Positions 1-64,000 of a stretch of DNA of 64,000 nucleotides are shown piece by piece. Each line of letters starts with the position of its first letter. Positions within the stretch are counted from its first letter, which is position 1. The notes beneath the pieces are model-generated. The model was not told the origin of the DNA, did not search any database, and was given only the letters and a program-made list of their open reading frames with translations. The translations under genes and the position numbers were made by a program. Source of the stretch: Comamonas fluminis (GTDB lineage: Bacteria; Pseudomonadota; Gammaproteobacteria; Burkholderiales; Burkholderiaceae_C). The stretch is from the NCBI RefSeq assembly GCF_019186805.1, contig NZ_CP066783.1, forward strand, positions 3,485,501-3,549,500. Direction: 5' to 3'.

Positions 1-1021
1 TAATGCCCACCAGACGCTGATCCTTGGCAGCCATATCGCACAGCCAGTGGCCGAACACTTGCGTGAACGTCTGCTTGGATGGCGTGGCGGGCTTGACCAG
101 GCCCACGGCGGGGTCGAACTTGCCAGGGCCGTGATAGGCAACAGGGTCGGCCTCGGCCAGCTTGTAGCCCTGGCCCTTCTTGGTCACCACATGCAGGAAC
201 TGCGGGCCTTTCAAGCCCTTGATGTTTTCCAGCGTGGGGATCAGCGAATCGAGGTCATGACCGTCGATAGGGCCGATGTAGTTGAAGCCGAACTGCTCAA
301 ACATGGTGGCAGGCACCACCATGCCTTTGGCCTGCTGCTCCAGTCGCTTGGCCAGCTCCAGCAGCGGCGGCACTTGCTTCAAGACGCTCTTGCCCACATC
401 GCGGGCCTTGGCGTAGAACTGGCCGCTCATTAGCTGCGCCAGATAGCGGTTCAGCGCGCCCACGGGCGGGCTGATGCTCATGTCATTGTCATTGAGGATG
501 ACCAGCAGATTGGCATCAGCCACACCACCGTTGTTCAGCGCTTCAAAGGCCATGCCAGCCGTCATTGCGCCATCCCCAATCACGGCAATGGCGCGGCGGT
601 CTTCACCCTTTTGCTTGGCCGCCAGTGCCATGCCCAGAGCGGCCGAGATACTGGTGGACGAGTGCGCCGTACCAAAGGTGTCGTACTCGCTCTCGGCACG
701 CTGCGGAAAGCCCGACAGGCCACCCAACTGGCGCAGCGTGGACATGCGGTCACGGCGGCCCGTCAGAATCTTGTGGGGATATGTCTGGTGACCCACGTCC
801 CAGACGATGCGGTCATAGGGCGTGTTGAACACTGTGTGCAGCGCCACGGTCAGCTCCACCGTACCCAGGTTGGAGCTGAGGTGACCGCCGGTCTTGGAGA
901 CGCTTTCGATCACATAAGCGCGCAACTCTGCTGCCAAAGTCTTGAGCTGGGGCCGCGACAGGCGGCGCATGGCCTCAGGATCATCAATGTTCTGCAGCAG
1001 AGAATAAGTATTCGTGGACAT
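1..1021 (-). CDS. dxs: 1-deoxy-D-xylulose-5-phosphate synthase, C-terminus cut by window edge
   Basis: Thiamine-diphosphate enzyme that condenses pyruvate and glyceraldehyde 3-phosphate to DXP, the first step of the MEP isoprenoid pathway. Reading leftward from the ATG at 1021, about 340 codons stay open to the left edge, roughly the first half of a ~620-residue protein. Visible family landmarks are the N-terminal [14 protein letters not shown] stretch, [18 protein letters not shown], the [16 protein letters not shown] segment, and the ThDP/Mg motif [16 protein letters not shown] followed by [10 protein letters not shown]. Next upstream on the same strand are ispA and xseB, the usual dxs-ispA-xseB order, which places the supply of precursors and of farnesyl diphosphate in one operon. 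The call is firm; only the C-terminal half is outside the window. Confidence 0.97.
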
Positions 1022-1091
1022 GATCTATATTTTTAGTAGCTGCTTGCGCTGACCAATATTAGGGAATAAGGCTGTTTGACCAATAAAATAG

Positions 1092-2033
1092 TCAGTGCGT
1101 ACGCTGCACGACCATATCAGCCAGAGCTGCCAGCGCCTGCGTATCAGGCAAGCCGCTGCGCGCCAGGGCAGCGTGGGCCTGAACGCGCAATTCCTCGGCA
1201 TGGGCACGCGCTTGCTCAAGCCCCAGCAGCGAAACATAGGTGGGCTTGTCATTGGCCGCATCCTTGCCTGCCGTCTTGCCCAGAGTGGCCGAATCTGCTA
1301 CCACATCCAGAATGTCATCCACCACCTGGAAAGCCACACCCAGCGCCTGACCATAGTCCGTCAGCGCTGCCAGCGCCTTGGCATCGACCCGGGCATTGCA
1401 AGCCGCCCCCATCAGCACACTGCCCAGCAGCAGGGCACCGGTCTTGAGACGGTGCATCTCGCGCAATTGCGCCTCGGTCAGCTGCTTGCCCACACTGGCC
1501 AGGTCAATCGCCTGACCGCCAGCCATGCCCTGGCAGCCAGATGCAGCACCTAGCAATCGGCAAAGCTTGGCCTGCGTTGAGCAAGGTACATCGTCTTCAT
1601 CCAGAACCAGCAACTCAAAGGCCAGTGCCTGCAAGGCGTCACCGGCGAGCAGCGCAGACGACTCACCAAACTGCACATGAACCGTAGGTTTGCCACGGCG
1701 CAGCACATCGTTGTCCATGCAGGGCATGTCATCGTGCACCAGTGAATAGGCGTGGATCAGCTCAACCGCACAACCTGCACGCAGCGCAGCGGCCTCTTGC
1801 CCGCCTACGGCTTCAGATGCAGCCCAGACCAGCAACGGGCGCAGGCGCTTGCCACCATCAAGCACGGCATAGCGCATGGCTTCACCCAGGTCCGCAGGCG
1901 CATTGACGCCGACCCAGCGCGACAATGCGTCCTCGGTACGGGCCAGGCGCTCGTTCATCCAGGAAAGGAAATCCAGGGCTGTCGTGCCCATATTCAAAGA
2001 AGACGGCTGTTCGGCAATCATTGATTCATTCAT
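1092..2033 (-). CDS. ispA: Farnesyl diphosphate synthase (short-chain polyprenyl synthase)
   Basis: Adds isopentenyl diphosphate to dimethylallyl and geranyl diphosphate to give farnesyl diphosphate. The 313-residue protein has the normal family length. The first aspartate-rich motif is seen as VHDDMPCMDND and the second as VVDDILD, with GGKRLRP upstream for substrate phosphate binding and a KTG motif (RLKTGALL). It lies 70 bp from dxs and 37 bp from xseB on the same strand, consistent with one transcript. The start chosen is the ATG at 2033; an ATG four codons further in is an alternative, and neither has a strong Shine-Dalgarno sequence. The 70-bp dxs-ispA gap holds an AGCTGCTTGCGC-type fragment of the dispersed hairpin repeat described elsewhere in this annotation. 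Confidence 0.96.
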   Translation of the reverse strand: MNESMIAEQPSSLNMGTTALDFLSWMNERLARTEDALSRWVGVNAPADLGEAMRYAVLDGGKRLRPLLVWAASEAVGGQEAAALRAGCAVELIHAYSLVHDDMPCMDNDVLRRGKPTVHVQFGESSALLAGDALQALAFELLVLDEDDVPCSTQAKLCRLLGAASGCQGMAGGQAIDLASVGKQLTEAQLREMHRLKTGALLLGSVLMGAACNARVDAKALAALTDYGQALGVAFQVVDDILDVVADSATLGKTAGKDAANDKPTYVSLLGLEQARAHAEELRVQAHAALARSGLPDTQALAALADMVVQRTH

Positions 2034-2070
2034 GGCTGATGCTGGGCTATTTCAAAAATAGTGAGGTCGG

Positions 2071-2310
2071 CTAGTCCTGTGTCCAGGCCGACAATTGACC
2101 CTCATCCAGCACCTTCACTTGCTCCTGCACCGCTTCCAGCTGGCTGCGGCAAAAGCCCAGTAGCTGGGCTGCGCGATGATAGCCGCTGAGCATCTGCTCC
2201 AGCGGCAACTGTCCTGACTCGATTTGCGCAATCAGTTGTTCCAGCTCTTGCAAAGCAGCTTCATAACTGGCAGGTTGGTCGGCTTTTTTAGCGGCAGCAG
2301 CCTTGGGCAT
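2071..2310 (-). CDS. xseB: Exodeoxyribonuclease VII small subunit
   Basis: Small subunit of the XseA-XseB nuclease that degrades single-stranded DNA. The 79-residue helical protein has the family core [27 protein letters not shown] followed by a second helix ending in [19 protein letters not shown]. It is the first gene of the leftward xseB-ispA-dxs operon, a very common arrangement in beta- and gamma-proteobacteria. The ATG at 2310 is the only sensible start. Confidence 0.95.
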
Positions 2311-2693
2311 GGGCGGTGTGGAGCAATGTTAGACGGAAGCGACGATTCTAGGCGCCCCAGTCGCCTCGATAAGTAATGCCCGCAAACTCTCACCTCTCAC
2401 ATCAACCTCTCTCACCGTCCAAAGCCACTGGACATCGCATGGGCCCGTTATTGCAAAACAATCTGGTGCTATAGCAACCAATACACGCACCAGAAAAACG
2501 GAAATAACCCCACCAGCTATAATCCCATTCCCGTCAAGCCGGCTCCATTGCTTGGTCATCGTCGTCGGTCATCGCATCAAGGTTACAGCCTCCGAATGCG
2601 TGCCTGAGCCCATGTCCAGACAAGGCCGGTTTCGTTTTTTACCGCGTGCGCACGCGCACCCTCCCTGTGGGGAGTCTTTAGGTCAGGTCATCC
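2311..2693. other. Divergent intergenic region between xseB and the Rieske gene
   Basis: 383 bp that must carry promoters for both the leftward xseB-ispA-dxs operon and the rightward oxygenase gene. The part near 2430-2530 is more AT-rich than its surroundings. A 76-codon leftward reading frame (2329-2559) has no recognisable protein character and I do not call it. I cannot identify a convincing -35/-10 pair by eye. Confidence 0.5.
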
Positions 2694-3818
2694 ATGTCTG
2701 ATTTAAGTCTTCAACTGCAGCAGGCCGCAAGCCAACTACCAGTTTCAAGTTATTTCGACCAAGCGCTGTTTCAGCGCGAGTTGGAAACCATTTTCAAGCG
2801 TGGCCCGCGTTATGTCGGCCATGAGCTTGCCATCCCGGAGATAGGCGACTACTACGCCCTTCCTCAAGAAAAAGAGGGGCGTGCACTGGTGCGCAATGCC
2901 AGAGGCGAGATCGAGCTGATCTCCAATGTCTGCCGCCACCGTCAGGCTGTGATGCTCAAGGGCCGGGGGAATCTGCTGTCCGAAGGCAAAGGTCATGCGG
3001 GCGGCAATATTGTCTGCCCGCTGCACCGCTGGACTTACAACACCAGCGGTGAGCTGCTGGGCGCACCCCATTTCAGCCACGACCCGTGTCTGAACCTCAA
3101 CAACTACAAACTGCGTGAGTGGAATGGTTTGCTGTTCGAGGACAACGGCCGCGATATTCAGGCTGACCTTGGTGGCATGAAGCTGCGCGAGCAGCTCAAG
3201 TTTGACGGCTTTGTGCTCGACCATGTCGAAATGCACGAGTGCAACTACAACTGGAAGACCTTTATCGAGGTCTATCTGGAGGACTACCATGTCGGCCCCT
3301 TCCACCCCGGTCTGGGCAATTTCGTCACCTGCGACGATCTGAAGTGGGAATTTGCCAAGGAGTACTCGGTGCAGACCGTGGGCGTGGCGCCCACTTTCGG
3401 CAACCCCGGCTCGGATACGTACAAGAAGTGGCACGACGTGCTGCTGCAGTACCGCAATGGCGAGCTGCCCGATCGCGGTGCCATCTGGCTGACCTACTAC
3501 CCCCACATCATGGTGGAGTGGTACCCGCATGTGCTGACGGTCTCGACCCTGCACCCGCTGGCCGTGGACAAGACGCTGAACGTGGTGGAGTTCTACTACC
3601 CCGAAGAGATTGCCGCCTTCGAGCCCGAGTTTGTTGCCGCGCAAAAGGCCGCCTATATGGAGACCTGCATCGAAGACGATGAAATTGCCGAACGCATGGA
3701 CGGAGGCCGCCGCGCCCTGTTCGAGCGTGGTGACAACGAGGTTGGCCCCTACCAAAGCCCCATGGAAGATGGCATGCAGCACTTTCATGAGTGGTATAGG
3801 GGCTTGATGGCCCCCTGA
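2694..3818 (+). CDS. Rieske-type aromatic ring-hydroxylating oxygenase, alpha-subunit family
   Basis: Oxygenase component of the Rieske non-haem iron family; the substrate cannot be inferred. The Rieske [2Fe-2S] ligands are visible as C80-R-H82 (CRHRQ) and C108-x2-H111 (CPLHRWTY). The C-terminal catalytic domain has the mononuclear-iron motif DYHVGPFH with H199 and H204, preceded by NWKTFIEVYLED. At 374 residues it is shorter than classical dioxygenase alpha subunits (about 430-460) and no beta subunit, ferredoxin or reductase is adjacent, so it must use redox partners from elsewhere. Comamonadaceae carry a widespread conserved gene of this type. Its stop codon lies inside a dispersed intergenic repeat. 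Family is certain; function unknown. Confidence 0.85.
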   Translation: MSDLSLQLQQAASQLPVSSYFDQALFQRELETIFKRGPRYVGHELAIPEIGDYYALPQEKEGRALVRNARGEIELISNVCRHRQAVMLKGRGNLLSEGKGHAGGNIVCPLHRWTYNTSGELLGAPHFSHDPCLNLNNYKLREWNGLLFEDNGRDIQADLGGMKLREQLKFDGFVLDHVEMHECNYNWKTFIEVYLEDYHVGPFHPGLGNFVTCDDLKWEFAKEYSVQTVGVAPTFGNPGSDTYKKWHDVLLQYRNGELPDRGAIWLTYYPHIMVEWYPHVLTVSTLHPLAVDKTLNVVEFYYPEEIAAFEPEFVAAQKAAYMETCIEDDEIAERMDGGRRALFERGDNEVGPYQSPMEDGMQHFHEWYRGLMAP

Positions 3819-3930
3819 GGCGCTTCGCGCCTTCCCCCGTAGGGGGACAACAGCCTCGCTGCGGGGCGGCCCTTGCTTGCTGTTCCGCCCCTAAGGTGTT
3901 GTTAACTCCTCTTGGTGTGCGCCAGTATTT
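3811..3930 (+). repeat. Dispersed GC-rich intergenic repeat, copy 1
   Basis: About 120 bp made of two short hairpins, GGCGC-TTC-GCGCC and CCCCC-GTA-GGGGG, then a GCGGGGCGGCCCTTGCT block and a terminal GTGCGCCAGTATT. The same order recurs at 9037-9133 and 17181-17278. The stop codon of the upstream oxygenase gene falls inside the element's first bases. All three copies directly follow a rightward gene, so it may act as a transcript-end or mRNA-stability structure. Confidence 0.8.
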
Positions 3931-3966
3931 ATGGCTTGTTGACTATGTGTAGAAAATATTAAAACT

Positions 3967-4010
3967 GATAGCTGCTAGCGCATACCCAGTAAGCGCAGCA
4001 GCTATTTTTT
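3967..4010 (+). repeat. Hairpin repeat with T-tract (Comamonadaceae AGCTGCTAGCGC element)
   Basis: Imperfect inverted repeat in which TAGCTGCTAGCGC pairs with GCGCAGCAGCTA (one bulge), followed by six T. It resembles a rho-independent terminator, yet it sits only 20 bp before the DMT gene start and related sequences occur at 26823-26855, inside hemD and elsewhere, so it belongs to a dispersed family. Confidence 0.65.
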
Positions 4011-4029
4011 ATGCTGAATTGAGTGAGTT

Positions 4030-4944
4030 ATGAGAGCCCTGTGGATGGTGCTGGCCGCGCTGATTTTTGCGGTCATGAGTGTGTGTGTGAAGTTTGCTTC
4101 CAGGGACTTCAATGCAGCAGAGATCATTTTCTATCGCGGTCTGGTCAGCATGGCTCTGCTGGCCTTGCTGGCACGCCAAAGCGGCGTGACGCTGGCCACC
4201 CAGTACCCGCGCGAGCACGCCTGGCGCAGCTTTGTCGGCGTGATCTCCATGGGCGCCTGGTTCTATGCCATTGGCCATCTGCCGCTGGCCACTGCCACCA
4301 CCCTCAACTCCATGAGCAGCATCTGGATGGCAGTCTTTCTGATTGCACAGGGGCTGTGGATGCGCCACACCCTGCGCAAGTCCTACGCGGCCCAGCCCGA
4401 AACCCGCCGCGCCATTCCGCCTTTTCCCTGGGCGCTGGTGGGCACTGTCTTCCTCGGCTTTATCGGCGTTCTTCTGGTACTGCGCCCCAGCAGCGCACCG
4501 GCCAGCGAATGGATTCCCGCCCTGGGCGGCCTGTTTGGCGGCATGTTCGCCGCCATGGCCTATATGCAGGTGACCACGCTGTCGCGCCTGGGCGAGCCTG
4601 AAACCCGCGTGGTGTTCTATTTCTCGCTGGGCTCGGCCATTGCGGGGGGCATCACCATGCTGTTTACGGGCCTCTCGCCCTTCCCGGGCTGGAGCGCACT
4701 GTGGCTGCTGCCCGTGGGCGTTCTGGCCGCCGTGGCCCAGGTCTGCATGACCAAGGCCTATGCCTCTGCCGAGACCAAGCGCAATACGCTGGTCGTCGCC
4801 AATCTGCAGTATTCAGGCATTGTGTTCGCCGCCCTGCTCAGCCTGATGCTGTTTGGCGAGAGCATTCCGCTGATCGGCTGGGCCGGCATTGTGCTGATTG
4901 TGGCCAGCGGCGCTGCCGCAACGGCCTTGCGCTCACGCAGCTGA
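4030..4944 (+). CDS. DMT-superfamily (EamA) transporter
   Basis: Inner-membrane protein of 304 residues with about ten hydrophobic segments arranged as two EamA repeats. It opens MRALWMVLAALIFAVMSVCVKFAS, then IIFYRGLVSMALLALLA, and the second half ends with LFGESIPLIGWAGIVLIVASG, which is a typical EamA close. These proteins usually export small metabolites; the substrate cannot be told from sequence. Its 3' end overlaps the convergent hydrolase gene by 12 bp. Confidence 0.85.
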   Translation: MRALWMVLAALIFAVMSVCVKFASRDFNAAEIIFYRGLVSMALLALLARQSGVTLATQYPREHAWRSFVGVISMGAWFYAIGHLPLATATTLNSMSSIWMAVFLIAQGLWMRHTLRKSYAAQPETRRAIPPFPWALVGTVFLGFIGVLLVLRPSSAPASEWIPALGGLFGGMFAAMAYMQVTTLSRLGEPETRVVFYFSLGSAIAGGITMLFTGLSPFPGWSALWLLPVGVLAAVAQVCMTKAYASAETKRNTLVVANLQYSGIVFAALLSLMLFGESIPLIGWAGIVLIVASGAAATALRSRS

Positions 4945-5532
4945 CGGAGCGTCGGCGCGGGTCTGCATGGCCTGCGCCAGAAACTGCGCAAACAAAGGCT
5001 CAATGGCAGGCAAAGCATCGTTGAGCCGGTGATCGCCGTCCAGCAAATGCAGGGCCACCCGGTGCTGACAGGCAAATGCCACGCTGTGCGCGGCAGGCAC
5101 AACCGCATCGCCCCAGCCATGCACCAGCAAGGTCTGCCGGGCATGAGGTGCCAGTGTCTGCTCTGCATAGCCCGGCAGATAAAAAGCAGATGCCAGCAAA
5201 AACAAACCATCGGGCTTGAGTTCTGCGCTGGCGACTGTGGACACATAACCCCCCATGCTCGACCCCACCAGAATCAGCTGGCTATGCGGCGGCAAAGGCG
5301 TAGCCAGCAACTGGGCCACGCGCCGATCAGGCTCTTCTGGCGCGTCCTGATCGAACACTTGCCCGCCCTCACCCTCGCGGTAATTGATGGACAGGACTTG
5401 CGCGCCAGCAGCCTCGGCTACCGCAGCCAGCGCCTTGATCTTGGAGCCCCATGGCCCTGACTCCTTGCCGTGCGAAAACACGACCAGTGCTGGTGCAGCC
5501 GGGCTTTGTGCGCTCAAATTTTCCTCACTCAT
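4933..5532 (-). CDS. Small alpha/beta hydrolase (YcfP/YqiA-like esterase family)
   Basis: Predicted serine hydrolase of 199 residues. The nucleophile elbow reads VGSSMGGYVS, the oxyanion region is VFSHGKESGPWGSK near the N-terminus, and DGDHRLN near the C-terminus supplies the catalytic His, with HGWGDAVVP likely carrying the acid. The ATG at 5532 is chosen over an upstream in-frame ATG at 5568 because a GAGGGAAG Shine-Dalgarno lies 3-4 bases before it. It diverges from the sulfurtransferase gene. Substrate unknown. Confidence 0.82.
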   Translation of the reverse strand: MSEENLSAQSPAAPALVVFSHGKESGPWGSKIKALAAVAEAAGAQVLSINYREGEGGQVFDQDAPEEPDRRVAQLLATPLPPHSQLILVGSSMGGYVSTVASAELKPDGLFLLASAFYLPGYAEQTLAPHARQTLLVHGWGDAVVPAAHSVAFACQHRVALHLLDGDHRLNDALPAIEPLFAQFLAQAMQTRADAPSAA

Positions 5533-5630
5533 TGAACTTCCCTCGTTGTCTCTAACGTATCCGCTCATGGTGCCATGTGCGGCAGATATCCCTTTTGCCG
5601 CGACGCATAATCAGGCCAAAAGGAGTTTTC

Positions 5631-6536
5631 ATGAGCACGCCTACCGCATTCAACACCCTGATTTCCGTCGAACAGCTGGCCCAGTTGCAGGCCAGCGGCA
5701 AGCCCTTGATGGTGTTTGACTGCAGTTTCGACCTCATGAATCCACCTGCGGGCCATGAGCAATATCTGCAAGCCCATATTCCCACCGCAGTGTTCGCCGA
5801 TCTGGACAAAAACCTCAGTGCCCCGCACGGCTCACCGGATGACAAGGGCCAGGTTGCCACCAGCAATCAGGCGGTATCGGGTGGCCGCCACCCGCTGCCC
5901 ACGCGTGAGCGCTTTTCGGTGTGGCTGTCCTCCATCGGCTTTTCCAACGATATGCAGGCCGTTGTCTATGACCGCAACGGCGCCAATTACTGCGGCCGCC
6001 TGTGGTGGATGCTGCGCTGGGCTGGCCACGATGCTGTGGCCGTGCTCGATGGCGGCCTGCAGGCCTGGCAGACCGCAGGGCAGGCAGTGCGCAGTGGCGA
6101 GGAAGCCGCGCACTTTCAGTCCAACTTCGAACTGGGCCAGCCGCTGGAGACGCTCAAGACCGTGGATCAGGTGGAGTCCGATCTGGGCCAGCCCACCCAG
6201 ACCCTGATCGACGCCCGCGCACCCGCGCGCTATCGCGGCGAGGTTGAGCCCATGGACCCTGTGGCGGGCCATATCCCCGGCGCACTCAACCGCCCCTTTG
6301 CCAGCAATATCGCCGCCGATGGCCGCTTCAAGCCTGCCGCGCTGCTCAAGGCCGAGTTTGACGAGCTGCTGGCAGGCCGTGACCCCGCCACCATCGTTCA
6401 CCAGTGCGGCAGCGGCGTCAGCGCCACCCCCAATGTGCTGGCCATGCGCATTGCTGGCTTTGCGCCAACCGCGCTGTTTGCGGGCAGCTGGAGCGAATGG
6501 TGCAGCCAGCCTAACCGGCCATTCGAGCGGGGGTGA
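5631..6536 (+). CDS. Thiosulfate/3-mercaptopyruvate sulfurtransferase (two-domain rhodanese)
   Basis: Transfers sulfane sulfur from thiosulfate or 3-mercaptopyruvate to an acceptor. The 301-residue protein has two rhodanese domains. The inactive first domain contains VVYDRNGANYCGRLWWMLRWAGH, and the second carries the active-site loop HQCGSGVSAT with C259. The CGSG(V/T) loop is the mercaptopyruvate type rather than the CRxGx[TR] thiosulfate type, so 3-MST activity is favoured. The start at 5631 follows a strong AAAGGAG. The 3' end overlaps the convergent diguanylate cyclase gene by 26 bp. Confidence 0.88.
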   Translation: MSTPTAFNTLISVEQLAQLQASGKPLMVFDCSFDLMNPPAGHEQYLQAHIPTAVFADLDKNLSAPHGSPDDKGQVATSNQAVSGGRHPLPTRERFSVWLSSIGFSNDMQAVVYDRNGANYCGRLWWMLRWAGHDAVAVLDGGLQAWQTAGQAVRSGEEAAHFQSNFELGQPLETLKTVDQVESDLGQPTQTLIDARAPARYRGEVEPMDPVAGHIPGALNRPFASNIAADGRFKPAALLKAEFDELLAGRDPATIVHQCGSGVSATPNVLAMRIAGFAPTALFAGSWSEWCSQPNRPFERG

Positions 6537-7716
6537 TCAGCAGACCAGGCGCCATACTCGGCGCCCTGACCTGCCCCGCCCAGACCACGCGGTTGCGGCC
6601 CTGGTGCTTTGCCGCATACAGCGCTTCATCCGCCTGCATTAGCAACTGCGCAGGCTCATCCCCCTGCTGCAGCTGCGCGGCACCAATGGAGACCGTGACC
6701 CGCAGGTTCTGCCCGGGCGCTACGGGCATGGGAGCAGCCGCAACGACAGAGCGCACACGCTCCAGCATCTGCGAGCCATCGTGCACCGAGGTGTTCACCA
6801 TCAGCAGCACAAACTCCTCTCCGCCCCAGCGGGCCAGAATATCGCTACCCCGGATATTGGCCGAAACCAGTTTGGCAAAATTCTGCAGCACGACGTCGCC
6901 CGCGCCATGCCCATAGGTGTCGTTGACCGCCTTGAAAAAATCCAGATCCAGCTGCGCAATCAGCAGCGGCAAGCCGTGGCGCATGGTCCTCGCATGCTCC
7001 AGCTGCATCATCTCGGCCATATAGCGCCGGTTGGGCAGACCAGTGAGTTCATCGCGGGTGGCCAGCTCTCGAATGTGCTCCAGCGCCTGCGTCAGCTCCT
7101 TTCTGTTGCGCTGCAGGCCTGTGCGCAAGGCGTGCACTCGCAAAGCCAGAGCCGTACTGGTCAGCAATACGATGAGAACAATCACCATATACATAATGGC
7201 CAGCGCATCAGGCATGGCGTTCAGCCTGGGCAGCGTCTGCACACAGACGGTGGCCACACCATAAGCCAGCAAGGCAAATAGCATCAGGCGCTTGATCTGC
7301 AAGGGTTTGAGCCCGAAAACACCAAACATGATGATCAGCGCCAGCACCGGCGGCGTAATGCCACGTGCCTTGTCGGCAATCGCAAAGGCCACGGCATTGC
7401 TCACAATGGCATAGATGATCTGCACTGACGTGAATGCCGGGTCACGCCAGCCAAGGCTGAAGCCACTGCGAATCAACGCGAAACTGATCAGCACGCACGC
7501 GGCGCTGCCAATGGACCAGCACCGCACCAGAGCGGCATCCGCCAGCCCCGCAGACGCTCCCAGCTCCAGCGAAAAAATGCAGAAGGCCATCAGCAGGCAT
7601 GCCCATCCCGTGGTGACCAGCGACGCACGCTGGCGCCTGTCATCCCCAAAAACCGCCGTCTGAATGCGCTGAAACCAGCCCGCACCATGGGCAGGACTAT
7701 CCGCTTCCTGACTCAC
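6511..7716 (-). CDS. Membrane-anchored diguanylate cyclase (GGEEF)
   Basis: Makes cyclic di-GMP from two GTP. The 401-residue protein has an N-terminal half of about six membrane segments (residues ~35-205), with no recognisable periplasmic sensor domain, then a GGDEF domain starting at TRDELTGLPNRR. The active-site loop is RWGGEEF, and RGSD five residues upstream matches the product-inhibition I-site RxxD, so activity should be feedback-limited. The start is GTG at 7716, supported by AGAAGGGGT just upstream. It lies beside flhDC, which fits a role in motility/biofilm switching, but this is only positional inference. Confidence 0.92.
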   Translation of the reverse strand: MSQEADSPAHGAGWFQRIQTAVFGDDRRQRASLVTTGWACLLMAFCIFSLELGASAGLADAALVRCWSIGSAACVLISFALIRSGFSLGWRDPAFTSVQIIYAIVSNAVAFAIADKARGITPPVLALIIMFGVFGLKPLQIKRLMLFALLAYGVATVCVQTLPRLNAMPDALAIMYMVIVLIVLLTSTALALRVHALRTGLQRNRKELTQALEHIRELATRDELTGLPNRRYMAEMMQLEHARTMRHGLPLLIAQLDLDFFKAVNDTYGHGAGDVVLQNFAKLVSANIRGSDILARWGGEEFVLLMVNTSVHDGSQMLERVRSVVAAAPMPVAPGQNLRVTVSIGAAQLQQGDEPAQLLMQADEALYAAKHQGRNRVVWAGQVRAPSMAPGLLITPARMAG

Positions 7717-8111
7717 TGCACCCCTTCTGCCGCCCTTCTGGCAGCACCATCTCTAACACACAAAGAAAGGGAAATGTGCTGCAAACACTCCTAGATGAGG
7801 AGCAAACACCATGCAATTCCCACCATCCCCCCACTCACAAAGCTTCACAATACACACCAGCCAGAGCTTTCCCCATAGAGATTGCCCGACAGGGTCAATC
7901 AACTTCACTGGTTTTTTGATGTCATCCAAAGCAAGTACATCAAAGTAAGGGAAATCTGACAAACACCCTTGTGCAATCAGACATGCTGCGCAGTTGCAAC
8001 CCGACTTCAGTTCACCGGGGGGCTGTCACACAATTCAATCCAACAGATCGAAACATTTTTGACTCTTTGTACCAAGCAGGGTCACGGTCTGTAAATTGAA
8101 AAGGACAGACC
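7717..8111. promoter_or_regulatory. Long leader/promoter region upstream of flhDC
   Basis: 395 bp between the divergent cyclase and flhD genes with no convincing gene; a 69-codon leftward frame at 7753-7962 lacks coding character. Its length and lower GC fit the long, heavily regulated promoter region typical of flhDC. A TTGACT at 8059-8064 is a possible -35, but no good -10 follows at proper spacing. AAAGGACAG just before 8112 is the flhD ribosome-binding site. Confidence 0.55.
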
Positions 8112-8438
8112 ATGACCAACGAACAACTGCTTGCCGAGATCCGCGAAGCCAACCTCACTTACCTGATGTTGGCCCAGACCCTGATCCGCCAGGACAAGGC
8201 TGAAGCCGTGTTCCGCCTCGGTCTGAATGAAGAGTCCTGCGACCTGCTGGGTGCGCTGTCCTCGGCCCAGGTGCTCAAACTGGCATCGCGCAACACGCTG
8301 CTGGCCAGCTTCCGCGCTGATGATGAAATGGTCTGGAGTCTGCTGACCAACCACAGCAGCAACAAGATTGGCAACGCCGCCACCAACACCCTGCACGCCA
8401 ACATTCTGATGGCCAGCCGTGTCTCCGAAGTGCTCTGA
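8112..8438 (+). CDS. flhD: Flagellar transcriptional master regulator FlhD
   Basis: Partner of FlhC in the FlhD4C2 complex that activates class II flagellar promoters. The 108-residue protein contains the family signature EIREANLTYLMLAQTLIRQD and ends in the variable segment of FlhD. It is preceded by AAAGGACAG, and flhC starts 38 bp downstream, so the two are one operon. FlhDC in beta-proteobacteria is the top of the flagellar cascade in the same way as in enterics. Confidence 0.96.
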   Translation: MTNEQLLAEIREANLTYLMLAQTLIRQDKAEAVFRLGLNEESCDLLGALSSAQVLKLASRNTLLASFRADDEMVWSLLTNHSSNKIGNAATNTLHANILMASRVSEVL

Positions 8439-8476
8439 AGCACTTTCAACGCCTACCCCGTTTTAAGGAGAGACAC

Positions 8477-9028
8477 ATGCCTGCTGCCAAGACTGCCGTG
8501 AAAAGCGTTCTCAACGAATCCAAGCAAATCGAGCGCGCCGCCATGCTCATCGAAATGGGCGCCCGCATGCAGGTGCTGGAGTCCGAGACCACGCTGTCCT
8601 ATGAACGCCTGATCCGGCTGTACAAGGAAATCTCGGGCAAGTCCCCCTCCAAAGGCCAGTTGCCGTTTTCTACCGACTGGTTTCTGACCTGGCAGGAGAA
8701 CATCCACAGCTCGCTGTTTCTGAACATCTACGAATACCTGTCCAAGGGCGTAGAGCTGGACAGCGCCGAACAGCTGACCAAGGCCTACCGCCTCTACAGC
8801 GAACAGATTCAGGCGGCCGAACTGGATGTGCTGCTGTCCTTTACCCGCGCCTGGCGTCTGGTGAAGTTTGTCGATGCGCAGATGCTGACGCGCACGCAGT
8901 GCTCGGTGTGCAAGGGCCAGTTTGTGACCGAGCCTTATGAGAATGCCCGCCACTACCAGTGCGGCCTGTGCAATCCGCCTGCGCGTGCGGGCAAGAGCAA
9001 GGCTGCGGGTTCCCTCATGTTGCACTGA
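8477..9028 (+). CDS. flhC: Flagellar transcriptional master regulator FlhC
   Basis: DNA-contacting subunit of the FlhDC activator. The 183-residue protein carries the four-cysteine zinc site, C142-x2-C145 (CSVCKGQF) and C162-x2-C165 (CGLCNPP), and the conserved LYKEISGKSPSKGQLPFSTDWF stretch appears in the N-terminal half. A strong TTAAGGAGAG precedes the ATG. Unlike in many relatives, the next genes downstream are not motAB; instead a repeat-rich spacer and convergent ppc follow. Confidence 0.96.
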   Translation: MPAAKTAVKSVLNESKQIERAAMLIEMGARMQVLESETTLSYERLIRLYKEISGKSPSKGQLPFSTDWFLTWQENIHSSLFLNIYEYLSKGVELDSAEQLTKAYRLYSEQIQAAELDVLLSFTRAWRLVKFVDAQMLTRTQCSVCKGQFVTEPYENARHYQCGLCNPPARAGKSKAAGSLMLH

Positions 9029-9036
9029 GGGGGATG

Positions 9037-9133
9037 CCCCCTGAGCCGCTGCGCGGCTTCCCCCTAGGGGGACGGCAGCATCGCCGCGAGGCGGCTCTTG
9101 CTGGCTGCCTCTCGCTTGAAGTGCGCCAGTATT
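9037..9133 (+). repeat. Dispersed GC-rich intergenic repeat, copy 2
   Basis: Same architecture as the copy at 3811: a GCCGC-TGC-GCGGC hairpin, a CCCCCTAGGGGG palindrome, a GCGGCTCTTGCTGGCTG block, and the terminal GTGCGCCAGTATT. It begins 8 bp after the flhC stop codon. Confidence 0.75.
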
Positions 9134-9153
9134 GAGTGCTTGCTTACATTTTC

Positions 9154-9257
9154 ATAGCTTGTAGCGCCATATAGAAAAAGGGTTTGACGCATTTAAATGC
9201 CTCAAACCCTTTATGCATTGGCGCAAGCAGCTCCTGTTTCAAGAGCTGCTTTCTTTC
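9154..9257 (+). repeat. Nested inverted repeats and probable flhDC terminator
   Basis: The core is a near-perfect 36-bp palindrome, arms 9177-9194 and 9195-9212 with one mismatch and no loop. It is flanked by imperfect AGCTTGTAGCGCCA and TTGGCGCAAGCAGCT arms, so the whole could form a long cruciform. Next to it AGCAGCTC (9226-9233) pairs with GAGCTGCT (9243-9250), followed by a T-rich stretch; this would end flhDC transcription before convergent ppc. Confidence 0.6.
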
Positions 9258-9262
9258 TGTCT

Positions 9263-12112
9263 TCAACCCGTATTGCGCACCCCCGCAGCAATCCCGTTAA
9301 TCGACAGATGAATACCGTTCTTCACCCGGTCATCGGTCTGACCCGCACGCCAGCGGCGTACCAGTTCGACCTGCAGGTGATGCAGCGGGTCAATATAGGG
9401 AAAGCGGTGACGGATGGAACGCGCCAGTGCGGAGTTGTGTTCCAGGCGCTGCTTGTCTCCGGTGATCTGATTGAGCGCTTCCACCGTGCTTTGCCATTCC
9501 GCCTCAATGGCGCCAAAGATGCGGCGGCGCAGCCGTGTGTCGGTCACCAGTTCGCTGTAGCGCGACGCCAGGTTCAGATCGCTCTTGGCCAGCACCATGT
9601 CCATATTCGACAGCAGCGTTTTGAAGAACGGCCACTGGCGGTACATCTTCTGCAACAGCGCCAGCTGGGCCTTGGCGTCCTTGCCCGGGCGGTTGATAAA
9701 GGCCTGCACCGCCGCGCCAAAGCCGTACCAGCCTGGCAGCGTCAAACGGCACTGTCCCCAGCTAAAGCCCCAGGGAATGGCGCGCAGGTCTTCAATGGCC
9801 TGGGTGGCCTTGCGCGATGCGGGGCGTGAGCCGATGTTCAGCTCGGTGATCTCGCGAATCGGCGTGCTGCTGAAGAAGTAGCTGGTAAAGCCCGGTGTTT
9901 CATAGACCAGTGCACGATAGGCCCCCATGCTGGCTTCAGACAGGAACGCCGCCGCATCCAGAAAAGCTGGCGTTGCGGGCTTGGTAGGCTGCAGCAAGGT
10001 AGCTTCCAGTGTGGCGGCGACCAGTGTTTCCAGATTGCGGCGGCCAATTTCGGGGTTGGCGTATTTGGAGGCAATGACTTCGCCCTGCTCGGTCAGGCGA
10101 ATCTGGCCGCGCACCGTGCCGGGCGGCTGCGCCAGAATGGCCTGATAGCTGGGGCCACCGCCACGACCCACCGTGCCGCCGCGGCCGTGGAACATGCGCA
10201 GCTGAATACCGTGGTGATCGGCCAGGTCGTCAAACAGGTCAACCAGCGCGATCTCGGCGCGGTACAGCTCCCAGTTGCTGGTGAAGATGCCACCATCTTT
10301 GTTGCTGTCGCTATAGCCCAGCATGATGTCCTGCTCGCCACCGCTTTTCTTGACCATCTCGGCAATGCCGGGCAGTTGGTAGTAGCGGCGCATGATGGGC
10401 TCGGCATTGCGCAGGTCTTCAATGGTTTCAAACAGGGGCACCACGATCAGGTCGCAAACCGCCCCGTCCTGCAGCGTGCCGCGCATCAGGCCCACTTCTT
10501 TTTGCAGCAGCAGCACTTCCAGCAAATCGCTCACCGTTTCGGTGTGGCTGATGATGCAGTGGCGAATGGCTTCGCCGCCCTGCAACTGGCGCAGGCGGTG
10601 GGCGGTCTCGAAAATGCTCAGTTCGCTGCGCGCATGGTCGGAGTATTCAGCGCCAATCACGCGCAGCGGGCGCGCATCTTCCAGCAAGCGCACCAGCAGT
10701 GCACATTTGGCGTCCTCCTGCAGCGCGCTGTAAGCAGGCTCCAGCCGCGCCACGGACAGCAGCTCCTGCACCACGGCCTCGTGTTTGTCAGAGCTTTGGC
10801 GCAAGTCCACCGTAGCCAGATGAAAGCCAAACACCTGCACCGCACGCATCAGCGGGTGCAGGCGCTGCGGTGCCAGCATGTCGCCGTGATAGGCCGACAG
10901 CGAATCATCAATGATCTGCAGATCCGCCAGAAACTCGTGGGCAGTGGCATAGGCGTTCTGCGGCGCAACCGCATGGCGCGCCGCATCGCCGCCCGTCAGT
11001 TGCTTGAGCGTGGCTGCAAGCCGTGCATAAATGCCCGTCAGCGCCCGGCGGTAGGGCTCGTCGCTGCGGTGCACATTGGCGTCGGGCGATGCATCGGCCA
11101 GCGCCCGCATCTCGGGGGTGACTTCCACCAGGTTGCCGGACAGCGACAGCTCACCGCCCAGCCAATGCACTTCGCGCAGATAGTGGCGCAAGGCCACATC
11201 GGCCTGACGGGACAGCGCCAGCTCCAGGCTCTCGGCCGTCACAAACGGGTTGCCGTCGCGGTCGCCGCCAATCCACTGGCCCATGCGCAAAAAGTTGTGG
11301 GCAGGCAGCTTCTGGCCCAGTTCCTGCTCCAGCTGGGTGTAGATCTTGGGAATCTCGTGCAAAAACGTGGCTTCGTAGTACGACAGCGCGTTTTCAATCT
11401 CGTCGGCCACCGTCAGCTTGGAGTGGCGCAGCAGCCGCGTCTGCCACAGCTGGGCCACACAGGCGCGCAACTGCGCATCCACACGGGCCAGCTCACGCGG
11501 GGTCAGCGCATCCTTGGCGCTGTTGTAGAGCTGGGCGCGCATTTCAATGTCATCGCGCTCGGCCAGCAACTGGGCAATGCGGCGCTCGGCCATCAGAATG
11601 CTCTGGCGCTGCACCTCGGTGGGGTGAGCCGTCAGCACGGGGGAAATAAAGCTCTTGACCAGCATCTGCGCCACCGAGCCTGAAGAAATGCCCGCCCAGC
11701 GCAGCCGCGCCAGCGCCACTTCAATGCTGCCTTCCTGCGTATTGCCTGCACGCTCGTGCACAGCGCGGCGGCGAATGTGGTGGCGATCTTCGGCCAGATT
11801 GGCCAGATGCGAGAAATAGGTGAAGGCGCGAATCACGCTCACGGTCTGATCGCTGGACAGGCCCTTGAGCAGCTTCTTGAGCGCTTTGTCAGCCGCTTCA
11901 TCGGCATCGCGGCGAAACGCCACGGAAAGCTGGCGCACCTGCTCGACCAGTGCAAAGGCGGGCTCACCTTCTTGCTCGCGGATGACATCGCCCAGCATGC
12001 GCCCCAGCAGTCGAATGTCCTCAATCAGCGGCAAATCCTTGTCTTTGGACTTGTCCATCACGCGCTGGGGCTTGTCAGTGCCAGCGGATTTTGAGGTACG
12101 GGCGGAAGGCAT
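9263..12112 (-). CDS. ppc: Phosphoenolpyruvate carboxylase
   Basis: Anaplerotic enzyme that carboxylates PEP to oxaloacetate. The 949-residue protein has full family length. Key motifs are the catalytic-His segment [23 protein letters not shown], the [10 protein letters not shown] lysine motif, the mobile-loop [14 protein letters not shown], and the C-terminal RNTG that closes the active/allosteric site. An AAGGAG sits just upstream of the ATG at 12112. The gene diverges from hemC across a 78-bp spacer and is convergent with flhDC. Confidence 0.97.
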
Positions 12113-12190
12113 CGACTATTCTCCTTGGGCTCTGTGTAGGTCAACGTGCCATGCTAGCATTCCCGATTTCCCGCTTGAGACTGCGCCGTC

Positions 12191-13132
12191 ATGAAATTTT
12201 CTGCATCCTCCCCCACAACAATTGTCATTGCGACTCGTGAAAGTCAGCTGGCGTTGTGGCAGGCTGAGCACGTGCAGACCATCCTGCGTGGTCACGGTCA
12301 CCCGGTTGAACTGCTGGGCATGACGACCAAGGGCGACCAGATTCTGGACCGCGCCCTGTCCAAGGTGGGCGGCAAGGGCCTGTTCGTCAAGGAACTGGAA
12401 GTCGCCCTGGAAGAAGGCCGCGCCGATCTGGCCGTGCACTCCTTGAAGGACGTGCCCATGGAGCTGCCCGAAGGCTTTGTGCTGGCCTGCGTGATGACCC
12501 GCGAAGACCCTCGCGACGCTTTTGTCTCTAATAAGTACGCAAGTCTGGACGAGCTGCCACAGGGCGCCGTGGTCGGCACCTCCAGCCTGCGCCGCCAGGC
12601 CCTGCTGCAGGCGCTGCGCCCCGACCTCAAGATTGAGCCCCTGCGCGGCAACGTCAACACCCGCTTGCGCAAGCTGGACGAAGGCCAGTACGACGCCATT
12701 GTGCTGGCCGCTGCCGGCCTGATGCGCCTTGAGATGAGCGAGCGCATTCGCGCCAAGTTCGACCCCGCCCACATGCTGCCCGCCGCAGGCCAGGGTGCAC
12801 TGGGCATTGAGGTGCGCGCCGACCGTCAGGACATCATTGATGCACTGGCGCCGCTGGCCCACATGCCCACCTGGCTGACCGTAACGGCCGAGCGCGCTGT
12901 CAGCCGCTGCATGGGCGGCAGCTGCTCCATGCCACTGGCTGCCTTTGGCCGCTTTGAGGGCGACACCCTGCACATGGACGCCGCCTGGGGCGATATCGAA
13001 GGTCAAAAGCCTCTGGTGCGTGTGCAAGCCAGTGCCACCGTGACCGACTTCGCCTCGGCCAATGCGCTGGGCGAGAGCCTGGCCGCACAGCTGCAGGCCG
13101 CAGGCGCTGTTCCAGCACCCAAGCAAGCCTGA
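12191..13132 (+). CDS. hemC: Hydroxymethylbilane synthase (porphobilinogen deaminase)
   Basis: Polymerises four porphobilinogens to hydroxymethylbilane in haem, sirohaem and cobalamin synthesis. The 313-residue protein opens with [16 protein letters not shown] and contains [22 protein letters not shown] and GTSSLRRQ, with the dipyrromethane-cofactor cysteine in [13 protein letters not shown]. It heads hemC-hemD-hemX-hemY, all on one strand with spacings of 12, -4 and 17 bp. Confidence 0.97.
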
Positions 13133-13144
13133 ACGGCAAAGGCC

Positions 13145-13972
13145 ATGCGCGCGCGCATTCTGGTCACCCGCCCGCAGCATGATGCCCAGCCCTGGGTCAG
13201 CGCCCTGCAGTCGCGCGGCTGGGAAGCCCATGCCCTGCCGCTGATGGGCATAGGCCCGTGCAGTGGCGAAGCGGCCCAGCAGGCACTGGCACAGGCCCAG
13301 GCTGCAGCGCTGACTCCCGGCCACTACCGTGCCGTGATGTTTGTCAGCGGTAATGCGGTGCAGTATTTTTTTGCATCAAATGATGCTCAAGCCCTTAACC
13401 ATCAAGCGCTGCTAGCTCCTGATACCAGAGCATGGACACCCGGCCCGGGTACGGCCCACGCATTGCTGACAGCAGGCATTGCCGCCAGCCAGATCGACGG
13501 CCCCGCACCGGACGCCGCCCAGTTCGAATCCGAAACCCTGTGGCAGTGCGTGCACGGCCAGATTCGAGCCGGCGACCGCGTACTCATCGTGCGAGGCGAC
13601 AGCCCTGCCCCTGAAAGCACCGCGCCATCGACCCAGGGCGCAGGCCGGGAGTGGCTGGCCGCACAGCTGCGCGAGGCTGGAGCGCAGGTGGAACTGCTGG
13701 CTGTCTATCAGCGCTTGCTGCCCCAGTGGAGTGCCGAACAACTGGAACTGGCACGCAACGCAGCCTCTGATGGCAGCCTGTGGTTGTTCAGCAGCTCCGA
13801 AGCTGTTGCCAACCTGCAACAGATACTGCCAGAGCAAAGCTGGCAGCAGGCGTTGGCGCTTACCACCCATGCCCGTATTGCCGCAAAAGCCCAGGCAGCG
13901 GGCTTTGGCAAGGTTGTGCAAAGCCGCCCAACGCAGGATGAGGTGTTCGCGTCGATAGAATCAGCTCTATGA
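13145..13972 (+). CDS. hemD: Uroporphyrinogen-III synthase
   Basis: Closes and isomerises hydroxymethylbilane to uroporphyrinogen III. The 275-residue protein shows ILVTRPQHDAQPW at the N-terminus, VMFVSGNAVQYFF in the first domain, VLIVRGD and REWLAAQLREAGAQVELLAVYQR in the second, and WLFSSSEAV near the C-terminus. Between VQYFF and the APDTRAWTPGPGTA segment the reading frame runs through a copy of the dispersed hairpin repeat, encoding a stretch (ASNDAQALNHQALL) that looks like an insertion relative to the family. The 3' end shares ATGA with hemX. Confidence 0.93.
   Translation: MRARILVTRPQHDAQPWVSALQSRGWEAHALPLMGIGPCSGEAAQQALAQAQAAALTPGHYRAVMFVSGNAVQYFFASNDAQALNHQALLAPDTRAWTPGPGTAHALLTAGIAASQIDGPAPDAAQFESETLWQCVHGQIRAGDRVLIVRGDSPAPESTAPSTQGAGREWLAAQLREAGAQVELLAVYQRLLPQWSAEQLELARNAASDGSLWLFSSSEAVANLQQILPEQSWQQALALTTHARIAAKAQAAGFGKVVQSRPTQDEVFASIESAL
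13374..13424. repeat. Dispersed hairpin repeat translated within hemD
   Basis: The segment GATGCTCAAGCCCTTA, then ACCATCAAGCGCTGCTAGC, aligns with the intergenic element at 26817-26855 (GATAGCACAAAGCGCTTA, TTCATCAAGCGCTTC). Here it is read in frame as part of HemD residues about 78-93. The sequence similarity is visible by eye; the idea that it is an inserted repeat is inference. Confidence 0.55.
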
Positions 13973-15078
13973 GCTCTGACGCCATCCCCACCCCTGAAAC
14001 CTCAGCCAAAGACCTCCCCTCCCAGCCTCCGACATCCGCCGCCGCAAGCCAGGGCGCGCCCATGCCGCTGGTGCTGACGCTGGGGGCCGTGGCCGTTGCG
14101 GCCTTGGTCGGCTGCGGCATGCTGTGGCAGCGCGTGGGCAATATGCAGGAGCAACTGGCCCGCCAGTCCGCCCAGTCTGGTGCGCAATCTGTGGAAGCCC
14201 GCACCTTGGCCAAGGATGCCCAGGATCTGGCCCGCGACAGCGCAGCCCGCGTCTCGGTCATGGAAGCCCGGGTGGGCGAGCTGAACCTGCAGCGCAGCCA
14301 GCTGGAAGAGCTGATGCAGAGCATGTCACGCACCCGTGACGAGAATCTCGTGGCCGATATTGAATCGGCCGTGCGCATGGCGCAGCAGCAGGCCGAGCTG
14401 TCAGGCAGCCTGCAGCCCCTGGTGGCCACCCTCAAATCCGCGCAGAAGCGTGTGGAAAGTGCCGCCCAACCCCGTCTGGCTCCGGTGATTCGCGCCATGG
14501 AGCTGGATCTGGAAAAACTCTCACGCATGAGCGTGACAGACACCACGGGCGTGCTGACGCGTATCGAAGATCTGGCGCGCCAGGTTGATGAACTACCCTT
14601 GACCAATGATGTGGGCCGCTACCGCAGCCGCACATCCGATCAGCCCCCCAGCGCCCCGGAACACGCTGCAGCCGACAGCAATCTGACCCTGACCCAGTGG
14701 GCCTGGTGGCAAGGCCAGGGCGTACGCCTGTGGGAGTCCTTCCGCGACGGCGCCTCAGACCTGGTGCGGGTGCGCCGCATCGATCACCCGGATGCCGCGC
14801 TGCTGGCGCCTGAGCAAGGCTATTTTCTGCGCGAGAACCTCAAACTCAAGCTGCTCAATGCACGCCTTGGCTTGCTGTCGCGCCAGCCCGAATCGGCACG
14901 CATGGACCTGAACTCTGCCGGCATCATGCTGAGCAAGTATTTCGACACCCGCGCGCGCCGCACCCAGATCGCACAGGCACAGCTGCAGCAGATTCAAAGC
15001 AATCTGCACACCTCAACGGACCGCGTGCGGCTTGATGACACACTGACCGCGCTGGCAACCGCCGCGGCAGGCCGCTAA
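13969..15078 (+). CDS. hemX: HemX family membrane protein
   Basis: Inner-membrane protein coded with hemCD in many proteobacteria; its exact role is not settled, and it has been annotated as uroporphyrinogen-III C-methyltransferase without the catalytic SAM domain. The 369 residues comprise a Pro/Ala-rich cytoplasmic N-terminus, one membrane helix (LVLTLGAVAVAALVGCGMLW, residues ~25-45), a coiled coil (~48-130) and a C-terminal periplasmic HemX domain with YFLRENLKLKLLNARLGLLSR. It overlaps hemD by 4 bp. Confidence 0.9.
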   Translation: MSSDAIPTPETSAKDLPSQPPTSAAASQGAPMPLVLTLGAVAVAALVGCGMLWQRVGNMQEQLARQSAQSGAQSVEARTLAKDAQDLARDSAARVSVMEARVGELNLQRSQLEELMQSMSRTRDENLVADIESAVRMAQQQAELSGSLQPLVATLKSAQKRVESAAQPRLAPVIRAMELDLEKLSRMSVTDTTGVLTRIEDLARQVDELPLTNDVGRYRSRTSDQPPSAPEHAAADSNLTLTQWAWWQGQGVRLWESFRDGASDLVRVRRIDHPDAALLAPEQGYFLRENLKLKLLNARLGLLSRQPESARMDLNSAGIMLSKYFDTRARRTQIAQAQLQQIQSNLHTSTDRVRLDDTLTALATAAAGR

Positions 15079-15095
15079 GCCAGGAGGACACCGAA

Positions 15096-16406
15096 ATGCG
15101 TGCTGCCTTATGGCTGATGGGTTTGTTTGCCGTAGCCGTGGCCACGGCCTTGTTTGCAGGCAATAACCAAAGCACTGTGACCTGGTTCTGGTCGCCCTAC
15201 CGGGTGGACATGTCGCTGAATCTGGCCATCGTGCTGATTTTTCTGGGCTTTGTGCTGCTCTACGCGGCCTTGCGCGCTCTGGCGGGCTTGCTGCAGATGC
15301 CGCACCAGGCCCGTCGCTGGCGCATGCAGCAAAAAGAACGCAGCATGAACCAGAGCCTGCTGGAGTCGCTGTCCCACCTGCAGGCTGGTCGTTTTCTGCG
15401 TGCCCGCAAAGCCGCGATGACCGCGCTCTCGACCGAGCAATCGCTGCGCGAAACCGATGCCGCCATTCCCTATGGCGACCGCCTGAGCGCCACGGCCCAC
15501 TTGCTGGCCGCTGACGCATCCCATGCTCTGCAGGATGCCGCCTTGCGCGACAAGCACTGGCAGCAGGCCCTGGCGCTGCTGCCCGAGCCCGGCGCCACCC
15601 AGGATCAGGAAATTCGCGAAGGCGCGCAAATGCGCTCGGCCCGCTGGGCACTGGATGACCGCGATGCCGGTGAATCCATGCAGCGCCTGGCCGATCTGCC
15701 TCAGGGCGCAAGCCGCCGCACGATTGCGCTGCGCATCAAGCTCAAGGCCGCCCGCCTGGCTGGCAATACCCAGGTGGCGCTGGATACCGCCCGCCTTCTG
15801 GCCAAACACCGCGCTTTTTCGCCCGCAGCATCGGCCAGCGTGGTGCGCGGCCTGCTGCTGGCCAGCATTCGTGATGCGCGCGACACCTCATCGCTGCAGC
15901 AGTTCTGGCTGTCACTCGATGAAGAAGAGCGCGCCATGCCCGAAGTCGCCATTCCCGCGACCGAGCGCCTGATTGCCCTGGGAGGCGAAGCCATCCAGGC
16001 CCGCGCCTGGCTGCTGCCCGTGTGGGAACACCTGCTGCCCCACGCCAGCCCACGCACCGAAGCCCATCTGCCCCAACTGGTGCAGGTGCTTCAGTCCTGC
16101 CTGAGCAAGCTGGACGCCGCCTGGCTGGCCCGCTTTGAAACCGCCGCCAACGCCAACCCACGTGAGCCGCGCCTGCAATATCTGGCCGGTGTGGCCTGCG
16201 TGCAGCGCCAGCTCTGGGGCAAGGCCCAGCAAATGCTAACCCGTGCTGCCCCCCTGCTACAGGAACCAGAACTACGCACCCGTGCCTGGCAGCGCCTGGC
16301 GCTGATGGCCGAGCACCGGGGGGATATGGAGGCCTCGGCCATTGCCTGGAAGCTGGCGGCGCAAGCCGTTGCGGTACTGCCAGAAAACCCGGCTCTGGAC
16401 GAGTAA
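15096..16406 (+). CDS. hemY: HemY protein, TPR-containing inner-membrane protein
   Basis: Haem-biosynthesis-operon protein of unknown biochemical role; unrelated to the protoporphyrinogen oxidase also called HemY in Gram-positives. The 436 residues start with two membrane helices (MRAALWLMGLFAVAVATALFA and LAIVLIFLGFVLLYAALRAL) flanking the conserved STVTWFWSPYRVDMSLN, followed by a helical TPR-like region to the C-terminus. It is the last gene of the hem operon, with a good terminator 45 bp downstream. Confidence 0.92.
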   Translation: MRAALWLMGLFAVAVATALFAGNNQSTVTWFWSPYRVDMSLNLAIVLIFLGFVLLYAALRALAGLLQMPHQARRWRMQQKERSMNQSLLESLSHLQAGRFLRARKAAMTALSTEQSLRETDAAIPYGDRLSATAHLLAADASHALQDAALRDKHWQQALALLPEPGATQDQEIREGAQMRSARWALDDRDAGESMQRLADLPQGASRRTIALRIKLKAARLAGNTQVALDTARLLAKHRAFSPAASASVVRGLLLASIRDARDTSSLQQFWLSLDEEERAMPEVAIPATERLIALGGEAIQARAWLLPVWEHLLPHASPRTEAHLPQLVQVLQSCLSKLDAAWLARFETAANANPREPRLQYLAGVACVQRQLWGKAQQMLTRAAPLLQEPELRTRAWQRLALMAEHRGDMEASAIAWKLAAQAVAVLPENPALDE

Positions 16407-16450
16407 GACAAACAGCCCCTATACGGCCCAGATACGGCCCAGATCCAAGC

Positions 16451-16484
16451 TGCAACCCCGCTGCCTCAGGCTGCGGGGTTTTTT
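16451..16484 (+). terminator. Rho-independent terminator of the hem operon
   Basis: AACCCCGC (16454-16461) pairs with GCGGGGTT (16473-16480) over an 11-base loop and runs into six T. It follows hemY and precedes cytochrome b561. A short tandem TACGGCCCAGA duplication lies just upstream. Confidence 0.85.
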
Positions 16485-16615
16485 CTTGCACTCAACCCTT
16501 CAGCTTTTTTGAATTGAGACCTCAAACTCGCTGAACCTTTTTGTACTTACGGCTTCATACACTGCAATCAGTGCTTCGCTGAAGATGGCGAAGCAACCGA
16601 ATCACAGCAGTCTCC

Positions 16616-17176
16616 ATGAACACCGTGTCCGCTCTCTCCACCCGCCGCTACAGCAGCACCGCCATCGCCCTGCACTGGGTACTGGCCCTTGCCTTGATCG
16701 GCATCTTTGGCTTCGGTCTTTACATGACTGGCCTGCCGTTCTCGCCCGCTCGCCTCAAATACTTCAACTGGCACAAGTGGGCAGGCATGACGATTCTGAT
16801 TCTGTCCGTGCTGCGACTGGTCTGGCGCATCACCCACCGCCCGCCCGAGTTGCCCGAGGCCATCACCCGCACCATGCCAGGCTGGCAGCGTGTGGCCCAC
16901 CATGGCGTGCACCACCTGATGTATGCGCTGTTCTTTGCCATCCCGCTGGTGGGCTGGATGTACAGCTCGGCAGCTGGTTTCCCCATCGTACTGTTTGGCC
17001 AGATTCCTCTGCCCGACCTGGTGGGCAAGAGCCCTGAACTGGCTGAGGTGCTCAAGCCCTGGCACGGTTATCTGGCCTACGCCCTGGCCGCGCTGGTTGT
17101 CATGCATATTGCCGCCGTGATCAAGCACCAGTTCATCGACCGCGACGGTTTGCTGTCCCGAATGATTCCAAGGTAA
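16616..17176 (+). CDS. Cytochrome b561 family protein
   Basis: Di-haem membrane electron carrier, probably oxidising ubiquinol or linked to superoxide/sulfide-related redox. The 186 residues form four membrane helices, each bearing conserved histidines: ALHWVLALALIGIFG, WHKWAGMTILILSVLRLVWRITH, HHGVHHLMYALFFAIPLVGW and HGYLAYALAALVVMHIAAVIKHQF. It precedes two periplasmic YceI proteins, as with the E. coli yceJ-yceI pair, so the three are probably functionally linked. Confidence 0.92.
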   Translation: MNTVSALSTRRYSSTAIALHWVLALALIGIFGFGLYMTGLPFSPARLKYFNWHKWAGMTILILSVLRLVWRITHRPPELPEAITRTMPGWQRVAHHGVHHLMYALFFAIPLVGWMYSSAAGFPIVLFGQIPLPDLVGKSPELAEVLKPWHGYLAYALAALVVMHIAAVIKHQFIDRDGLLSRMIPR

Positions 17177-17180
17177 GCCC

Positions 17181-17278
17181 CCCCCTGAGGCGCTTTGCGC
17201 CTTCCCCCCAAGGGGGACAACACCGTCGCGGCGGGGCTGCCCTTGCTCGGTGTTTCTCACTTGGGTTGCGCCAGTTTT
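17181..17278 (+). repeat. Dispersed GC-rich intergenic repeat, copy 3
   Basis: GGCGC-TTT-GCGCC hairpin, CCCCCCAAGGGGG hairpin, GCGGGGCTGCCCTTGCT block and terminal GCGCCAGT, in the same order as copies at 3811 and 9037. It begins 5 bp after the cytochrome b561 stop and separates that gene from the first YceI gene. Confidence 0.8.
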
Positions 17279-17313
17279 TGAATTTGTCTTTCTTTATTCA
17301 CAGGATGCTTTGT

Positions 17314-17877
17314 ATGAAAGCCCTCTTTACTACCGCTCTGATCGCTACTGCCTTCCTCGGCTCGGTCGCTCACGCTCAGCAAGCCCTGGTGCCCGCACAG
17401 AGTGCCGTCAACTTTGAAGCCAAGCAGATGGGTGTGCCCCTCAAAGGCCACTTCAAGAAGTTTGATGCCAAGGTGGCTTTTGACGCCACCAAGCCCGAAA
17501 CCAGCAAGATTCACTTCAGCGTGGATATGGGCAGCGCCACCATGGGCGCCAAGGAAACCGATGCTGAGCTGCCCAAGGCAGACTGGTTCAATGTGGCCAA
17601 GTTCCCCCAAGCCACGTTTGACTCCAGCGCCGTCAAGGCGCTGGGCGGCGGCAAGTACCAGGTCGAAGGCACGCTGACCATCAAGGGCAGCGCACAAAAG
17701 GTGAGCCTGCCCGTGACGCTGACCCAGTCTGGCGCCACCACCACCGCCACCGGCACCCTGCCCCTCAAGCGCCTGACCTTCAAGATTGGCGACGGCGACT
17801 GGAAGGACACCTCCATGGTGGCCGACGAGGTCAATGTGCAGTTCAAGCTGGCCCTGAGCGGCGTCGGCAAGATTTAA
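17314..17877 (+). CDS. Periplasmic YceI-family protein 1
   Basis: YceI proteins are secreted lipocalin-like barrels that bind isoprenoid quinones or related amphiphiles. The 187-residue precursor has a clear signal peptide (MKALFTTALIATAFLGSVAHA, cleavage after AHA) and family features VNFEAKQMGVPLKGHFKKFDAKVAFD, LPKADWFNVAKFPQATF, and VEGTLTIKGSAQKVSLPVTL. I choose the ATG at 17314 because it starts directly at the signal peptide; an AGGA lies eight bases before. It is paralogous to the next gene. Confidence 0.9.
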   Translation: MKALFTTALIATAFLGSVAHAQQALVPAQSAVNFEAKQMGVPLKGHFKKFDAKVAFDATKPETSKIHFSVDMGSATMGAKETDAELPKADWFNVAKFPQATFDSSAVKALGGGKYQVEGTLTIKGSAQKVSLPVTLTQSGATTTATGTLPLKRLTFKIGDGDWKDTSMVADEVNVQFKLALSGVGKI

Positions 17878-17965
17878 GTGTTATTTGCCTCCAGCGTATC
17901 TAAATCAAGCGCTGGAAGCTCATGTTTTGATAGCTACCACCCCATCCCTTAAAGGAGTTTTCACC

Positions 17966-18541
17966 ATGCGTTCTGCTCTGTTTGCTCTGGCTGCTGCCTC
18001 CCTGTTCGCCTCCGCTGTTCAAGCCGCTCCTGCGACTTACGCCATCGACCCGACCCACACTTTCGCAAGCTTTGAGATCGACCACTTCGGTGCCTCGACC
18101 AACCGTGCCCGCTTCGACAAGAAGACTGGCTCGGTCGAATTCGACAAAGCCGCCAAGACTGGCAAGGTCGAAGTGGTTCTGGACATGACTTCGGTCAACT
18201 CTGGCACACCGGCTTTCAACAAGCACCTGCAAAGCGCAGACATCTTCAACGCTGAAAAATTCCCCGAAGCCAAGTTTGTTTCCGACAAGTTTGTGTTTGA
18301 CGGCGACAAGCTCAAGGAAGTCACCGGCCAGCTGACCATGCTGGGCAAGACGGCCCCCATCACCATCAAGTCCAACAAATTCACCTGCTACGAAAGCCCC
18401 ATGCTGCAAAAGCGTGAAGTCTGCGGCGGCGACTTTGAAGCCACCATCGACCGCACCCAGTGGGGCGTTAACTACGGCATCCCTTACGGCTTCCCCAAGG
18501 AAGTGCGTCTGGTCATGCAGATCGAAGCCGTGAAGCAGTAA
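17966..18541 (+). CDS. Periplasmic YceI-family protein 2
   Basis: Second YceI paralogue, 191 residues with a signal peptide (MRSALFALAAASLFASAVQA). Family landmarks are YAIDPTHTFASFEIDHFG, VEVVLDMTSVNSG, LQSADIFNAEKFPEAKFVS and VTGQLTMLGKTAPITIK, ending in a short segment with EVRLVMQIEAVKQ. The ATG at 17966 follows AAAGGAG, a stronger site than the in-frame alternatives upstream. Two cysteines (CYESP, EVCGGDFE) near the C-terminus may form a disulfide, absent from paralogue 1. Confidence 0.92.
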   Translation: MRSALFALAAASLFASAVQAAPATYAIDPTHTFASFEIDHFGASTNRARFDKKTGSVEFDKAAKTGKVEVVLDMTSVNSGTPAFNKHLQSADIFNAEKFPEAKFVSDKFVFDGDKLKEVTGQLTMLGKTAPITIKSNKFTCYESPMLQKREVCGGDFEATIDRTQWGVNYGIPYGFPKEVRLVMQIEAVKQ

Positions 18542-18592
18542 TTCACCTTTAACCGCTCCCTCCCGCCGGATTCCCACAAGGATCCGGCCTTG

Positions 18593-18624
18593 GCCCAGCC
18601 CGTGAAAACGGCCTGGGCTTTTTT
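18593..18624 (+). terminator. Rho-independent terminator after the YceI pair
   Basis: GCCCAGCCCGT (18593-18603) pairs with ACGGCCTGGGC (18608-18618) with one mismatch over a GAAA loop and is followed by six T. A weaker GGATCC-containing hairpin precedes it. Confidence 0.9.
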
Positions 18625-18728
18625 ACGGCCCAGTCACTCCCAAATCCCCTGCATAAAAATTATCTTTAGGTAAATTTATTACGGATAGTAGAATATTTAC
18701 ACATACACCGATTCAAGGAGACAGAGAG

Positions 18729-19376
18729 ATGAGCACAGCCCCAACCCCGGTTTACTCCCAGCCAAAACGCGTAGACATGAGCGGCCTGCCCCAGCCCGCC
18801 GCCGTGCAGCAACTGCACCACTACGCCTACAAGGCCAAGGATGCCGAGGAAACACGCCACTTCTACGAAGACATCCTGGGTCTGCCGCTGTATCACATCA
18901 TCCAGAGCGACTATGTGCCCTCGACTGGCGAGTACTGCCCCTACACCCACTTCTTCTTCCGTCTGAAAGATGGCTCGTTCATTGCCTTCTTTGATATTGG
19001 TGACGACGAAGCGGCTCTGCCCTCGCCCAACACCCCCATCTGGATCAACCACATCTCCTTCCGCGTTGATACCGTGGAAGAGCTGGAAAACACCAAGGCC
19101 CGCCTGCAAGCCTGCGGCGTGGAAGTGCTGGGCGTGACCGACCACCACATCTTCAAGAGCATCTACTTCTTCGACCCCAATGGCATCCGTCTGGAGCTGA
19201 CAGCCCAGCTGGCCAGCGCAGTGCAGATGCAAAAGGAAAGCACCACCGCCCACGCACGCCTGAACGAATGGACAGCGCGCAAGGAGCAATGGCGCAAGGA
19301 ACGTGCCGAGGGTAAATCGGCAGCACCGCTCAAACCTCAGAGCAATGACCGCCCGGAATTTGTGCCCACGAAATAA
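18729..19376 (+). CDS. VOC-superfamily metalloenzyme (glyoxalase/extradiol dioxygenase fold)
   Basis: A 215-residue protein of the vicinal-oxygen-chelate fold. Two beta-alpha-beta-beta-beta halves are seen, with candidate metal ligands in LHHYAYKAKDAEETRHFYEDILGL, WINHISFRV and IRLELTA. DPNGIRLELT is the typical end of a VOC domain. The C-terminal 35 residues are a charged, Lys/Arg-rich tail. AAGGAGA precedes the ATG, and the upstream 70 bp are strikingly AT-rich. The specific substrate cannot be inferred. Confidence 0.82.
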   Translation: MSTAPTPVYSQPKRVDMSGLPQPAAVQQLHHYAYKAKDAEETRHFYEDILGLPLYHIIQSDYVPSTGEYCPYTHFFFRLKDGSFIAFFDIGDDEAALPSPNTPIWINHISFRVDTVEELENTKARLQACGVEVLGVTDHHIFKSIYFFDPNGIRLELTAQLASAVQMQKESTTAHARLNEWTARKEQWRKERAEGKSAAPLKPQSNDRPEFVPTK

Positions 19377-19507
19377 ATTAGAAGCATCTAATTTGCTAGC
19401 AAGCGACGCTTGATAGATAAGCGCTCAAAGGCCAAATAAGGCCTACCGCCCTCATCAGCGCACCGGATCGCTAAAATCATTGGCAATCCGTCCTAATTTC
19501 TATGCAG

Positions 19508-19540
19508 ACGGCATCCCTTTTTCAGGATGCCGTTTTCATT
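19508..19540 (+). terminator. Hairpin/T-tract in the valS leader
   Basis: ACGGCATCC (19508-19516) pairs perfectly with GGATGCCGT (19525-19533) over an 8-base loop, followed by TTTCATTTTC. It lies about 30 bp before the valS start. It could end the VOC-gene transcript or attenuate valS. Confidence 0.6.
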
Positions 19541-19564
19541 TTCAGAATTCCTAGCCACGCAGCC

Positions 19565-22456
19565 ATGAGCGACACCATTCAGCAGCCCGGCCTCGACAGC
19601 CTCTCCAAGTCTTTTGAACCCGCCTCCATCGAAGCCCTGTGGGGCCCCGAGTGGGAAAAGCGCGGCTACGGCAACGCCGGCGTGCGCGGCACGGGCCTGC
19701 CCGACGCCAGCCAGCCTTCGTTCGCCATCCAGCTGCCCCCACCCAATGTGACCGGCACGCTGCACATGGGCCACGCGTTCAATCAGACCATCATGGATTC
19801 GCTCACGCGCTACCACCGCATGAAGGGCTACAACACGGCCTGGATTCCCGGCACCGACCACGCCGGTATTGCCACGCAGATCGTGGTGGAGCGCCAGCTG
19901 CAGGCCGCCGGCCAAAGCCGCTATGACCTGGGCCGCGAAAACTTTGTCAGCAAGGTGTGGGAGTGGAAGGAGCAATCGGGCAACACCATCACCACGCAGA
20001 TGCGCCGCATGGGCGATACCGTGGACTGGAGCCGCGAGTACTTCACCATGGACGACAAGCTGTCCAAGGTCGTGACCGACACCTTTGTGAAGCTGTACCA
20101 GCAAGGCCTGATCTACCGCGGCAAGCGCCTGGTGAACTGGGACCCGGTGCTGCAATCGGCCGTGTCCGACCTGGAAGTCGAGAACCAGGAAAAGGACGGC
20201 AGCCTGTGGCACATCGGCTACCCGCTGACCAGCGGTGAAGGCAATCTGGTGGTGGCCACCACCCGCCCCGAAACCATGCTGGGCGACGTGGCCGTGATGG
20301 TCCACCCCGAGGATGAGCGCTACAAGCACCTGATCGGCCAGACCGTGACGCTGCCGCTGGTGGGCCGCCAGATTCCCATCATTGCCGACGACTATGTGGA
20401 CCGCGAGTTCGGCACCGGCGTGGTGAAGGTCACGCCTGCGCACGACCAGAACGACTACCAGGTGGGCCAGCGCCACAAGCTGCCCATGATCACGGTGCTG
20501 ACGCTGACCGCCAAGATCAACGACGAAGCGCCCGAAAAATACCGCGGCATGGACCGCTTTGTGGCCCGCAAGGCCATCGTGGCCGATCTGGAAGAAGCCG
20601 GCCTGATGGTGGAGATCAAAAAGCACAAGCTGATGGTGCCGATCTGCGACCGTACCGGCCAGGTGATCGAGCCCATGCTGACCGACCAGTGGTTCATCGC
20701 CATGAACCAAGTGGGCAAGGGTGACGCCACCGGCAAGTCCATCGCGCAAAAAGCCATTGACGCCGTGGAATCCGGCGCCGTGCAGTTTGTGCCCGAAAAC
20801 TGGGTCAACACCTACAACCAGTGGATGAACAACATCCAGGACTGGTGCATCTCGCGCCAGCTGTGGTGGGGCCACCAGATTCCCGCCTGGTACGACGAAG
20901 AAGGCAATATCTACGTCGCCAAGAACGAAGCCGAAGCGCAAGCCCAAGCCCCGGGCAAGAAGCTGCGCCGCGACGAAGACGTGCTGGACACCTGGTACTC
21001 CTCGGCCATGGTGCCGTTTTCCACCATGGGCTGGCCCAACCAGACCGACAAGGCGGATGACGACTACAACCTGTACCTGCCCTCCTCGGTGCTGGTGACG
21101 GGCTACGACATCATCTTCTTCTGGGTGGCCCGCATGATCATGATGACCACGCACTTCACCGGGCGTGTGCCTTTCAAGCATGTCTACATCCACGGCCTGG
21201 TGCGCGATGCGCAGGGCAAGAAGATGTCCAAGTCCGAAGGCAATGTGCTGGACCCCGTCGATCTGATCGACGGCATCGCGCTGGAGCCCCTGCTGGACAA
21301 GCGCACCATCGGCCTGCGCAAGCCCGAAACCGCACCACAAGTGCGCAAGAACACGCAAAAAGAATTCCCCGAAGGCATTCCCGCCTACGGCGCGGACGCA
21401 CTGCGTTTCACCTTCGCTGCCTTGGCCAGCCTGGGCCGCTCTATCAACTTTGATAGCAAGCGCTGCGAGGGCTACCGCAACTTCTGCAACAAGCTGTGGA
21501 ACGCCTCGCGCTTTGTGCTGATGAACTGCGAAGGCTACGACTGCGGCCTGAAGGAACACACCAAGGAGCAGTGCCAGCCCGGTGGCGAGTTCGCCGGCTA
21601 TATGCACTTCAGCCAGCCCGACCGCTGGATTGCTTCGCAGCTGCAAAAGGTCGAGGCCGAAGTGGCCAAGGGCTTTGCCGAGTTCCGCCTGGACAACGTG
21701 GCCAACACGATCTACGACTTTGTCTGGAACGAGTTCTGCGACTGGTATCTGGAAATCGCCAAGGTACAAGTCCAGACCGGCAACGAAGCCCAGCAACGCG
21801 CCACCCGCCGCACGCTGATCCGCACGCTGGAAGCCATTCTGCGCCTGGCCCACCCCATCATCCCGTTTGTGACGGAAGAGCTGTGGCAGCAAGTGGCACC
21901 GGTTGCAGGTTTGAAGGGCGACTCCATCGCCGTGGCCCGCTACCCCGAAGCCCAGCCGGCCAAGATCGATGAAGCCTCTATCGAGTACGTGGCCCGCATC
22001 AAGCAGATGGTGGATGCCTGCCGCGCCCTGCGTGGCGAGATGGGCGTCTCGCCCGCCCAGCGCCTGCCGCTGCTGGCCATCGCCGGTTCGGCTGAAGGCT
22101 CGGAATTCCTGCGCGCCAATGCCGCCGTGCTGAAGAACCTGGCCAAGCTCAGCGACGTCAAGGTCTTCGACGACGAAGCCGCATGGGCTACCGAAGCCCA
22201 GAACGCCCCAGTCAATGTGATTGGCGACGCCCGCCTGGCCCTGTTCGTGGAAATCGACGTGGAAGCCGAAAAGGCCCGCCTGTCCAAGGAAGCCAAGCGC
22301 CTGGAAGGTGAAATCGTCAAGGCCAACGGCAAGCTCTCCAACGAAGCCTTCTGCGCCAAGGCCCCGGCTGCCGTGCTGGAGCAGGAACGCAAGCGCCTGG
22401 CCGACTTTGGTGCCACCCTGACACGTATCAACGAGCAACTGGCTCGTCTCGGCTAA
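19565..22456 (+). CDS. valS: Valyl-tRNA synthetase
   Basis: Charges tRNA-Val. The 963-residue class I synthetase has the HIGH motif as [13 protein letters not shown] (residues ~58-71), KMSKS as [14 protein letters not shown] (~550), the CP1 editing domain with [13 protein letters not shown], the anticodon-binding domain with [18 protein letters not shown], and a C-terminal coiled coil ([20 protein letters not shown]) typical of ValRS. I choose the ATG at 19565 (MSDTIQQ) because the in-frame upstream extension crosses the leader hairpin. Confidence 0.97.
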
Positions 22457-22480
22457 ACCCTAGTAAACTTTCACCAAGAC

Positions 22481-22506
22481 AAGGCGCAGGCAACTGCGCC
22501 TTTTTT
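22481..22506 (+). terminator. Rho-independent terminator between valS and galU
   Basis: AAGGCGCAG (22481-22489) pairs with CTGCGCCTT (22494-22502), with a four-base loop, followed by a T-run. galU starts 18 bp further on, so its promoter must be within or before this hairpin. Confidence 0.88.
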
Positions 22507-22524
22507 CCATCCTCTTTGACTGCT

Positions 22525-23412
22525 ATGAACAATCAAACCCGTGTCCGCAAAGCCGTGTTTCCCGTTGCAGGTCTTGGCACCCGCTTCCTCCCTGCTACAA
22601 AAGCGTCCCCCAAGGAAATGCTGCCCGTGGTGGACAAGCCACTGATCCAGTACGCGGTGGAGGAAGCGTATGAAGCCGGTATTCGCGACATGATCTTTGT
22701 GACCGGTCGCAGCAAGCGCGCCATCGAAGACCATTTCGACACCTCGTATGAGCTTGAAAACGAGCTGGAAAATGCTGGCAAGCAAGCCATGCTGGATCTG
22801 GTTCGCAGTGTCAGCCCCGCCGACATGAACTGCCTGTTCGTGCGCCAGCCCCGCTCTCTGGGCCTGGGCCACGCCGTGCTGTGCGCCGAGCCGCTGGTGG
22901 GCAATGAGCCGTTTGCCGTGATTCTGGCCGACGACCTGATGACCGGTGAAGCAGGTGGCCCCGGTGTGATGGCGCAGATGACTGCCGCTTTCCAGAAGCA
23001 AGGCCGCTCTCTGCTGGCCGTGCAGGAAGTGCCGCTGGAGCACACCAAACGCTATGGCATCGTCAAAGGCGAACCCGCGGGCGGCCCGCTGATGCGCATT
23101 GACGAAATCGTGGAAAAGCCCGCCCCCGAAGTCGCGCCATCGCGCATGGGCGTGGCAGGCCGCTATGTGCTGACGCCAGCGATTTTTGATGAAATCCGCA
23201 ACCAGCCCAAGGGCGTGGGTGGTGAGATTCAGCTGACCGACGCGATTGAGCGCCTGATGGCCCACGAAGCCATCTATGCGTTCCAGTACAAGGGCAAGCG
23301 CTATGACTGCGGTAGCAAAGAAGGCTTTTTGCAGGCCACGGTAGAGCTGGCCCTGCAGCACCCCGATGTGGGCGACAGCTTCCGTGAATACCTCAAAACT
23401 TTGAGCATCTGA
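22525..23412 (+). CDS. galU: UTP-glucose-1-phosphate uridylyltransferase
   Basis: Makes UDP-glucose for surface polysaccharide and sugar metabolism. The 295-residue protein has the nucleotidyltransferase signature [48 protein letters not shown] and the KYGIVKGE-like segment ([10 protein letters not shown]), ending with [22 protein letters not shown] at 22525 is chosen over an upstream in-frame TTG. Confidence 0.97.
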
Positions 23413-23453
23413 TTCTCGCGCCCCAACCATCTCGCCTCATGCCACCCAAAGTG

Positions 23454-24335
23454 TCATGAGGCGAATTTCTTGGCGCCCGCTACGCACAACACCACCGCCA
23501 GTGTCACGATCAACATGGCTGCGCTCACCTGCTCATGCAGCAGGGCTGCTGCAAGCACCAAGCCCAAAAGCGGCTGCAGCAACTGCAACTGCCCCACCGC
23601 AGCAATGCCGCCTTGCGCAAGCCCGCGATACCAAAATACAAAACCGAGGAACATGCTGAATAGCGCCACATAGGCAAGGCTGAGCCAACCGGGCATGCTC
23701 ACCGCACCCAGCCGAGCGGGCCACCACCAAAGTGATGCCAGAAGCATCAGCGGAAGTGACAACACCAGCGCCCACGAAATCACCTGCCAGCCGCCCAGCG
23801 TGCGTGCCAGCCGTCCACCTTCCGCATAACCAAGCCCACAAAGCGCAATAGCCAACAACATCAGCGCATCGCCCATCGGTGCCGCACTCACCCCCTCGCG
23901 CAGCGCAAAACCTGCCACCAAGGCGCTTCCGATTAATGAAAATACCCAGAACGCGGTCCGTGGCCGCTCGCCAGCGCGCAGCACGCCAAATAGCGCCGTG
24001 GCAAGCGGAAGCAAACCGATGAAGACGATGGAGTGCGCCGAAGTCACATGCTGCAGCGCCAAAGCAGTGAGCAGCGGAAAACCCACCACAACACCTATTG
24101 CCACGACCACGAGCGATCGCCATTGCACGCCCTGCGGCCAGCGTTCGCGCCGCAGCATCACGATGGCAAGCGCCAGCAGCCCGGCAATGCTGGCCCGCGC
24201 CACGGTCAGAAACAGCGGATCAAAATCGCGCAGCGCCAAGCGCGTTGCGGGCAGCGATCCACTGAAGATCACCACCCCCAGCATGCCGTTGAGCCACCCG
24301 CCGGAAGCGGCACGTTTGTACCTCGAATCGTCCAT
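23454..24335 (-). CDS. DMT-superfamily (EamA) transporter
   Basis: Ten-helix inner-membrane exporter of 293 residues with two EamA repeats (GVVIFSGSLPATRLALRDFDPLFLTVARASIAGLLAL at the start, LQLLQPLLGLVLAAALLHEQVS near the end). The ATG at 24335 is preceded by AAGGCAAGAG; an in-frame GTG at 24371 is an alternative. It diverges from a MocR regulator, a common arrangement in which the regulator senses an amino compound and the transporter exports it. Substrate unknown. Confidence 0.85.
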   Translation of the reverse strand: MDDSRYKRAASGGWLNGMLGVVIFSGSLPATRLALRDFDPLFLTVARASIAGLLALAIVMLRRERWPQGVQWRSLVVVAIGVVVGFPLLTALALQHVTSAHSIVFIGLLPLATALFGVLRAGERPRTAFWVFSLIGSALVAGFALREGVSAAPMGDALMLLAIALCGLGYAEGGRLARTLGGWQVISWALVLSLPLMLLASLWWWPARLGAVSMPGWLSLAYVALFSMFLGFVFWYRGLAQGGIAAVGQLQLLQPLLGLVLAAALLHEQVSAAMLIVTLAVVLCVAGAKKFAS

Positions 24336-24397
24336 CTCTTGCCTTGTTGAGCCTTGCAAAACCGTGCGCACAAGGCATGCTAAATCCTTGACTCAAT

Positions 24398-24413
24398 ACA
24401 ATCAAAAAATTGT
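24398..24413. promoter_or_regulatory. Candidate operator in the divergent transporter/MocR spacer
   Basis: Inverted repeat ACAAT-N6-ATTGT centred in the spacer between the transporter and the MocR gene, 18 bp before the MocR start codon. Autoregulation of MocR pairs usually uses sites here; the assignment is positional inference. Confidence 0.45.
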
Positions 24414-24430
24414 CATGGATACATTGCAGC

Positions 24431-25759
24431 ATGGCCGACACTCGCTACAAATCACTGGTGGACCAGTTTGCGCATGAAATCCGCACAGGCCGGTTGATTG
24501 CTGGAACGCGTCTTCCCACACATCGCAAACTTGCAGCCAAGCACGGGCTGGCACTGGTCACCGCAACGCGCGTCTATGCCGAGTTGCAGGCCATGGGGCT
24601 GGTAAGCGGCGAGACGGGGCGCGGCACCTTTGTGCGGGACTTGTCGCTGCCGCTTGGTCTTGGCGTGGACTATCCGGCTCAAGCTCCCGAGCACGCAGAC
24701 CTCACATTCAACAGCCCGTTGATCGCGGGCCAGACCGAATTGCTGCGCAGCGCTTTGCGCCAGCTCGCAAACTCGGGAGATCTTGAATCGCTGCTCCACT
24801 ACCAGCCGCACGCTGGCAGAGCAGCGCATCGTGCCGCCTTGGCCGCGCACCTGCGCACACGCGGCCTGCAGATCGACGCATCACGATTGCTGTTCGTCGA
24901 TGGTGCGCAGCACGGGCTCACGGTCACCGCCATGGCCCTGCTCAAGCCCGGTAACGTGGTCGCGGTGGATGCGCTGACCTACCCCGGCTTCAAGCTGCTG
25001 GCCGAATCGCTGCGACTGGAGTTGCTGCCCATTCCCGCATCAGGCAAGGGCCCAGATATGAAGGCTCTGGCAGCGCTTTGCGAAAGACGCAAGGTGCGCG
25101 CCATCTACGCCATGCCCACCATGCACAATCCACTAGGCTGGGTGATGAGCCTTGCGCGCCGCCAACAACTGATCGCCATTGCGCGCAAACATGGATTGCT
25201 GATCATTGAAGACGCCGCCTATGCATTTTTGGCAGAGGCGCCGCCACCGCCGCTGGCCGCACTCGCGCCCGACATCACGGTCTATGTGAGCGCTCTTTCC
25301 AAAAGCATCGCCACGGGCTTGCGCGTGGGCTTTATCGCCGCACCCGAGTCTTTGCAGCCGCAGCTGGAGCGGGGAATCCGCGCCACCACATGGAACACCG
25401 CTGCCATCATGACGGCCATCGGTTGCCGCTGGCTGGAAGACGGAACGATTGTGGCTCTGGAAACCGGAAAGCGCCGGGATGCCGCAGCACGACAAAACAT
25501 GGTGAGCGAGGTGTTCACAGGTATGCGTCTGCAACGACACCCGTGCTCCTACTATGTCTGGATTCCTTTGCACGAGGATTTTCGGGCCGACCAAGTTGCC
25601 AGCAACTTGCTGCGCCAGCGCATTGCTGTATCGACGGCCGAGCCCTATGCGACAACGCCATCCGTGCCGCATGCCTTACGGCTGGCACTGGGCTCCATCC
25701 CGCCACCTCAATTGCGCAGCGCACTGCTGACGGTGCGCCAAGCGATTTCGTATGACTGA
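24431..25759 (+). CDS. MocR-type regulator (GntR winged helix fused to aminotransferase fold)
   Basis: PLP-binding transcription regulator of 442 residues. The N-terminal GntR winged helix (LVDQFAHEIRTGRLIAGTRLPTHRKLAAKHGLALVTATRVYAELQAMGLV, residues ~6-60) is joined to a fold-type I aminotransferase domain with VVAVDALTYPGFKLLAE, AIYAMPTMHNPLGWVMS, IIEDAAYAFLAE and the PLP-lysine motif SALSKSIATGLRVGF. It probably controls the divergent exporter in response to an amino acid or vitamer. Start at ATG 24431, since the upstream in-frame TTG adds a stretch unlike the family. Confidence 0.92.
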   Translation: MADTRYKSLVDQFAHEIRTGRLIAGTRLPTHRKLAAKHGLALVTATRVYAELQAMGLVSGETGRGTFVRDLSLPLGLGVDYPAQAPEHADLTFNSPLIAGQTELLRSALRQLANSGDLESLLHYQPHAGRAAHRAALAAHLRTRGLQIDASRLLFVDGAQHGLTVTAMALLKPGNVVAVDALTYPGFKLLAESLRLELLPIPASGKGPDMKALAALCERRKVRAIYAMPTMHNPLGWVMSLARRQQLIAIARKHGLLIIEDAAYAFLAEAPPPPLAALAPDITVYVSALSKSIATGLRVGFIAAPESLQPQLERGIRATTWNTAAIMTAIGCRWLEDGTIVALETGKRRDAAARQNMVSEVFTGMRLQRHPCSYYVWIPLHEDFRADQVASNLLRQRIAVSTAEPYATTPSVPHALRLALGSIPPPQLRSALLTVRQAISYD

Positions 25760-25787
25760 GCCATCCATGGCGTGGCCGTGAACCTGC

Positions 25788-26015
25788 TCAACGGCGCTTG
25801 AGAATGTGGATGAACTCATCACCCACGGTTTGCTGCTCCACCAGTTCATTGCCCGTCTGCTTGGCAAAGGCCTGAAAGTCGCGAATGGAGCCTGTATCAG
25901 TTGCCACCACTTTGAGCAACTGACCGCTTTGCATGGTGGCCAGCGCCTTCTTGGCCTTGAGAATGGGAAGCGGACAGTTCAGGCCGCGGGTATCGACTTC
26001 TTGATCTACGTGCAT
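25788..26015 (-). CDS. tusA: TusA/SirA-family sulfur carrier protein
   Basis: Small persulfide carrier that relays sulfur, for example to tRNA 2-thiouridine synthesis or other thiolation systems. The 75 residues have the hallmark CPxP motif (DTRGLNCPLPILKAKKAL, active C14) and the GQLLKVVATDTGSIRDFQAFAKQTGN core. It is a stand-alone gene here, with no other Tus genes nearby, so the precise sulfur pathway is uncertain. Confidence 0.92.
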   Translation of the reverse strand: MHVDQEVDTRGLNCPLPILKAKKALATMQSGQLLKVVATDTGSIRDFQAFAKQTGNELVEQQTVGDEFIHILKRR

Positions 26016-26171
26016 GGCTAGGAATTCCTTTAGGACTTAGGTAAATACGGCTGCGCAAGGAATGCATGCAAGAAGCAAACGTCTTGCATGAACCTGCTTT
26101 GCGTAAGTCGTGTCCTCAATGCCTTCGATTGTAGAAAAACCCGCGCCAGGCGTTGCCCACGCGGTCTTTTC

Positions 26172-26795
26172 TCAATCGAGCTTGGGCGCAATCGTGAAGC
26201 GCGTGTCCTGCTCCCAATAATGCAGCGGCCACTTGGCAGGATCGGGTTCAGGGTTCTGCCCGGGTCTGAAGGCACCAAAGCGTGGCTCAAAGCCTTTTTG
26301 CTTGATCCACTCCGCCAGTGCATAGCCAGTACCTGCAGGCCAGCACTGCGACTCTTCAGCCGTCTGCCAGCGATATTCCAGCAACTCGGGCGAGAGCCTC
26401 ACATCCTCAGACTTACCCTCCACACGCACGTGATAAGCAATCAGCACCTGGTTCATGCGCAGGAATTCCGAGCAGCACAAAAGCCGCAAGGCTTTCACGC
26501 GCAGGCCTGTTTCCTCCATCACTTCGCGGCAAATGCCAGCCTCTGGTGATTCACCCGCTTCCATAAAGCCGGTAATCAGGCCAAACACTCCCTCCTGCCA
26601 CAGCGCATTGCGCGCCAGCAGAACACGGCCGTCATCACCTTCCACAACTGCCGCCAACACTGGCGTGGGGTTGCCCCAGTGCGTGAAACCACAGACCGGG
26701 CACCGCAGGCGCTGCACTTCACCACTGTCCTCACTGGCCACAATCCATTGCAGCTCAGTCGCACAGTTGGAGCAAAAGCGGACTTCATAAGCCAT
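26172..26795 (-). CDS. Zinc-ribbon Nudix hydrolase (NudC-like)
   Basis: Pyrophosphohydrolase of 207 residues. An N-terminal zinc ribbon (CSNC at residues ~8-11, CPVC ~32-35) precedes the Nudix domain with a complete Nudix box, GFMEAGESPEAGICREVMEETGL. This architecture resembles NADH pyrophosphatase NudC, but the NudC SQPWPFPxS motif is not obvious (QCWPAG is the closest), so the substrate is left open. The ATG at 26795 follows GGAGTG and begins directly before the zinc ribbon. Confidence 0.87.
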   Translation of the reverse strand: MAYEVRFCSNCATELQWIVASEDSGEVQRLRCPVCGFTHWGNPTPVLAAVVEGDDGRVLLARNALWQEGVFGLITGFMEAGESPEAGICREVMEETGLRVKALRLLCCSEFLRMNQVLIAYHVRVEGKSEDVRLSPELLEYRWQTAEESQCWPAGTGYALAEWIKQKGFEPRFGAFRPGQNPEPDPAKWPLHYWEQDTRFTIAPKLD

Positions 26796-26816
26796 TGAGC
26801 ACTCCGATTCATTGTT

Positions 26817-26875
26817 TTGATAGCACAAAGCGCTTATTCATCAAGCGCTTCGTGCCATTTAGCATCTCTTGCCCG
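26817..26875. repeat. Dispersed hairpin repeat between Nudix gene and cysM
   Basis: GCACAAAGCGCTT (26823-26835) pairs with AAGCGCTTCGTGC (26842-26854) with one mismatch over an ATTCATC loop, flanked by TTTTGATA and CATTTAGCATC. It is the best-formed member of the GATAGC...AGCGC family seen in this window. Confidence 0.65.
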
Positions 26876-26915
26876 CCAAGGTAATCACCTTGAAGGCAAG
26901 GATCTTGAACACCTG

Positions 26916-27821
26916 TCAGGCGGGAAAAACGCCGGTGGACAGGTAACGATCACCCCGGTCGCAGACCACAAAAACAATGGTCGCATTCTCTTCACGCTTG
27001 GCGATTTCCTGAGCCACCCACAGCGCACCCGCAGCCGAGATACCGGCAAAGATGCCTTCCTCGCGCGCCATGCGGCGGGCCATGTCTTCGGCATCATCCT
27101 GGGTCACATAAACCAGCTCATCGACCAGAGATGCGTCATAGATCTTGGGCAGATATTCCTCGGGCCACTTGCGAATGCCGGGAATGCGCGAGCCTTCGGA
27201 AGGCTGGGCGCCAATGATCTTGATATTCGGGTTCTTTTCCTTGAGGAACTTGGCCACACCCGTAATCGTGCCCGTCGTTCCCATGGCGCTGACAAAGTGC
27301 GTGATCTCACCGCCCGTCTGCTCCCACAGTTCAGGGCCCGTGGTTTCATAGTGAGCGCGTGGATTGTCTGCATTGGCGAACTGGTCCAGCAGCACACCCT
27401 TGCCCTGTGACACCATCTGATCGGCCAGATCACGCGCATATTCCATGCCGCCGCTCTTGGGCGTCAGAATCAGCTCGGCACCATAGGCCTTCATCGTCTG
27501 GGCTCGCTCAATGGACAGGTCCTCGGGCATGATCAAAATCATGCGGTAACCCTTGATGGCAGCCGCCATGGCCAGGGCAATACCGGTATTGCCAGAGGTT
27601 GCTTCAATCAAAGCATCACCCGGTTTGATCTCGCCGCGCTCCTCGGCGCGCTGAATCATGGACAGCGCGGGACGATCCTTGACCGAGCCCGCAGGGTTGT
27701 TACCTTCGAGCTTGCCCAGCACCACATTCCCGCGCTCACGATTCGTATCCGCGCCAATGCGTTGCAATGCCACCAGCGGCGTGTGACCGATAGCATGTTC
27801 GATGGTCAAATAATTTTTCAT
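26916..27821 (-). CDS. cysM: Cysteine synthase B (O-acetylserine sulfhydrylase B)
   Basis: PLP enzyme making cysteine from O-acetylserine and sulfide, or S-sulfocysteine from thiosulfate. At 301 residues it has CysM length. The PLP lysine is K48 in NNPAGSVKDRPA; phosphate-binding ATSGNTGIALA and the C-terminal GAQPSEGSRIPGIRKWP are visible, the latter in the CysM style. Start ATG at 27821; an in-frame TTG two codons upstream is less likely. Confidence 0.94.
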   Translation of the reverse strand: MKNYLTIEHAIGHTPLVALQRIGADTNRERGNVVLGKLEGNNPAGSVKDRPALSMIQRAEERGEIKPGDALIEATSGNTGIALAMAAAIKGYRMILIMPEDLSIERAQTMKAYGAELILTPKSGGMEYARDLADQMVSQGKGVLLDQFANADNPRAHYETTGPELWEQTGGEITHFVSAMGTTGTITGVAKFLKEKNPNIKIIGAQPSEGSRIPGIRKWPEEYLPKIYDASLVDELVYVTQDDAEDMARRMAREEGIFAGISAAGALWVAQEIAKREENATIVFVVCDRGDRYLSTGVFPA

Positions 27822-27860
27822 GTCCAATACTGTGCCATAATTCCTGTCTGCGCTAAGCCA

Positions 27861-27945
27861 GCCCGGGTGGTGAAATTGGTAGACGCAGGGGACTCAAAAT
27901 CCCCCGCCGCAAGGCGTGCCGGTTCGATTCCGGCCCCGGGCACCA
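27861..27945 (+). tRNA. tRNA-Leu (anticodon CAA)
   Basis: An 85-base gene with encoded CCA. Acceptor arms GCCCGGG (27861-27867) and CCCGGGC (27935-27941) pair fully. The anticodon stem-loop is GGGGA-CTCAAAA-TCCCC with anticodon CAA, decoding UUG. A long variable arm (CGCCGCAAGGCG) marks it as class II, and GGTTCGATTCC is the T-arm. It sits immediately to the left of phage-type sequence and is the probable prophage attachment gene. Confidence 0.97.
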
Positions 27946-27950
27946 CACAC
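27915..27950. other. Probable prophage attachment site attL (tRNA 3' end)
   Basis: Everything left of this point is chromosomal and everything right of the following terminator is phage-like. Integration into tRNA 3' ends is common for P2-like phages. The duplicated core cannot be defined because the other end of the prophage lies outside the window. Confidence 0.45.
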
Positions 27951-27954
27951 AGAA

Positions 27955-27989
27955 AAGCCGTTAAGTCTCAATGACTTAACGGCTTTTTT
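27955..27989 (+). terminator. Terminator after tRNA-Leu
   Basis: AAGCCGTTAAGT (27955-27966) pairs perfectly with ACTTAACGGCTT (27974-27985) over a seven-base loop, continuing into a seven-base T-run. Confidence 0.92.
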
Positions 27990-28149
27990 CTTTGGCTTTT
28001 CAAGCCGTTGAAAACAGCATATTTTTGCAAATTTGGCGCATAGAGAAAACGTCGTAGGCGCAAAAAACCATAACGACGTCAGTCTTGCTTCTTCAGCGCA
28101 CTCAACAGCCCTCGCCACCGAGCGGCTCCAAACATCAAATGGAGAGCGT

Positions 28150-28195
28150 TTGCTCACGCATAGAAACGCAGCATATACTGTACAAATAACCAGTA
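28150..28195 (+). promoter_or_regulatory. LexA (SOS) box overlapping a sigma-70-like promoter
   Basis: 28176-28195 reads TACTGTACAAATAACCAGTA, which matches the LexA consensus TACTG-N10-CAGTA at all ten outer positions. It overlaps a -10 candidate TATACT (28174-28179) placed 18 bases after TTGCTC (28150-28155). The box ends 13 bases before the ATG at 28209, so LexA binding would block this gene directly. Confidence 0.8.
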
Positions 28196-28208
28196 TTTTG
28201 ATGCAGCC

Positions 28209-28418
28209 ATGCCAGCAAAGAACGCTATAGATGAGCAGCTCCAAAGCGAGATTGATGAGGTGAGCACCTCTGTAGCGGCACTCTGTGAACTACTTGCTGC
28301 AGCTCAAAATGCTCAAGTCAGTGCTGCAGCTGTACATGCAATCCTTAAGCCTGTGGCCCGCAAGCTGGACAACGTCGCAGGAACTACTGCCGACATGTTG
28401 ATTCCAGCAAAATTCTAG
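28209..28418 (+). CDS. Small LexA-boxed protein of unknown function at the prophage left end
   Basis: A 69-residue acidic, mostly helical protein (IDEQLQSEIDEVSTSVAALCELLAAAQ, then a second helix AAAVHAILKPVARKLDNVAG) with no membrane segment and no recognised family. It is the only gene between the attachment site and the cos-like region, and the LexA box directly upstream implies induction on DNA damage. Across cos from Q is, as I recall, where coliphage 186 keeps its LexA-controlled antirepressor gene tum; there is no visible sequence similarity to rely on, so a Tum-like role is a hypothesis. No good Shine-Dalgarno is visible. It could alternatively be unrelated cargo. Confidence 0.6.
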   Translation: MPAKNAIDEQLQSEIDEVSTSVAALCELLAAAQNAQVSAAAVHAILKPVARKLDNVAGTTADMLIPAKF

Positions 28419-28545
28419 TAATTTCTCGTAATTAAAAGAGACACCTTAATTACGCACAGCGCTAATACTGGCTTCAACTTCGAGTCGCCGACTTGTTCGT
28501 AATTTGCGCCCCACGAAGCGGGGAGGCGCGGCGGGGGCGTTATGG

Positions 28546-28564
28546 CGCGCCGCGGGGAAAGGGG
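28546..28564 (+). other. Candidate cos site
   Basis: CGCGCCGCGGGGAAAGGGG resembles the P2 cohesive end as I remember it (GGCGAGGCGGGGAAAGCAC): 12 of 19 positions match, including the central GCGGGGAAAG. It lies just past the 3' end of Q, which is where P2 phages have cos. The exact nick positions cannot be given. Confidence 0.5.
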
Positions 28565-28682
28565 TGGGCTTTGGTCTTGGGCGAGGGGCGGCCTCAACAA
28601 GCGGCAATGCCTCGTGACGGGCTGCTGACGCCGCCACATGCGCGCCCAGGCGCAGCACGCACCCTCACCCGCACACAGACGC

Positions 28683-28705
28683 AAAAAAGGGCGCCTGACG
28701 CGCCC
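28683..28705 (-). terminator. Terminator of the leftward P-Q operon
   Basis: On the minus strand GGGCGC-GTCAG-GCGCCC is followed by six T, 24 bp past the Q stop codon. Confidence 0.88.
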
Positions 28706-28728
28706 TAATCGATTCCAGTCCTGTCGCC

Positions 28729-29754
28729 CTACTCTGCGCTCACCTTCGGCTCGTGCGGTGCAAACCTCACCACATCCAACCCCGCCCACTCGTTGAAGGA
28801 CTCAAACAGCCCCTGCAGCGGCACGATCTCATTGTTGATGAACACATCCAGCGACTGACTGGCATTGCCAAAGCCGCCCGCATTGTTCGGAATGATGCCC
28901 AGCAATCCAGGCGGCACGCGATGCGCGGCCAGCACATCCTCCTTGCTGGCGTTCTTGATCGCGGCGAAGTCATCCTTGGCCGCAATCTCGCTGACGGGGA
29001 TCAGCTTCAACCCATCGGTCTTACCGCCTGGCGCATGGACAAACAGATTGCGGAAGTTCCCCGGCCCCTTGGACTTGCGCAGCTGCTCGCGCAGCTTGTC
29101 CACGTCCGAGTTGTTCACCGAGCTGTCGCTCAGATACATGATGAAGCCCGCGTGGCTTCCATTCTCGTAATATCGGCGCCGGAAAATCGTGGCCGACTCA
29201 TTGAGCAACGCCGACTGCAGCGCGCTCAAATACTCCGGCAGGCCATACAGCTCCTGATTGATGTCCGGCTCGCGCAAATGGAACACCGAGCCCGGCACGA
29301 ACTCATGCTCCTCACTCCAGTTCGGCACATAGAAATAGCGCTTGTCCTTGCCCCGGCGCATATAGCGGCTCAGCGTGTGCTCAAAGCGCATCGCCCGCCC
29401 CGTCAACGCCCGCCGCGTCTCCAGATAACCATTGCCAAACACCAAAAAGTCCAGGCACCAAGCCTTGAACGTTTCACGCGACATCATCGGGTGCGGAATA
29501 AAACTCGCCGTCAGCAGATTGCGCTTCAGGTAAATCGCAGACCCATGGTGCGGCGATGCCCGAAACGCCCCGGCCAGCCCATCCACCGGAAACGGCGGCT
29601 CATACCAGCGGCCGTTAAACATCGCCTCCACATAATCAAGCAGCCGCATCCGGCTCATAGGCTCCGGGTCGCCAAAGGTAAACACCTCCATCTGGCCCTG
29701 ATCCTCAACCTCGGGCCGGGCCTGCGTCGTTCTTGGAGTATTGCGCTTTGTCAT
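28729..29754 (-). CDS. Q: Phage portal protein (P2 gpQ family)
   Basis: Dodecameric portal at the capsid vertex through which DNA is packaged. The 341 residues have normal gpQ length, with the conserved N-terminal RLLDYVEAMFNGRWYEPPFPVDGLA, LSRYMRRGKD, YGLPEYLSALQSALLNESATIFRRRYYENGSHAGFI, and the C-terminal AHRVPPGLLGIIPNNAGGFGN. Its ATG overlaps the P stop codon by four bases, so translation is coupled. It is transcribed leftward, opposite to the head genes, as in P2. Confidence 0.95.
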   Translation of the reverse strand: MTKRNTPRTTQARPEVEDQGQMEVFTFGDPEPMSRMRLLDYVEAMFNGRWYEPPFPVDGLAGAFRASPHHGSAIYLKRNLLTASFIPHPMMSRETFKAWCLDFLVFGNGYLETRRALTGRAMRFEHTLSRYMRRGKDKRYFYVPNWSEEHEFVPGSVFHLREPDINQELYGLPEYLSALQSALLNESATIFRRRYYENGSHAGFIMYLSDSSVNNSDVDKLREQLRKSKGPGNFRNLFVHAPGGKTDGLKLIPVSEIAAKDDFAAIKNASKEDVLAAHRVPPGLLGIIPNNAGGFGNASQSLDVFINNEIVPLQGLFESFNEWAGLDVVRFAPHEPKVSAE

Positions 29755-31664
29755 TCATAAACCTCAACAGAAGAGTTACCGCCGTGGACATCCCCGGCCA
29801 GTGATTCGTTATCCAGCGCATGCATCACCGCCCAGGCCAAGTCGGCGTGGCCGATATCGTCTGACCGGCCCGACTGATACGTCACATGTCGCTGGCTCGG
29901 CGTCAGCACCTTCTTGATCGCCATAAACGCTGCCGCCACATCCGTGCAATCCGCGTCCATCTCCAGGCGTCCCTTGCTGATCACCTGCTTGGCCTTCAGC
30001 ACCAGCCGCGCCTTCAAAGCCAGGTCATAGTGATAGGCCCGGGCCTGCGGATAAAACTTGATCACGTTCTGATAGACGCCCTGGCCAAGGCCCGTCGTAT
30101 CAATTCCCATGAACGTCACGTTGTACTGAAGCGTGATGCTGCGGATGTACTCCGCCTGCGCCTCAAAATCAGCGCCCCGAAACTGCTGGCGGTGCAGCAG
30201 CCGGAACTTGCCGCCCGGCACCTTCGGTGGCGCAATCACCACCAGCGCCGCCGTATCGCCGGTAAATGACGGGTCATAGCCCACCCACACCGGCTGCCAC
30301 GCAAACGGGCGTGCGGCCAAAGGCTTGAAATCGTCGGCCCACACCTCCCACGAATCCACCATGCACGCCTGCATCATCTTCAGCGTGAACTGCGAATTGC
30401 TATCGTCAATGAACTCGCAGCGGAACAGGTTGGAGAACTCGTCATCCGGGTACTCGGCCAGCAGCTCCGCCAGGTCAAACAGATTGCAGCCCAGCCGCAG
30501 CGCATCATCAATCGTCACAATGTGGCGAAACCGCCCATCCGCACAGCGCATGCCATTGGCCAGCACCTTGTGGCTCAGATCAATCTGCACATGCTTTGAA
30601 GCATCCCGCCCCCGGTTGCGGTCTTCGCCCGTCCAGAACGGGTACGCCTCATGACTCTTGGCCGACGGCGTACTGAAATACGTCTTGCGCCAGTGCTTGT
30701 GCGTCGCCATCGCACTGGCCACCTTGTTCAGCTCCTTGAACCCACTCGTCCAAAAGAACTCATCAAAGTAAAAGTCCCCGCTGCGCCCCTGCGCCGTCTT
30801 CGCGTTCGTGCCCAGAAAATGCAGTTCCGCGTTATTCCACAGCACCATCGGATCGCCGCCCAGGTCAACATCCACCTCGCGGGCAAAGGCAATCATGTAG
30901 TTCTTGAACTGGTGTGCCTGCGCCTTCGATGCCGACAGAAAAATCTGATTGCGCCCCTCCGTCACCGCCCGAATCAACGCCTCCCGGGCAAAGTAAAACG
31001 TCGCGCCAATCTGTCGCGACTTCAACAGAATCCGCGTGCGCTCCTTCTGCGCCTCAAACCAGCGGTTCTGATAGCCAAAATTCCCCGCGTGGAAAATCTC
31101 CAACAGCTGCTGCGTCTGCTCCTCGGTGAACTCATTGCGCTTGGGCTTGCGCTTCGGCACCGCATTGCGGCGGGCAATATTCGGGTTTAAGTCCCCCTCC
31201 TTGCCCGTCTCCTGATAGCGCTCCACCCGGGCAGTGCGCTCCAGCTGGCGGCCCAGCAAATCGATCTCCTTGAAGTCCGAGCCAGTCTTCGCCTCCTTCA
31301 TGATCAGCTGCACCATGCGCAGCTCCAGCGCGCCATTCACACGGTCCAGCGGCTTGAACTTGTCCCACTCCTCCTGATCGCGCCAGCCGTACAGCGTCGT
31401 CGCTGGAACGCCTAGCTTTTCCGCAATCAGCTTCGGCCGCCACCCCTGCCAGTACAGATAGCGCGCCACCTGCCGGGGCTGTGAACCATTGGCCACCGCC
31501 GCCGCCTGCAGCGCCGCGCCCTGCTCATGCGCCTGGGCCTGAACCAAAGCGCCCAGCTGCTCGCCAAAGTCAGCCTCCAGCTGCTCTGCGGCGCAGTCAG
31601 TGCTGCCCGCCTCACCAGCGGCAAACGGGGAGCCATCGCCCCCTGTGGATTTCTTTCGTGCCAT
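29751..31664 (-). CDS. P: Terminase large subunit, ATPase (P2 gpP family)
   Basis: Packaging motor ATPase that cuts and translocates phage DNA. The 637 residues contain a small N-terminal helix-turn-helix (RQVARYLYWQGWRPKLIAEKLGVPATTLYGWRDQ), a Walker A-like ILLKSRQIGATFYFAREAL, a Walker B-like GDFYFDEFFW, and a C-terminal RNase H-like nuclease region with WVGYDPSFTGDTAALVV and GIDTTGLGQGVY. It diverges from scaffold gene O across a 178-bp late promoter region. Confidence 0.95.
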   Translation of the reverse strand: MARKKSTGGDGSPFAAGEAGSTDCAAEQLEADFGEQLGALVQAQAHEQGAALQAAAVANGSQPRQVARYLYWQGWRPKLIAEKLGVPATTLYGWRDQEEWDKFKPLDRVNGALELRMVQLIMKEAKTGSDFKEIDLLGRQLERTARVERYQETGKEGDLNPNIARRNAVPKRKPKRNEFTEEQTQQLLEIFHAGNFGYQNRWFEAQKERTRILLKSRQIGATFYFAREALIRAVTEGRNQIFLSASKAQAHQFKNYMIAFAREVDVDLGGDPMVLWNNAELHFLGTNAKTAQGRSGDFYFDEFFWTSGFKELNKVASAMATHKHWRKTYFSTPSAKSHEAYPFWTGEDRNRGRDASKHVQIDLSHKVLANGMRCADGRFRHIVTIDDALRLGCNLFDLAELLAEYPDDEFSNLFRCEFIDDSNSQFTLKMMQACMVDSWEVWADDFKPLAARPFAWQPVWVGYDPSFTGDTAALVVIAPPKVPGGKFRLLHRQQFRGADFEAQAEYIRSITLQYNVTFMGIDTTGLGQGVYQNVIKFYPQARAYHYDLALKARLVLKAKQVISKGRLEMDADCTDVAAAFMAIKKVLTPSQRHVTYQSGRSDDIGHADLAWAVMHALDNESLAGDVHGGNSSVEVYE

Positions 31665-31711
31665 GGCAGGCAGTTTTACGGGCGCGCTCTATATCAACCA
31701 GCACCCGCATA

Positions 31712-31733
31712 CGTCCACCGCGCCGCCACAACG
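31712..31733. promoter_or_regulatory. Candidate late-activator site between P and O
   Basis: CGT-N13-ACAACG, with the fuller core CCGCCACAACG at 31723-31733. The same spacing and core occur upstream of V (38767-38788) and FI (45341-45362). In P2 the divergent P-O spacer holds two Ogr-activated promoters. The CGT...ACG dyad could serve both directions. Confidence 0.6.
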
Positions 31734-31774
31734 ACACCGGCGTGACGCCGCTCCAGCCGCTGGCCACCATAAGA

Positions 31775-31804
31775 ACTCACCGCCACTCACCGCCAATTAC
31801 CGCC
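31775..31804. repeat. Three 10-bp direct repeats in the P-O spacer
   Basis: ACTCACCGCC, ACTCACCGCC and AATTACCGCC follow each other directly, one helical turn apart, between the candidate activator site and the O start codon. Confidence 0.6.
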
Positions 31805-31842
31805 GCAGGCACGGCAAATCCATCAGCGAGGCACACCCACCC

Positions 31843-32667
31843 ATGTCCAAGAAATCCCGCTTCCTCCGTGTAGCCGTAGAAGGCGCCACCTCCGACGGCC
31901 GCGCCATCGACCGCGACTGGCTGCTGCAAATCGCCAAGAACTACGACCCTAAGGTCTACGGCGCCCGCATCAACATGGAGCACATTCGCGGCTACAGCCC
32001 CACCAGCGACTTCCGCGCCTACGGTGATGTGATCGCCGTCAAGACAGAAGAGATCGACATCGGCGGCAAAAAAAAGCTCGCCCTGCTGGCCCAGCTAGAA
32101 GCCACTGATGAGCTGCTCGAACTCAACAAGCGCCGCCAAAAGCTCTACAGCTCCATCGAAGTGCGTCCTGCCTTTGCCGACACCGGCGAGGCCTACCTCG
32201 TTGGCCTCGCCGTCACCGACAACCCCGCCAGCCTCGGCACCGAAATGCTCGCCTTCGCTGCGAAAAACCCCGAAGCCAACCCCTTCAAGCTGCGCAAGGA
32301 ACACCCCGACGACGTCTTCGCCGTGGCCGAGCCGCTGGAGCTGGAACTCGAAGACGAAAGCGCAGGCATCGTCGCCAGCTTCAAAGCCACCATCAACGCC
32401 GCCGTCGCCAAATTCACTGGCAAGGCCACCAGCGATGACGCCCGCTTCGGCGCCGTGGCCGAAGGCATGGCCGCCATGGGCGACAAGTTCGCCGAGCACG
32501 CCCAGGCCGCCTCCACCCATCAGGCCAAGACAGACCAGTCGCTGCAAACCATGAGCGCCGACGTCGAAATGCTCAAACAGCAATTCGCCAAGCTCGACAA
32601 CACCGAAGTCCCCAACACGCGCCCCGTGGCCAGCGGCGGCAGCGGCCAGCAGCAGGCCGACTTCTAA
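31843..32667 (+). CDS. O: Capsid scaffolding protein/protease (P2 gpO family)
   Basis: Scaffold that guides capsid assembly and carries the head-maturation serine protease. The 274-residue frame from the ATG at 31843 begins MSKKSRFLRVAVEGATSDGRAIDRDWL, a typical gpO start, with INMEHIRG carrying the conserved histidine, followed by KLYSSIEVRPAFADTGEAYLVGLAVTDNPASLGTEMLAFA. The C-terminal ~100 residues are helical and serve as the scaffold. The open frame extends further upstream but that part overlaps the promoter region. Confidence 0.94.
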   Translation: MSKKSRFLRVAVEGATSDGRAIDRDWLLQIAKNYDPKVYGARINMEHIRGYSPTSDFRAYGDVIAVKTEEIDIGGKKKLALLAQLEATDELLELNKRRQKLYSSIEVRPAFADTGEAYLVGLAVTDNPASLGTEMLAFAAKNPEANPFKLRKEHPDDVFAVAEPLELELEDESAGIVASFKATINAAVAKFTGKATSDDARFGAVAEGMAAMGDKFAEHAQAASTHQAKTDQSLQTMSADVEMLKQQFAKLDNTEVPNTRPVASGGSGQQQADF

Positions 32668-32711
32668 GCGCCTCCCCACCTACTCCATTCCGTCACTACC
32701 TAGGACCCCAT

Positions 32712-33722
32712 ATGCAGAACGAAAGCCGCACCAACTTCAACCAATGGCTGGCCCGAGTGGCACAGCTCAACGGCATCAACGTCGCCGACACCGACAAAAC
32801 CTTCTCAGTCACCCCCAGCGTCCAGCAAAAGCTGGAAACCGCTATGCAGGAATCCAGCGCCTTCCTCGGCATGATCAACATGATTGCGGTCGATGAGTTG
32901 CAGGGCGAAAAGCTCGGCCTGTCCCTGTCTGGCCCCATCGCCAGCCGCACCAACACCACCAACAAAGACCGCGCCACCCGCGACCTGAGCGACATCGCGG
33001 CCCGCGGCTACCACTGCCGCCAAACCAACTACGACTCCCACCTGGGCTACGCCAAGATCGACGCCTGGGCCAAGTTCCCCGACTTCCAGGTGCGCGTCGC
33101 CCGTATGCTGGTCCTACGTCAGGCGCTGGACCGCATGTGCATCGGCTTCAACGGCACATCCATTGCCGAAGACACCGACATCGTCGCCAACCCCCTGCTG
33201 CAAGACGTCAACAAAGGCTGGCTGCAGAAAATGCGCGAAGAGGCTCCCTCTCGCGTCATGCACGAAGGCAAGACCGCTGGCAAAGTCATCGTCGGTGCAG
33301 CGGGCGACTACAAAAACCTCGACGCCGCCGTCTTCGACGCCCGCGAGCTGCTCGACCCCTGGCACCGCAACAACCCCAACCTCGTCTGCATCCTGGGCGC
33401 CAAGCTGCTGCACGACAAGTACTTCCCCCTGGTCAACACCAACCAGGCACCCACCGAAACCCTGGCTGCCGACATCATCATCAGCCAGAAGCGCGTGGGC
33501 GGCCTGCAGGCCGTACAGGTGCCGTTCTTCCCTGAAAACGGCCTCTTCATCACCACGCTGGACAACCTCTCCGTCTACTGGCAGCGCGGTGGCCGCCGCC
33601 GCCACATCGTCGAGAACCCCAAGCGCAACCGCGTCGAGGACTACCAGTCCAGCAACGACGACTACGTGATCGAAGACATCGGCCAGGCCGCCATCGTCGA
33701 AAACATCGAGATCGCGGATTAA
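32712..33722 (+). CDS. N: Major capsid protein precursor (P2 gpN family)
   Basis: Forms the T=7 icosahedral shell after cleavage of its N-terminus. The 336 residues include the gpN features LNGINVADTDKTFSVTPSVQQKLETAMQESSAFLGMINM, LSGPIASRTNT, CRQTNYDSHLGYAKIDAWAKFPDF, MCIGFNGTSIAEDTD, and the C-terminal NRVEDYQSSNDDYVIED. It is encoded 44 bp after O and 68 bp before M. Confidence 0.96.
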   Translation: MQNESRTNFNQWLARVAQLNGINVADTDKTFSVTPSVQQKLETAMQESSAFLGMINMIAVDELQGEKLGLSLSGPIASRTNTTNKDRATRDLSDIAARGYHCRQTNYDSHLGYAKIDAWAKFPDFQVRVARMLVLRQALDRMCIGFNGTSIAEDTDIVANPLLQDVNKGWLQKMREEAPSRVMHEGKTAGKVIVGAAGDYKNLDAAVFDARELLDPWHRNNPNLVCILGAKLLHDKYFPLVNTNQAPTETLAADIIISQKRVGGLQAVQVPFFPENGLFITTLDNLSVYWQRGGRRRHIVENPKRNRVEDYQSSNDDYVIEDIGQAAIVENIEIAD

Positions 33723-33790
33723 GCCCAGCAGGGCCGCAATCCAGCCCAGCGCTGTGCGGCCCCTCCCTCCCCACTACCGGACACCGCATC

Positions 33791-34657
33791 ATGGAACTCA
33801 CCCCCGCACAGCGCCACCGCGCCCGCGTGCTGGCTGCGCAGGCCCAGGCGCAAAGCCCATTCGGCATCGAAGTGCAAGGCAGCGAATACGAACTCATGCT
33901 CGCCAAGCTCGCCGCCGACAAACGCACCCTCAAAGGCATCGAATCCATCCAGCTCAAGTGCCGCACCAAAGCCGCACTGCTGCCCGAATACCTGCCATGG
34001 ATTGAAGGCGCGCTCACCACCGGCCAGGGGGCCAAAGACATGGTGCTCACCACCACCATGGTCTGGGCTATCGATGCCGGTGCCTACAGCCTGGCCCTGC
34101 GCATCGCCGCCTACGTCATGCAGCACAAGCTGCCCCTGCCAGACCAGTACCACCGCAGCACCGCCGCCCTGCTGATGGACGAATTTGCCGACGCCTACCT
34201 GCGCGGCCAGTGGTCACCGCTGCGCCCCGGCGCAGACGACTCCGGCCAGACCGTCATGCTCCACGACGGCACCCACCCCGCCGAACACCTCACAGCAGTG
34301 GACGGCATCACCCAAGGCATGGATGCCCCCGACCAAGCCCGCGCCAAGCTCTACAAAGCCACCGCCTACGCCATGCTGGGCAAAGTGCAAACCGCCGAAG
34401 AGCCCGCGCTGGACTCCATGCCCGCTGAAACCCTGGGCGCAGTCCATGCACTGCTGGCCCAGGCGCTGCAGCTCGACGCCCAAAGCGGCGTCAAAAAAGA
34501 CATTGAGCGCATCGAGCGCAAGCAGCGTGCGCTGGCCGCCCCCGCCAAGGAAGAAGCCACAGCGCCTGCTGCTGCGACGCCAGCCGTCAAACGCACTGCC
34601 GCCGCAAAGCCTGCAGCCAAGACCACGGCCAAAGCCACTACTCGCACCAAACGCTAA
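33791..34657 (+). CDS. M: Terminase small subunit, endonuclease (P2 gpM family)
   Basis: Cos-cleaving partner of gpP. The 288 residues open LTPAQRHRARVLAAQAQAQ and include MLAKLAADKRTLKGIESIQLKCRTKAALLPEYLPWIEGAL and DDIVLTTTMVW-like MVLTTTMVWAIDAGAY. The last ~60 residues are a low-complexity Ala/Lys tail (AAPAKEEATAPAAA...KTTAKATTRTKR), longer and more basic than in P2, and possibly DNA-binding. No gene is seen in the 127 bp before L. Confidence 0.93.
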   Translation: MELTPAQRHRARVLAAQAQAQSPFGIEVQGSEYELMLAKLAADKRTLKGIESIQLKCRTKAALLPEYLPWIEGALTTGQGAKDMVLTTTMVWAIDAGAYSLALRIAAYVMQHKLPLPDQYHRSTAALLMDEFADAYLRGQWSPLRPGADDSGQTVMLHDGTHPAEHLTAVDGITQGMDAPDQARAKLYKATAYAMLGKVQTAEEPALDSMPAETLGAVHALLAQALQLDAQSGVKKDIERIERKQRALAAPAKEEATAPAAATPAVKRTAAAKPAAKTTAKATTRTKR

Positions 34658-34784
34658 CCCCACCGAGCACAGCCCCCCGTGCTGGGCGGCTCGCAGGGCA
34701 ATGCACAGGCTTCGGCCTCCTGCAACGCCCTGCGACCACCGCCCACTTTGAAGCCAGCACGCGGGCACAACCAGGCCACAGCTC

Positions 34785-35270
34785 ATGATCGCCAATGCAC
34801 CGCCCATCATCGTGACCGATCCACCCGGCAAGCCGCCCATCACCGGCGTGCTCGATGCGGGCGCGTTCTGGCCCCATATCGAGCTGGCCAAGTTGCGCGA
34901 CACCGTCGATGTCGATGGCTCCGTCACCGCTGCCCGCCTCACTCACGCTGCCAGCAGCGCCCTGGCCAGCGTGGTGCTGGACCTCTCTGCCTGGGCTGCT
35001 ACCCAGCAGGCTGCCGGGTTCGTCGCGCTCTCTTCTGTCCCGGCAGTGGCCATCAACGGAGTCAGCGTCAACGTCCTGCGCTTTGAGCGCGCTGTCTACG
35101 CCTACGCCAAGGCAGAGCTGGCCCAACGCTACGCAGGCGCTGATGCCACAGGCCGTGCCGAGCGCGGTGATGACGGGCGCGAGTTGCAGGCCAGCGACTA
35201 CCGGGCCGATGCCCTGAGCGCCGTGCGCGACATCCTCGGCGTCGCCCGCTTCGAGTCGGAGCTGATCTAG
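34785..35270 (+). CDS. L: Head completion/stabilisation protein (P2 gpL family)
   Basis: Head-tail connector that closes the filled head. The 161 residues end with AKAELAQRYAGADATGRAERGDDGRELQASDYRADALSAVRDILGV, the conserved gpL C-terminal half. gpX follows after 2 bp. Confidence 0.9.
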   Translation: MIANAPPIIVTDPPGKPPITGVLDAGAFWPHIELAKLRDTVDVDGSVTAARLTHAASSALASVVLDLSAWAATQQAAGFVALSSVPAVAINGVSVNVLRFERAVYAYAKAELAQRYAGADATGRAERGDDGRELQASDYRADALSAVRDILGVARFESELI

Positions 35271-35272
35271 CC

Positions 35273-35485
35273 ATGCCCTTCACCGTCCGAGCCCAGCAAG
35301 GCGACACCGTAGACCAGCTCTGTCAGCGCCACCTCGGCACCACGGCCGGTGTCACCGAAGCCACCTACGCCCTGAACCCCGGCCTTGCCGCACTGGGCCC
35401 CACCCTGCCGCTGGGCCTGCAGGTCACCCTGCCAGATCCGCCTACAGCCCCTGCCGCCACCAAGACCGTCTCCCTTTGGGATTGA
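35273..35485 (+). CDS. X: Tail protein X (LysM-like)
   Basis: A 70-residue small tail protein. VRAQQGDTVDQLCQRHLGTT and the following YALNPGLAALGPTLPLGLQVTLP are LysM-like and typical of gpX, thought to be part of the tail or its peptidoglycan contact. It is positioned exactly between L and the lysis genes, as in P2. Confidence 0.92.
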   Translation: MPFTVRAQQGDTVDQLCQRHLGTTAGVTEATYALNPGLAALGPTLPLGLQVTLPDPPTAPAATKTVSLWD

Positions 35486-35539
35486 CCGCCCTGCTTGACT
35501 GATCGCCATGAACCACTCCACACCATGAAAGCCGCCACC

Positions 35540-35998
35540 ATGTCCGAACCCACCACCGCCGTAAGCACCTTCGCGGGCTACAAGCTCGCCCTCTTCTCGC
35601 TGCCCGTCATTGCCAGCCTCATCGCCTTCTGGCTGGGCCTGCGCTTTGTGCCCCTGCGCACCACAGACCCTCGTGGCGACCTCATCAACCGTGTCTTCGC
35701 CTGCCTGGTCAGCAGCTTCCTGCTGGGCGTGCCTGTGCTCGTTCTGCTCATGCAGCACTGGCCCGGCGTGTTTGAGGCAGGCATGCAACTGGCCCAGATC
35801 GCGGCTGTCCCCTCCATCGCTGGCTTCTTCGTCATCACCGCCTGCGTATTTGTCATCTGCTCCATCCCCGGGCCCTGGGTTGTCGCGGGCGTCTTCCTCT
35901 GGCTCAAGCGCAGCGAGGGCCAAACCATCACCGAAATGGCCGACCGTCTGCGCAGCGATGTCACCGGCAACCCCGCACGAAAGGCAGACGGGCAATGA
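35540..35998 (+). CDS. Putative holin (three-TM phage membrane protein)
   Basis: About 152 residues with three hydrophobic segments (LALFSLPVIASLIAFWLGL, VFACLVSSFLLGVPVLVLLM and IAGFFVITACVFVICSIPGPWVVAGVFLW). Its position immediately before the endolysin supports a holin that opens the membrane at lysis. I chose the ATG at 35540 (MSEPTTAV); an in-frame ATG at 35525 could give a dual start, but no clear Shine-Dalgarno supports either. The stop overlaps the endolysin ATG by ATGA. Confidence 0.72.
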   Translation: MSEPTTAVSTFAGYKLALFSLPVIASLIAFWLGLRFVPLRTTDPRGDLINRVFACLVSSFLLGVPVLVLLMQHWPGVFEAGMQLAQIAAVPSIAGFFVITACVFVICSIPGPWVVAGVFLWLKRSEGQTITEMADRLRSDVTGNPARKADGQ

Positions 35999-36570
35999 GC
36001 GCCACCGAATACATCAACGACCTCATCGCCCGCGAGGGCGGCTACGTCTTCGACCCCCAAGACTCCGGCGGCGAAACCAACTACGGCATCACCGTCGCCA
36101 CGGCCCGCGCCTACGGCTACACCGGCCTCATGCGCGAGCTGCCCAAGTCCACAGCCCTGACCATCTACCTCAAGCGCTACTGGGTCGAGCCCAACTTCCA
36201 CAAGGTGGCCGAGATCTACACCGCACTGGCAGACACCCTGCTGGACTTCGGCGTCCTCGCAGGCCAAAGCACCGCCGCCAAGCAGCTGCAGCGTGCCCTC
36301 AACGTCCTCAACCGTAATGAGCAGGACTGGCCTGACCTCGTCGCTGATGGCCGCATTGGCACCATCACCCTCAGTGCCCTTCGCGCACTGCTGGCCAAGC
36401 GTGGCAAGGAAGGCGGTGGCGTGCTGTTTGGCATGGTCTGCGCCCAGCAATCCGTCTACCTGCTGGAACTGGCCGAGCGCCGCCCCAAAGACGAACGCTT
36501 TGAATACGGCTGGCAGCTCAACCGCGCTCTGGGTGAATTTATGAGCGGTAAATCCTTCCTGCCCGCATAG
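35995..36570 (+). CDS. Endolysin, glycoside hydrolase family 108 muramidase
   Basis: Cleaves the glycan strands of peptidoglycan at lysis. The 191 residues show the GH108 catalytic segment YINDLIAREGGYVFDPQDSGGETNYGIT with candidate catalytic E14 and RYWVEPNFHKVAEIYTALADTLLDFGVLAGQSTAAKQLQRALN of the C-terminal peptidoglycan-binding part. No signal peptide is present, so it depends on the preceding holin for export. Confidence 0.93.
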   Translation: MSATEYINDLIAREGGYVFDPQDSGGETNYGITVATARAYGYTGLMRELPKSTALTIYLKRYWVEPNFHKVAEIYTALADTLLDFGVLAGQSTAAKQLQRALNVLNRNEQDWPDLVADGRIGTITLSALRALLAKRGKEGGGVLFGMVCAQQSVYLLELAERRPKDERFEYGWQLNRALGEFMSGKSFLPA

Positions 36571-36577
36571 GTGCCCC

Positions 36578-37075
36578 ATGACGTTCGCCAACATCATCGC
36601 AACCCTCACCCGCCTGGTGGTGCCTCTGTCCGTGTTGCTGCTGATCTACGCCGTAGATCAGCGCGCCGAACAGCGCGGTATGCAAAAAGCCCTGGCCCAG
36701 CAAAGCGTCACCACCATCCAGCGCCTGGAATACGCCATCGAGCGCAGCGGCCAACTGGCCGGTCAGATTGACCGAATCCTTGAAAGCAACCAGCAAGACA
36801 AAGCCCATGCCCAGCAAACCCTTGATCGCCTTGACGCTGACCTGCGCAGCGGCACTCTGCGCCTGTCAATCCGCACCACAGCGCAGCCAACAAGTCCCGG
36901 CAGTCACAGTCCCGCCGCTGGGCCTGAGCAAACGCGAGCCGACATTGACCCGGCAGATGCTGCAGCTCTTGTCCGCATCACCAGTGCAGGCGACGACGCC
37001 ATCATCGACCTCAACACCTGCATCGACGCCTACGGCAAAGTGATGCTGCAGGCCAATGGGACGGCCCAGCCATGA
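36578..37075 (+). CDS. Inner-membrane spanin (Rz-like)
   Basis: 165 residues with one N-terminal membrane helix (LVVPLSVLLLIYAV, residues ~12-26) and a long helical periplasmic part (QRGMQKALAQQ...RLDADLRSG), the plan of an i-spanin that fuses inner and outer membranes in the last lysis step. It begins 7 bp after the endolysin and contains the embedded Rz1 gene in another frame. The C-terminal TCIDAYGKVML resembles the end of P2-type LysB/Rz proteins. Confidence 0.85.
   Translation: MTFANIIATLTRLVVPLSVLLLIYAVDQRAEQRGMQKALAQQSVTTIQRLEYAIERSGQLAGQIDRILESNQQDKAHAQQTLDRLDADLRSGTLRLSIRTTAQPTSPGSHSPAAGPEQTRADIDPADAAALVRITSAGDDAIIDLNTCIDAYGKVMLQANGTAQP
36807..37043 (+). CDS. Outer-membrane spanin lipoprotein (Rz1-like), embedded in Rz
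   Basis: A 78-residue reading frame lying wholly inside the Rz gene in the +1 frame. It starts with a lipoprotein signal (MPSKPLIALTLTCAAALCAC, with candidate lipobox cysteines at 18 and 20) followed by a Pro-rich stretch (QQVPAVTVPPLGLSKREP), just as expected of an o-spanin. Overlap of Rz1 within Rz is classical for lambda and P2 relatives. The in-frame start at 36768 is possible but would bury the signal sequence. Confidence 0.82.
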   Translation: MPSKPLIALTLTCAAALCACQSAPQRSQQVPAVTVPPLGLSKREPTLTRQMLQLLSASPVQATTPSSTSTPASTPTAK

Positions 37076-37078
37076 AAA

Positions 37079-37157
37079 CTAGCCCCCACGCTTACTCGCT
37101 GCGCGTAGTTCGCTGCCCCCCAAGGGGGCCGCATTTTCATCTTGGGGCGGCCCTGCG
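37079..37157 (+). repeat. Chromosomal-type GC-rich repeat inside the prophage
   Basis: AGCCCCCACGCT, TCGCTGCGCGTAGTTCGCTG, then CCCCCCAAGGGGG and TTGGGGCGGCCC. This is a second dispersed intergenic repeat type that I associate with Comamonadaceae chromosomes. Here it fills the whole spacer between Rz and the tail gene R, ending at the R start codon. Confidence 0.65.
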
Positions 37158-37658
37158 ATGAAAAAAGCCCAGTCCCTGCGCAACTTCCTCTCGGGCGCCA
37201 TCCCCGAGCTGCAGACCGACCCGCAGCGCCTCAAAATGTTTGTCGAAACCGGCAACATCGTGGCGCGCAGCGGCGACACCCTCTCGTTTGAGTACCGCTT
37301 CACCGTGCGCCTCATCATGCTGGACTTCTCCGCCAGCCTCGATCTGTTTGCCGTCCCCCTGCTGGCCTGGCTCAGCACCTACCAGCCCGACGTACTGCAA
37401 AACAAAGACAAGGCCGCCAAGGCTCTGCGCTTTGATGTGGAAGTGCTGGCCAATGACAAGATCGACCTCGTGATCGAGGTGGACCTGACCGAATCCGTTA
37501 TCGTGAAAGAAGACAAGGACGATGCAGGCCGCCAGCGCCTCACCACCGAGCACAAGGGCGAGATCTACCACCCCATGCCCTACGCCTCGGGCGACTACAG
37601 CCTCTACCTGGGCGACAAGATCGGCGCCGAATGGCACCAGACCCAAGGGCTTGACTGA
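37158..37658 (+). CDS. R: Tail completion protein (P2 gpR family)
   Basis: 166 residues, beginning MKKAQSLRNFLSGAIPELQTDPQRLKMFVETGNIVA, with EYRFTVRLIMLDFSASLDLFAVPLLAWLSTYQPD, both typical of gpR, which finishes the tail for head joining. There is no normal Shine-Dalgarno; the G-rich end of the adjacent repeat (TTGGGGCGGCCC) is all that precedes it. The last base of its TGA is the first base of the S ATG. Confidence 0.93.
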   Translation: MKKAQSLRNFLSGAIPELQTDPQRLKMFVETGNIVARSGDTLSFEYRFTVRLIMLDFSASLDLFAVPLLAWLSTYQPDVLQNKDKAAKALRFDVEVLANDKIDLVIEVDLTESVIVKEDKDDAGRQRLTTEHKGEIYHPMPYASGDYSLYLGDKIGAEWHQTQGLD

Positions 37659-38128
37659 TGGCCGACGCCCTGCAGCAGCTCGCGCAGTGGGTCACCCCAC
37701 TGTTGCAGCGCATGGAACCCGCTGGGCGCAAAGCCGCCATGCTGGAAGTGGCCAACTACCTGCGCAAAAGCCAGTCCCAGCGCATTGCCGACCAGCGCAA
37801 CCCTGATGGCTCCCCCTATGAGCCCCGCCGCCCGCGTGAGCAGTTGGCCAAGCGCCAGGGCGCTATCCGGGGTGAAATGTTCCAAGGCCTGCGCAAGGCC
37901 CGCAACCTGCAACGCAAAGCCACGGCAGACATGGCCAGCGTCGCCATGAATCCCCGTGTGGGCTATGTGGCCCGCGTTCACCACTACGGCTTGCGTGACA
38001 AGGTGGATCGCCGCATTCAGCACAGCCCAGAGGTGCGTTATGCGCGGCGGGAGTTGCTGGGTTACACAGATGAGGAAATCAAGGCTATTGAGGACATTCT
38101 CATGAAACATGCTATTTGCAAGCAGTAG
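37658..38128 (+). CDS. S: Tail completion protein (P2 gpS, virion morphogenesis family)
   Basis: 156 residues with the gpS/phage-virion-morphogenesis pattern: LNQLAQWVTPLLQRM-like start, RKAAMLEVANYLRKSQSQRIADQRNPDGSPYEPRRPR, and a C-terminal VARVHHYGLRDKV ... VRYARRELLGYTDEEIKAIEDILMKH. It works with gpR in tail completion. Confidence 0.93.
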   Translation: MADALQQLAQWVTPLLQRMEPAGRKAAMLEVANYLRKSQSQRIADQRNPDGSPYEPRRPREQLAKRQGAIRGEMFQGLRKARNLQRKATADMASVAMNPRVGYVARVHHYGLRDKVDRRIQHSPEVRYARRELLGYTDEEIKAIEDILMKHAICKQ

Positions 38129-38267
38129 GTTTCTTCCGTTAATTAGCTCACAGGTGAGCAGCCACTAATCAAAACTCACTCTTTAGCTAGTTTCATTTGA
38201 GCTATTCTTCACATGCACAAGCAAAATTTTCGTCTGTGCAAATGACGAGCAAATAAATGAAAGAAAA

Positions 38268-38696
38268 ATGAAAAAATCACTAACACTTATTGGAATTTCA
38301 GCAATAGCGATGGCCATTCTGGGCTGTTCCAGTAGCCCAAGAGCTCATAACATAGGTGGCAATTACTTTATGGTTGGCGATGAAAATTGTAAAAAGTGGT
38401 CCGTCGTCTCTAGTCAACAAATCGTCTGCTACACATCTGAAGAAGAGGTTACTAGCAGTCGATATGCAATGACGCCGCAAGATATCCAAAGCTACGGTGC
38501 AAATGCAGCATCCCAATCGCAACAAATGTCAAATCTTGGTGCTCAATTAAATGATATGGGGCGCTCGTTGAATCAGCAAAGTCAAGGAATGCTTCAACAG
38601 TCATCTGGGCACTCGGCCCCCATTTCAAATTCGATTCAGCAGCCTAAAAAATATATCAGTTGCTATACCACCAGCGGCATAACGACCTGTCGGTAG
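38268..38696 (+). CDS. AT-rich putative outer-membrane lipoprotein (moron)
   Basis: A 142-residue protein with a clear lipoprotein signal (MKKSLTLIGISAIAMAILGC, lipobox ILGC). The mature part has three further cysteines (DENCKKW, QIVCYTS and the pair ISCYTTSGITTC) and a Gln/Ser-rich helical centre. It is clearly AT-richer than the neighbouring tail genes and has its own 139-bp AT-rich upstream region, features of a separately acquired cargo gene inserted between S and V. Lipoproteins of lysogenic phages often block superinfection; here that is only an inference. I do not recognise the family. Confidence 0.75.
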   Translation: MKKSLTLIGISAIAMAILGCSSSPRAHNIGGNYFMVGDENCKKWSVVSSQQIVCYTSEEEVTSSRYAMTPQDIQSYGANAASQSQQMSNLGAQLNDMGRSLNQQSQGMLQQSSGHSAPISNSIQQPKKYISCYTTSGITTCR

Positions 38697-38766
38697 CAGT
38701 TAGACGCGAATACCTACGGACATCAATCGGTGGTTGCGTCTTGACTGCTCGCCTTGTCACGCCTTA

Positions 38767-38788
38767 CGTACTCACCACCACCACAACG
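38767..38788 (+). promoter_or_regulatory. Candidate late-activator site upstream of V
   Basis: CGT-N13-ACAACG with core CCACCACAACG (38778-38788), 43 bp before the V start. It corresponds in position to the P2 late promoter PV and matches the elements before O and FI. Confidence 0.6.
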
Positions 38789-38831
38789 CCCACTGCTCGC
38801 CTGCCCGCCAAGGGCTGGGCACAGTGGGTGA

Positions 38832-39503
38832 ATGCATTCCGAACCCGCTCTCGCCATTGGCGAAACCCAGCGCCTGCTGCACAACCTGATCCGCGTGGGC
38901 ACCATCCACAGCGTGGACCATGGCGGCCCCGGCAAACCCGCGCTGGTGCGGGTCTCGCTGGGTGAGCTGGTCACAGACTGGCGGCCCTATCACGAGGCCC
39001 GCGCAGGCGGCACCACCACCTGGAGCCCGCCCACCGTAGGCGAGCAAGCCACCGTGCTCTCGCCCAGCGGCGATATCGGCGCAGCTGTGGTCATCGTCGG
39101 CCTCAACAGCACCGGCAAGCCTGCACCCAGCAACGATCCCAACAAGACCGTCACCCGCCACGCCGACGGAGCGGTCATCGAATACGACCATGCAGCCCAT
39201 GCGCTGACGGCCACATTGCCCAGCGGCGGTACCGCCAATCTGATCGCCCCCAGCAGCGTCACCATCGACAGCCCACAGGTCACCATGACGGGGCACTGCC
39301 TTGTCAAAAAGTCGCTGGTCTTTCTTGGCGGCATGCTTGGCAGCGGTGTGGCCGAAGGTGCCAGCAGCGTGGCAGAGATCGACGGTACCTTGCGCACGAC
39401 TCAGGACGTCGTCGCCAACGGTGTCAGCCTCACCGGCCACAAGCATAGCGGCGTGCAAACAGGCGGCGGCAGCACCAGCGGACCGACTGGGGGCGCAGCA
39501 TGA
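38832..39503 (+). CDS. V: Baseplate spike protein (P2 gpV family)
   Basis: Trimeric membrane-piercing spike at the tail tip. The 223 residues have the OB-fold region LVTDWRPYHEARAGGTTTWSPPTVGEQATVLSP, a beta-helical part (RHADGAVIEYDHAAHALTATLPSGGTANL...), and the C-terminal TGHKHSGVQTGGGSTSGPT, where HKH matches the HxH that in P2 gpV binds an iron ion at the spike apex. The start at 38832 agrees with the length of P2 gpV. Confidence 0.93.
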   Translation: MHSEPALAIGETQRLLHNLIRVGTIHSVDHGGPGKPALVRVSLGELVTDWRPYHEARAGGTTTWSPPTVGEQATVLSPSGDIGAAVVIVGLNSTGKPAPSNDPNKTVTRHADGAVIEYDHAAHALTATLPSGGTANLIAPSSVTIDSPQVTMTGHCLVKKSLVFLGGMLGSGVAEGASSVAEIDGTLRTTQDVVANGVSLTGHKHSGVQTGGGSTSGPTGGAA

Positions 39504-39844
39504 TGAACGTCAAAACCGGCAAGCGCCTCGCCTACTCGGCCCACATCAGCCAGTCCATCACCGACATCCTCACCACGCCCATCGGCTCGCGCCTCATGCG
39601 TCGGGGCTATGGCAGCTTTATCCCGCAGCTCATCGACCAGCCCATGACGGCTGCCAACATCCTGCGACTGCAGGCCGCTACTGCGCAGGCCATCATGAAA
39701 CACGAACCTCGCACCCGCCTGCGCAGTGCAAATCTGGCCTTTGATGCCAGCGGCCGCGCCGTGCTGCAGATCGAGCGCCAGGACCGTGGCCAAGCCTCCA
39801 CTCGCCGCCAGAGCATCAGCATCCAGCCGGGGGGCAGCGCATGA
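39500..39844 (+). CDS. W: Baseplate wedge protein (P2 gpW, gp25-like)
   Basis: 114 residues with the gp25-like core HISQSITDILTTPIGSRLMRRGYGSFIPQLIDQP. It overlaps V by ATGA and is itself overlapped in the same way by J, so V-W-J are translationally coupled. Confidence 0.94.
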   Translation: MMNVKTGKRLAYSAHISQSITDILTTPIGSRLMRRGYGSFIPQLIDQPMTAANILRLQAATAQAIMKHEPRTRLRSANLAFDASGRAVLQIERQDRGQASTRRQSISIQPGGSA

Positions 39845-40758
39845 GCAATGCCCAGATCATTGACATGAGCAAACTGCCCGCGCCCGATGTCGTCGTGGTG
39901 CCGCAGTTTGAAACCATCCTCTCTGCCCTCAAGTCCGACCTGCTGGCAGCTATGCCCGCAGACCTGCGCCCCGACGTCAGCGATACGCTGGCCCTGGAGT
40001 CCGAGCCACTGACCAAGTGGCTGGAGCGCTTGGCATATCAGTTGGTGGTGGAACGCAGCGACCGCAACGACAGCGCCCACGCCGTCATGCTGGCCTATGC
40101 ACGCGGCGGCGACTTGGATCAGCTCGGTGCATTCTTCGGCGTCGTGCGCCTGGTCATCACCTCGGCCAACCCGGCGGCCATCCCGCCTGTAGCCGCCGTG
40201 CTGGAAGACGATGAAACCTTCCGCGCCCGCATCCAGCTCGCCCCGCGTGGCTACAGCGTGGCCGGGCCTGTAGGCGCCTATGTCTTCCATGCCAAGACTG
40301 CCGACGGCCAGGTGCTGGATGCCGCCGCCACCAGCCCCACACCGGGCCGTGTGGTTGTGTCTGTCCTATCTCGCGCAGGCAGTGGCGTGCCCACGCAGGA
40401 ACTGCTCAACGCCGTGGCAGCAGCAGTCAATGCCGAAGACATCCGCCCCCTGACCGATGAAGTCATCGTCCAGGCCGCAACCATCGTCAACTACCAGATC
40501 ACCGGCAAGCTCTACACCCTGCCAGGGCCTGACTCATCCAGCGTCCTGGCCACCGCCCAGCAGCGCATTACGGCCTACGCAGAATCCATGCATCGCATTG
40601 GCCGCCGCCCCACCCTGTCCGGCATCTATGCAGCCCTGCACATCGAGGGCGTGGACCGTGTGGAGCTGACCAGCCCCATCGCAGATGTGGCCGTGGGCGA
40701 AACCCAGGCCAGCTGGTGCACAGCCATCAACGTCACGCACGGGGGCACCGTTGGCTGA
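39841..40758 (+). CDS. J: Baseplate assembly protein (P2 gpJ family)
   Basis: Baseplate wedge component of 305 residues, with the gpJ features LPAPDVVVVPQFETILSALKSDLLAAMP, ESEPLTKWLERLAYQLVVERSDRNDSAHAVMLAYARGGDLDQLGAFFGV, and RRPTLSGIYAALHIEGVDRVELTSPIADVAV. Its end overlaps the start of I. Confidence 0.95.
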   Translation: MSNAQIIDMSKLPAPDVVVVPQFETILSALKSDLLAAMPADLRPDVSDTLALESEPLTKWLERLAYQLVVERSDRNDSAHAVMLAYARGGDLDQLGAFFGVVRLVITSANPAAIPPVAAVLEDDETFRARIQLAPRGYSVAGPVGAYVFHAKTADGQVLDAAATSPTPGRVVVSVLSRAGSGVPTQELLNAVAAAVNAEDIRPLTDEVIVQAATIVNYQITGKLYTLPGPDSSSVLATAQQRITAYAESMHRIGRRPTLSGIYAALHIEGVDRVELTSPIADVAVGETQASWCTAINVTHGGTVG

Positions 40759-41299
40759 CTCCCTGCTCCCCCCCAATGCCTCGGCACTTGACCGAGCGGC
40801 AGAGTCCGTCATCGTCAAGCAGCTGGACGCCATCGACCAGCCGCACCGTGCGCTGTGGAACCCCAATACCTGCCCGCTGGAGTTTCTGCCATGGCTGGCC
40901 TGGGCCATGGGCGTGGAAGCCTGGCGCAGCGAATGGCCAGAGGCCATCAAGCGGGCGCTGGTACGTAATGCCATTCAGGTCCAGCGGCAACGCGGCACCC
41001 TTAAAAGCGTGCGCGATACGGTGCGCAGCTTCGGTGGCGACATCGGCATTAGGGAGTGGTGGCAAACAACGCCAAGGGGTACTCCCCATACCTTTGAGCT
41101 TGTCCTCAACGTGAGTGGATTGGGTGATGAGCAAGCAAGCGCAGCCTTCGTTGATGACGTTATTGCCGAGGTCTCCCGCGTCAAGCCATTGCGCTCGCAC
41201 TTCACTTTTATTCAGGGCTTAAGCGCAAAAGCATCAATCAAACTCGCATGCGTGGGCAGAGCCGTGGTTTACGCCCGTCTCGATATGTCTGTGAGTTGA
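40751..41299 (+). CDS. I: Baseplate/tail protein (P2 gpI family)
   Basis: 182 residues from an overlapping TTG at 40751, giving MADSLLPPNASALDRAAESV, which matches the usual gpI N-terminus; the frame is open further upstream but that part lies inside J. Other conserved parts are ALWNPNTCPLEFLPWLAWAMGVEAWRSEWPEAIKRALVRNAI and RGTLKSVRDTVRSFGG. The family links wedge and fibre. Confidence 0.9.
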   Translation: MADSLLPPNASALDRAAESVIVKQLDAIDQPHRALWNPNTCPLEFLPWLAWAMGVEAWRSEWPEAIKRALVRNAIQVQRQRGTLKSVRDTVRSFGGDIGIREWWQTTPRGTPHTFELVLNVSGLGDEQASAAFVDDVIAEVSRVKPLRSHFTFIQGLSAKASIKLACVGRAVVYARLDMSVS

Positions 41300-41330
41300 T
41301 CACCAAGGCAACAAATAAGCAGGCACATCA

Positions 41331-44300
41331 ATGGGAATCATCTTCAAACTCACAACTGCCGGACGTCAAGCGCTACTCAATGCCTCGCAAAATGGCACAG
41401 CAGCACGCACGATTGTCAGCGTCGGCGTTACCGCGACAGCATTTGCATCGTCCGAAGCATTGATCGCAGTTCCGAATGAAACCAAGCGAATCGCCACCAT
41501 TTCCGGTGATGTTGTCGCGAAGGACACTATTCATGTCACCGTGCGTGATGATGGGAATCAGTCCTATACCGTTCGCGGCCTGGGTCTGTATCTCGACAAT
41601 GGTGTGCTGCTTGGAACATACAGTCAGGCGCAGGTGATTCTTGAGAAATCGGTTGATTCAATTTTTTTGCTCTCCACTGATCTGCGAGTGTTAGATGGAA
41701 GTTCAGACATCAGCACCCTGCAATTCGGCGATACCAATTTCATCAACCCGCCTGCAACTACAGAACGTCAAGGTGTTGTTGAGTTGGCGACGCAAGCTGA
41801 AGCGGAAGCGGCCGTGGATGATCTGAGATCTGTCACGCCAAAAGGTCTGAGTCGCTATATGCGTATGCGCCAAGCTCTGGGAGTGGGCGTGAATCTGAAC
41901 GGTATTCGGACATTTGGTCTCTATGTGCAGAGCACCAATGCCAATGCCACTGCGGCACTCAATTACCCGGCTGAACTCGCTGGAACCTTGCTGGTGCAAG
42001 GGGTTGACGGTAATGTCAGCACCCAGATCTATTCCACGTTTTACGGCAGCGATGTGTATGTGCGGTCCGGCAACGATCAGTCGTGGACGCCCTGGCGGCG
42101 CATCGTGTTTGGAGAGCGCAAAGTCAATGCAGGCCTGGGGCTGAAGGGTGGCGGCGACCTTGGTCAAGATCGCACGTTTGATCTGGCCCAGCCCGGCACC
42201 CTTGATGGAGCCTCTGTCAATGAGGCCACAGCGGACGGTCACACCCATGCGCTGCGCGCTGCATCGCAAGCCACGGCGGGCGTGGTGGCGTTGGCAACGC
42301 AGGCGGAGTCCGAAACCTCAGAAAGCGATGCCAAGGCTGTCACGCCCAAGGGGCTGAGCCGCTATATGCGTATGCGCCCGGTGCTGGGCGCGGGCGTGAA
42401 TCTGAACAGCATTCGGACATTTGGTCTCTATGTGCAGAGCACCAATGCCAATGCCACTGCGGCACTCAATTACCCGGCAGAACTCGCTGGAACCTTGCTG
42501 GTGCAAGGGGTTGACGGTAATGTCAGCACACAGATCTATTCCACGTTCTACGGAAGCGATGTGTATGTGCGATCCGGCAACGATCAGTCGTGGACGCCCT
42601 GGCGGCGCATCGTGTTTGGCGAGCGCAAAGTCAATGCAGGTCTGGGGCTGAAGGGTGGCGGCGACCTTGGTCAAGACCGCACGTTTGATCTGGCCCAGCC
42701 CGGCACCCTTGACGGTGGGTCAGTCAATGAGGCCACAGCAGACGGACATACCCATGCGCTGCGCGCTGCATCGCAAGCCACGGCGGGCGTTGTGACGCTG
42801 GCAACTCAGGCGGAGTCCGAAGCCGCAGAAAGCGATGCCAAGGCTGTCACGCCCAAGGGGCTGAGCCGCTATATGCGTATGCGCCAAGCTCTGGGAGTGG
42901 GCGTGAATCTGAACGGTATTCGGACATTTGGCCTCTATGTGCAGAGCACCAATGCCTATGCCACTGCAGCGCTCAACTACCCGGCAGAACTTTCTGGCAC
43001 CCTGCTGGTGCAAGGGGGTGACGGTAATGTCAGCACCCAGATCTATTCCACGTTTTACGGCAGCGATGTGTATGTGCGGTCCGGCAACGATCAGTCGTGG
43101 ACGCCCTGGCGGCGCATCGTCTTCGGCGAGCGCAAAGTCAATGCAGGTCTGGGGCTGAAGGGCGGTGGCGACCTTGGTCAAGATCGCACGTTTGATCTGG
43201 CCCAGCCCGGCACCCTTGACGGTGGCTCTGTCAATGAGGCCACAGCAGACGGTCACACCCATGCGCTGCGCGCTGCATCGCAAGCCACGGCAGGCGTTGT
43301 GGCACTGGCAACTCAGGCGGAGTCCGAAACCGCAGAAAGCGATGCCAAGGCCGTCACGCCCAAGGGTCTGAGCCGCTATATGCGTATGCGCCCGGTGCTG
43401 GGAGTGGGCGTGAATCTGAACGGTATTCGGACATTTGGCCTCTATGTGCAGAGCACCAATGCCAATGCCACTGCAGCGCTCAACTACCCGGCTGAACTTT
43501 CTGGCACCCTGCTGGTGCAAGGGGGTGACGGTAATGTCAGCACCCAGATCTATTCCACGTTTTACGGCAGCGATGTGTATGTGCGGTCCGGCAACGATCA
43601 GTCGTGGACGCCCTGGCGGCGCATCGTCTTCGGCGAGCGCAAAGTCAATGCAGGCCTGGGGCTAAAGGGCGGCGGCGACCTTGGTCAAGACCGCACGTTT
43701 GATCTGGCCCAGCCCGGCACCCTTGACGGTGGGTCAGTCAATGAGGCCACAGCAGACGGACATACCCATGCGCTGCGCGCTGCATCGCAAGCCACGGCGG
43801 GCGTTGTGACGCTGGCAACTCAGGCGGAGTCCGAAGCCGCAGAAAGCGATGCCAAGGCTGTCACGCCCAAGGGGCTGAGCCGCTATATGCGTATGCGCCA
43901 AGCTCTGGGAGTGGGCGTGAATCTGAACGGTATTCGGACATTTGGCCTCTATGTGCAGAGCACCAACGCCAATGCCACTGCAGCGCTCAACTACCCGGCT
44001 GAACTTTCTGGCACCTTGCTCGTGCAAGGGGTTGATGGCAATGTCAGCACCCAGATCTATTCCACGTTTTACGGCAGCGATGTGTATGTGCGGTCCGGCA
44101 ACGATCAGTCGTGGACGCCCTGGCGGCGCATCGTGTTTGGCGAGCGCAAAGTCAATGCAGGCCTGGGGCTGAAGGGCGGCGGCGATCTTGGTCAAGACCG
44201 CACGTTTGATCTGGCCCAGCCCGGCACCCTTGATGGAGCCTCTGTCAATGAGGCCACAGCAGACGGACATACCCATGCGCTGCGCGCTGCATCGCAAGCC

Positions 44301-44837
44301 ACGGCTGGCGTGGTGGTGTTGGCCGATCAAGTGGTTGCGGAGGCTGGTGTAGACACATCGCGGGCAATGTCACCGCTGCGTACCTTGCAGCTTGTCAGGT
44401 CCGCAGTCGCAAATGCTACTGAGACATTGCGGGGAGTTTTACGAGTTGCTACCCAAGTTGAGGTAAATGACGGGATCAACGATGCAGTTGCTGTGACGCC
44501 AAAAAAGTTACGTGCAGGCTTCTCTGTGAGTTTGGGTGTGAATGGATATATTGCGCTGCCGACTTGGCTCGGTGGGCTCATCTTTCAATGGGGCAGCATT
44601 CAATGCGCACATAGATCCACAACTACCATTTCCTATCCAATTGCTTTCCCATCAGCACTTTTGCAAATCGTGGCCTCCGGTTACCAAGCATCGGGTTCAC
44701 AGCAAGCCTATGTGTCCGTTAATAACTCTGAGAAAACCACGGCAAACTTCAACGCATACTACGCACCATCTGGTGCTTCGCCTTCGCTTGCCGATGCTGG
44801 GGCTGTTGTTATCAAATATATTGCCTTGGGAATGTGA
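41331..44837 (+). CDS. H: Tail fibre protein with five long tandem repeats (P2 gpH position)
   Basis: Receptor-binding fibre of 1168 residues. The N-terminal ~147 residues resemble the fibre-attachment part ([16 protein letters not shown]...). The shaft is five nearly identical 169-residue repeats (residues ~148-992), each with [46 protein letters not shown], a [24 protein letters not shown] hinge and ADGHTHAL. The tip (~993-1168) is unique and ends with [36 protein letters not shown] and [13 protein letters not shown], the form of a gp53-like tip domain. The repeated shaft is the unusual feature; the fold of the repeats is not known to me. Confidence 0.93.
41772..44306 (+). repeat. Five 507-bp tandem repeats in the tail fibre gene
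   Basis: Copies at 41772-42278, 42279-42785, 42786-43292, 43293-43799 and 43800-44306, all exactly 507 bp. They differ by few bases. Linker variants alternate: RQALG in copies 1, 3 and 5, RPVLG in 2 and 4; GVVAL in 2 and 4, GVVTL in 3 and 5. This suggests duplication of a two-copy 1014-bp block. Confidence 0.95.
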
Positions 44838-44839
44838 AA

Positions 44840-45289
44840 ATGAAAATCAAATACTCTGCGGAAACAGGTGGCTTCTATTTCAGCAATTTTCACTATGACA
44901 TTCCTCGTGATGCTGTTGAGCTGTCTGAAGCTGCATATAAAGGACTGCTGCACAGTCAATCCAGTGGAATGATGATTAAGCCAGATTCCAATGGCTATCC
45001 GATTGCAGTTGAGAAAGATGTGGGGCCTGTAGTCGCTCCCCTGTTTTGCACTCCCGCCCAAGGCCTTGTCGCCTTGTACGCGCTCAAAAGCATCACCGAA
45101 GAAACCATCCTCACCGCCATTGAAAGCATCCCCGACGATGTGCAGCGCTACACCGCCCGCATTGGCTACCAGCGCGCCACAAGCTGGGAGCGCAACAGCC
45201 CCACCATGCAAACCATGGCACAGCTGCTGCAGCTGACTGACGCGGATCTGGATGAACTCTTCAGCTACGCTGCCAGCGTCAACGTGTAG
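44840..45289 (+). CDS. G: Tail fibre assembly chaperone (P2 gpG position)
   Basis: 149 residues, beginning MKIKYSAETGGFYFSNFHYD, the style of phage tail-fibre assembly proteins, with a C-terminal helical domain ESIPDDVQRYTARIGYQRATSWERNSPTMQTMAQLLQLTDADLDELFSYAASV. It follows the fibre gene with almost no gap; a GTG at 44834 overlaps the fibre stop and could be used instead of the ATG at 44840. Acts to fold or trimerise the fibre tip. Confidence 0.83.
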   Translation: MKIKYSAETGGFYFSNFHYDIPRDAVELSEAAYKGLLHSQSSGMMIKPDSNGYPIAVEKDVGPVVAPLFCTPAQGLVALYALKSITEETILTAIESIPDDVQRYTARIGYQRATSWERNSPTMQTMAQLLQLTDADLDELFSYAASVNV

Positions 45290-45304
45290 TTAGATCTGCA
45301 TCCC

Positions 45305-45329
45305 AAGGCCCCGAAACCGGGGCCTTTTT
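45305..45329 (+). terminator. Terminator of the baseplate-fibre operon
   Basis: AAGGCCCCG (45305-45313) pairs with CGGGGCCTT (45318-45326) over AAAC, followed by five T. It separates the V-G transcript from the FI operon. Confidence 0.93.
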
Positions 45330-45340
45330 CATTGCGCCTG

Positions 45341-45362
45341 CGTGCAAGTCGCCGCCACAACG
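45341..45362 (+). promoter_or_regulatory. Candidate late-activator site upstream of FI
   Basis: CGT-N13-ACAACG with core CCGCCACAACG (45352-45362), identical in core to the P-O site, directly behind the preceding terminator and 66 bp before the FI start. It corresponds to the P2 promoter PF. Confidence 0.62.
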
Positions 45363-45427
45363 GCCCGCGCTGGCCGCTTCGATCACCAAAAGCAAACATA
45401 GGGCTCTCCACCATTTGAAGGAAGCCC

Positions 45428-46636
45428 ATGGCTGCTACCGAATACCACCACGGCGTCCGCGTCATCGAGACCACGGGCGCAGGCGCGGCTATCCGCGTTG
45501 TCTCCACCGCCGTCATCGGCCTGGTGGCCACGGCCCCTGATGCGGATGCCGAAGCATTCCCGCTCAACACCCCTGTGCTGCTCACCAACCCCGCAGGCGG
45601 TATCGGCAAGGCTGGCAAGACCGGCACCTTGGCCCGTGCGCTCACAGCCATCAGTGGCCAGTCCCGCGCCATCACCGTCGTCGTGCGAGTGGAAGAAGGG
45701 GATGACGAAGCCTCCACCACCTCCAACGTCATCGGCACCATCACGCCCACAGGCCAGCGCACCGGCATTCAAGCCTTGCTGTCGGCAGAGTCCGAGCTGG
45801 GCGTCAAGCCGCGCATCATCGGCGCGCCTGAGCTGGATACGCAGGAAGTCGCCAACGCCCTGGCCACCGCTGCCAAGTCCCTGCGCGCCTTCACCTACGT
45901 GACCGCCCGCAACACCACCGGCGGCTATGCCCAGACCAAGGAAGAAGCCACCGCCTACCGCAAGGAATTCGGCCAGCGCGAAGTCATGATCCTGTGGCCC
46001 AACTTCCTTGCCTGGGACAACAACGGCGGCGAAGACGGCAAGGGCGCGGTGGTCACCATGGGCGCAACAGCCTATGCGCTGGGCCTGCGTGCGCAGCTCG
46101 ACCAAGACATCGGCTGGCACAAGAACATCAGCAACGCCGTCATCACCGGCCCCCAGGGCATCACCGTGCCCGTGTTCTTTGACCTGCAGAACCCGGCCAG
46201 CGATGCGGGCTACCTCAACGCACTGGAAGTCACCACCATCATCCGCCGCAGCGGCTACCGCTTCTGGGGCTCGCGCACCTGTGAAGAGCAAGGCGGCAAG
46301 TTCGCTTTCGAGAACTACACCCGCACCGCCCAGGTACTGGCCGACACCATTGCCGAAGCCCACTTCGCCTTCATCGACAAGCCCATGCACCCCAGCCTGG
46401 TCCGCGACATGCTGGGCTACATCAACAGCCGCTTCCGCGACCTCGTCGCCGGTGGTTACCTGATCGGTGCCGAAGCCTACTTCGACCCCGACCGCAACAG
46501 CAAGGAAGACCTGGCCGCAGGCCGTCTGCTCATCAGCTACCGCTACACGCCCGTGCCGCCGCTGGAAAACCTCATCTTCGAGCAATCCATCACCGACGAA
46601 TTCCTCACCGAGTTCGCCTCCGCCATTCAGGCCTGA
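45428..46636 (+). CDS. FI: Tail sheath protein (P2 gpFI family)
   Basis: Contractile sheath subunit, 402 residues. Typical segments are EYHHGVRVIETTGAGAAIRVVSTAVIGLVATAPDAD, FPLNTPVLLTNPAGGIGKAGKTGTLARAL, and RKEFGQREVMILWPNFLAWD, with FWGSRTCEEQGGKFAFENYTRTAQVLADTIAEAHFAFIDKPMHPSLVRDM in the C-terminal half. GAAGGAAG precedes the ATG. Confidence 0.97.
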   Translation: MAATEYHHGVRVIETTGAGAAIRVVSTAVIGLVATAPDADAEAFPLNTPVLLTNPAGGIGKAGKTGTLARALTAISGQSRAITVVVRVEEGDDEASTTSNVIGTITPTGQRTGIQALLSAESELGVKPRIIGAPELDTQEVANALATAAKSLRAFTYVTARNTTGGYAQTKEEATAYRKEFGQREVMILWPNFLAWDNNGGEDGKGAVVTMGATAYALGLRAQLDQDIGWHKNISNAVITGPQGITVPVFFDLQNPASDAGYLNALEVTTIIRRSGYRFWGSRTCEEQGGKFAFENYTRTAQVLADTIAEAHFAFIDKPMHPSLVRDMLGYINSRFRDLVAGGYLIGAEAYFDPDRNSKEDLAAGRLLISYRYTPVPPLENLIFEQSITDEFLTEFASAIQA

Positions 46637-46666
46637 GCCGCGCCATCCCCATAGGAGCACCAACAC

Positions 46667-47176
46667 ATGGCACTGCCTTCCAAACTCAAAAACTTCAACC
46701 TCTTTGGCGACGGCAACGTCTGGCGCGCCCTGATCGACAGCGTCACCCTGCCCAAGCTCTCCCGCAAGGTTGAAGAGTGGCGCGGTGGCGGCATGCACGG
46801 CCCCATCGAAGTTGACCTCGGCCTGGAAAAGATCGAGATGTCCTTCAAGGCTGGTGGCTTCCTGCTCGACGGCTACCGCGCCTTTGGCGGCAGCACCCAC
46901 AACGCCAACCAATGGCGCTTTGCTGGCGCCTATGAAGACGACAGCACTGGCGCCGTCCAGGCCGTCGAAGTCATGGTCAGCGGCCGCGTGCGCGAGATCG
47001 ACCCCGGCGACGCCAAGGCCGGTGACGACACCGAGCACACCCACACCATCAGCGTCAGCTACTACAAGCTCACCGTCGATGGCCGCGACATCATCGAGAT
47101 CGACATGCCCGGCATGGTCTTCAACGTGGACGGCAAAGACATCCTCTCCAAGATCCGCCGCGCCATCGGTATGTGA
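46667..47176 (+). CDS. FII: Tail tube protein (P2 gpFII family)
   Basis: 169-residue inner tube subunit, with LPSKLKNFNLFGDGNVWRALIDSVTLPKLSRKVEEWRGGGMHGPIEVDLGLEKIEM and the C-terminal YYKLTVDGRDIIEIDMPGMVFNVDGKDILSKIRRAIG. AGGAGC lies ahead of the ATG, 30 bp after FI. Confidence 0.97.
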   Translation: MALPSKLKNFNLFGDGNVWRALIDSVTLPKLSRKVEEWRGGGMHGPIEVDLGLEKIEMSFKAGGFLLDGYRAFGGSTHNANQWRFAGAYEDDSTGAVQAVEVMVSGRVREIDPGDAKAGDDTEHTHTISVSYYKLTVDGRDIIEIDMPGMVFNVDGKDILSKIRRAIGM

Positions 47177-47223
47177 CCGGCCCCGCCCCACCTTCCACCC
47201 TCATTGCCTGAAAGCACACCGAC

Positions 47224-47562
47224 ATGCCCGAAAACGAAAACCCAGCCCCCACCACCACAACTACCGCGCCCGAAGGCGTGGAAGTCGTCACCCTGGATTG
47301 CCCCATCAAGCGCGGCGAAACTGAAATCACCCAGATCACCCTGCGCAAGCCCCTGGCGGGCCAGCTGCGCGGCGTCAAGCTGGCCGAGCTGCTGAATCTG
47401 GATGTCGGCTCTGTCCAGCTGGTGCTGCCCCGCATCAGCACACCCTCGCTGCTGCCCCACGAAATCGCCCAGCTAGACCCTGCCGACCTGGCCGAACTGG
47501 GCGTCAAGGTGGCCGCTTTTTTCGTGCGCAAGAGTTCCCGCGAGGCCTATCAGACTGCGTAG
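47224..47562 (+). CDS. E: Tail assembly chaperone E
   Basis: 112 residues. EVVTLDCPIKRGETEITQITLRKPLAGQLRGVKLAELLNLDVGSVQLVLPRISTPSLLPHEIAQLDPADLAELG is typical of the P2 gpE N-terminal chaperone that binds the tape-measure protein. At codons 98-100 the reading frame contains T TTT TTC, a canonical -1 slippery heptamer, which leads in the -1 frame to the next small gene without a stop. Confidence 0.93.
   Translation: MPENENPAPTTTTTAPEGVEVVTLDCPIKRGETEITQITLRKPLAGQLRGVKLAELLNLDVGSVQLVLPRISTPSLLPHEIAQLDPADLAELGVKVAAFFVRKSSREAYQTA
47517..47523 (+). other. Programmed -1 frameshift site (E/E')
   Basis: TTTTTTC in the zero frame as T TTT TTC. A slip by one base continues CGT GCG CAA GAG and 12 further sense codons to the ATG at 47571, and then through E' to 47690, giving a 155-residue E-E' fusion. 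P2 makes its E+E' protein in the same way. Confidence 0.85.
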
Positions 47563-47570
47563 AGGACGCC

Positions 47571-47690
47571 ATGGCCGACCTGGCCATGGTCTTTCACTGG
47601 CGGCCGGTGGACATGGAAGACATGCCGCTGGCCGACCTCATGGAATGGCGTGAACGTGCCCGCGTACGCGCCCAGCATCAAGGTGGGTAA
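47571..47690 (+). CDS. E': E' portion of the tail assembly chaperone (GpE family)
   Basis: A 39-residue frame, MADLAMVFHWRPVDMEDMPL then ADLMEWRERARVRAQHQGG, which is the classical GpE/E' signature (FHWxPxxMxxMxLxxLMxWRERA). It is reached mainly by -1 frameshifting from E. Whether its own ATG, preceded by AGGAC, is also used is unknown. Confidence 0.9.
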   Translation: MADLAMVFHWRPVDMEDMPLADLMEWRERARVRAQHQGG

Positions 47691-47701
47691 ACTCATGGGC
47701 C

Positions 47702-47803
47702 ATGGACATCGTCATCTTCGCCGCCGCGCTTCTGCTAGCCCTGCTGGCCGCCGGAACCATCTATTCCATGGTTTGGGCCTTGTTCAGAGCCATCTTCAAG
47801 TAA
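47702..47803 (+). CDS. Small membrane protein between E' and T
   Basis: A 33-codon frame with one membrane helix (MDIVIFAAALLLALLAAGTI) and a short basic tail (FRAIFK). It fits tightly between E' and tape measure gene T in a tight late operon, with 39 bp to T. No Shine-Dalgarno is evident (ATGGGCC precedes it). Function unknown; it might be spurious. Confidence 0.4.
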   Translation: MDIVIFAAALLLALLAAGTIYSMVWALFRAIFK

Positions 47804-47842
47804 ACGCCACTGCCACCACGGCCCCAGTCCAAGGGGTCGTGC

Positions 47843-50800
47843 ATGGCTGATGCGCGCGTACAACTCATTCTGGATCTGCGCGAGAAAGTCCTCGCCCCAC
47901 TGCGCAGCATCCAGTCCGGCAGCAAAGAAGCGGCCGCCGCCCTCAAATCCACCCGCGACCAGCTGCGCGATCTGGAAAAAGTCCAGCAAGACATCACCGG
48001 CTACCGCCAGACCCGTATGCAGCTGCACAGCCAGCAAAGCGAGCTGCAGAAACTCACACTTCGCCGCAACGACTACAACGACAAGCTGCAGGACGAACGC
48101 GCCAAGCATCTGGAAAATGCTGCAGCCGTGCGCACTGCGCGTGAGGCGCACAAGCGCATGATGCAAAGCATCGAGCACGGCACCAATGTCACGCCCGCCT
48201 TTTCCCGCGAGCTGGAACTGATGCGCAACAAACTGCAGGCCAGCGAGAAAGCCTTCCAGCGCAGTACCGCAGGCATGCGCCGTGCCAAGGAAGGCATGAC
48301 GGCCACTGGCCGTGAAATAGGCGACCTAAGCGCCAAGATCAACAAAGGCAAAGAACGCCTGCAGGGCTACCAGCAACGCCTGGAAAGTGCAGGCCTCAGC
48401 ACCGACAAACTGGGCCAGGCTTGGCGCAGCCAAAAAACCCAGATCGCCGCCGCCACGGCCGCCATGGAGCGCCAGAAACAAACCCTTGCGGGACTTCGTG
48501 AGCAACAGGAAAAGGTCAACGCCCTCAAGGACAAGCATGCCAAGGCCATGATCCACACCGGCATGGCCGCCGGTGCAGGCGTCGCCATGGTGGCGGGCGG
48601 CCGAGCCATTGCAAGGCCGGTGCAGGCCACACTGGGCGCGTTCTCTCAGCAGGAAGATGCAACCACCCAGCTGAGCGCCAGCATGATGCTGTCCGACGGG
48701 AGTGTGTCCAAGGAATTCACAGAAATCGATGCATTGGCCAAGCGACTGGGCGACCGCTTGCCCGGCACCACCGCTGACTTCATCGAGATGATGACCATGC
48801 TGCGTCGCCAGGGCCTGTCTGCACAGACCATTCTGGGCGGTACCGGTGAGGCTGCGGCCCTGCTGGGCGTGCAGCTGCGCATGCCTGTGACAGAGGCTGC
48901 AGAGTTCGCAGCCAAGATGCAAGACGCCACTCGCACCACCGAGAAGGACATGCTGGGCCTGATGGACATGATCCAGCGTACCTTTTATCTGGGCGTGGAC
49001 TCCGGCAACATGCTGCAGGGCTTCACCAAGATGTCGCCCATCATGAATGTCATCCGCAAAGACGGGCTGGAAGCCAGCAAGATGCTGGCCCCGCTGCTGG
49101 TCATGATGGACCAGACCGGCATGAAAGGTGAATCCGCTGGCAACGCCTTCCGCAAGATCTTCCAGTCGGCCATGAACACCGACAAGATCAAGAAGGTGAC
49201 CGATGGACTGAAGGTGGAAAAAGGCATCGACTTGAAATTGAACTTCACCGACGGCAAAGGTGAGTTCGGTTCCATTGAGCAGATGTACAAAGAGCTGGGC
49301 AAGCTCAACAACCTCACCACTGAGCAACGCCTTGTCGTTGTCAAAGACCTGTTTGGCGACGACAGCGAAACTATCCAAGCGCTGGATACCATGATCAGCA
49401 AGGGGCAAGCAGGCTATGACGAGGTCGTCGCCAAAATGGAAGCCCAGGCCGACCTGAAACAACGTGTAGACCAGCAGCTAAGCACCCTGAGTAACGTCAT
49501 GGAGGCAGCACAAGGTGGCTTCACCAACGTCATGGCCGACATTGGCGACACCATCAAAAACGATGCCAAGGACGTCATCAAAGCCATTGGCAACATCACC
49601 AGCAGCATTGGCGGCTGGGTCAAAGAACACCCGGCACTGACCGCAGGCATTGCCCGCACCGTGGCCGTGCTGGCGGGATTGATGGTTGTGCTGGGTACGC
49701 TGCTGATCCCTCTGGCCCTGATCGCAGGCAAGTTCATGCTCATGCGCTTTCTGTTCAGCATGCTCAGCATCAAAGTTCCCATGTTCGGCGGTGCTATCAC
49801 TGGCCTGATTGGAGCATTTGCCAAGCTCGGCGCTGCCATGCTTGCTACACCTTTTGGCTGGCTGATTCTCGGAATTGCCGCGGTAGCAGCGGCGGGCATC
49901 GCGCTAATCAGCAACTGGGAGCCTATCAAGGCGTTCCTGCGCGGCTTCTGGGAAGGCTTCACCAGTGGACTGGCACCGCTGGGGGAAATGCTCTCGTCAG
50001 CCTTTGGTGATTTGGTCTCCATGCTGGAGCCACTGCGCCCGATCTGGAACTGGCTGACAGATGAATTGGGGCAGGCTTGGGACTGGTTCACACGCCTCAT
50101 CACTCCCGTGGAGGCGACGCAAGAAGCATTGACCAACGCGACTCAGGCTGGCCGTAGTCTGGGTGCATGGCTGTCTGGCTTGGTAGTCTCTCTGGCCCGC
50201 CTCGTTGGTACGTTCTTTAGCTTCGGGCTGAGCATTGCACGTGGTGTCATTGGCGGCATCACTAGCATGTTGGGAGCCATTGCCACAGTGGCAGCCACTG
50301 TGGCCCGTCTCTTCTCTCGCCTCTGGCAAGGCATCCAGACCACCGCCATCAGTGCATGGCAGTCCATTGCCTCCACACTGTCAGCTCTCTGGTCTGGTGC
50401 GGTATCGATGGCTGGTTCTGTATGGGGCGGGCTGTCTGGATTCTTTGCGGGTATGTGGCAAAGCATCAGCAGCACCGCCTCTTCAGCTTGGTCTGGTATC
50501 ACATCCATGCTGGGTCAGGTTTGGTCATCGCTGGTCGCGGGGGCGTCTACCCTCTGGCAGCAGCTGGGCGGTTCCTTCCCTGCAGTGTTGCAAACCATCA
50601 GCACAGCCATCATCAACTGGAGCCCGCTGGGTCTGTTCTACCAGGCATTCGCTGGCGTCATGAGCTACTTTGGTGTGGAGCTGCCCACCAAGTTCACCGA
50701 GTTCGGTGCCAACATCATTCAGGGCCTGGTCAACGGCATTACCAGCAATCTGGCCATGGTGCGCGATGCTGTGGGTGCGGCCGCCAATTCTGCGGTGGGC

Positions 50801-51256
50801 TGGTTCAAGGAAAAGCTGGGCATCCATAGCCCCAGTCGCGTCTTCATGGCCGCAGGCGTGAACGTGGGTGAAGGCGCCGCCATCGGTATCGAGAGCACGC
50901 TGGGCATGGTGCGCAAATCTGCGGCGGCAATGGCAGCAGCCACAGGCCTCACGCTGGGTGCGCCGGTCATGGCCTCGCCCGCTATGCAGCAGTTGCCTGC
51001 GGTAGGCCAGTCAAGCATTCCCCTGCTGGCCGACCCCGTGCAGATCGACCGCCGTCCCACGCTGGCCCAGCGTGCCCCTGCGGCTGCCCGCCCTGCGCCC
51101 GTCATCCAGGGCGACACCATCACCATCCAGATCCACGCCGCCCCCGGTATGGATGCCCAAGCGTTGGCCCGCGAAGTGCAGCGTCAGCTCGACCAGCGCG
51201 ACCGTGATAAGGCCAACAAACTCAAAAACAGCTTTAGCGATCCTTGGAGTTTCTGA
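47843..51256 (+). CDS. T: Tail tape measure protein (P2 gpT family)
   Basis: Determines tail length and is ejected with DNA. The 1137-residue protein begins with long coiled coils (residues ~5-230, Gln/Lys/Glu-rich). A TMP domain follows with QATLGAFSQQEDATTQLSASMMLSDG, MLRRQGLSAQTILGGTGEAAALLG and GESAGNAFRKIF. Hydrophobic membrane-type segments (~605-685, AVLAGLMVVLGTLLIPLALIAG and FGWLILGIAAVAAAGIALI) come next, then a Trp/Ser-rich repetitive part (AWQSIASTLSALWSG...). The C-terminal part has AVGWFKEKLGIHSPSRVFMAAGVNVGEGAAIGIE. Confidence 0.96.
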   Translation: MADARVQLILDLREKVLAPLRSIQSGSKEAAAALKSTRDQLRDLEKVQQDITGYRQTRMQLHSQQSELQKLTLRRNDYNDKLQDERAKHLENAAAVRTAREAHKRMMQSIEHGTNVTPAFSRELELMRNKLQASEKAFQRSTAGMRRAKEGMTATGREIGDLSAKINKGKERLQGYQQRLESAGLSTDKLGQAWRSQKTQIAAATAAMERQKQTLAGLREQQEKVNALKDKHAKAMIHTGMAAGAGVAMVAGGRAIARPVQATLGAFSQQEDATTQLSASMMLSDGSVSKEFTEIDALAKRLGDRLPGTTADFIEMMTMLRRQGLSAQTILGGTGEAAALLGVQLRMPVTEAAEFAAKMQDATRTTEKDMLGLMDMIQRTFYLGVDSGNMLQGFTKMSPIMNVIRKDGLEASKMLAPLLVMMDQTGMKGESAGNAFRKIFQSAMNTDKIKKVTDGLKVEKGIDLKLNFTDGKGEFGSIEQMYKELGKLNNLTTEQRLVVVKDLFGDDSETIQALDTMISKGQAGYDEVVAKMEAQADLKQRVDQQLSTLSNVMEAAQGGFTNVMADIGDTIKNDAKDVIKAIGNITSSIGGWVKEHPALTAGIARTVAVLAGLMVVLGTLLIPLALIAGKFMLMRFLFSMLSIKVPMFGGAITGLIGAFAKLGAAMLATPFGWLILGIAAVAAAGIALISNWEPIKAFLRGFWEGFTSGLAPLGEMLSSAFGDLVSMLEPLRPIWNWLTDELGQAWDWFTRLITPVEATQEALTNATQAGRSLGAWLSGLVVSLARLVGTFFSFGLSIARGVIGGITSMLGAIATVAATVARLFSRLWQGIQTTAISAWQSIASTLSALWSGAVSMAGSVWGGLSGFFAGMWQSISSTASSAWSGITSMLGQVWSSLVAGASTLWQQLGGSFPAVLQTISTAIINWSPLGLFYQAFAGVMSYFGVELPTKFTEFGANIIQGLVNGITSNLAMVRDAVGAAANSAVGWFKEKLGIHSPSRVFMAAGVNVGEGAAIGIESTLGMVRKSAAAMAAATGLTLGAPVMASPAMQQLPAVGQSSIPLLADPVQIDRRPTLAQRAPAAARPAPVIQGDTITIQIHAAPGMDAQALAREVQRQLDQRDRDKANKLKNSFSDPWSF

Positions 51257-51258
51257 CC

Positions 51259-51705
51259 ATGCTCTGCCTTGGCCTCTTTGTCTTCAGCCTGGACACCCTC
51301 TCCTACCAGGACTTGCAGCGCCGCACCTATTGGAAGCACCCCACCCAATCCATCGTGGGCGGGCGAGACACCTCGCAGTACCTTGGCTATGGCGAGGACA
51401 TCATCACCTTGAGCGGCAGCGTGGTGCCCGAATTCAAAGGCAAGCGTGCCAGCCTGGAAGAGCTGCGCATGATGGGCAACACCGGCCTGGCCTTTGCCCT
51501 GGTCGAAGGCAGCGGCACCGTGTACGGCGCCTTTGTCATCACCGAAATGCAGGAAACCAAAACCTACTTCGAGGTGGACGGCACGGCCCGCAAGATCGAA
51601 TTCAGCCTCACCCTGCGCCGCGTCGATCAAGACGATGAAGGCGATGCCGCTTACAGCGATGGGATGGGCGACCTTGAAATGTCCGAAGCCGTCAGCCTGA
51701 GTTGA
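51259..51705 (+). CDS. U: Tail protein U (P2 gpU family)
   Basis: 148 residues. LGLFVFSLDTLSYQDLQRRTYWKHPTQSIVGGRDTSQYLGYGEDIITLSGSVVPEFKGKRASLEELRMMGNTG is a textbook gpU core. The in-frame TTG at 51244 lies inside T and is not used in this call. It is needed for tail completion and sits between T and D. Confidence 0.95.
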   Translation: MLCLGLFVFSLDTLSYQDLQRRTYWKHPTQSIVGGRDTSQYLGYGEDIITLSGSVVPEFKGKRASLEELRMMGNTGLAFALVEGSGTVYGAFVITEMQETKTYFEVDGTARKIEFSLTLRRVDQDDEGDAAYSDGMGDLEMSEAVSLS

Positions 51706-51710
51706 TCACC

Positions 51711-52859
51711 ATGAGCGATATTGACGACATCCGCCACCGCCAGCCCTATGCCACCTCCACCGGCGGCCGGGGCCAGCGCCTCTTTCTGCAGCTCACACCT
51801 ATCTGGCGCGTCACCGTCAAAGGGCAAGACGTATCGGCCCGCTTTGCCCCGCGCCTGATCAGCCTCACCATCACCGACAACCGAGACGGCGAAGCTGATG
51901 AAGTGGAAATCGCCATCAGCGACCATGACGGTGCTGTAGAGCTGCCCGACACCGGCGACACCATGACCGTGGCCATCGGCTGGCAGCTCAGCCGTGGCAC
52001 CGGCCCCTACCGCGCACCCACGCAGGAAGAAATGGGCGGCTTCCCCCTGGGGCTGGTAGACAAAGGCAGCTACACCATCCAGGCCGTGGAATACAGCGGC
52101 GCCCCGGACACCATCACCCTGCGCGGCCGCGCTGCCAACCTGCTCGATGAGCTGCGCGATCTGAAAGACCGCAGCTGGCACAAAACCACCGTCGGCACCA
52201 TCGTGCGCAGCATCGCCGCGCAGAACAGTCTCAAGGTCAGCATCGACAAGGAAATCGAGCAGCGCAAGATTGGCCACGCCGATCAGTCACAAGAGTCCGA
52301 CGCCTCATTCCTGCGCCGCCTGGGCCGCCAGATGGACTGCCTGTGCAACATCAAAAACGGCACCCTGTTATTCAGCCAGGCGCGCAAGGCCCGCACACCC
52401 AGCGGCACAGAGCTGCCGCCCGTCACCATCACCCGCAACGCGGGCGACCAGCACCGCTGGACCCGCTCAGACCGCGACAGCTACAGCGGCGTCAAAGCCT
52501 TCTACAACAACATCAAGCGCGGCACCCGCTCCAGCGTGGTGGCAGGCATCAGCGGGCGGGCCAAAACCCTGCGCCAGACCTTCGCCAATGAAGCTGACGC
52601 CCTGGCCGCCGCCCGTGCCGAATGGCTACGCATCCAGCGCGGCATCTACTCCTTCGACATCACGCTTGCCTACGGCCGTGCCGACGTCATGCCCCAGCGC
52701 CCCGTGGTCGTCAGCGGCTGGAAAAAGCAGATCGATGAAACCGTGTGGATGGTCACCGCTGTGCGTCACTCCTTGAGCAGCAGCGGCTACACCAGCCAGC
52801 TCACGCTGGAGACGCAGCAGAGTGAAGGGGTCGATGGAGGGGACGAAGCAAATGATTGA
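51711..52859 (+). CDS. D: Baseplate hub/late control protein D (P2 gpD family)
   Basis: 382 residues; the family forms the tail hub on which the gpV spike sits. FLQLTPIWRVTVKGQDVSARFAPRLISLTITDNRDGEADEVEIAISDHDGAVELPDTGDTMTVAIGW is characteristic, as is SFLRRLGRQMDCLCNIKNGTLLFSQAR. It closes the FI operon; the ATG at 51711 lies six bases after the U stop codon. No ogr-like gene follows, unlike P2; that activator gene has moved to the early operon. Confidence 0.95.
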   Translation: MSDIDDIRHRQPYATSTGGRGQRLFLQLTPIWRVTVKGQDVSARFAPRLISLTITDNRDGEADEVEIAISDHDGAVELPDTGDTMTVAIGWQLSRGTGPYRAPTQEEMGGFPLGLVDKGSYTIQAVEYSGAPDTITLRGRAANLLDELRDLKDRSWHKTTVGTIVRSIAAQNSLKVSIDKEIEQRKIGHADQSQESDASFLRRLGRQMDCLCNIKNGTLLFSQARKARTPSGTELPPVTITRNAGDQHRWTRSDRDSYSGVKAFYNNIKRGTRSSVVAGISGRAKTLRQTFANEADALAAARAEWLRIQRGIYSFDITLAYGRADVMPQRPVVVSGWKKQIDETVWMVTAVRHSLSSSGYTSQLTLETQQSEGVDGGDEAND

Positions 52860-52885
52860 TTAATTTTTAACTGACATTCAAATAA

Positions 52886-53743
52886 TTACTCAATTCCGAT
52901 ATCTTCATTATTTTTCAATTTTTTATATTTACTATATTCTTCAATTCTTTTATTAATGTTGGAGGCCATTATATATTTCATTATCTGATATACGAAAACT
53001 ATAATCATTAAGAAACACGCAACAGAAATTCCAGCAGAAAATGCTTTTGATTTTTTTATCGTATCTTGATAGAATTTTTTTCCTTCAACGCTAAATATTC
53101 CACATGCGATGTACGTGTTAAATGTCTTATTATCAGAATCATTGCCAGGCTCTGGATATGCTCCAGCAGTCATCACATCGCACTGCCTACGGCTAAATTT
53201 TTCATCGTAAATGGACAGCTTTTTTCCATCAAAATGAAAATTTTTCTCTGTTTCAACAACGACAAATTGTGCATCATTTGTATTTAAATAAATATTAGAA
53301 ATAATAATAAATAATACGAGAGCTGAAATAAGAACACTATTAATAACAATATCCGACTTAAAACTGCTTTTTCTAATACGACCAAGCCGTGCATCAAAGA
53401 GGTTGGAAATCTTGCGAAGCTCAAGGAAGTTCACGTTATTAGAGGTAAGCCAAGTTCTCAATGACCTAACATGATCTTTAGTTTCCACATCGAATCCATA
53501 CCTATATCGGAACAGCTCCAAGTCTCTAATAATCTCCCAGTCATTATTAAGTTCTTTGTCATTAAATTCCAACTTGCCACCAAAAAATATCCATATTCTA
53601 TCCAAAAGGAAGTTTATTGATTTGGCTCGGTAGATACAAAGAAAAAGACAAATAGCAACAATACACCCTACAATTAATCCTCCAAAAATCGGAAATGAAC
53701 TAGCGATTGAACCAATTCCGTCAACAACATCTGCATTACTCAT
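52886..53743 (-). CDS. AT-rich three-TM membrane protein of unknown function (cargo)
   Basis: 285 residues with predicted membrane helices at ~18-38, ~132-151 and ~234-255. Between TM1 and TM2 is a ~90-residue soluble segment (FLLDRIWIFFGGKLEFNDKELNNDWEIIRDLELFRYRYGFDVET...) and between TM2 and TM3 an ~80-residue extracytoplasmic-type segment with two cysteines (RRQCDV, YIACGIF). The gene is far more AT-rich than the phage structural genes and uses AAA/TTT/ATT codons heavily, indicating recent import. The first half looks to me like the uncharacterised family annotated DUF6216, which is unverified. With the next gene it forms a leftward pair (27-bp gap). Phage exclusion or antiphage defence is a reasonable hypothesis, not shown. 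Confidence 0.75.
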   Translation of the reverse strand: MSNADVVDGIGSIASSFPIFGGLIVGCIVAICLFLCIYRAKSINFLLDRIWIFFGGKLEFNDKELNNDWEIIRDLELFRYRYGFDVETKDHVRSLRTWLTSNNVNFLELRKISNLFDARLGRIRKSSFKSDIVINSVLISALVLFIIISNIYLNTNDAQFVVVETEKNFHFDGKKLSIYDEKFSRRQCDVMTAGAYPEPGNDSDNKTFNTYIACGIFSVEGKKFYQDTIKKSKAFSAGISVACFLMIIVFVYQIMKYIMASNINKRIEEYSKYKKLKNNEDIGIE

Positions 53744-53770
53744 ATCTTCTATCGATAAATATTTTAATAT

Positions 53771-55240
53771 TTACTTACCGCGCACAAGCTCAATTATCTT
53801 TTTCAGTTCATCTGCGTTGAGCTTTTCAAGAATCTGAAAAGCAGGTGGCTTTTCTATGTGCTTACCATCCAACGTTACTGAAGCGTTGTAAGCGATTGCA
53901 TTGATCGACTTGGCAATCAAATCCTTCTGCAAGTCTTCTGCATCACCCTTCAGGTCCTGAAGCTGCTTCTTGTAGCCTTCATAAGACGACGCAAGCGCCT
54001 CTTTGTGCGCGTACTCTTGCTGGAGTCGTTCATACTGGCTTCTGCGAGTAGCAGAGAACACTGCAAACCAAACTACTGGAATCACAACTGGTGCGCGAAC
54101 TAGGAGCGTTTTCAGCATCTCAGTCCAATCATGCGCTTTCACAAGTTCAATCTTTAAAGGATCGCTAGTGAAATCAATAATCATAAAAATTCCAGATAAT
54201 AGCAAAACAACCAATGCACAATAAAACGCTATCGTATAGTTTTTAATGGGTTTATTGAATGAGTCTTTCAGCGATTTATAGGCTGTTGCTAAGCCTGCAC
54301 TAGTTGCCCCAGGCAAGAGAGATTCAACTTTCTCGAACATCGCATTATGTCGAGTTTGATGTTCACCCTCAAAAACTCCAAGCTGTTTAAGTCGATCATC
54401 AATTTCCTGCTTAAGTCCAATGCTATCAACTTTCCCGTCTACACCGGGCGAAGAACCGAATACTCTTTGATAGAACTGCCTTAATTCTTCATGCTCTTTT
54501 TCCGAGGCATTAGTTAACTCAGTTAACCTATTTCGCAAGTTATCGATATCGCGCTGATAACCTCCAACCAACTGCGAAGTCGATTCAGGCCCCACGAGCA
54601 ATTTATCGTGTAGATCTGCTACTGACTTTTGATCCGTCGATATTTTCTCCACTAGGTTTTTTACACGTTGCTCAGTGGAAATTTTCTCATCTATGTTCAA
54701 AAATAGGTAATCATCAAATCCTTTGATTCTTGCCTCTATCTCATCAAATCTCTTTTTTTGTGCAACTGCCTCTCCACTTGCAATAGAAAGAGAAGATTGT
54801 GCCTTTTTTGCAGCTTGTTCTAATGATAATATGTAGTCATCAAACTGCTCTATATATGATTTTTGAGCGATTCCATAAGCTTTTATGTACTGTTCAGGAA
54901 TTACCAAATACGGTCTAAGCTGAGCAATCAACATATCTGCATATTCGTTCGCATTGACTAAATATCCAGAGTTTTGAGTTCCCTTATATTGATTTATCTC
55001 ATGACGGCAGTTCTCAGAATATTGATGACAGGTTGAATATATTGCCAACGGCATTAATTCAGCATCCAAATTATCAATTATGCTTCCTAAAAATGACAAA
55101 ACTTTCTTAAGCCTTGCCAACTCTTCCACTGTGCCGGCCGAGGTGCTTTCATCGATAGCCAATTCTTGAACGGTTATCAAGAGCACTTCCCATGATTTTT
55201 TAAATGGGTGCTGATTAGCTGAGTTAGTCCATCGGCTCAC
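53771..55240 (-). CDS. Large coiled-coil membrane protein of unknown function (cargo)
   Basis: 489 residues. The N-terminal ~125 residues are soluble and helical, followed by long coiled coils (~130-260), a conserved-looking ESLLPGATSAGLATAYKSLKDSF just before two membrane helices (~335-356 and ~379-396), a second coiled coil (~400-445) and an acidic helical C-terminus. No enzymatic motif (Walker, HD, TIR, nuclease) is visible. It is AT-rich and is the first gene of a leftward pair with the three-TM gene. The arrangement suggests a membrane-anchored sensor or scaffold with a membrane partner. I do not recognise a named family. Confidence 0.78.
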   Translation of the reverse strand: MSRWTNSANQHPFKKSWEVLLITVQELAIDESTSAGTVEELARLKKVLSFLGSIIDNLDAELMPLAIYSTCHQYSENCRHEINQYKGTQNSGYLVNANEYADMLIAQLRPYLVIPEQYIKAYGIAQKSYIEQFDDYILSLEQAAKKAQSSLSIASGEAVAQKKRFDEIEARIKGFDDYLFLNIDEKISTEQRVKNLVEKISTDQKSVADLHDKLLVGPESTSQLVGGYQRDIDNLRNRLTELTNASEKEHEELRQFYQRVFGSSPGVDGKVDSIGLKQEIDDRLKQLGVFEGEHQTRHNAMFEKVESLLPGATSAGLATAYKSLKDSFNKPIKNYTIAFYCALVVLLLSGIFMIIDFTSDPLKIELVKAHDWTEMLKTLLVRAPVVIPVVWFAVFSATRRSQYERLQQEYAHKEALASSYEGYKKQLQDLKGDAEDLQKDLIAKSINAIAYNASVTLDGKHIEKPPAFQILEKLNADELKKIIELVRGK

Positions 55241-55306
55241 AATATTTTCCCCTTACATTTTTTGGTTCATGTCAGTCGACATAATTAGTCGAACGACATA
55301 GCGGTC

Positions 55307-55681
55307 TCACCGCCGCACATAACTCTTGCGCCCCGAATCCGAATAGCAATACTGCCCGCCACGCGGCCCGGTGCAGATATTGCCGCTGCGGCAGCTGCAG
55401 TCACCACCAGCAGACGGGGAAGACTTGGACTGCGACATCAGCCCCAGGGAACGGCTGGCACCGCCGCCGCCCATCTCGGCGCTGCAGCTGCGCTTGGAGC
55501 CACTGATCGATCCGTCATTGCAGACAAACTGCTCACCCGCGCAATGAGCCACCCCGCCCTTTTTGCCAGAGCAGGGGTAGTTCGCCGCATTCACATGAAA
55601 AGCAGCCAAAGCCATGACTGCACAAGCGAGTGCAGCTCTCAAAACAGAAGCATTCAAAACGTCAAACCTGCGCGACAGCAA
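55307..55681 (-). CDS. Secreted cysteine-rich small protein
   Basis: 124 residues; a signal peptide is seen ([23 protein letters not shown], cleavage after VNA), followed by a Cys-rich mature part with eight cysteines, for example [33 protein letters not shown] and [26 protein letters not shown]. The pattern is of a disulfide-stabilised periplasmic/secreted protein that occurs widely in proteobacterial genomes with no assigned function. The start at 55681 overlaps the end of the BRCT gene by 20 bp, suggesting one transcript; the internal ATG at 55615 is less likely because it would shorten the signal peptide. Confidence 0.72.
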
Positions 55682-57635
55682 GCCCAGCTGTCCACTGCTC
55701 TTCCGTCACGATCAGAATCGGATGCCCCTGCTCCTTGAGCTTCATGGCAGAGTCAATCTTCTGCCCATAGGTCGCCTGCTTCCAAGAGACGGTTGCGCCC
55801 GCCGATCCAATGACCAAGTAATGCGTGGTCTTGGTCACACGGTCCACACAGATGCCACCAACAGCCTGGGTTGCGGCCGCCGCATCGCCGCGTGATCCAA
55901 AGTGAAATTTACCGGTCAAGCAGACATTACGGCCCGCCAGCAGCACCTCGCCGTCATCAGCAGGGAAAGCCATCGTCTCTGGCGTCACGCTGCCAGTGTC
56001 AGCAAAGTCCACGCCTGAAGCGGCCTTCAGTTCGGCCATCAGCTCGGCGCGCTCGGCCTCTGTGATTACGCCGTCGGACAGGATGTGGTCAATGGTCTTG
56101 ACCAGCTTGTCGTAAAGCCAGTGATCTGCCTCATGCTGCTTTTCAGCCAGCCAGGTGCGTAGAAACTGGATCTCCATATCGTGCAAATGGCCGTCAGCCG
56201 TAATGCCCGCAATCAGGCCCAGCAACTGCGCGCAGGCCCTCTCTGTTCTGCGCTCGCGATTGACTCCACTCTTAGGAATGAATTGCTCATCCATAGTTCT
56301 CCCCCTCTTTGCTTTATTTATTGGCTCAGCGGCCTTTGGCTCTTTGAGACCATCTGGAATCATGGCCAGCATCGCGGCTTCGTCCAGAACCGCAATCCCC
56401 AATTCTTCGGCCTTTGCCTGCTTACTGCCGCCGTCAAAACCACACACTACAAACTTGGTGTCTAGGTTCACGGCATTAACCACTGTCGCACCAGCTGCCT
56501 CAAGCAACCGCTTAGCTTCTTTTTTATCGAGAGTGGGCAACTCTCCCAATAGAGCCACTCTCTTTCCTGCAAAGCTCTCTCCAGTACCAAAGCACGGCAC
56601 GAGCTCTTGCATTTCACTCCCCCTCTTTGGTTCCGATTCAGCGCCCGTCGGCGCTTTCATCGGTGCTGCTGTCGTCCCCACTGCTGTGACAGGCTCTGGC
56701 GGCAGCAGCGCGAGAAAGCCAGCCTCGTCGATCACCGGCACGCCCAGCTCTTGGGCTTTGATCAACCTGCTGCCAGCCTCGTTGCCGCATATGACGTAAT
56801 GCGTTTTTTTGTTGACCGCCTGGGTCACCGTCGCACCTGCGGCTTGGGCAAGCTCCACTGCCTCGGACCGATCAAGGCTAGGCAGCGTTCCCGTAAAGAC
56901 CACTCGCTTCCCTTGCAATGTCTGCGTGAAGCCCGGCTCACTAGTTTTGCTTAGGGCGGCCATGGGCATGCTGGTGGCTACCGCTTTAGCTAGAGGCAAG
57001 GGACTTGTGGCGGAGTGAACTGCAACAGCTGGCCACGGTTCTTGGATGGGTGTGCTGGCTTGAACCGCTGGCTCTGGCAGAGGTGCTGATGTCTGTGAGG
57101 GCACGGCAATGGCGACTGGTGCAGCAGGCCCATCCGCAGTAATGGCAAGCGCTGCAGGCAACACATCGTCAACTAATGAAGCAGGCGACGTGGCGACGAC
57201 AGCGCCCTTGACTGCCGCACTCAATAACGCATCAGCCGGCTGAACGGCATGCAGTGAAAGTGCCACATCTTCTTTGAGATTGGGGGGCGTATAGGGCGTC
57301 TCAATCTCTGCAGAAGAGACCGCCACATTCGCAGAGCTGACAGCAGATTGTGGCGCGTTGCTTGGTGATGCTGAGCGAGTCAGGAAGAATGCAGCAGCAA
57401 CAAACACCCCACTCAAGACAATCAACGTCCAGACTCGCGCACCTGTATCAGGGCTTGTCGTTGCAACAATGAACACCCCGGCGGCCAAGAAAGACACGAC
57501 ACCTAAAGTGCTGCCCAAGGCATGCTTGAGAAGCGGTGAAAGACTTTTGTGCTTTTTCGCTAAACGACTCCAAAACCAGATGCCTATTGCTGGGGCGATG
57601 CAAAGCAGCAGAAGCCCTCTGAATGTTTCATCCAT
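55662..57635 (-). CDS. Membrane-anchored triple-BRCT protein with TerB-like domain
   Basis: 657 residues with an unusual layout. Three membrane helices lie at the N-terminus (~7-24, ~41-60, ~67-86), followed by a ~145-residue Ala/Pro/Val-rich linker. BRCT 1 is at ~237-311 ([31 protein letters not shown]), BRCT 2 at ~352-426 ([31 protein letters not shown]), a TerB-like helical domain at ~460-545 ([26 protein letters not shown], then [17 protein letters not shown]) and BRCT 3 at ~566-652 ([29 protein letters not shown]). BRCT domains of this LigA-like type bind DNA ends or phosphopeptides. Its GC and codon use are close to the host average. A role in membrane-associated DNA-end sensing is speculative. 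Confidence 0.88.
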
Positions 57636-57700
57636 GGTTCCTCCCTCTCCTATTTAAGCTGCGGCCTCTCCGAGCCTTCAGCCTTTTAAACAGTTCTATC

Positions 57701-58048
57701 TCATTTACGTTGATCTACAAAAGCGACGTAGTCCACCGCGGATCTAAAAAAAGCACGCCCCTGATCGGAAGTGCTCCGAAAAATGTGCAGTAAGTCACGT
57801 TCTTGAGGAGCAAGCGTGCTATCCGACTCTCCCGCCTTGGTGCCGGTTACCACGTAGAGCACGTCGACACCTAGACCTGCCATCAGCGCGAGCACGCCTG
57901 CATTGGGCGCGGTTTCGCCCTTCTCCCACTGCAAAAGTGCATTCCGTGAAGCATCACAAGCGGCTGCGAAATCGACCTGGGAAATGCCAAGCCTCAGCCG
58001 CTCCTCCCTAAGGCGCTCTCCTATTTGCACATATTTAATTTCACTCAT
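57701..58048 (-). CDS. Prophage repressor (short XRE-type helix-turn-helix)
   Basis: 115 residues. The N-terminal HTH_3 domain (IGERLREERLRLGISQVDFAAACDASRNALLQWEKGETAPNAGVLALMAGLGVDVLYVVTG, residues ~9-68) is followed by a short helical C-terminus (LLHIFRSTSDQGRAFFRSAVDYVAFVD). It lacks an S24 self-cleavage domain, like the P2 C protein, and sits opposite the early operon across a dyad, the position of a lysogeny repressor. Confidence 0.88.
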   Translation of the reverse strand: MSEIKYVQIGERLREERLRLGISQVDFAAACDASRNALLQWEKGETAPNAGVLALMAGLGVDVLYVVTGTKAGESDSTLAPQERDLLHIFRSTSDQGRAFFRSAVDYVAFVDQRK

Positions 58049-58051
58049 CTA

Positions 58052-58080
58052 TTGACGTGCACTTTTTTCAGTGCAATGAT
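58052..58080 (+). promoter_or_regulatory. Early promoter with candidate repressor operator
   Basis: TTGACG (58052-58057), 17 bases, then AATGAT (58075-58080) form a plausible early promoter. The spacer holds the perfect dyad TGCACT-N6-AGTGCA (58058-58075). A TTTGCAC half-site recurs at 58025-58031 inside the first codons of the repressor gene. The dyad is the likely operator. Confidence 0.6.
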
Positions 58081-58114
58081 GCGCTTACGTTGTAAATCTC
58101 AGTTCTCATCGTAC

Positions 58115-58573
58115 ATGACCACCACAGCCAACACCCAGCCCTCCCCGCGTGCCGCGCTGGCCAGCGCGACAGTGGACAAGCCGATTGCCATACGCCTGGG
58201 TCGCGCAGAGCTGGATGAAGTCCTGCACTTTGCCCATGCCGAAGACCTGCCCGCTGGCAACTTCGCCCGCATGATTTATCTGCTGGGCTTGGCTGTGTAC
58301 CGCCAGCAGGGCTATCTGACACTGCGCGTCGATATGGCCCAGCCTGCGCGCAGCCGCTGGCAGGCGGCCAGTGGCCTGGTGAATGAAAAGCCCATCGCCA
58401 TGCGCCTGCAGCCCAGCGAGCGCGAGGCGGTGGAGACCATGGCATCCGAAACCGGCCGCCGCCCCGGCAACTTTGCCCGCGTGGTGTTTCGCATGGGCAT
58501 GCCCATTTACCGCCAGCGGGTGCAGCACCTGCTGGCAGACATGCCTGCCTTTGGCGCAATCAGCAATGAGTGA
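58115..58573 (+). CDS. Tandem ribbon-helix-helix-like regulator (cox position)
   Basis: 152 residues with two related ~45-residue units, DKPIAIRLGRAELDEVLHFAHAEDLPAGNFARMIYLLGLAVYRQ (~17-60) and EKPIAMRLQPSEREAVETMASETGRRPGNFARVVFRMGMPIYRQ (~85-128). Each reads as strand-helix-helix, the ribbon-helix-helix plan, so the chain could form the DNA-binding unit that normally needs a dimer. It is the first gene under the early promoter, where P2 has cox. The first part of the open frame upstream of 58115 overlaps the operator and is not coding. Family unnamed. Confidence 0.72.
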   Translation: MTTTANTQPSPRAALASATVDKPIAIRLGRAELDEVLHFAHAEDLPAGNFARMIYLLGLAVYRQQGYLTLRVDMAQPARSRWQAASGLVNEKPIAMRLQPSEREAVETMASETGRRPGNFARVVFRMGMPIYRQRVQHLLADMPAFGAISNE

Positions 58574-58580
58574 GGTGCCC

Positions 58581-59126
58581 ATGTCTGTGACAAACCCTTT
58601 TGATACAGAACCCGGTCTTGCGGCCCATCGTAGTTTTTCGCAGGCGGCTCTGGCCGTAGGTGCGCGCAAGGTAAGCATGGGCGTGCCAGCCCCTCAGTCC
58701 GTGGGACAAACCGGGCAAGGCTGTAACGCAGAGAACGCGGATGGCACTGATCTGGGCGATGCCGCACACCACGCAGAGCGCGATCTGCCTCGCGAGCGCA
58801 CCCGCCTGGAGTGCCCACACTGCGAGCACCCTTGCGTGATTCGCACCAGCCGCCGCATGAGCAAACTGACCCGCGAGTACGCCTACTGCTGCACCAACTA
58901 CGAATGCGGCCACACGTTTGTGGCCAGCATGGAGATTCAGCGCACGGTATCGCCCAGCGCTACGCCCGACCCATCGGTGGACTTGCCCCTATCCAGCCAC
59001 GTGCGCCGCGACTTGGTGCGCGCCCAGATGGACTTCGCCCGCGCAGCCCCGCATCAGGCCGTGCTGACCAAACCTGTGACCGGTGACCTGTTCGTCGGCC
59101 AGCCCCCAGACCCACCGCGCAGCTAG
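58581..59126 (+). CDS. Ogr/Delta-type zinc-finger late transcription activator
   Basis: 181 residues. The centre carries C78-x2-C81-x22-C104-x4-C109 (LECPHCEHPCVIRTSRRM...YAYCCTNYECGHTFVAS), exactly the Ogr/Delta zinc-finger spacing. Ogr of P2 has 72 residues; this protein has an extra ~75-residue N-terminal and ~65-residue C-terminal part, both without similarity I can name. It should activate late promoters; candidate targets are the CGT-N13-ACAACG sites. ATG at 58581 is chosen for the GAGTGAGGTG preceding it; an ATG at 58566 overlaps the previous gene. Confidence 0.85.
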   Translation: MSVTNPFDTEPGLAAHRSFSQAALAVGARKVSMGVPAPQSVGQTGQGCNAENADGTDLGDAAHHAERDLPRERTRLECPHCEHPCVIRTSRRMSKLTREYAYCCTNYECGHTFVASMEIQRTVSPSATPDPSVDLPLSSHVRRDLVRAQMDFARAAPHQAVLTKPVTGDLFVGQPPDPPRS

Positions 59127-59216
59127 CGCTTTTTCACTCCCCTTCCCTACCCGCTGACAGAGCCTGTTTTCAGGCCCTGCGGCCCTTCTTACGCCCAAAA
59201 ACCTGAAAGGCAAGCC

Positions 59217-59855
59217 ATGACAGCCGTTTTGAACCACGAAACCACCGCAGCGCAAGACAGCGCAAAGCCCATGGCGCACCAGCCATTGAAGGCTGAGCAG
59301 GTGCTGCAGCCAACTCAGCACTCGACACATTTTCAGAGTCACGCAAGCCTGCGCTTTGATGGTTTGGATGTAAGCATCTATACCCGGCTTGGAAGCGGTG
59401 ACAGCTACAAGGACGCCTATCTCACGATGACAGTGGGCGGGATTGAAGGCGGGTTCAACCTGGGCATGGGAATGACACCTCTGCGCGCTGAAAGCATCAT
59501 GCAGGGGCTAGCCAATGGTGTGCGGAAGCTGCGCCAGATTCATGCCTTGGGCACACCCAGCGAGGTCGTGGAAGTCGATGACTGGCTGCACTACGAGCAG
59601 ACCACTGACGACTATGTAGACGCCAAGACAGGTGGCGTGGCCTACCGCGTGTTTGCCAATCAGCTTGAACACATGAGCACGCCCGAAGTGCAGCTGATGA
59701 CGTACTGCCATCACGGCTTTGCCGCTGGCTCGCAAGGTCTGCCTGGATTCCTTACGCCAGATGCCGCCGATGAGCTAGCTAACGCCCTCAAAGCCGCCGC
59801 CTATCGCGCCCGAATGATGACTGCTGAGCAGAAGGCTCAAGGCGGTGCCGCATGA
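59217..59855 (+). CDS. Conserved-looking phage early protein, unknown function
   Basis: 212 residues with a soluble, mixed composition and no recognised domain. Middle segment FDGLDVSIYTRLGSGDSYKDAYLTMTVGGIEGGFNLGMGMTPLRAESIMQGLANGVRKLRQIHAL looks like a compact alpha/beta unit. AAAGGCAAGCC precedes the ATG. It overlaps the next small gene by ATGA, part of a coupled early cassette ending with replication gene A. Confidence 0.75.
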   Translation: MTAVLNHETTAAQDSAKPMAHQPLKAEQVLQPTQHSTHFQSHASLRFDGLDVSIYTRLGSGDSYKDAYLTMTVGGIEGGFNLGMGMTPLRAESIMQGLANGVRKLRQIHALGTPSEVVEVDDWLHYEQTTDDYVDAKTGGVAYRVFANQLEHMSTPEVQLMTYCHHGFAAGSQGLPGFLTPDAADELANALKAAAYRARMMTAEQKAQGGAA

Positions 59856-60001
59856 GCCGCTTTGCAGTTACCCATGTGGACGCGCTGCATGTGCGTCGCC
59901 GCATCTTCGTCAATGGTGCCCAGTCCCGCGTGGCCGCTGTGGAGTTTGTCGAAGGGCTCTACGGCAAAGACTGCTGGTATCTGTCCTGCGTGAGGGTCTG
60001 A
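59852..60001 (+). CDS. Small phage protein, 49 residues
   Basis: Short frame MSRFAVTHVDALHVRRRIFV then NGAQSRVAAVEFVEGLYGKD and CWYLSCVRV. It overlaps the stop of the preceding gene (ATGA) and ends two bases before the next ATG, so it fits the coupled cassette well. Function unknown. Confidence 0.6.
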   Translation: MSRFAVTHVDALHVRRRIFVNGAQSRVAAVEFVEGLYGKDCWYLSCVRV

Positions 60002-60003
60002 GC

Positions 60004-60480
60004 ATGGACGCGCAGCCTTTACGCAATGCCCTGGTCATGCTGCCGCCCAAGCTGGCTCCAGCCGCGCTGGTGGAGGCTGAACTGCCTCAGGCACTGCATC
60101 AGCCTGCTGAGCCCACGCCTTTGCTGCCCGGTGCAGTGGATCTGCTGCGCATTACCACTGAGGCCTGGGGCCCGCTGCGCGAGAGCGATGCCGTGCCCAT
60201 GCCGCTGAAGGTGCGCAAGCAACTGGAAGTGCTGCGCAAGAAGTACCGCAAGCAGTCTGGCCGTGGCTATATCGATGCAGAAAATCAGGAGTGGTTTGGC
60301 CTGCCTGAAGAGCTGCGCATGGTGATTCTGCTACTGGCAAAGGTCAGCGGCAATCTGCAGGAGCTGGCAGGCCGTGACTGGCGCGAGACGCCGCCGCCAG
60401 AGCGCGCAGCCATCAAGGCGGCTACCCGCGCCATCAAGCGCAACTCCGGGCGCTTGGTCGCGCTCACCAGCCTTTGGTAA
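60004..60480 (+). CDS. Phage early protein of unknown function before gene A
   Basis: 158 residues, mainly helical and basic (LKVRKQLEVLRKKYRKQSGRGYIDAENQEWFGLPEELRMVILLLAKVSGNLQELAGRDW...). The start ATG 60004 follows the previous stop directly; longer in-frame extension runs back through the neighbouring genes and is unlikely. It might be an accessory replication factor because it is directly upstream of A. Confidence 0.7.
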   Translation: MDAQPLRNALVMLPPKLAPAALVEAELPQALHQPAEPTPLLPGAVDLLRITTEAWGPLRESDAVPMPLKVRKQLEVLRKKYRKQSGRGYIDAENQEWFGLPEELRMVILLLAKVSGNLQELAGRDWRETPPPERAAIKAATRAIKRNSGRLVALTSLW

Positions 60481-60486
60481 TTGGCC

Positions 60487-62601
60487 ATGGCTGTATCGCT
60501 CATCCCGCGCAAGCGCGTCACATCCAGCTTCAGGGAGTGGCTGCGCCACCTGCCCAAGCAAGCGCATGTGGACCACCACCTGGCGCGCATCATCGAGTCC
60601 GCACCACGCGAGTGGCAGAGCGCCATCCGCGCCCGCTTTATCCAGACGGCCCCCATGCCGCCTGCAGGCGTGGCCATGGATTCCAAGGAATACGCACGCT
60701 GGGAGTTGGGCCTGCCAACCGAGAGCGAGCAGGCATGGACACAGCTGCAAGCGCTGGCCGACTATGAAGACCGGTATGGCGATGCGCTGCGCCTGAACAT
60801 GAGCGATGACGAGATCTGCGCCTGGGCCAAAAAGCTGGCCGAGGATGTGGAGGAGTTTGACAACCGCATCGCGGTGCATGCCACAAGCACGCTGAGCTTT
60901 CCCAAGCTGCAGCCTGCATCGCCCAAAGTGATTCTGCAGGCCCGGGTCGATGCGGTGCGCCGGATTGTGGATCTGCTGGGGGTTGAAGTCAGCAAGCCCA
61001 TTGAGGGTGAATCCGACATCGCCAGTGCCAAGTGCGCCCGCTGGTGGCGCCGCCGTCTGCGTCGTCACATCGCCCGGGTGGTGGAGGCTGGCGCCATCAA
61101 TATGGGGCTGGTGCACCTCAATAGCGGCGGCTATGTGAGTCATAGCGGCCTGCACCGCCGCAAGGGTCAGCTGGCACGCAATGCAGAGGCGCTGGGTCGC
61201 ACGTATTTCAAGAATGAAGCGGGCCAGCATTACAGCCTGGCAGAGCTGTCTGCACTGAGCACATCCAACCCGACCATTCGCGGCGGTGAGCTGATGACGC
61301 GCATTCGCGGCGCCGAAGAGTACGCCGATGCCCATGGCCATGTGGGCCTGTTCCTCACGCTGACTGCACCCAGCAAGTACCACGCCATGCGGCTGGTGGG
61401 CCAGGGCAGCAGGCGCTGGGCCGAGCGCAACCCAAAGTTCAACGGTGCTGACCCACGTGAGTGCCAGCAAATGATGCTGGCCTTGTGGAAGCGCGTACTG
61501 GCCAAGCTGGACCGCGAGCAAATCAAGCGCTATGGCCTGCGCGTAGTGGAACCACACCACGACGGTACACCACACTGGCACATGCTGGTGTGGACGGAAG
61601 ACAAGGCGGCGGCCCGAAAGCTGGTCGCAGTCATCCGCAAATATTGGCTGAGCGAAGACGGTAACGAGCGCGGCGCGCAAGAAAACCGCGTGGATGTGAA
61701 GCGCATGGAAGCTGGCGGCGCTGCTGGCTATGTGGCCAAGTACATCGCCAAGAACGTAGGCCACATCGCCCTGGCCGAGCACATGGATGTGGTGATGGGC
61801 CAAGAGATCCAGATGCGTCTGGGCCTTGACCAACCAGTGCAACCAGAGCTGACCGACACCAATGGCATGGCCGCCCAGCGCCGCGTGGACGCATGGGCCG
61901 CCACCTGGGGCATTCGCCAGTTTCAAGCCTTCGGCATGCCCAGCGTAACGGTGTGGCGCGAGTTGCGCCGCGTGAGCAAAGACCAGCCCGAGCAGCTGGA
62001 TCTGTTTTGCCAAGAAACCCAGCACAAAGTGCAGCGCGCCTATCAGGCCTGCCACCGCGACGGTGAGGTGCGCGCCGACTGGCGTGCGTTCATGCAGGCC
62101 ATGGGCGGCCATAGCTGCAAGCGCCATGACTGGCTGCTGCGCCCTGCCCGCCGCGCCGCCAAAGCTGGCGCAACCAATATGTATGGCGATGAGCTGACCG
62201 TAGGGCCAGTGCGCGGCGTAGAGATCCAAACGGGCCGCGCACGCGGTCACTGGCTGGTGAGCCGCCGCATTGCGTGGAGCCACTGCACAGAAAAGCCCAT
62301 GGCAGCACACGCCGAAGGTGTGGCTGCAGACGCCGAAGGTGTGGCTGCAGACGCGGATGGCGTCATCAACACCCCAGGCCAAGAGGCGCAGACACGGCAG
62401 GCTTTGCCTGCCGCTTGGACTGGTTTCAATAACTTCACGGGCCGCCTTCAGGGCGCCGCCGCTGAACAGATATCGATCAGCAAAAACCGTGAATCAGGCC
62501 AGCAAAACAGCCGCCTGGACCCCGATTCAGCCGCCTACCAGCGCCAAGCACTGGCCAACCGCTTTCAGCAAGCCGCCCATTTCTTCAAAAACGCCCATTG
62601 A
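60487..62601 (+). CDS. A: Replication initiation protein A (HUH rolling-circle endonuclease)
   Basis: Nicks the phage origin and starts rolling-circle replication. The 704 residues contain HUH motif 1 as FLTLTAPSKYHAM, motif 2 EPHHDGTPHWHMLVW with H363-W-H365, and motif 3 YVAKYIAKNV with Y415 and Y419, the two catalytic tyrosines that are characteristic of P2 gpA. The N-terminal ~300 residues include the gpA segment CARWWRRRLRRHIARVVEAGAINMGLVH. A low-complexity AEGVAAD repeat interrupts the C-terminal tail. Start ATG 60487 is preferred over the TTG two codons upstream. Confidence 0.95.
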   Translation: MAVSLIPRKRVTSSFREWLRHLPKQAHVDHHLARIIESAPREWQSAIRARFIQTAPMPPAGVAMDSKEYARWELGLPTESEQAWTQLQALADYEDRYGDALRLNMSDDEICAWAKKLAEDVEEFDNRIAVHATSTLSFPKLQPASPKVILQARVDAVRRIVDLLGVEVSKPIEGESDIASAKCARWWRRRLRRHIARVVEAGAINMGLVHLNSGGYVSHSGLHRRKGQLARNAEALGRTYFKNEAGQHYSLAELSALSTSNPTIRGGELMTRIRGAEEYADAHGHVGLFLTLTAPSKYHAMRLVGQGSRRWAERNPKFNGADPRECQQMMLALWKRVLAKLDREQIKRYGLRVVEPHHDGTPHWHMLVWTEDKAAARKLVAVIRKYWLSEDGNERGAQENRVDVKRMEAGGAAGYVAKYIAKNVGHIALAEHMDVVMGQEIQMRLGLDQPVQPELTDTNGMAAQRRVDAWAATWGIRQFQAFGMPSVTVWRELRRVSKDQPEQLDLFCQETQHKVQRAYQACHRDGEVRADWRAFMQAMGGHSCKRHDWLLRPARRAAKAGATNMYGDELTVGPVRGVEIQTGRARGHWLVSRRIAWSHCTEKPMAAHAEGVAADAEGVAADADGVINTPGQEAQTRQALPAAWTGFNNFTGRLQGAAAEQISISKNRESGQQNSRLDPDSAAYQRQALANRFQQAAHFFKNAH
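62311..62352 (+). repeat. Tandem 21-bp repeat inside gene A
   Basis: Two exact copies of a 21-bp unit (62311-62331, 62332-62352) encode AEGVAAD twice, followed by a degenerate third (ADGV). It lies in the C-terminal region past the catalytic domain. Confidence 0.85.
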
Positions 62602-62622
62602 TCCATCACAGGAGGAATCGCC

Positions 62623-63189
62623 ATGTCTGAAAACACCGTCAACACCACAGGAGAAGTCGATATGAATACTCAATCTGGCGTCAAAACGCTGCGCGAAGAA
62701 TTTGAAGGCCTGTACGCCGGAATATTCGATCTGCAGAAGTCGGGCGATGCCTACCTGAGCCCAGTAACCCAAGCTGCGGCAATTGCCTGGTTTGATGCAT
62801 GGGTGAGCTTCACCACGGTAGAGCATGCAGCGGGAGCGCTGCAGCTGAATTGCCACGGCGCAGCCAAGCGTGCGGGCTGGTGGCAACACCCCGCAACTGG
62901 TGAGCCAGTGCAAAACAACCCCTACTGCTTTTCCAACAAGCTGATGCTGATCGTCAGCGAGGTGTCGGAAGCCATGGAAGGTGATCGCAAGAACCTCATG
63001 GATGACAAGCTGCCGCATCGCCCTATGCGCGAAGTGGAGCTGGCCGACGCCGTGATCCGGATCTTTGATCTTGCTGGTGCCTACGACATGGATCTGGGTG
63101 GAGCGATACAGGAAAAGCTGGCATTCAACGCCCAGCGCCCCGATCACAAGCTGGCCACCCGACAAGCCGCTGGCGGCAAGGCGTACTGA
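62623..63189 (+). CDS. MazG-like nucleotide pyrophosphohydrolase
   Basis: 188 residues. The C-terminal ~85 residues have an all-alpha NTP-pyrophosphatase core: LMLIVSEVSEAMEGDRKNLMDDKL and EVELADAVIRIFDLAGAYDMDLGGAIQEKLAFNAQRPDHK, giving the ExxE...ExxD metal-binding pattern. The ~100-residue N-terminal part is unassigned. Such enzymes hydrolyse (d)NTPs or (p)ppGpp-like alarmones, and in phages may adjust nucleotide pools during replication. AGGAGG precedes the ATG. Confidence 0.8.
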   Translation: MSENTVNTTGEVDMNTQSGVKTLREEFEGLYAGIFDLQKSGDAYLSPVTQAAAIAWFDAWVSFTTVEHAAGALQLNCHGAAKRAGWWQHPATGEPVQNNPYCFSNKLMLIVSEVSEAMEGDRKNLMDDKLPHRPMREVELADAVIRIFDLAGAYDMDLGGAIQEKLAFNAQRPDHKLATRQAAGGKAY

Positions 63190-63190
63190 T

Positions 63191-63418
63191 ATGACCGCCC
63201 GCCGCACCGAACCGAGCCGCGCCGCCGTCGATCAGTCGGCGGGCTTCAAGTACACGCGCTCAGAGAGCACCGATCTGGCCAAACGCTTTGCCGCCATCAA
63301 GCGCGAGCAGGCCAAGGCCCAGCGCGAAGCCGCTGCAGCCGAATTTCAGCAGGCCCAGCAGTCGCTGGAGCTGGAGCAAGGCGCGCAAGTGCTGCCACTT
63401 TTCAAACAAGCCGTCTGA
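63191..63418 (+). CDS. Small helical phage protein
   Basis: 75 residues, beginning MTARRTEPSRAAVDQSAG, then a basic-to-acidic helix (LAKRFAAIKREQAKAQREAAAAEFQQAQQSLELEQ). It starts 2 bp after the MazG-like gene. No known family; the composition suggests a coiled coil. Confidence 0.6.
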   Translation: MTARRTEPSRAAVDQSAGFKYTRSESTDLAKRFAAIKREQAKAQREAAAAEFQQAQQSLELEQGAQVLPLFKQAV

Positions 63419-63443
63419 CCGACAAACCACAGGAGCCATCACC

Positions 63444-63659
63444 ATGGACCACGCAATCACAGCGCTGCACAGCTACCGCGCCATCCTCATCCCGCTCAAT
63501 GCGAGCTCAGAAAACCTTGAAGACCTGGCCGACGCCGGTCTGCTGCCCACGATTCGCCTGAAGGCAAGCAACGCCACTCAGGCCGAGGCTCGCGCCCACC
63601 TAGCCAGCGGCAAGGGCGTGCTGCGTGTTGAGCGTGTGGAAGAAGGTGGGCAAGCATGA
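63444..63659 (+). CDS. Small phage protein, 71 residues
   Basis: Soluble protein MDHAITALHSYRAILIPLNA, with NLEDLADAGLLPTIRLKASNATQAEARAHLASGKGVLRVERVEE. CAGGAG precedes the ATG at 63444. The stop overlaps the next start (ATGA). Unknown function. Confidence 0.65.
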   Translation: MDHAITALHSYRAILIPLNASSENLEDLADAGLLPTIRLKASNATQAEARAHLASGKGVLRVERVEEGGQA

Positions 63660-64000
63660 AAAAACTGATTGCGATAGGCGAAGCAGTTGCAGCAACGAAG
63701 CCTCTCATCAAGCCTTGCAGTGATTGCCCTCTCCGACGTGATGCATTGGCCGGTTGGCTCGGAGGAAGCACACCAGAAGAGTATGCGCGCCTGTGTCACT
63801 CGGATGCCGTTGTGGAGTGCCATGTTCATGCAGGTAGTCGTTGCGCAGGACTGGCGATTTATCGAAGAAATACATGCAAATGGCAACCCAAGGAACACCA
63901 GCTCCCGGCAGATCACGAATCAGTGTTCTCCAACATTGTTGAATTTGTAGAGCACCACTCTCGCGCAAATGCTGGTTTGCCCCAAAGAGGACGCACATGA
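63656..64000 (+). CDS. Cys/His-rich putative metal-binding phage protein
   Basis: 114 residues, complete to the TGA at the last base of the window. KPCSDCPLRRDALAGWLGGSTPEEYARLCHSDAVVECHVHAGSRCAGLAIYRRNTCK has a CxxCP start, two HxH/CxH sites and three more cysteines, a pattern I associate with small DUF6283-type phage proteins (unverified). It overlaps the previous gene by ATGA, and a further ATGA at 63997 may start the next gene outside the window. Confidence 0.78.
   Translation: MKKLIAIGEAVAATKPLIKPCSDCPLRRDALAGWLGGSTPEEYARLCHSDAVVECHVHAGSRCAGLAIYRRNTCKWQPKEHQLPADHESVFSNIVEFVEHHSRANAGLPQRGRT

Follow-up and report, generated by a model that had tools for sequence, protein, structure and literature searches.

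It has been described that P2-like prophages possess hot spots for cargo genes between gpA and gpQ and at the fun locus (tin, old; fun) (extracts of PMC9122126 and PMC9519451), while the membrane proteins of known systems are believed to be effectors that kill the infected cell (extract of PMC9122126). In Escherichia coli, a defence island (RRDM) contains darTG2 embedded between hsdS and hsdR, a site that has been termed a potential recombination hot spot (PMC12255303, in extract). For prophage Butters, the extract of PMC7542560 describes a two-gene exclusion system, gp30 and gp31, whose products are proposed to act jointly against phages and of which only gp31 is predicted to span the membrane. 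The protein family DUF6216 (PF19723) was named as an inserted gene of unknown function in an extract of PMC11192851, the one mention of DUF6216 found among open-licence PMC papers; none were found there on the second family treated here, which has no name to search by.

The module described here lies in Comamonas fluminis, within a stretch of 64,000 nucleotides of contig NZ_CP066783.1 that was analysed as a whole (hereafter the window), and encodes a 489-aa coiled-coil protein (hereafter CC) and a DUF6216 protein of 285 aa. Like the cargo of the P2-like hot spots it is small and AT-rich, and the published sets, as extracted, also include membrane proteins. Unlike that cargo, it occupies a slot between gpD and a regulator gene, neither gpA-gpQ nor the fun locus, and its two families are not named for those sites in the extracts. 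The original prediction had regarded the interval between tail gene D and the repressor as a usual cargo site of P2 relatives; this does not agree with the hot spots named in these extracts. The module resembles Butters gp30/gp31 in being a pair of neighbouring prophage genes that includes a membrane component, but both CC and DUF6216 are predicted to span the membrane, and the likeness is one of gene layout. Both families fall outside the coverage of PADLOC 2.0.0. From its gene context, the module is read here as prophage-borne anti-phage cargo with CC as its main component and DUF6216 as a lineage-specific partner, a reading to which an even chance is given.

The P2-like prophage and its cargo slot

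Most of a P2-like prophage is contained in the window. The Pfam families recognised are those of a gpQ-like portal (28729-29754), terminase, GPO, P2-type capsid, baseplate J, sheath, GpU, GPA (gpA, 60481-62601), tape measure and gpD, all but the last two of which confirm a P2-like phage. One end of the prophage lies inside tRNA-Leu(CAA) (27861-27945). The 3' part of this tRNA gene recurs on the same contig 4.25 kb past the right end of the window (L185), so the element is about 40 kb long and, judged by its ends, complete. Two ORFs noted by eye between the probable integrase and the right end of the element (window-equivalent 65283-68124) are possible lysogenic conversion genes: one of 356 aa resembles a glycosyltransferase, and one of 566 aa starts like a lipoprotein.

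The cargo slot is bordered by gpD (51702-52859, forward strand; PF05954, 1.2e-14) and by an HTH regulator (57701-58048, reverse strand; PF01381, 6.4e-9), which confirms the placement between tail gene D and the repressor. The leftward genes between them are, in order, DUF6216, CC, a 124-aa ORF and the gene of a 657-aa BRCT protein. CC is encoded at 53771-55240 (GTG start) and DUF6216 at 52886-53743 (ATG start), both on the reverse strand and separated by 27 nt (53744-53770). The GTG start is backed by relatives of CC, most of which open with MSRW or MTRW (25-row alignment), and because close relatives of both proteins exist elsewhere, the two frames are more than chance. The GC content of the module is 0.34-0.41 (500-base windows), compared with 0.51-0.65 in its surroundings; by gene it is 0.405 for CC and 0.324 for DUF6216, against 0.598 for the whole window. 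ORF coordinates and GC content therefore bear out the two leftward, AT-rich genes 27 nt apart that were first noticed, and GC content and hydropathy support their description as acquired cargo encoding two membrane-bound proteins. Low GC seems to be a trait of the CC family rather than of this host: in all 45 loci with sufficient flanking sequence, the CC gene has a lower GC content than its flanks (mean 0.38 vs 0.50). Scans for promoters and terminators were uninformative (8 and 4 found, with 6.8 and 2.8 expected), and Rfam gave zero matches between positions 50000 and 60000 of the window.

Two other genes share the slot. The 657-aa protein (55662-57635, reverse strand) possesses three BRCT stretches and a hydrophobic N-terminus, and matches phrog_3989 (1.7e-63), PADLOC PDC-S48 (5.6e-27) and, far below the cut-off, the anti-phage protein GapS2 (2.1e-14); it is a second candidate defence gene. 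The 124-aa ORF (55307-55681, reverse strand), directly upstream of CC, is cysteine-rich and its product is probably exported. Relatives of this ORF also precede CC in loci L013 and L091, as does a 35-residue match in L011 (loci described below); it may represent a third component or simply belong to the phage backbone.

Predicted structure and topology of the two proteins

The 285-aa protein belongs to DUF6216 (E = 1.5e-30), scoring 106.8 bits where the cut-off is 27.3, with its residues 24-269 aligned to positions 16-265 of the 270 in the profile; the definition of this family does not include a CC neighbour. Its single match in PADLOC 2.0.0 is weak (JAB, E 0.06). Hydropathy analysis predicts membrane helices at residues 19-37 (53633-53689), 130-148 (53300-53356) and 234-252 (52988-53044; all on the reverse strand), as expected for the three-helix membrane protein of the original prediction. 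By charge pattern the N-terminus is placed outside and residues 38-129 inside, helix 3 being ambiguous. With residues 38-129 inside, the stretch between helices 2 and 3 (residues 155-217; 53093-53281, reverse strand), in which alignment and model place small strands, Cys188 and Cys214, would lie outside and is predicted to be periplasmic. Cys188 is invariant, and Arg39, Gly56 and Cys214 are conserved at 90% or more, among 28 rows with identity down to 12% (the DUF6216 gene of L113, split in two frames, was left out of alignment A5). As both cysteines are placed outside the membrane, a Cys188-Cys214 disulfide is likely. The structural model (mean pLDDT 81; strands 158-183 at pLDDT 80-89) is moderate (pTM 0.61) and no solved structure matched it at E ≤ 0.001.

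CC begins with a predicted helical bundle (residues 1-115; 54896-55240; AlphaFold2 pLDDT mostly 85-96 here), followed by long helices and coiled coil which, by model and column conservation, form its least conserved part (residues 116-300; 54341-54895), with 0 of 135 columns (116-250) reaching 90% among 97 rows. These are succeeded by the motif LLPGATSAGLA (residues 308-318; 54287-54319; alignments A1, A3 and A9), membrane helix 1 (residues 337-355; 54176-54232; hydropathy 2.77) and, after only about 23 residues, membrane helix 2 (residues 379-397; 54050-54106; hydropathy 2.05). The helix RRSQYERLQQEYAHKEALASSYEGYKKQLQDL (residues 399-430; 53951-54046; all features on the reverse strand) is the best conserved part of the family, with 18 of the 32 columns 401-432 at 90% or more in the same 97 rows. 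In the model, long helices stand ahead of the membrane helices and one long helix runs through and beyond helix 2, in keeping with the protein of 489 residues with two membrane helices and coiled coils on both sides that had been recognised from the sequence. The AlphaFold2 model is moderate (mean pLDDT 77, pTM 0.41), and Foldseek gives no solved structure for it at E ≤ 0.001.

CC has nothing above the Pfam or NCBIfam cut-offs and matches 0 families of PADLOC 2.0.0 at E ≤ 1, nor does it match a known toxin-antitoxin family in Pfam, NCBIfam, PADLOC or PHROGs; two PHROGs, both of unknown function, are matched, among them phrog_30912 (9.3e-9). The module had been put forward as a system of an undescribed type, which holds for CC in respect of Pfam, NCBIfam and PADLOC, but not for the smaller protein, as this belongs to a named Pfam family. 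No toxic or enzymatic motif was found in the module, as originally remarked. CC also matched coiled-coil proteins weakly, among them SMC and long helical toxins, but with E-values of 0.0005 or worse and a Z inside the helical background these matches were put down to general helix similarity, and a weak fold likeness between the N-terminal bundle and the Avd, plant CC and HET-s bundles is not significant. SLATT-type effectors possess two membrane helices and, behind them, a cytosolic helix, a layout that CC shares. In sequence, however, CC is unlike SLATT and was not retained as a relative: comparison with one SLATT_5 protein of the same genome gave an hhalign probability of 0.2%, and SLATT is absent from the six Pfam families found for CC at E ≤ 1. 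The SLATT_5 membrane protein of this genome (G000:C2:236788-237279, L184; 7.5e-30) belongs to a defence-type family.

From these features CC would be an inner-membrane protein with its bulk in the cytosol, an anatomy (a large variable cytosolic part and a fixed membrane core) that is consistent with a sensor linked to an effector in the membrane. The same topology could also serve superinfection exclusion at DNA entry, both inner-membrane proteins blocking DNA injection by related phages while the cell is not killed. Such a role would suit two predicted membrane proteins of a temperate phage, the smaller with a conserved and probably periplasmic domain bearing two cysteines, and the Butters prophage (PMC7542560, in extract) sets a precedent with its two exclusion genes, one of them for a membrane component. 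Most of CC, however, including its best conserved helix, lies outside the membrane and is predicted to be cytosolic, and the chromosomal restriction-operon contexts of CC (see below) are more readily explained by an intracellular role than by an exclusion gene confined to prophages; exclusion at DNA entry is accordingly considered unlikely, and anti-phage cargo that acts from within the cell is preferred.

Recurrence and mosaicism of the CC-DUF6216 pair

HMM searches found CC and DUF6216 side by side in three further loci, namely L011 (Comamonas sp. NoAH), L013 (Comamonas testosteroni ATCC 11996) and L091 (a viral contig). The gene order is the same in all four loci, with gaps of 27, 24 and 44 nt in L011, L013 and L091, respectively. 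The pairs of L011 and L091 are flanked by gpD, GpU and the HTH regulator; in L013 the regulator is present and gpD is a 56-residue remnant. A fifth pair was inferred from metagenome proteins P0106 and P0126, which are on contigs of equal size (3087). A single clade of nine rows (support 100/98) holds all five paired CC rows, the inferred one included; these five are the rows of the clade to which a context could be assigned. A lack of co-occurrence elsewhere, or a clear match to a housekeeping family, had been named as evidence that would speak against the original prediction; with the pair recurring in L011, L013 and L091 and no housekeeping match found, it withstands this check. Its claim of a two-component system is partly supported by the recurrence in three loci, but not in the sense of an obligate pair, since DUF6216 was detected by HMM in only 2 of the 80 CC genome loci examined (the best 80 of 93) and CC in 0 of 18 DUF6216 loci with flanks (0/8 and 0/10, with L118 counted although under the cut-off). 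Among the 11 viral CC loci, DUF6216 was detected by HMM on 1 distinct contig.

The two genes differ in their relatedness from locus to locus. Between the window and L013, protein identity is 50% for CC and 85% for DUF6216; between the window and L091 it is about 61% and 19-24%, respectively. In DNA comparisons (blastn), the window and L013 share 84% identity from approximately CC residue 390 through DUF6216 to near gpD, the rest of CC giving no match, while the window and L091 share the end of CC (77%) and gpD (89%) and do not share DUF6216. This pattern suggests that the front part of CC and DUF6216 may have been exchanged within a fixed frame, although drift or recombination alone could explain why the front part has diverged, and such mosaic genes argue against a strictly co-adapted pair. 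The contrast between the shared end of CC and its unmatched front part in L013 also speaks for a division of CC into sensor and effector.

It could accordingly be supposed that CC and DUF6216 are two independent single-gene cargos which came to lie side by side by chance in one prophage lineage, there being no two-protein system. The discordant relatedness and the rarity of each gene near the other favour this supposition. Against it, the same order and a short gap (24-44 nt) are kept in all four loci, the paired CC rows share one clade, and the arrangement has outlasted strong divergence of both genes. A chance juxtaposition is thus held to be improbable, and DUF6216 is retained as a lineage-specific partner of CC in the proposed anti-phage cargo; any contact between the two proteins would be inferred.

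Genomic neighbourhoods of the CC and DUF6216 families

The CC family is large (887 proteins at E ≤ 1e-3 among 7999 candidates scored). A genome scan confirmed 93 relatives, the best 80 of which were kept as loci. Relatives occur in Pseudomonadota, Campylobacterota, Bacteroidota and other phyla, have ORFs of approximately 296 to 500 residues, and have in common a C-terminal core consisting of LLPGATSAGLA, the two membrane helices and the helix RRSQYERLQQEYAHKEALASSY. Neither CC nor DUF6216 proteins were matched in 50,697 phage records. A search for plasmid DNA similarity gave no match in 72,556 records, and a plasmid protein search gave 31 records, all below 60% identity and none covering 80%. 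In Wohlfahrtiimonas (L062 and L059), CC occupies the same gpD-flanking slot without DUF6216, the order in L062 being HTH, CC and then gpD in opposed orientation.

HsdM and/or HsdR were identified by tblastn within the fetched flanks (up to 8 kb) of 11 of the best 80 of 93 CC genome loci, compared with 0 of 40 control loci (Fisher p 0.015) and 0 of 11 viral CC loci; as controls, stretches of 16 kb were taken at fixed positions from same-phylum genomes other than those of the CC loci. HsdR is present in 10 CC loci, against about 0.3-0.4 expected in their 1.09 Mb from 140 HSDR_N matches in 120 genomes, an excess whose calculated probability is a guide only, as the counting methods differ between observed and expected and two of the loci, L066 and L075, come from Nitrospira MAGs. 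In six loci (L027, L031, L038, L050, L066 and L075), CC is flanked by an HsdS match on one side and an HsdR match on the other, all on the same strand, and in L031 and L038 it directly adjoins both. These six relatives thus occupy the same slot as embedded defence genes such as darTG2, whereas the CC of the window, a membrane coiled-coil protein, is in a prophage and not in an hsdS-hsdR slot. In the tree, six restriction-linked rows fall on five separate branches (L031; L050; L026; L027 with L038; L034), so the association of CC with restriction genes arose repeatedly. Among 144 neighbours of CC loci (of 188; the six restriction-linked loci excluded), matches to 291 PADLOC families were obtained, and type II methylases lead the 25 families listed, in 3 members.

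DUF6216 was found in 2 of 369 (class), 4 of 250 (family), 6 of 398 (phylum) and 12 of 248 (one other family) genomes, draws which overlap and three of which include the genome studied here. Scanning viral contigs with the single DUF6216 sequence gave no relative, and with the alignment gave one, on the L091 contig. One relative adjoins HsdR, one is beside a Pycsar-cyclase-like protein and a JetC/mad3-like protein, and one (L114) adjoins TniQ and TnsB. A distant CC relative (L139) was observed behind the Tn7-like genes TnsA/TniB/TniQ on a conjugative IncA plasmid of E. coli, and Tn7-like elements seem to carry both families (L114, L139). The PADLOC matches among 95 DUF6216 neighbours (of 116; 17 loci) include a type I REase (E 0), a Pycsar cyclase (4.5e-173), PD-Lambda-1 (7e-114), a type IV enzyme (1.5e-107), and an EcoRI-type methylase and REase (EcoRI names from Pfam). 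The best match among 95 control neighbours (of 108) is 2.7e-73, most of the matches listed being to one kinase-like model set. The number of PADLOC families matched does not differ (70 near DUF6216 and 65 in the control, 95 proteins each) and was not taken as evidence; the difference lies solely in which models are matched best and how strongly.

A function other than defence, such as prophage maintenance in the lysogen, envelope stress or regulation, would be compatible with the many CC loci that have no recognised defence neighbour, type I restriction genes being absent near CC in 69 of the 80. It explains less well why CC recurs in type I restriction clusters, also on chromosomes with no visible phage genes nearby, as well as in plasmid and Tn7-like cargo, and why a variable part stands beside a rigid core in this protein; such a function is regarded as very unlikely.

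For the anti-phage cargo favoured here, the following course may be envisaged. The variable helical and coiled-coil part of CC would sense a product of the infecting phage and pass the signal to the conserved two-helix membrane core and the adjoining cytosolic helix, and this core would then disturb the membrane or otherwise stop the infected cell. That sensing in the cytosol is coupled to a membrane effect is a guess of moderate confidence, the sensing and effector roles being ones that we infer, while pore formation is simply a guess. DUF6216, of which a small and probably disulfide-bonded domain would lie outside the membrane, would be a partner kept in one prophage lineage and could tune or extend the membrane effect or act separately against phage entry.

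A broader and rather doubtful proposal is that CC founds an undescribed and widespread family of membrane-anchored immune sensors, in which a rapidly changing coiled-coil sensor would be coupled to a nearly invariable membrane core of two helices and to the cytosolic helix, and which would serve as a fail-safe in type I restriction operons when restriction is blocked, and which P2-like prophages would carry alone or with a swappable DUF6216 that adds a disulfide-bonded outer domain. If this were true, a large family that lacks a curated model in Pfam, NCBIfam and PADLOC would represent a membrane-bound arm of immunity in several phyla, and DUF6216 would gain a role. The recurrent insertion of CC beside type I restriction genes would make it possible to test whether a membrane fail-safe is linked to restriction, and the slot between gpD and the regulator would be added to the cargo sites already known in P2-like phages.
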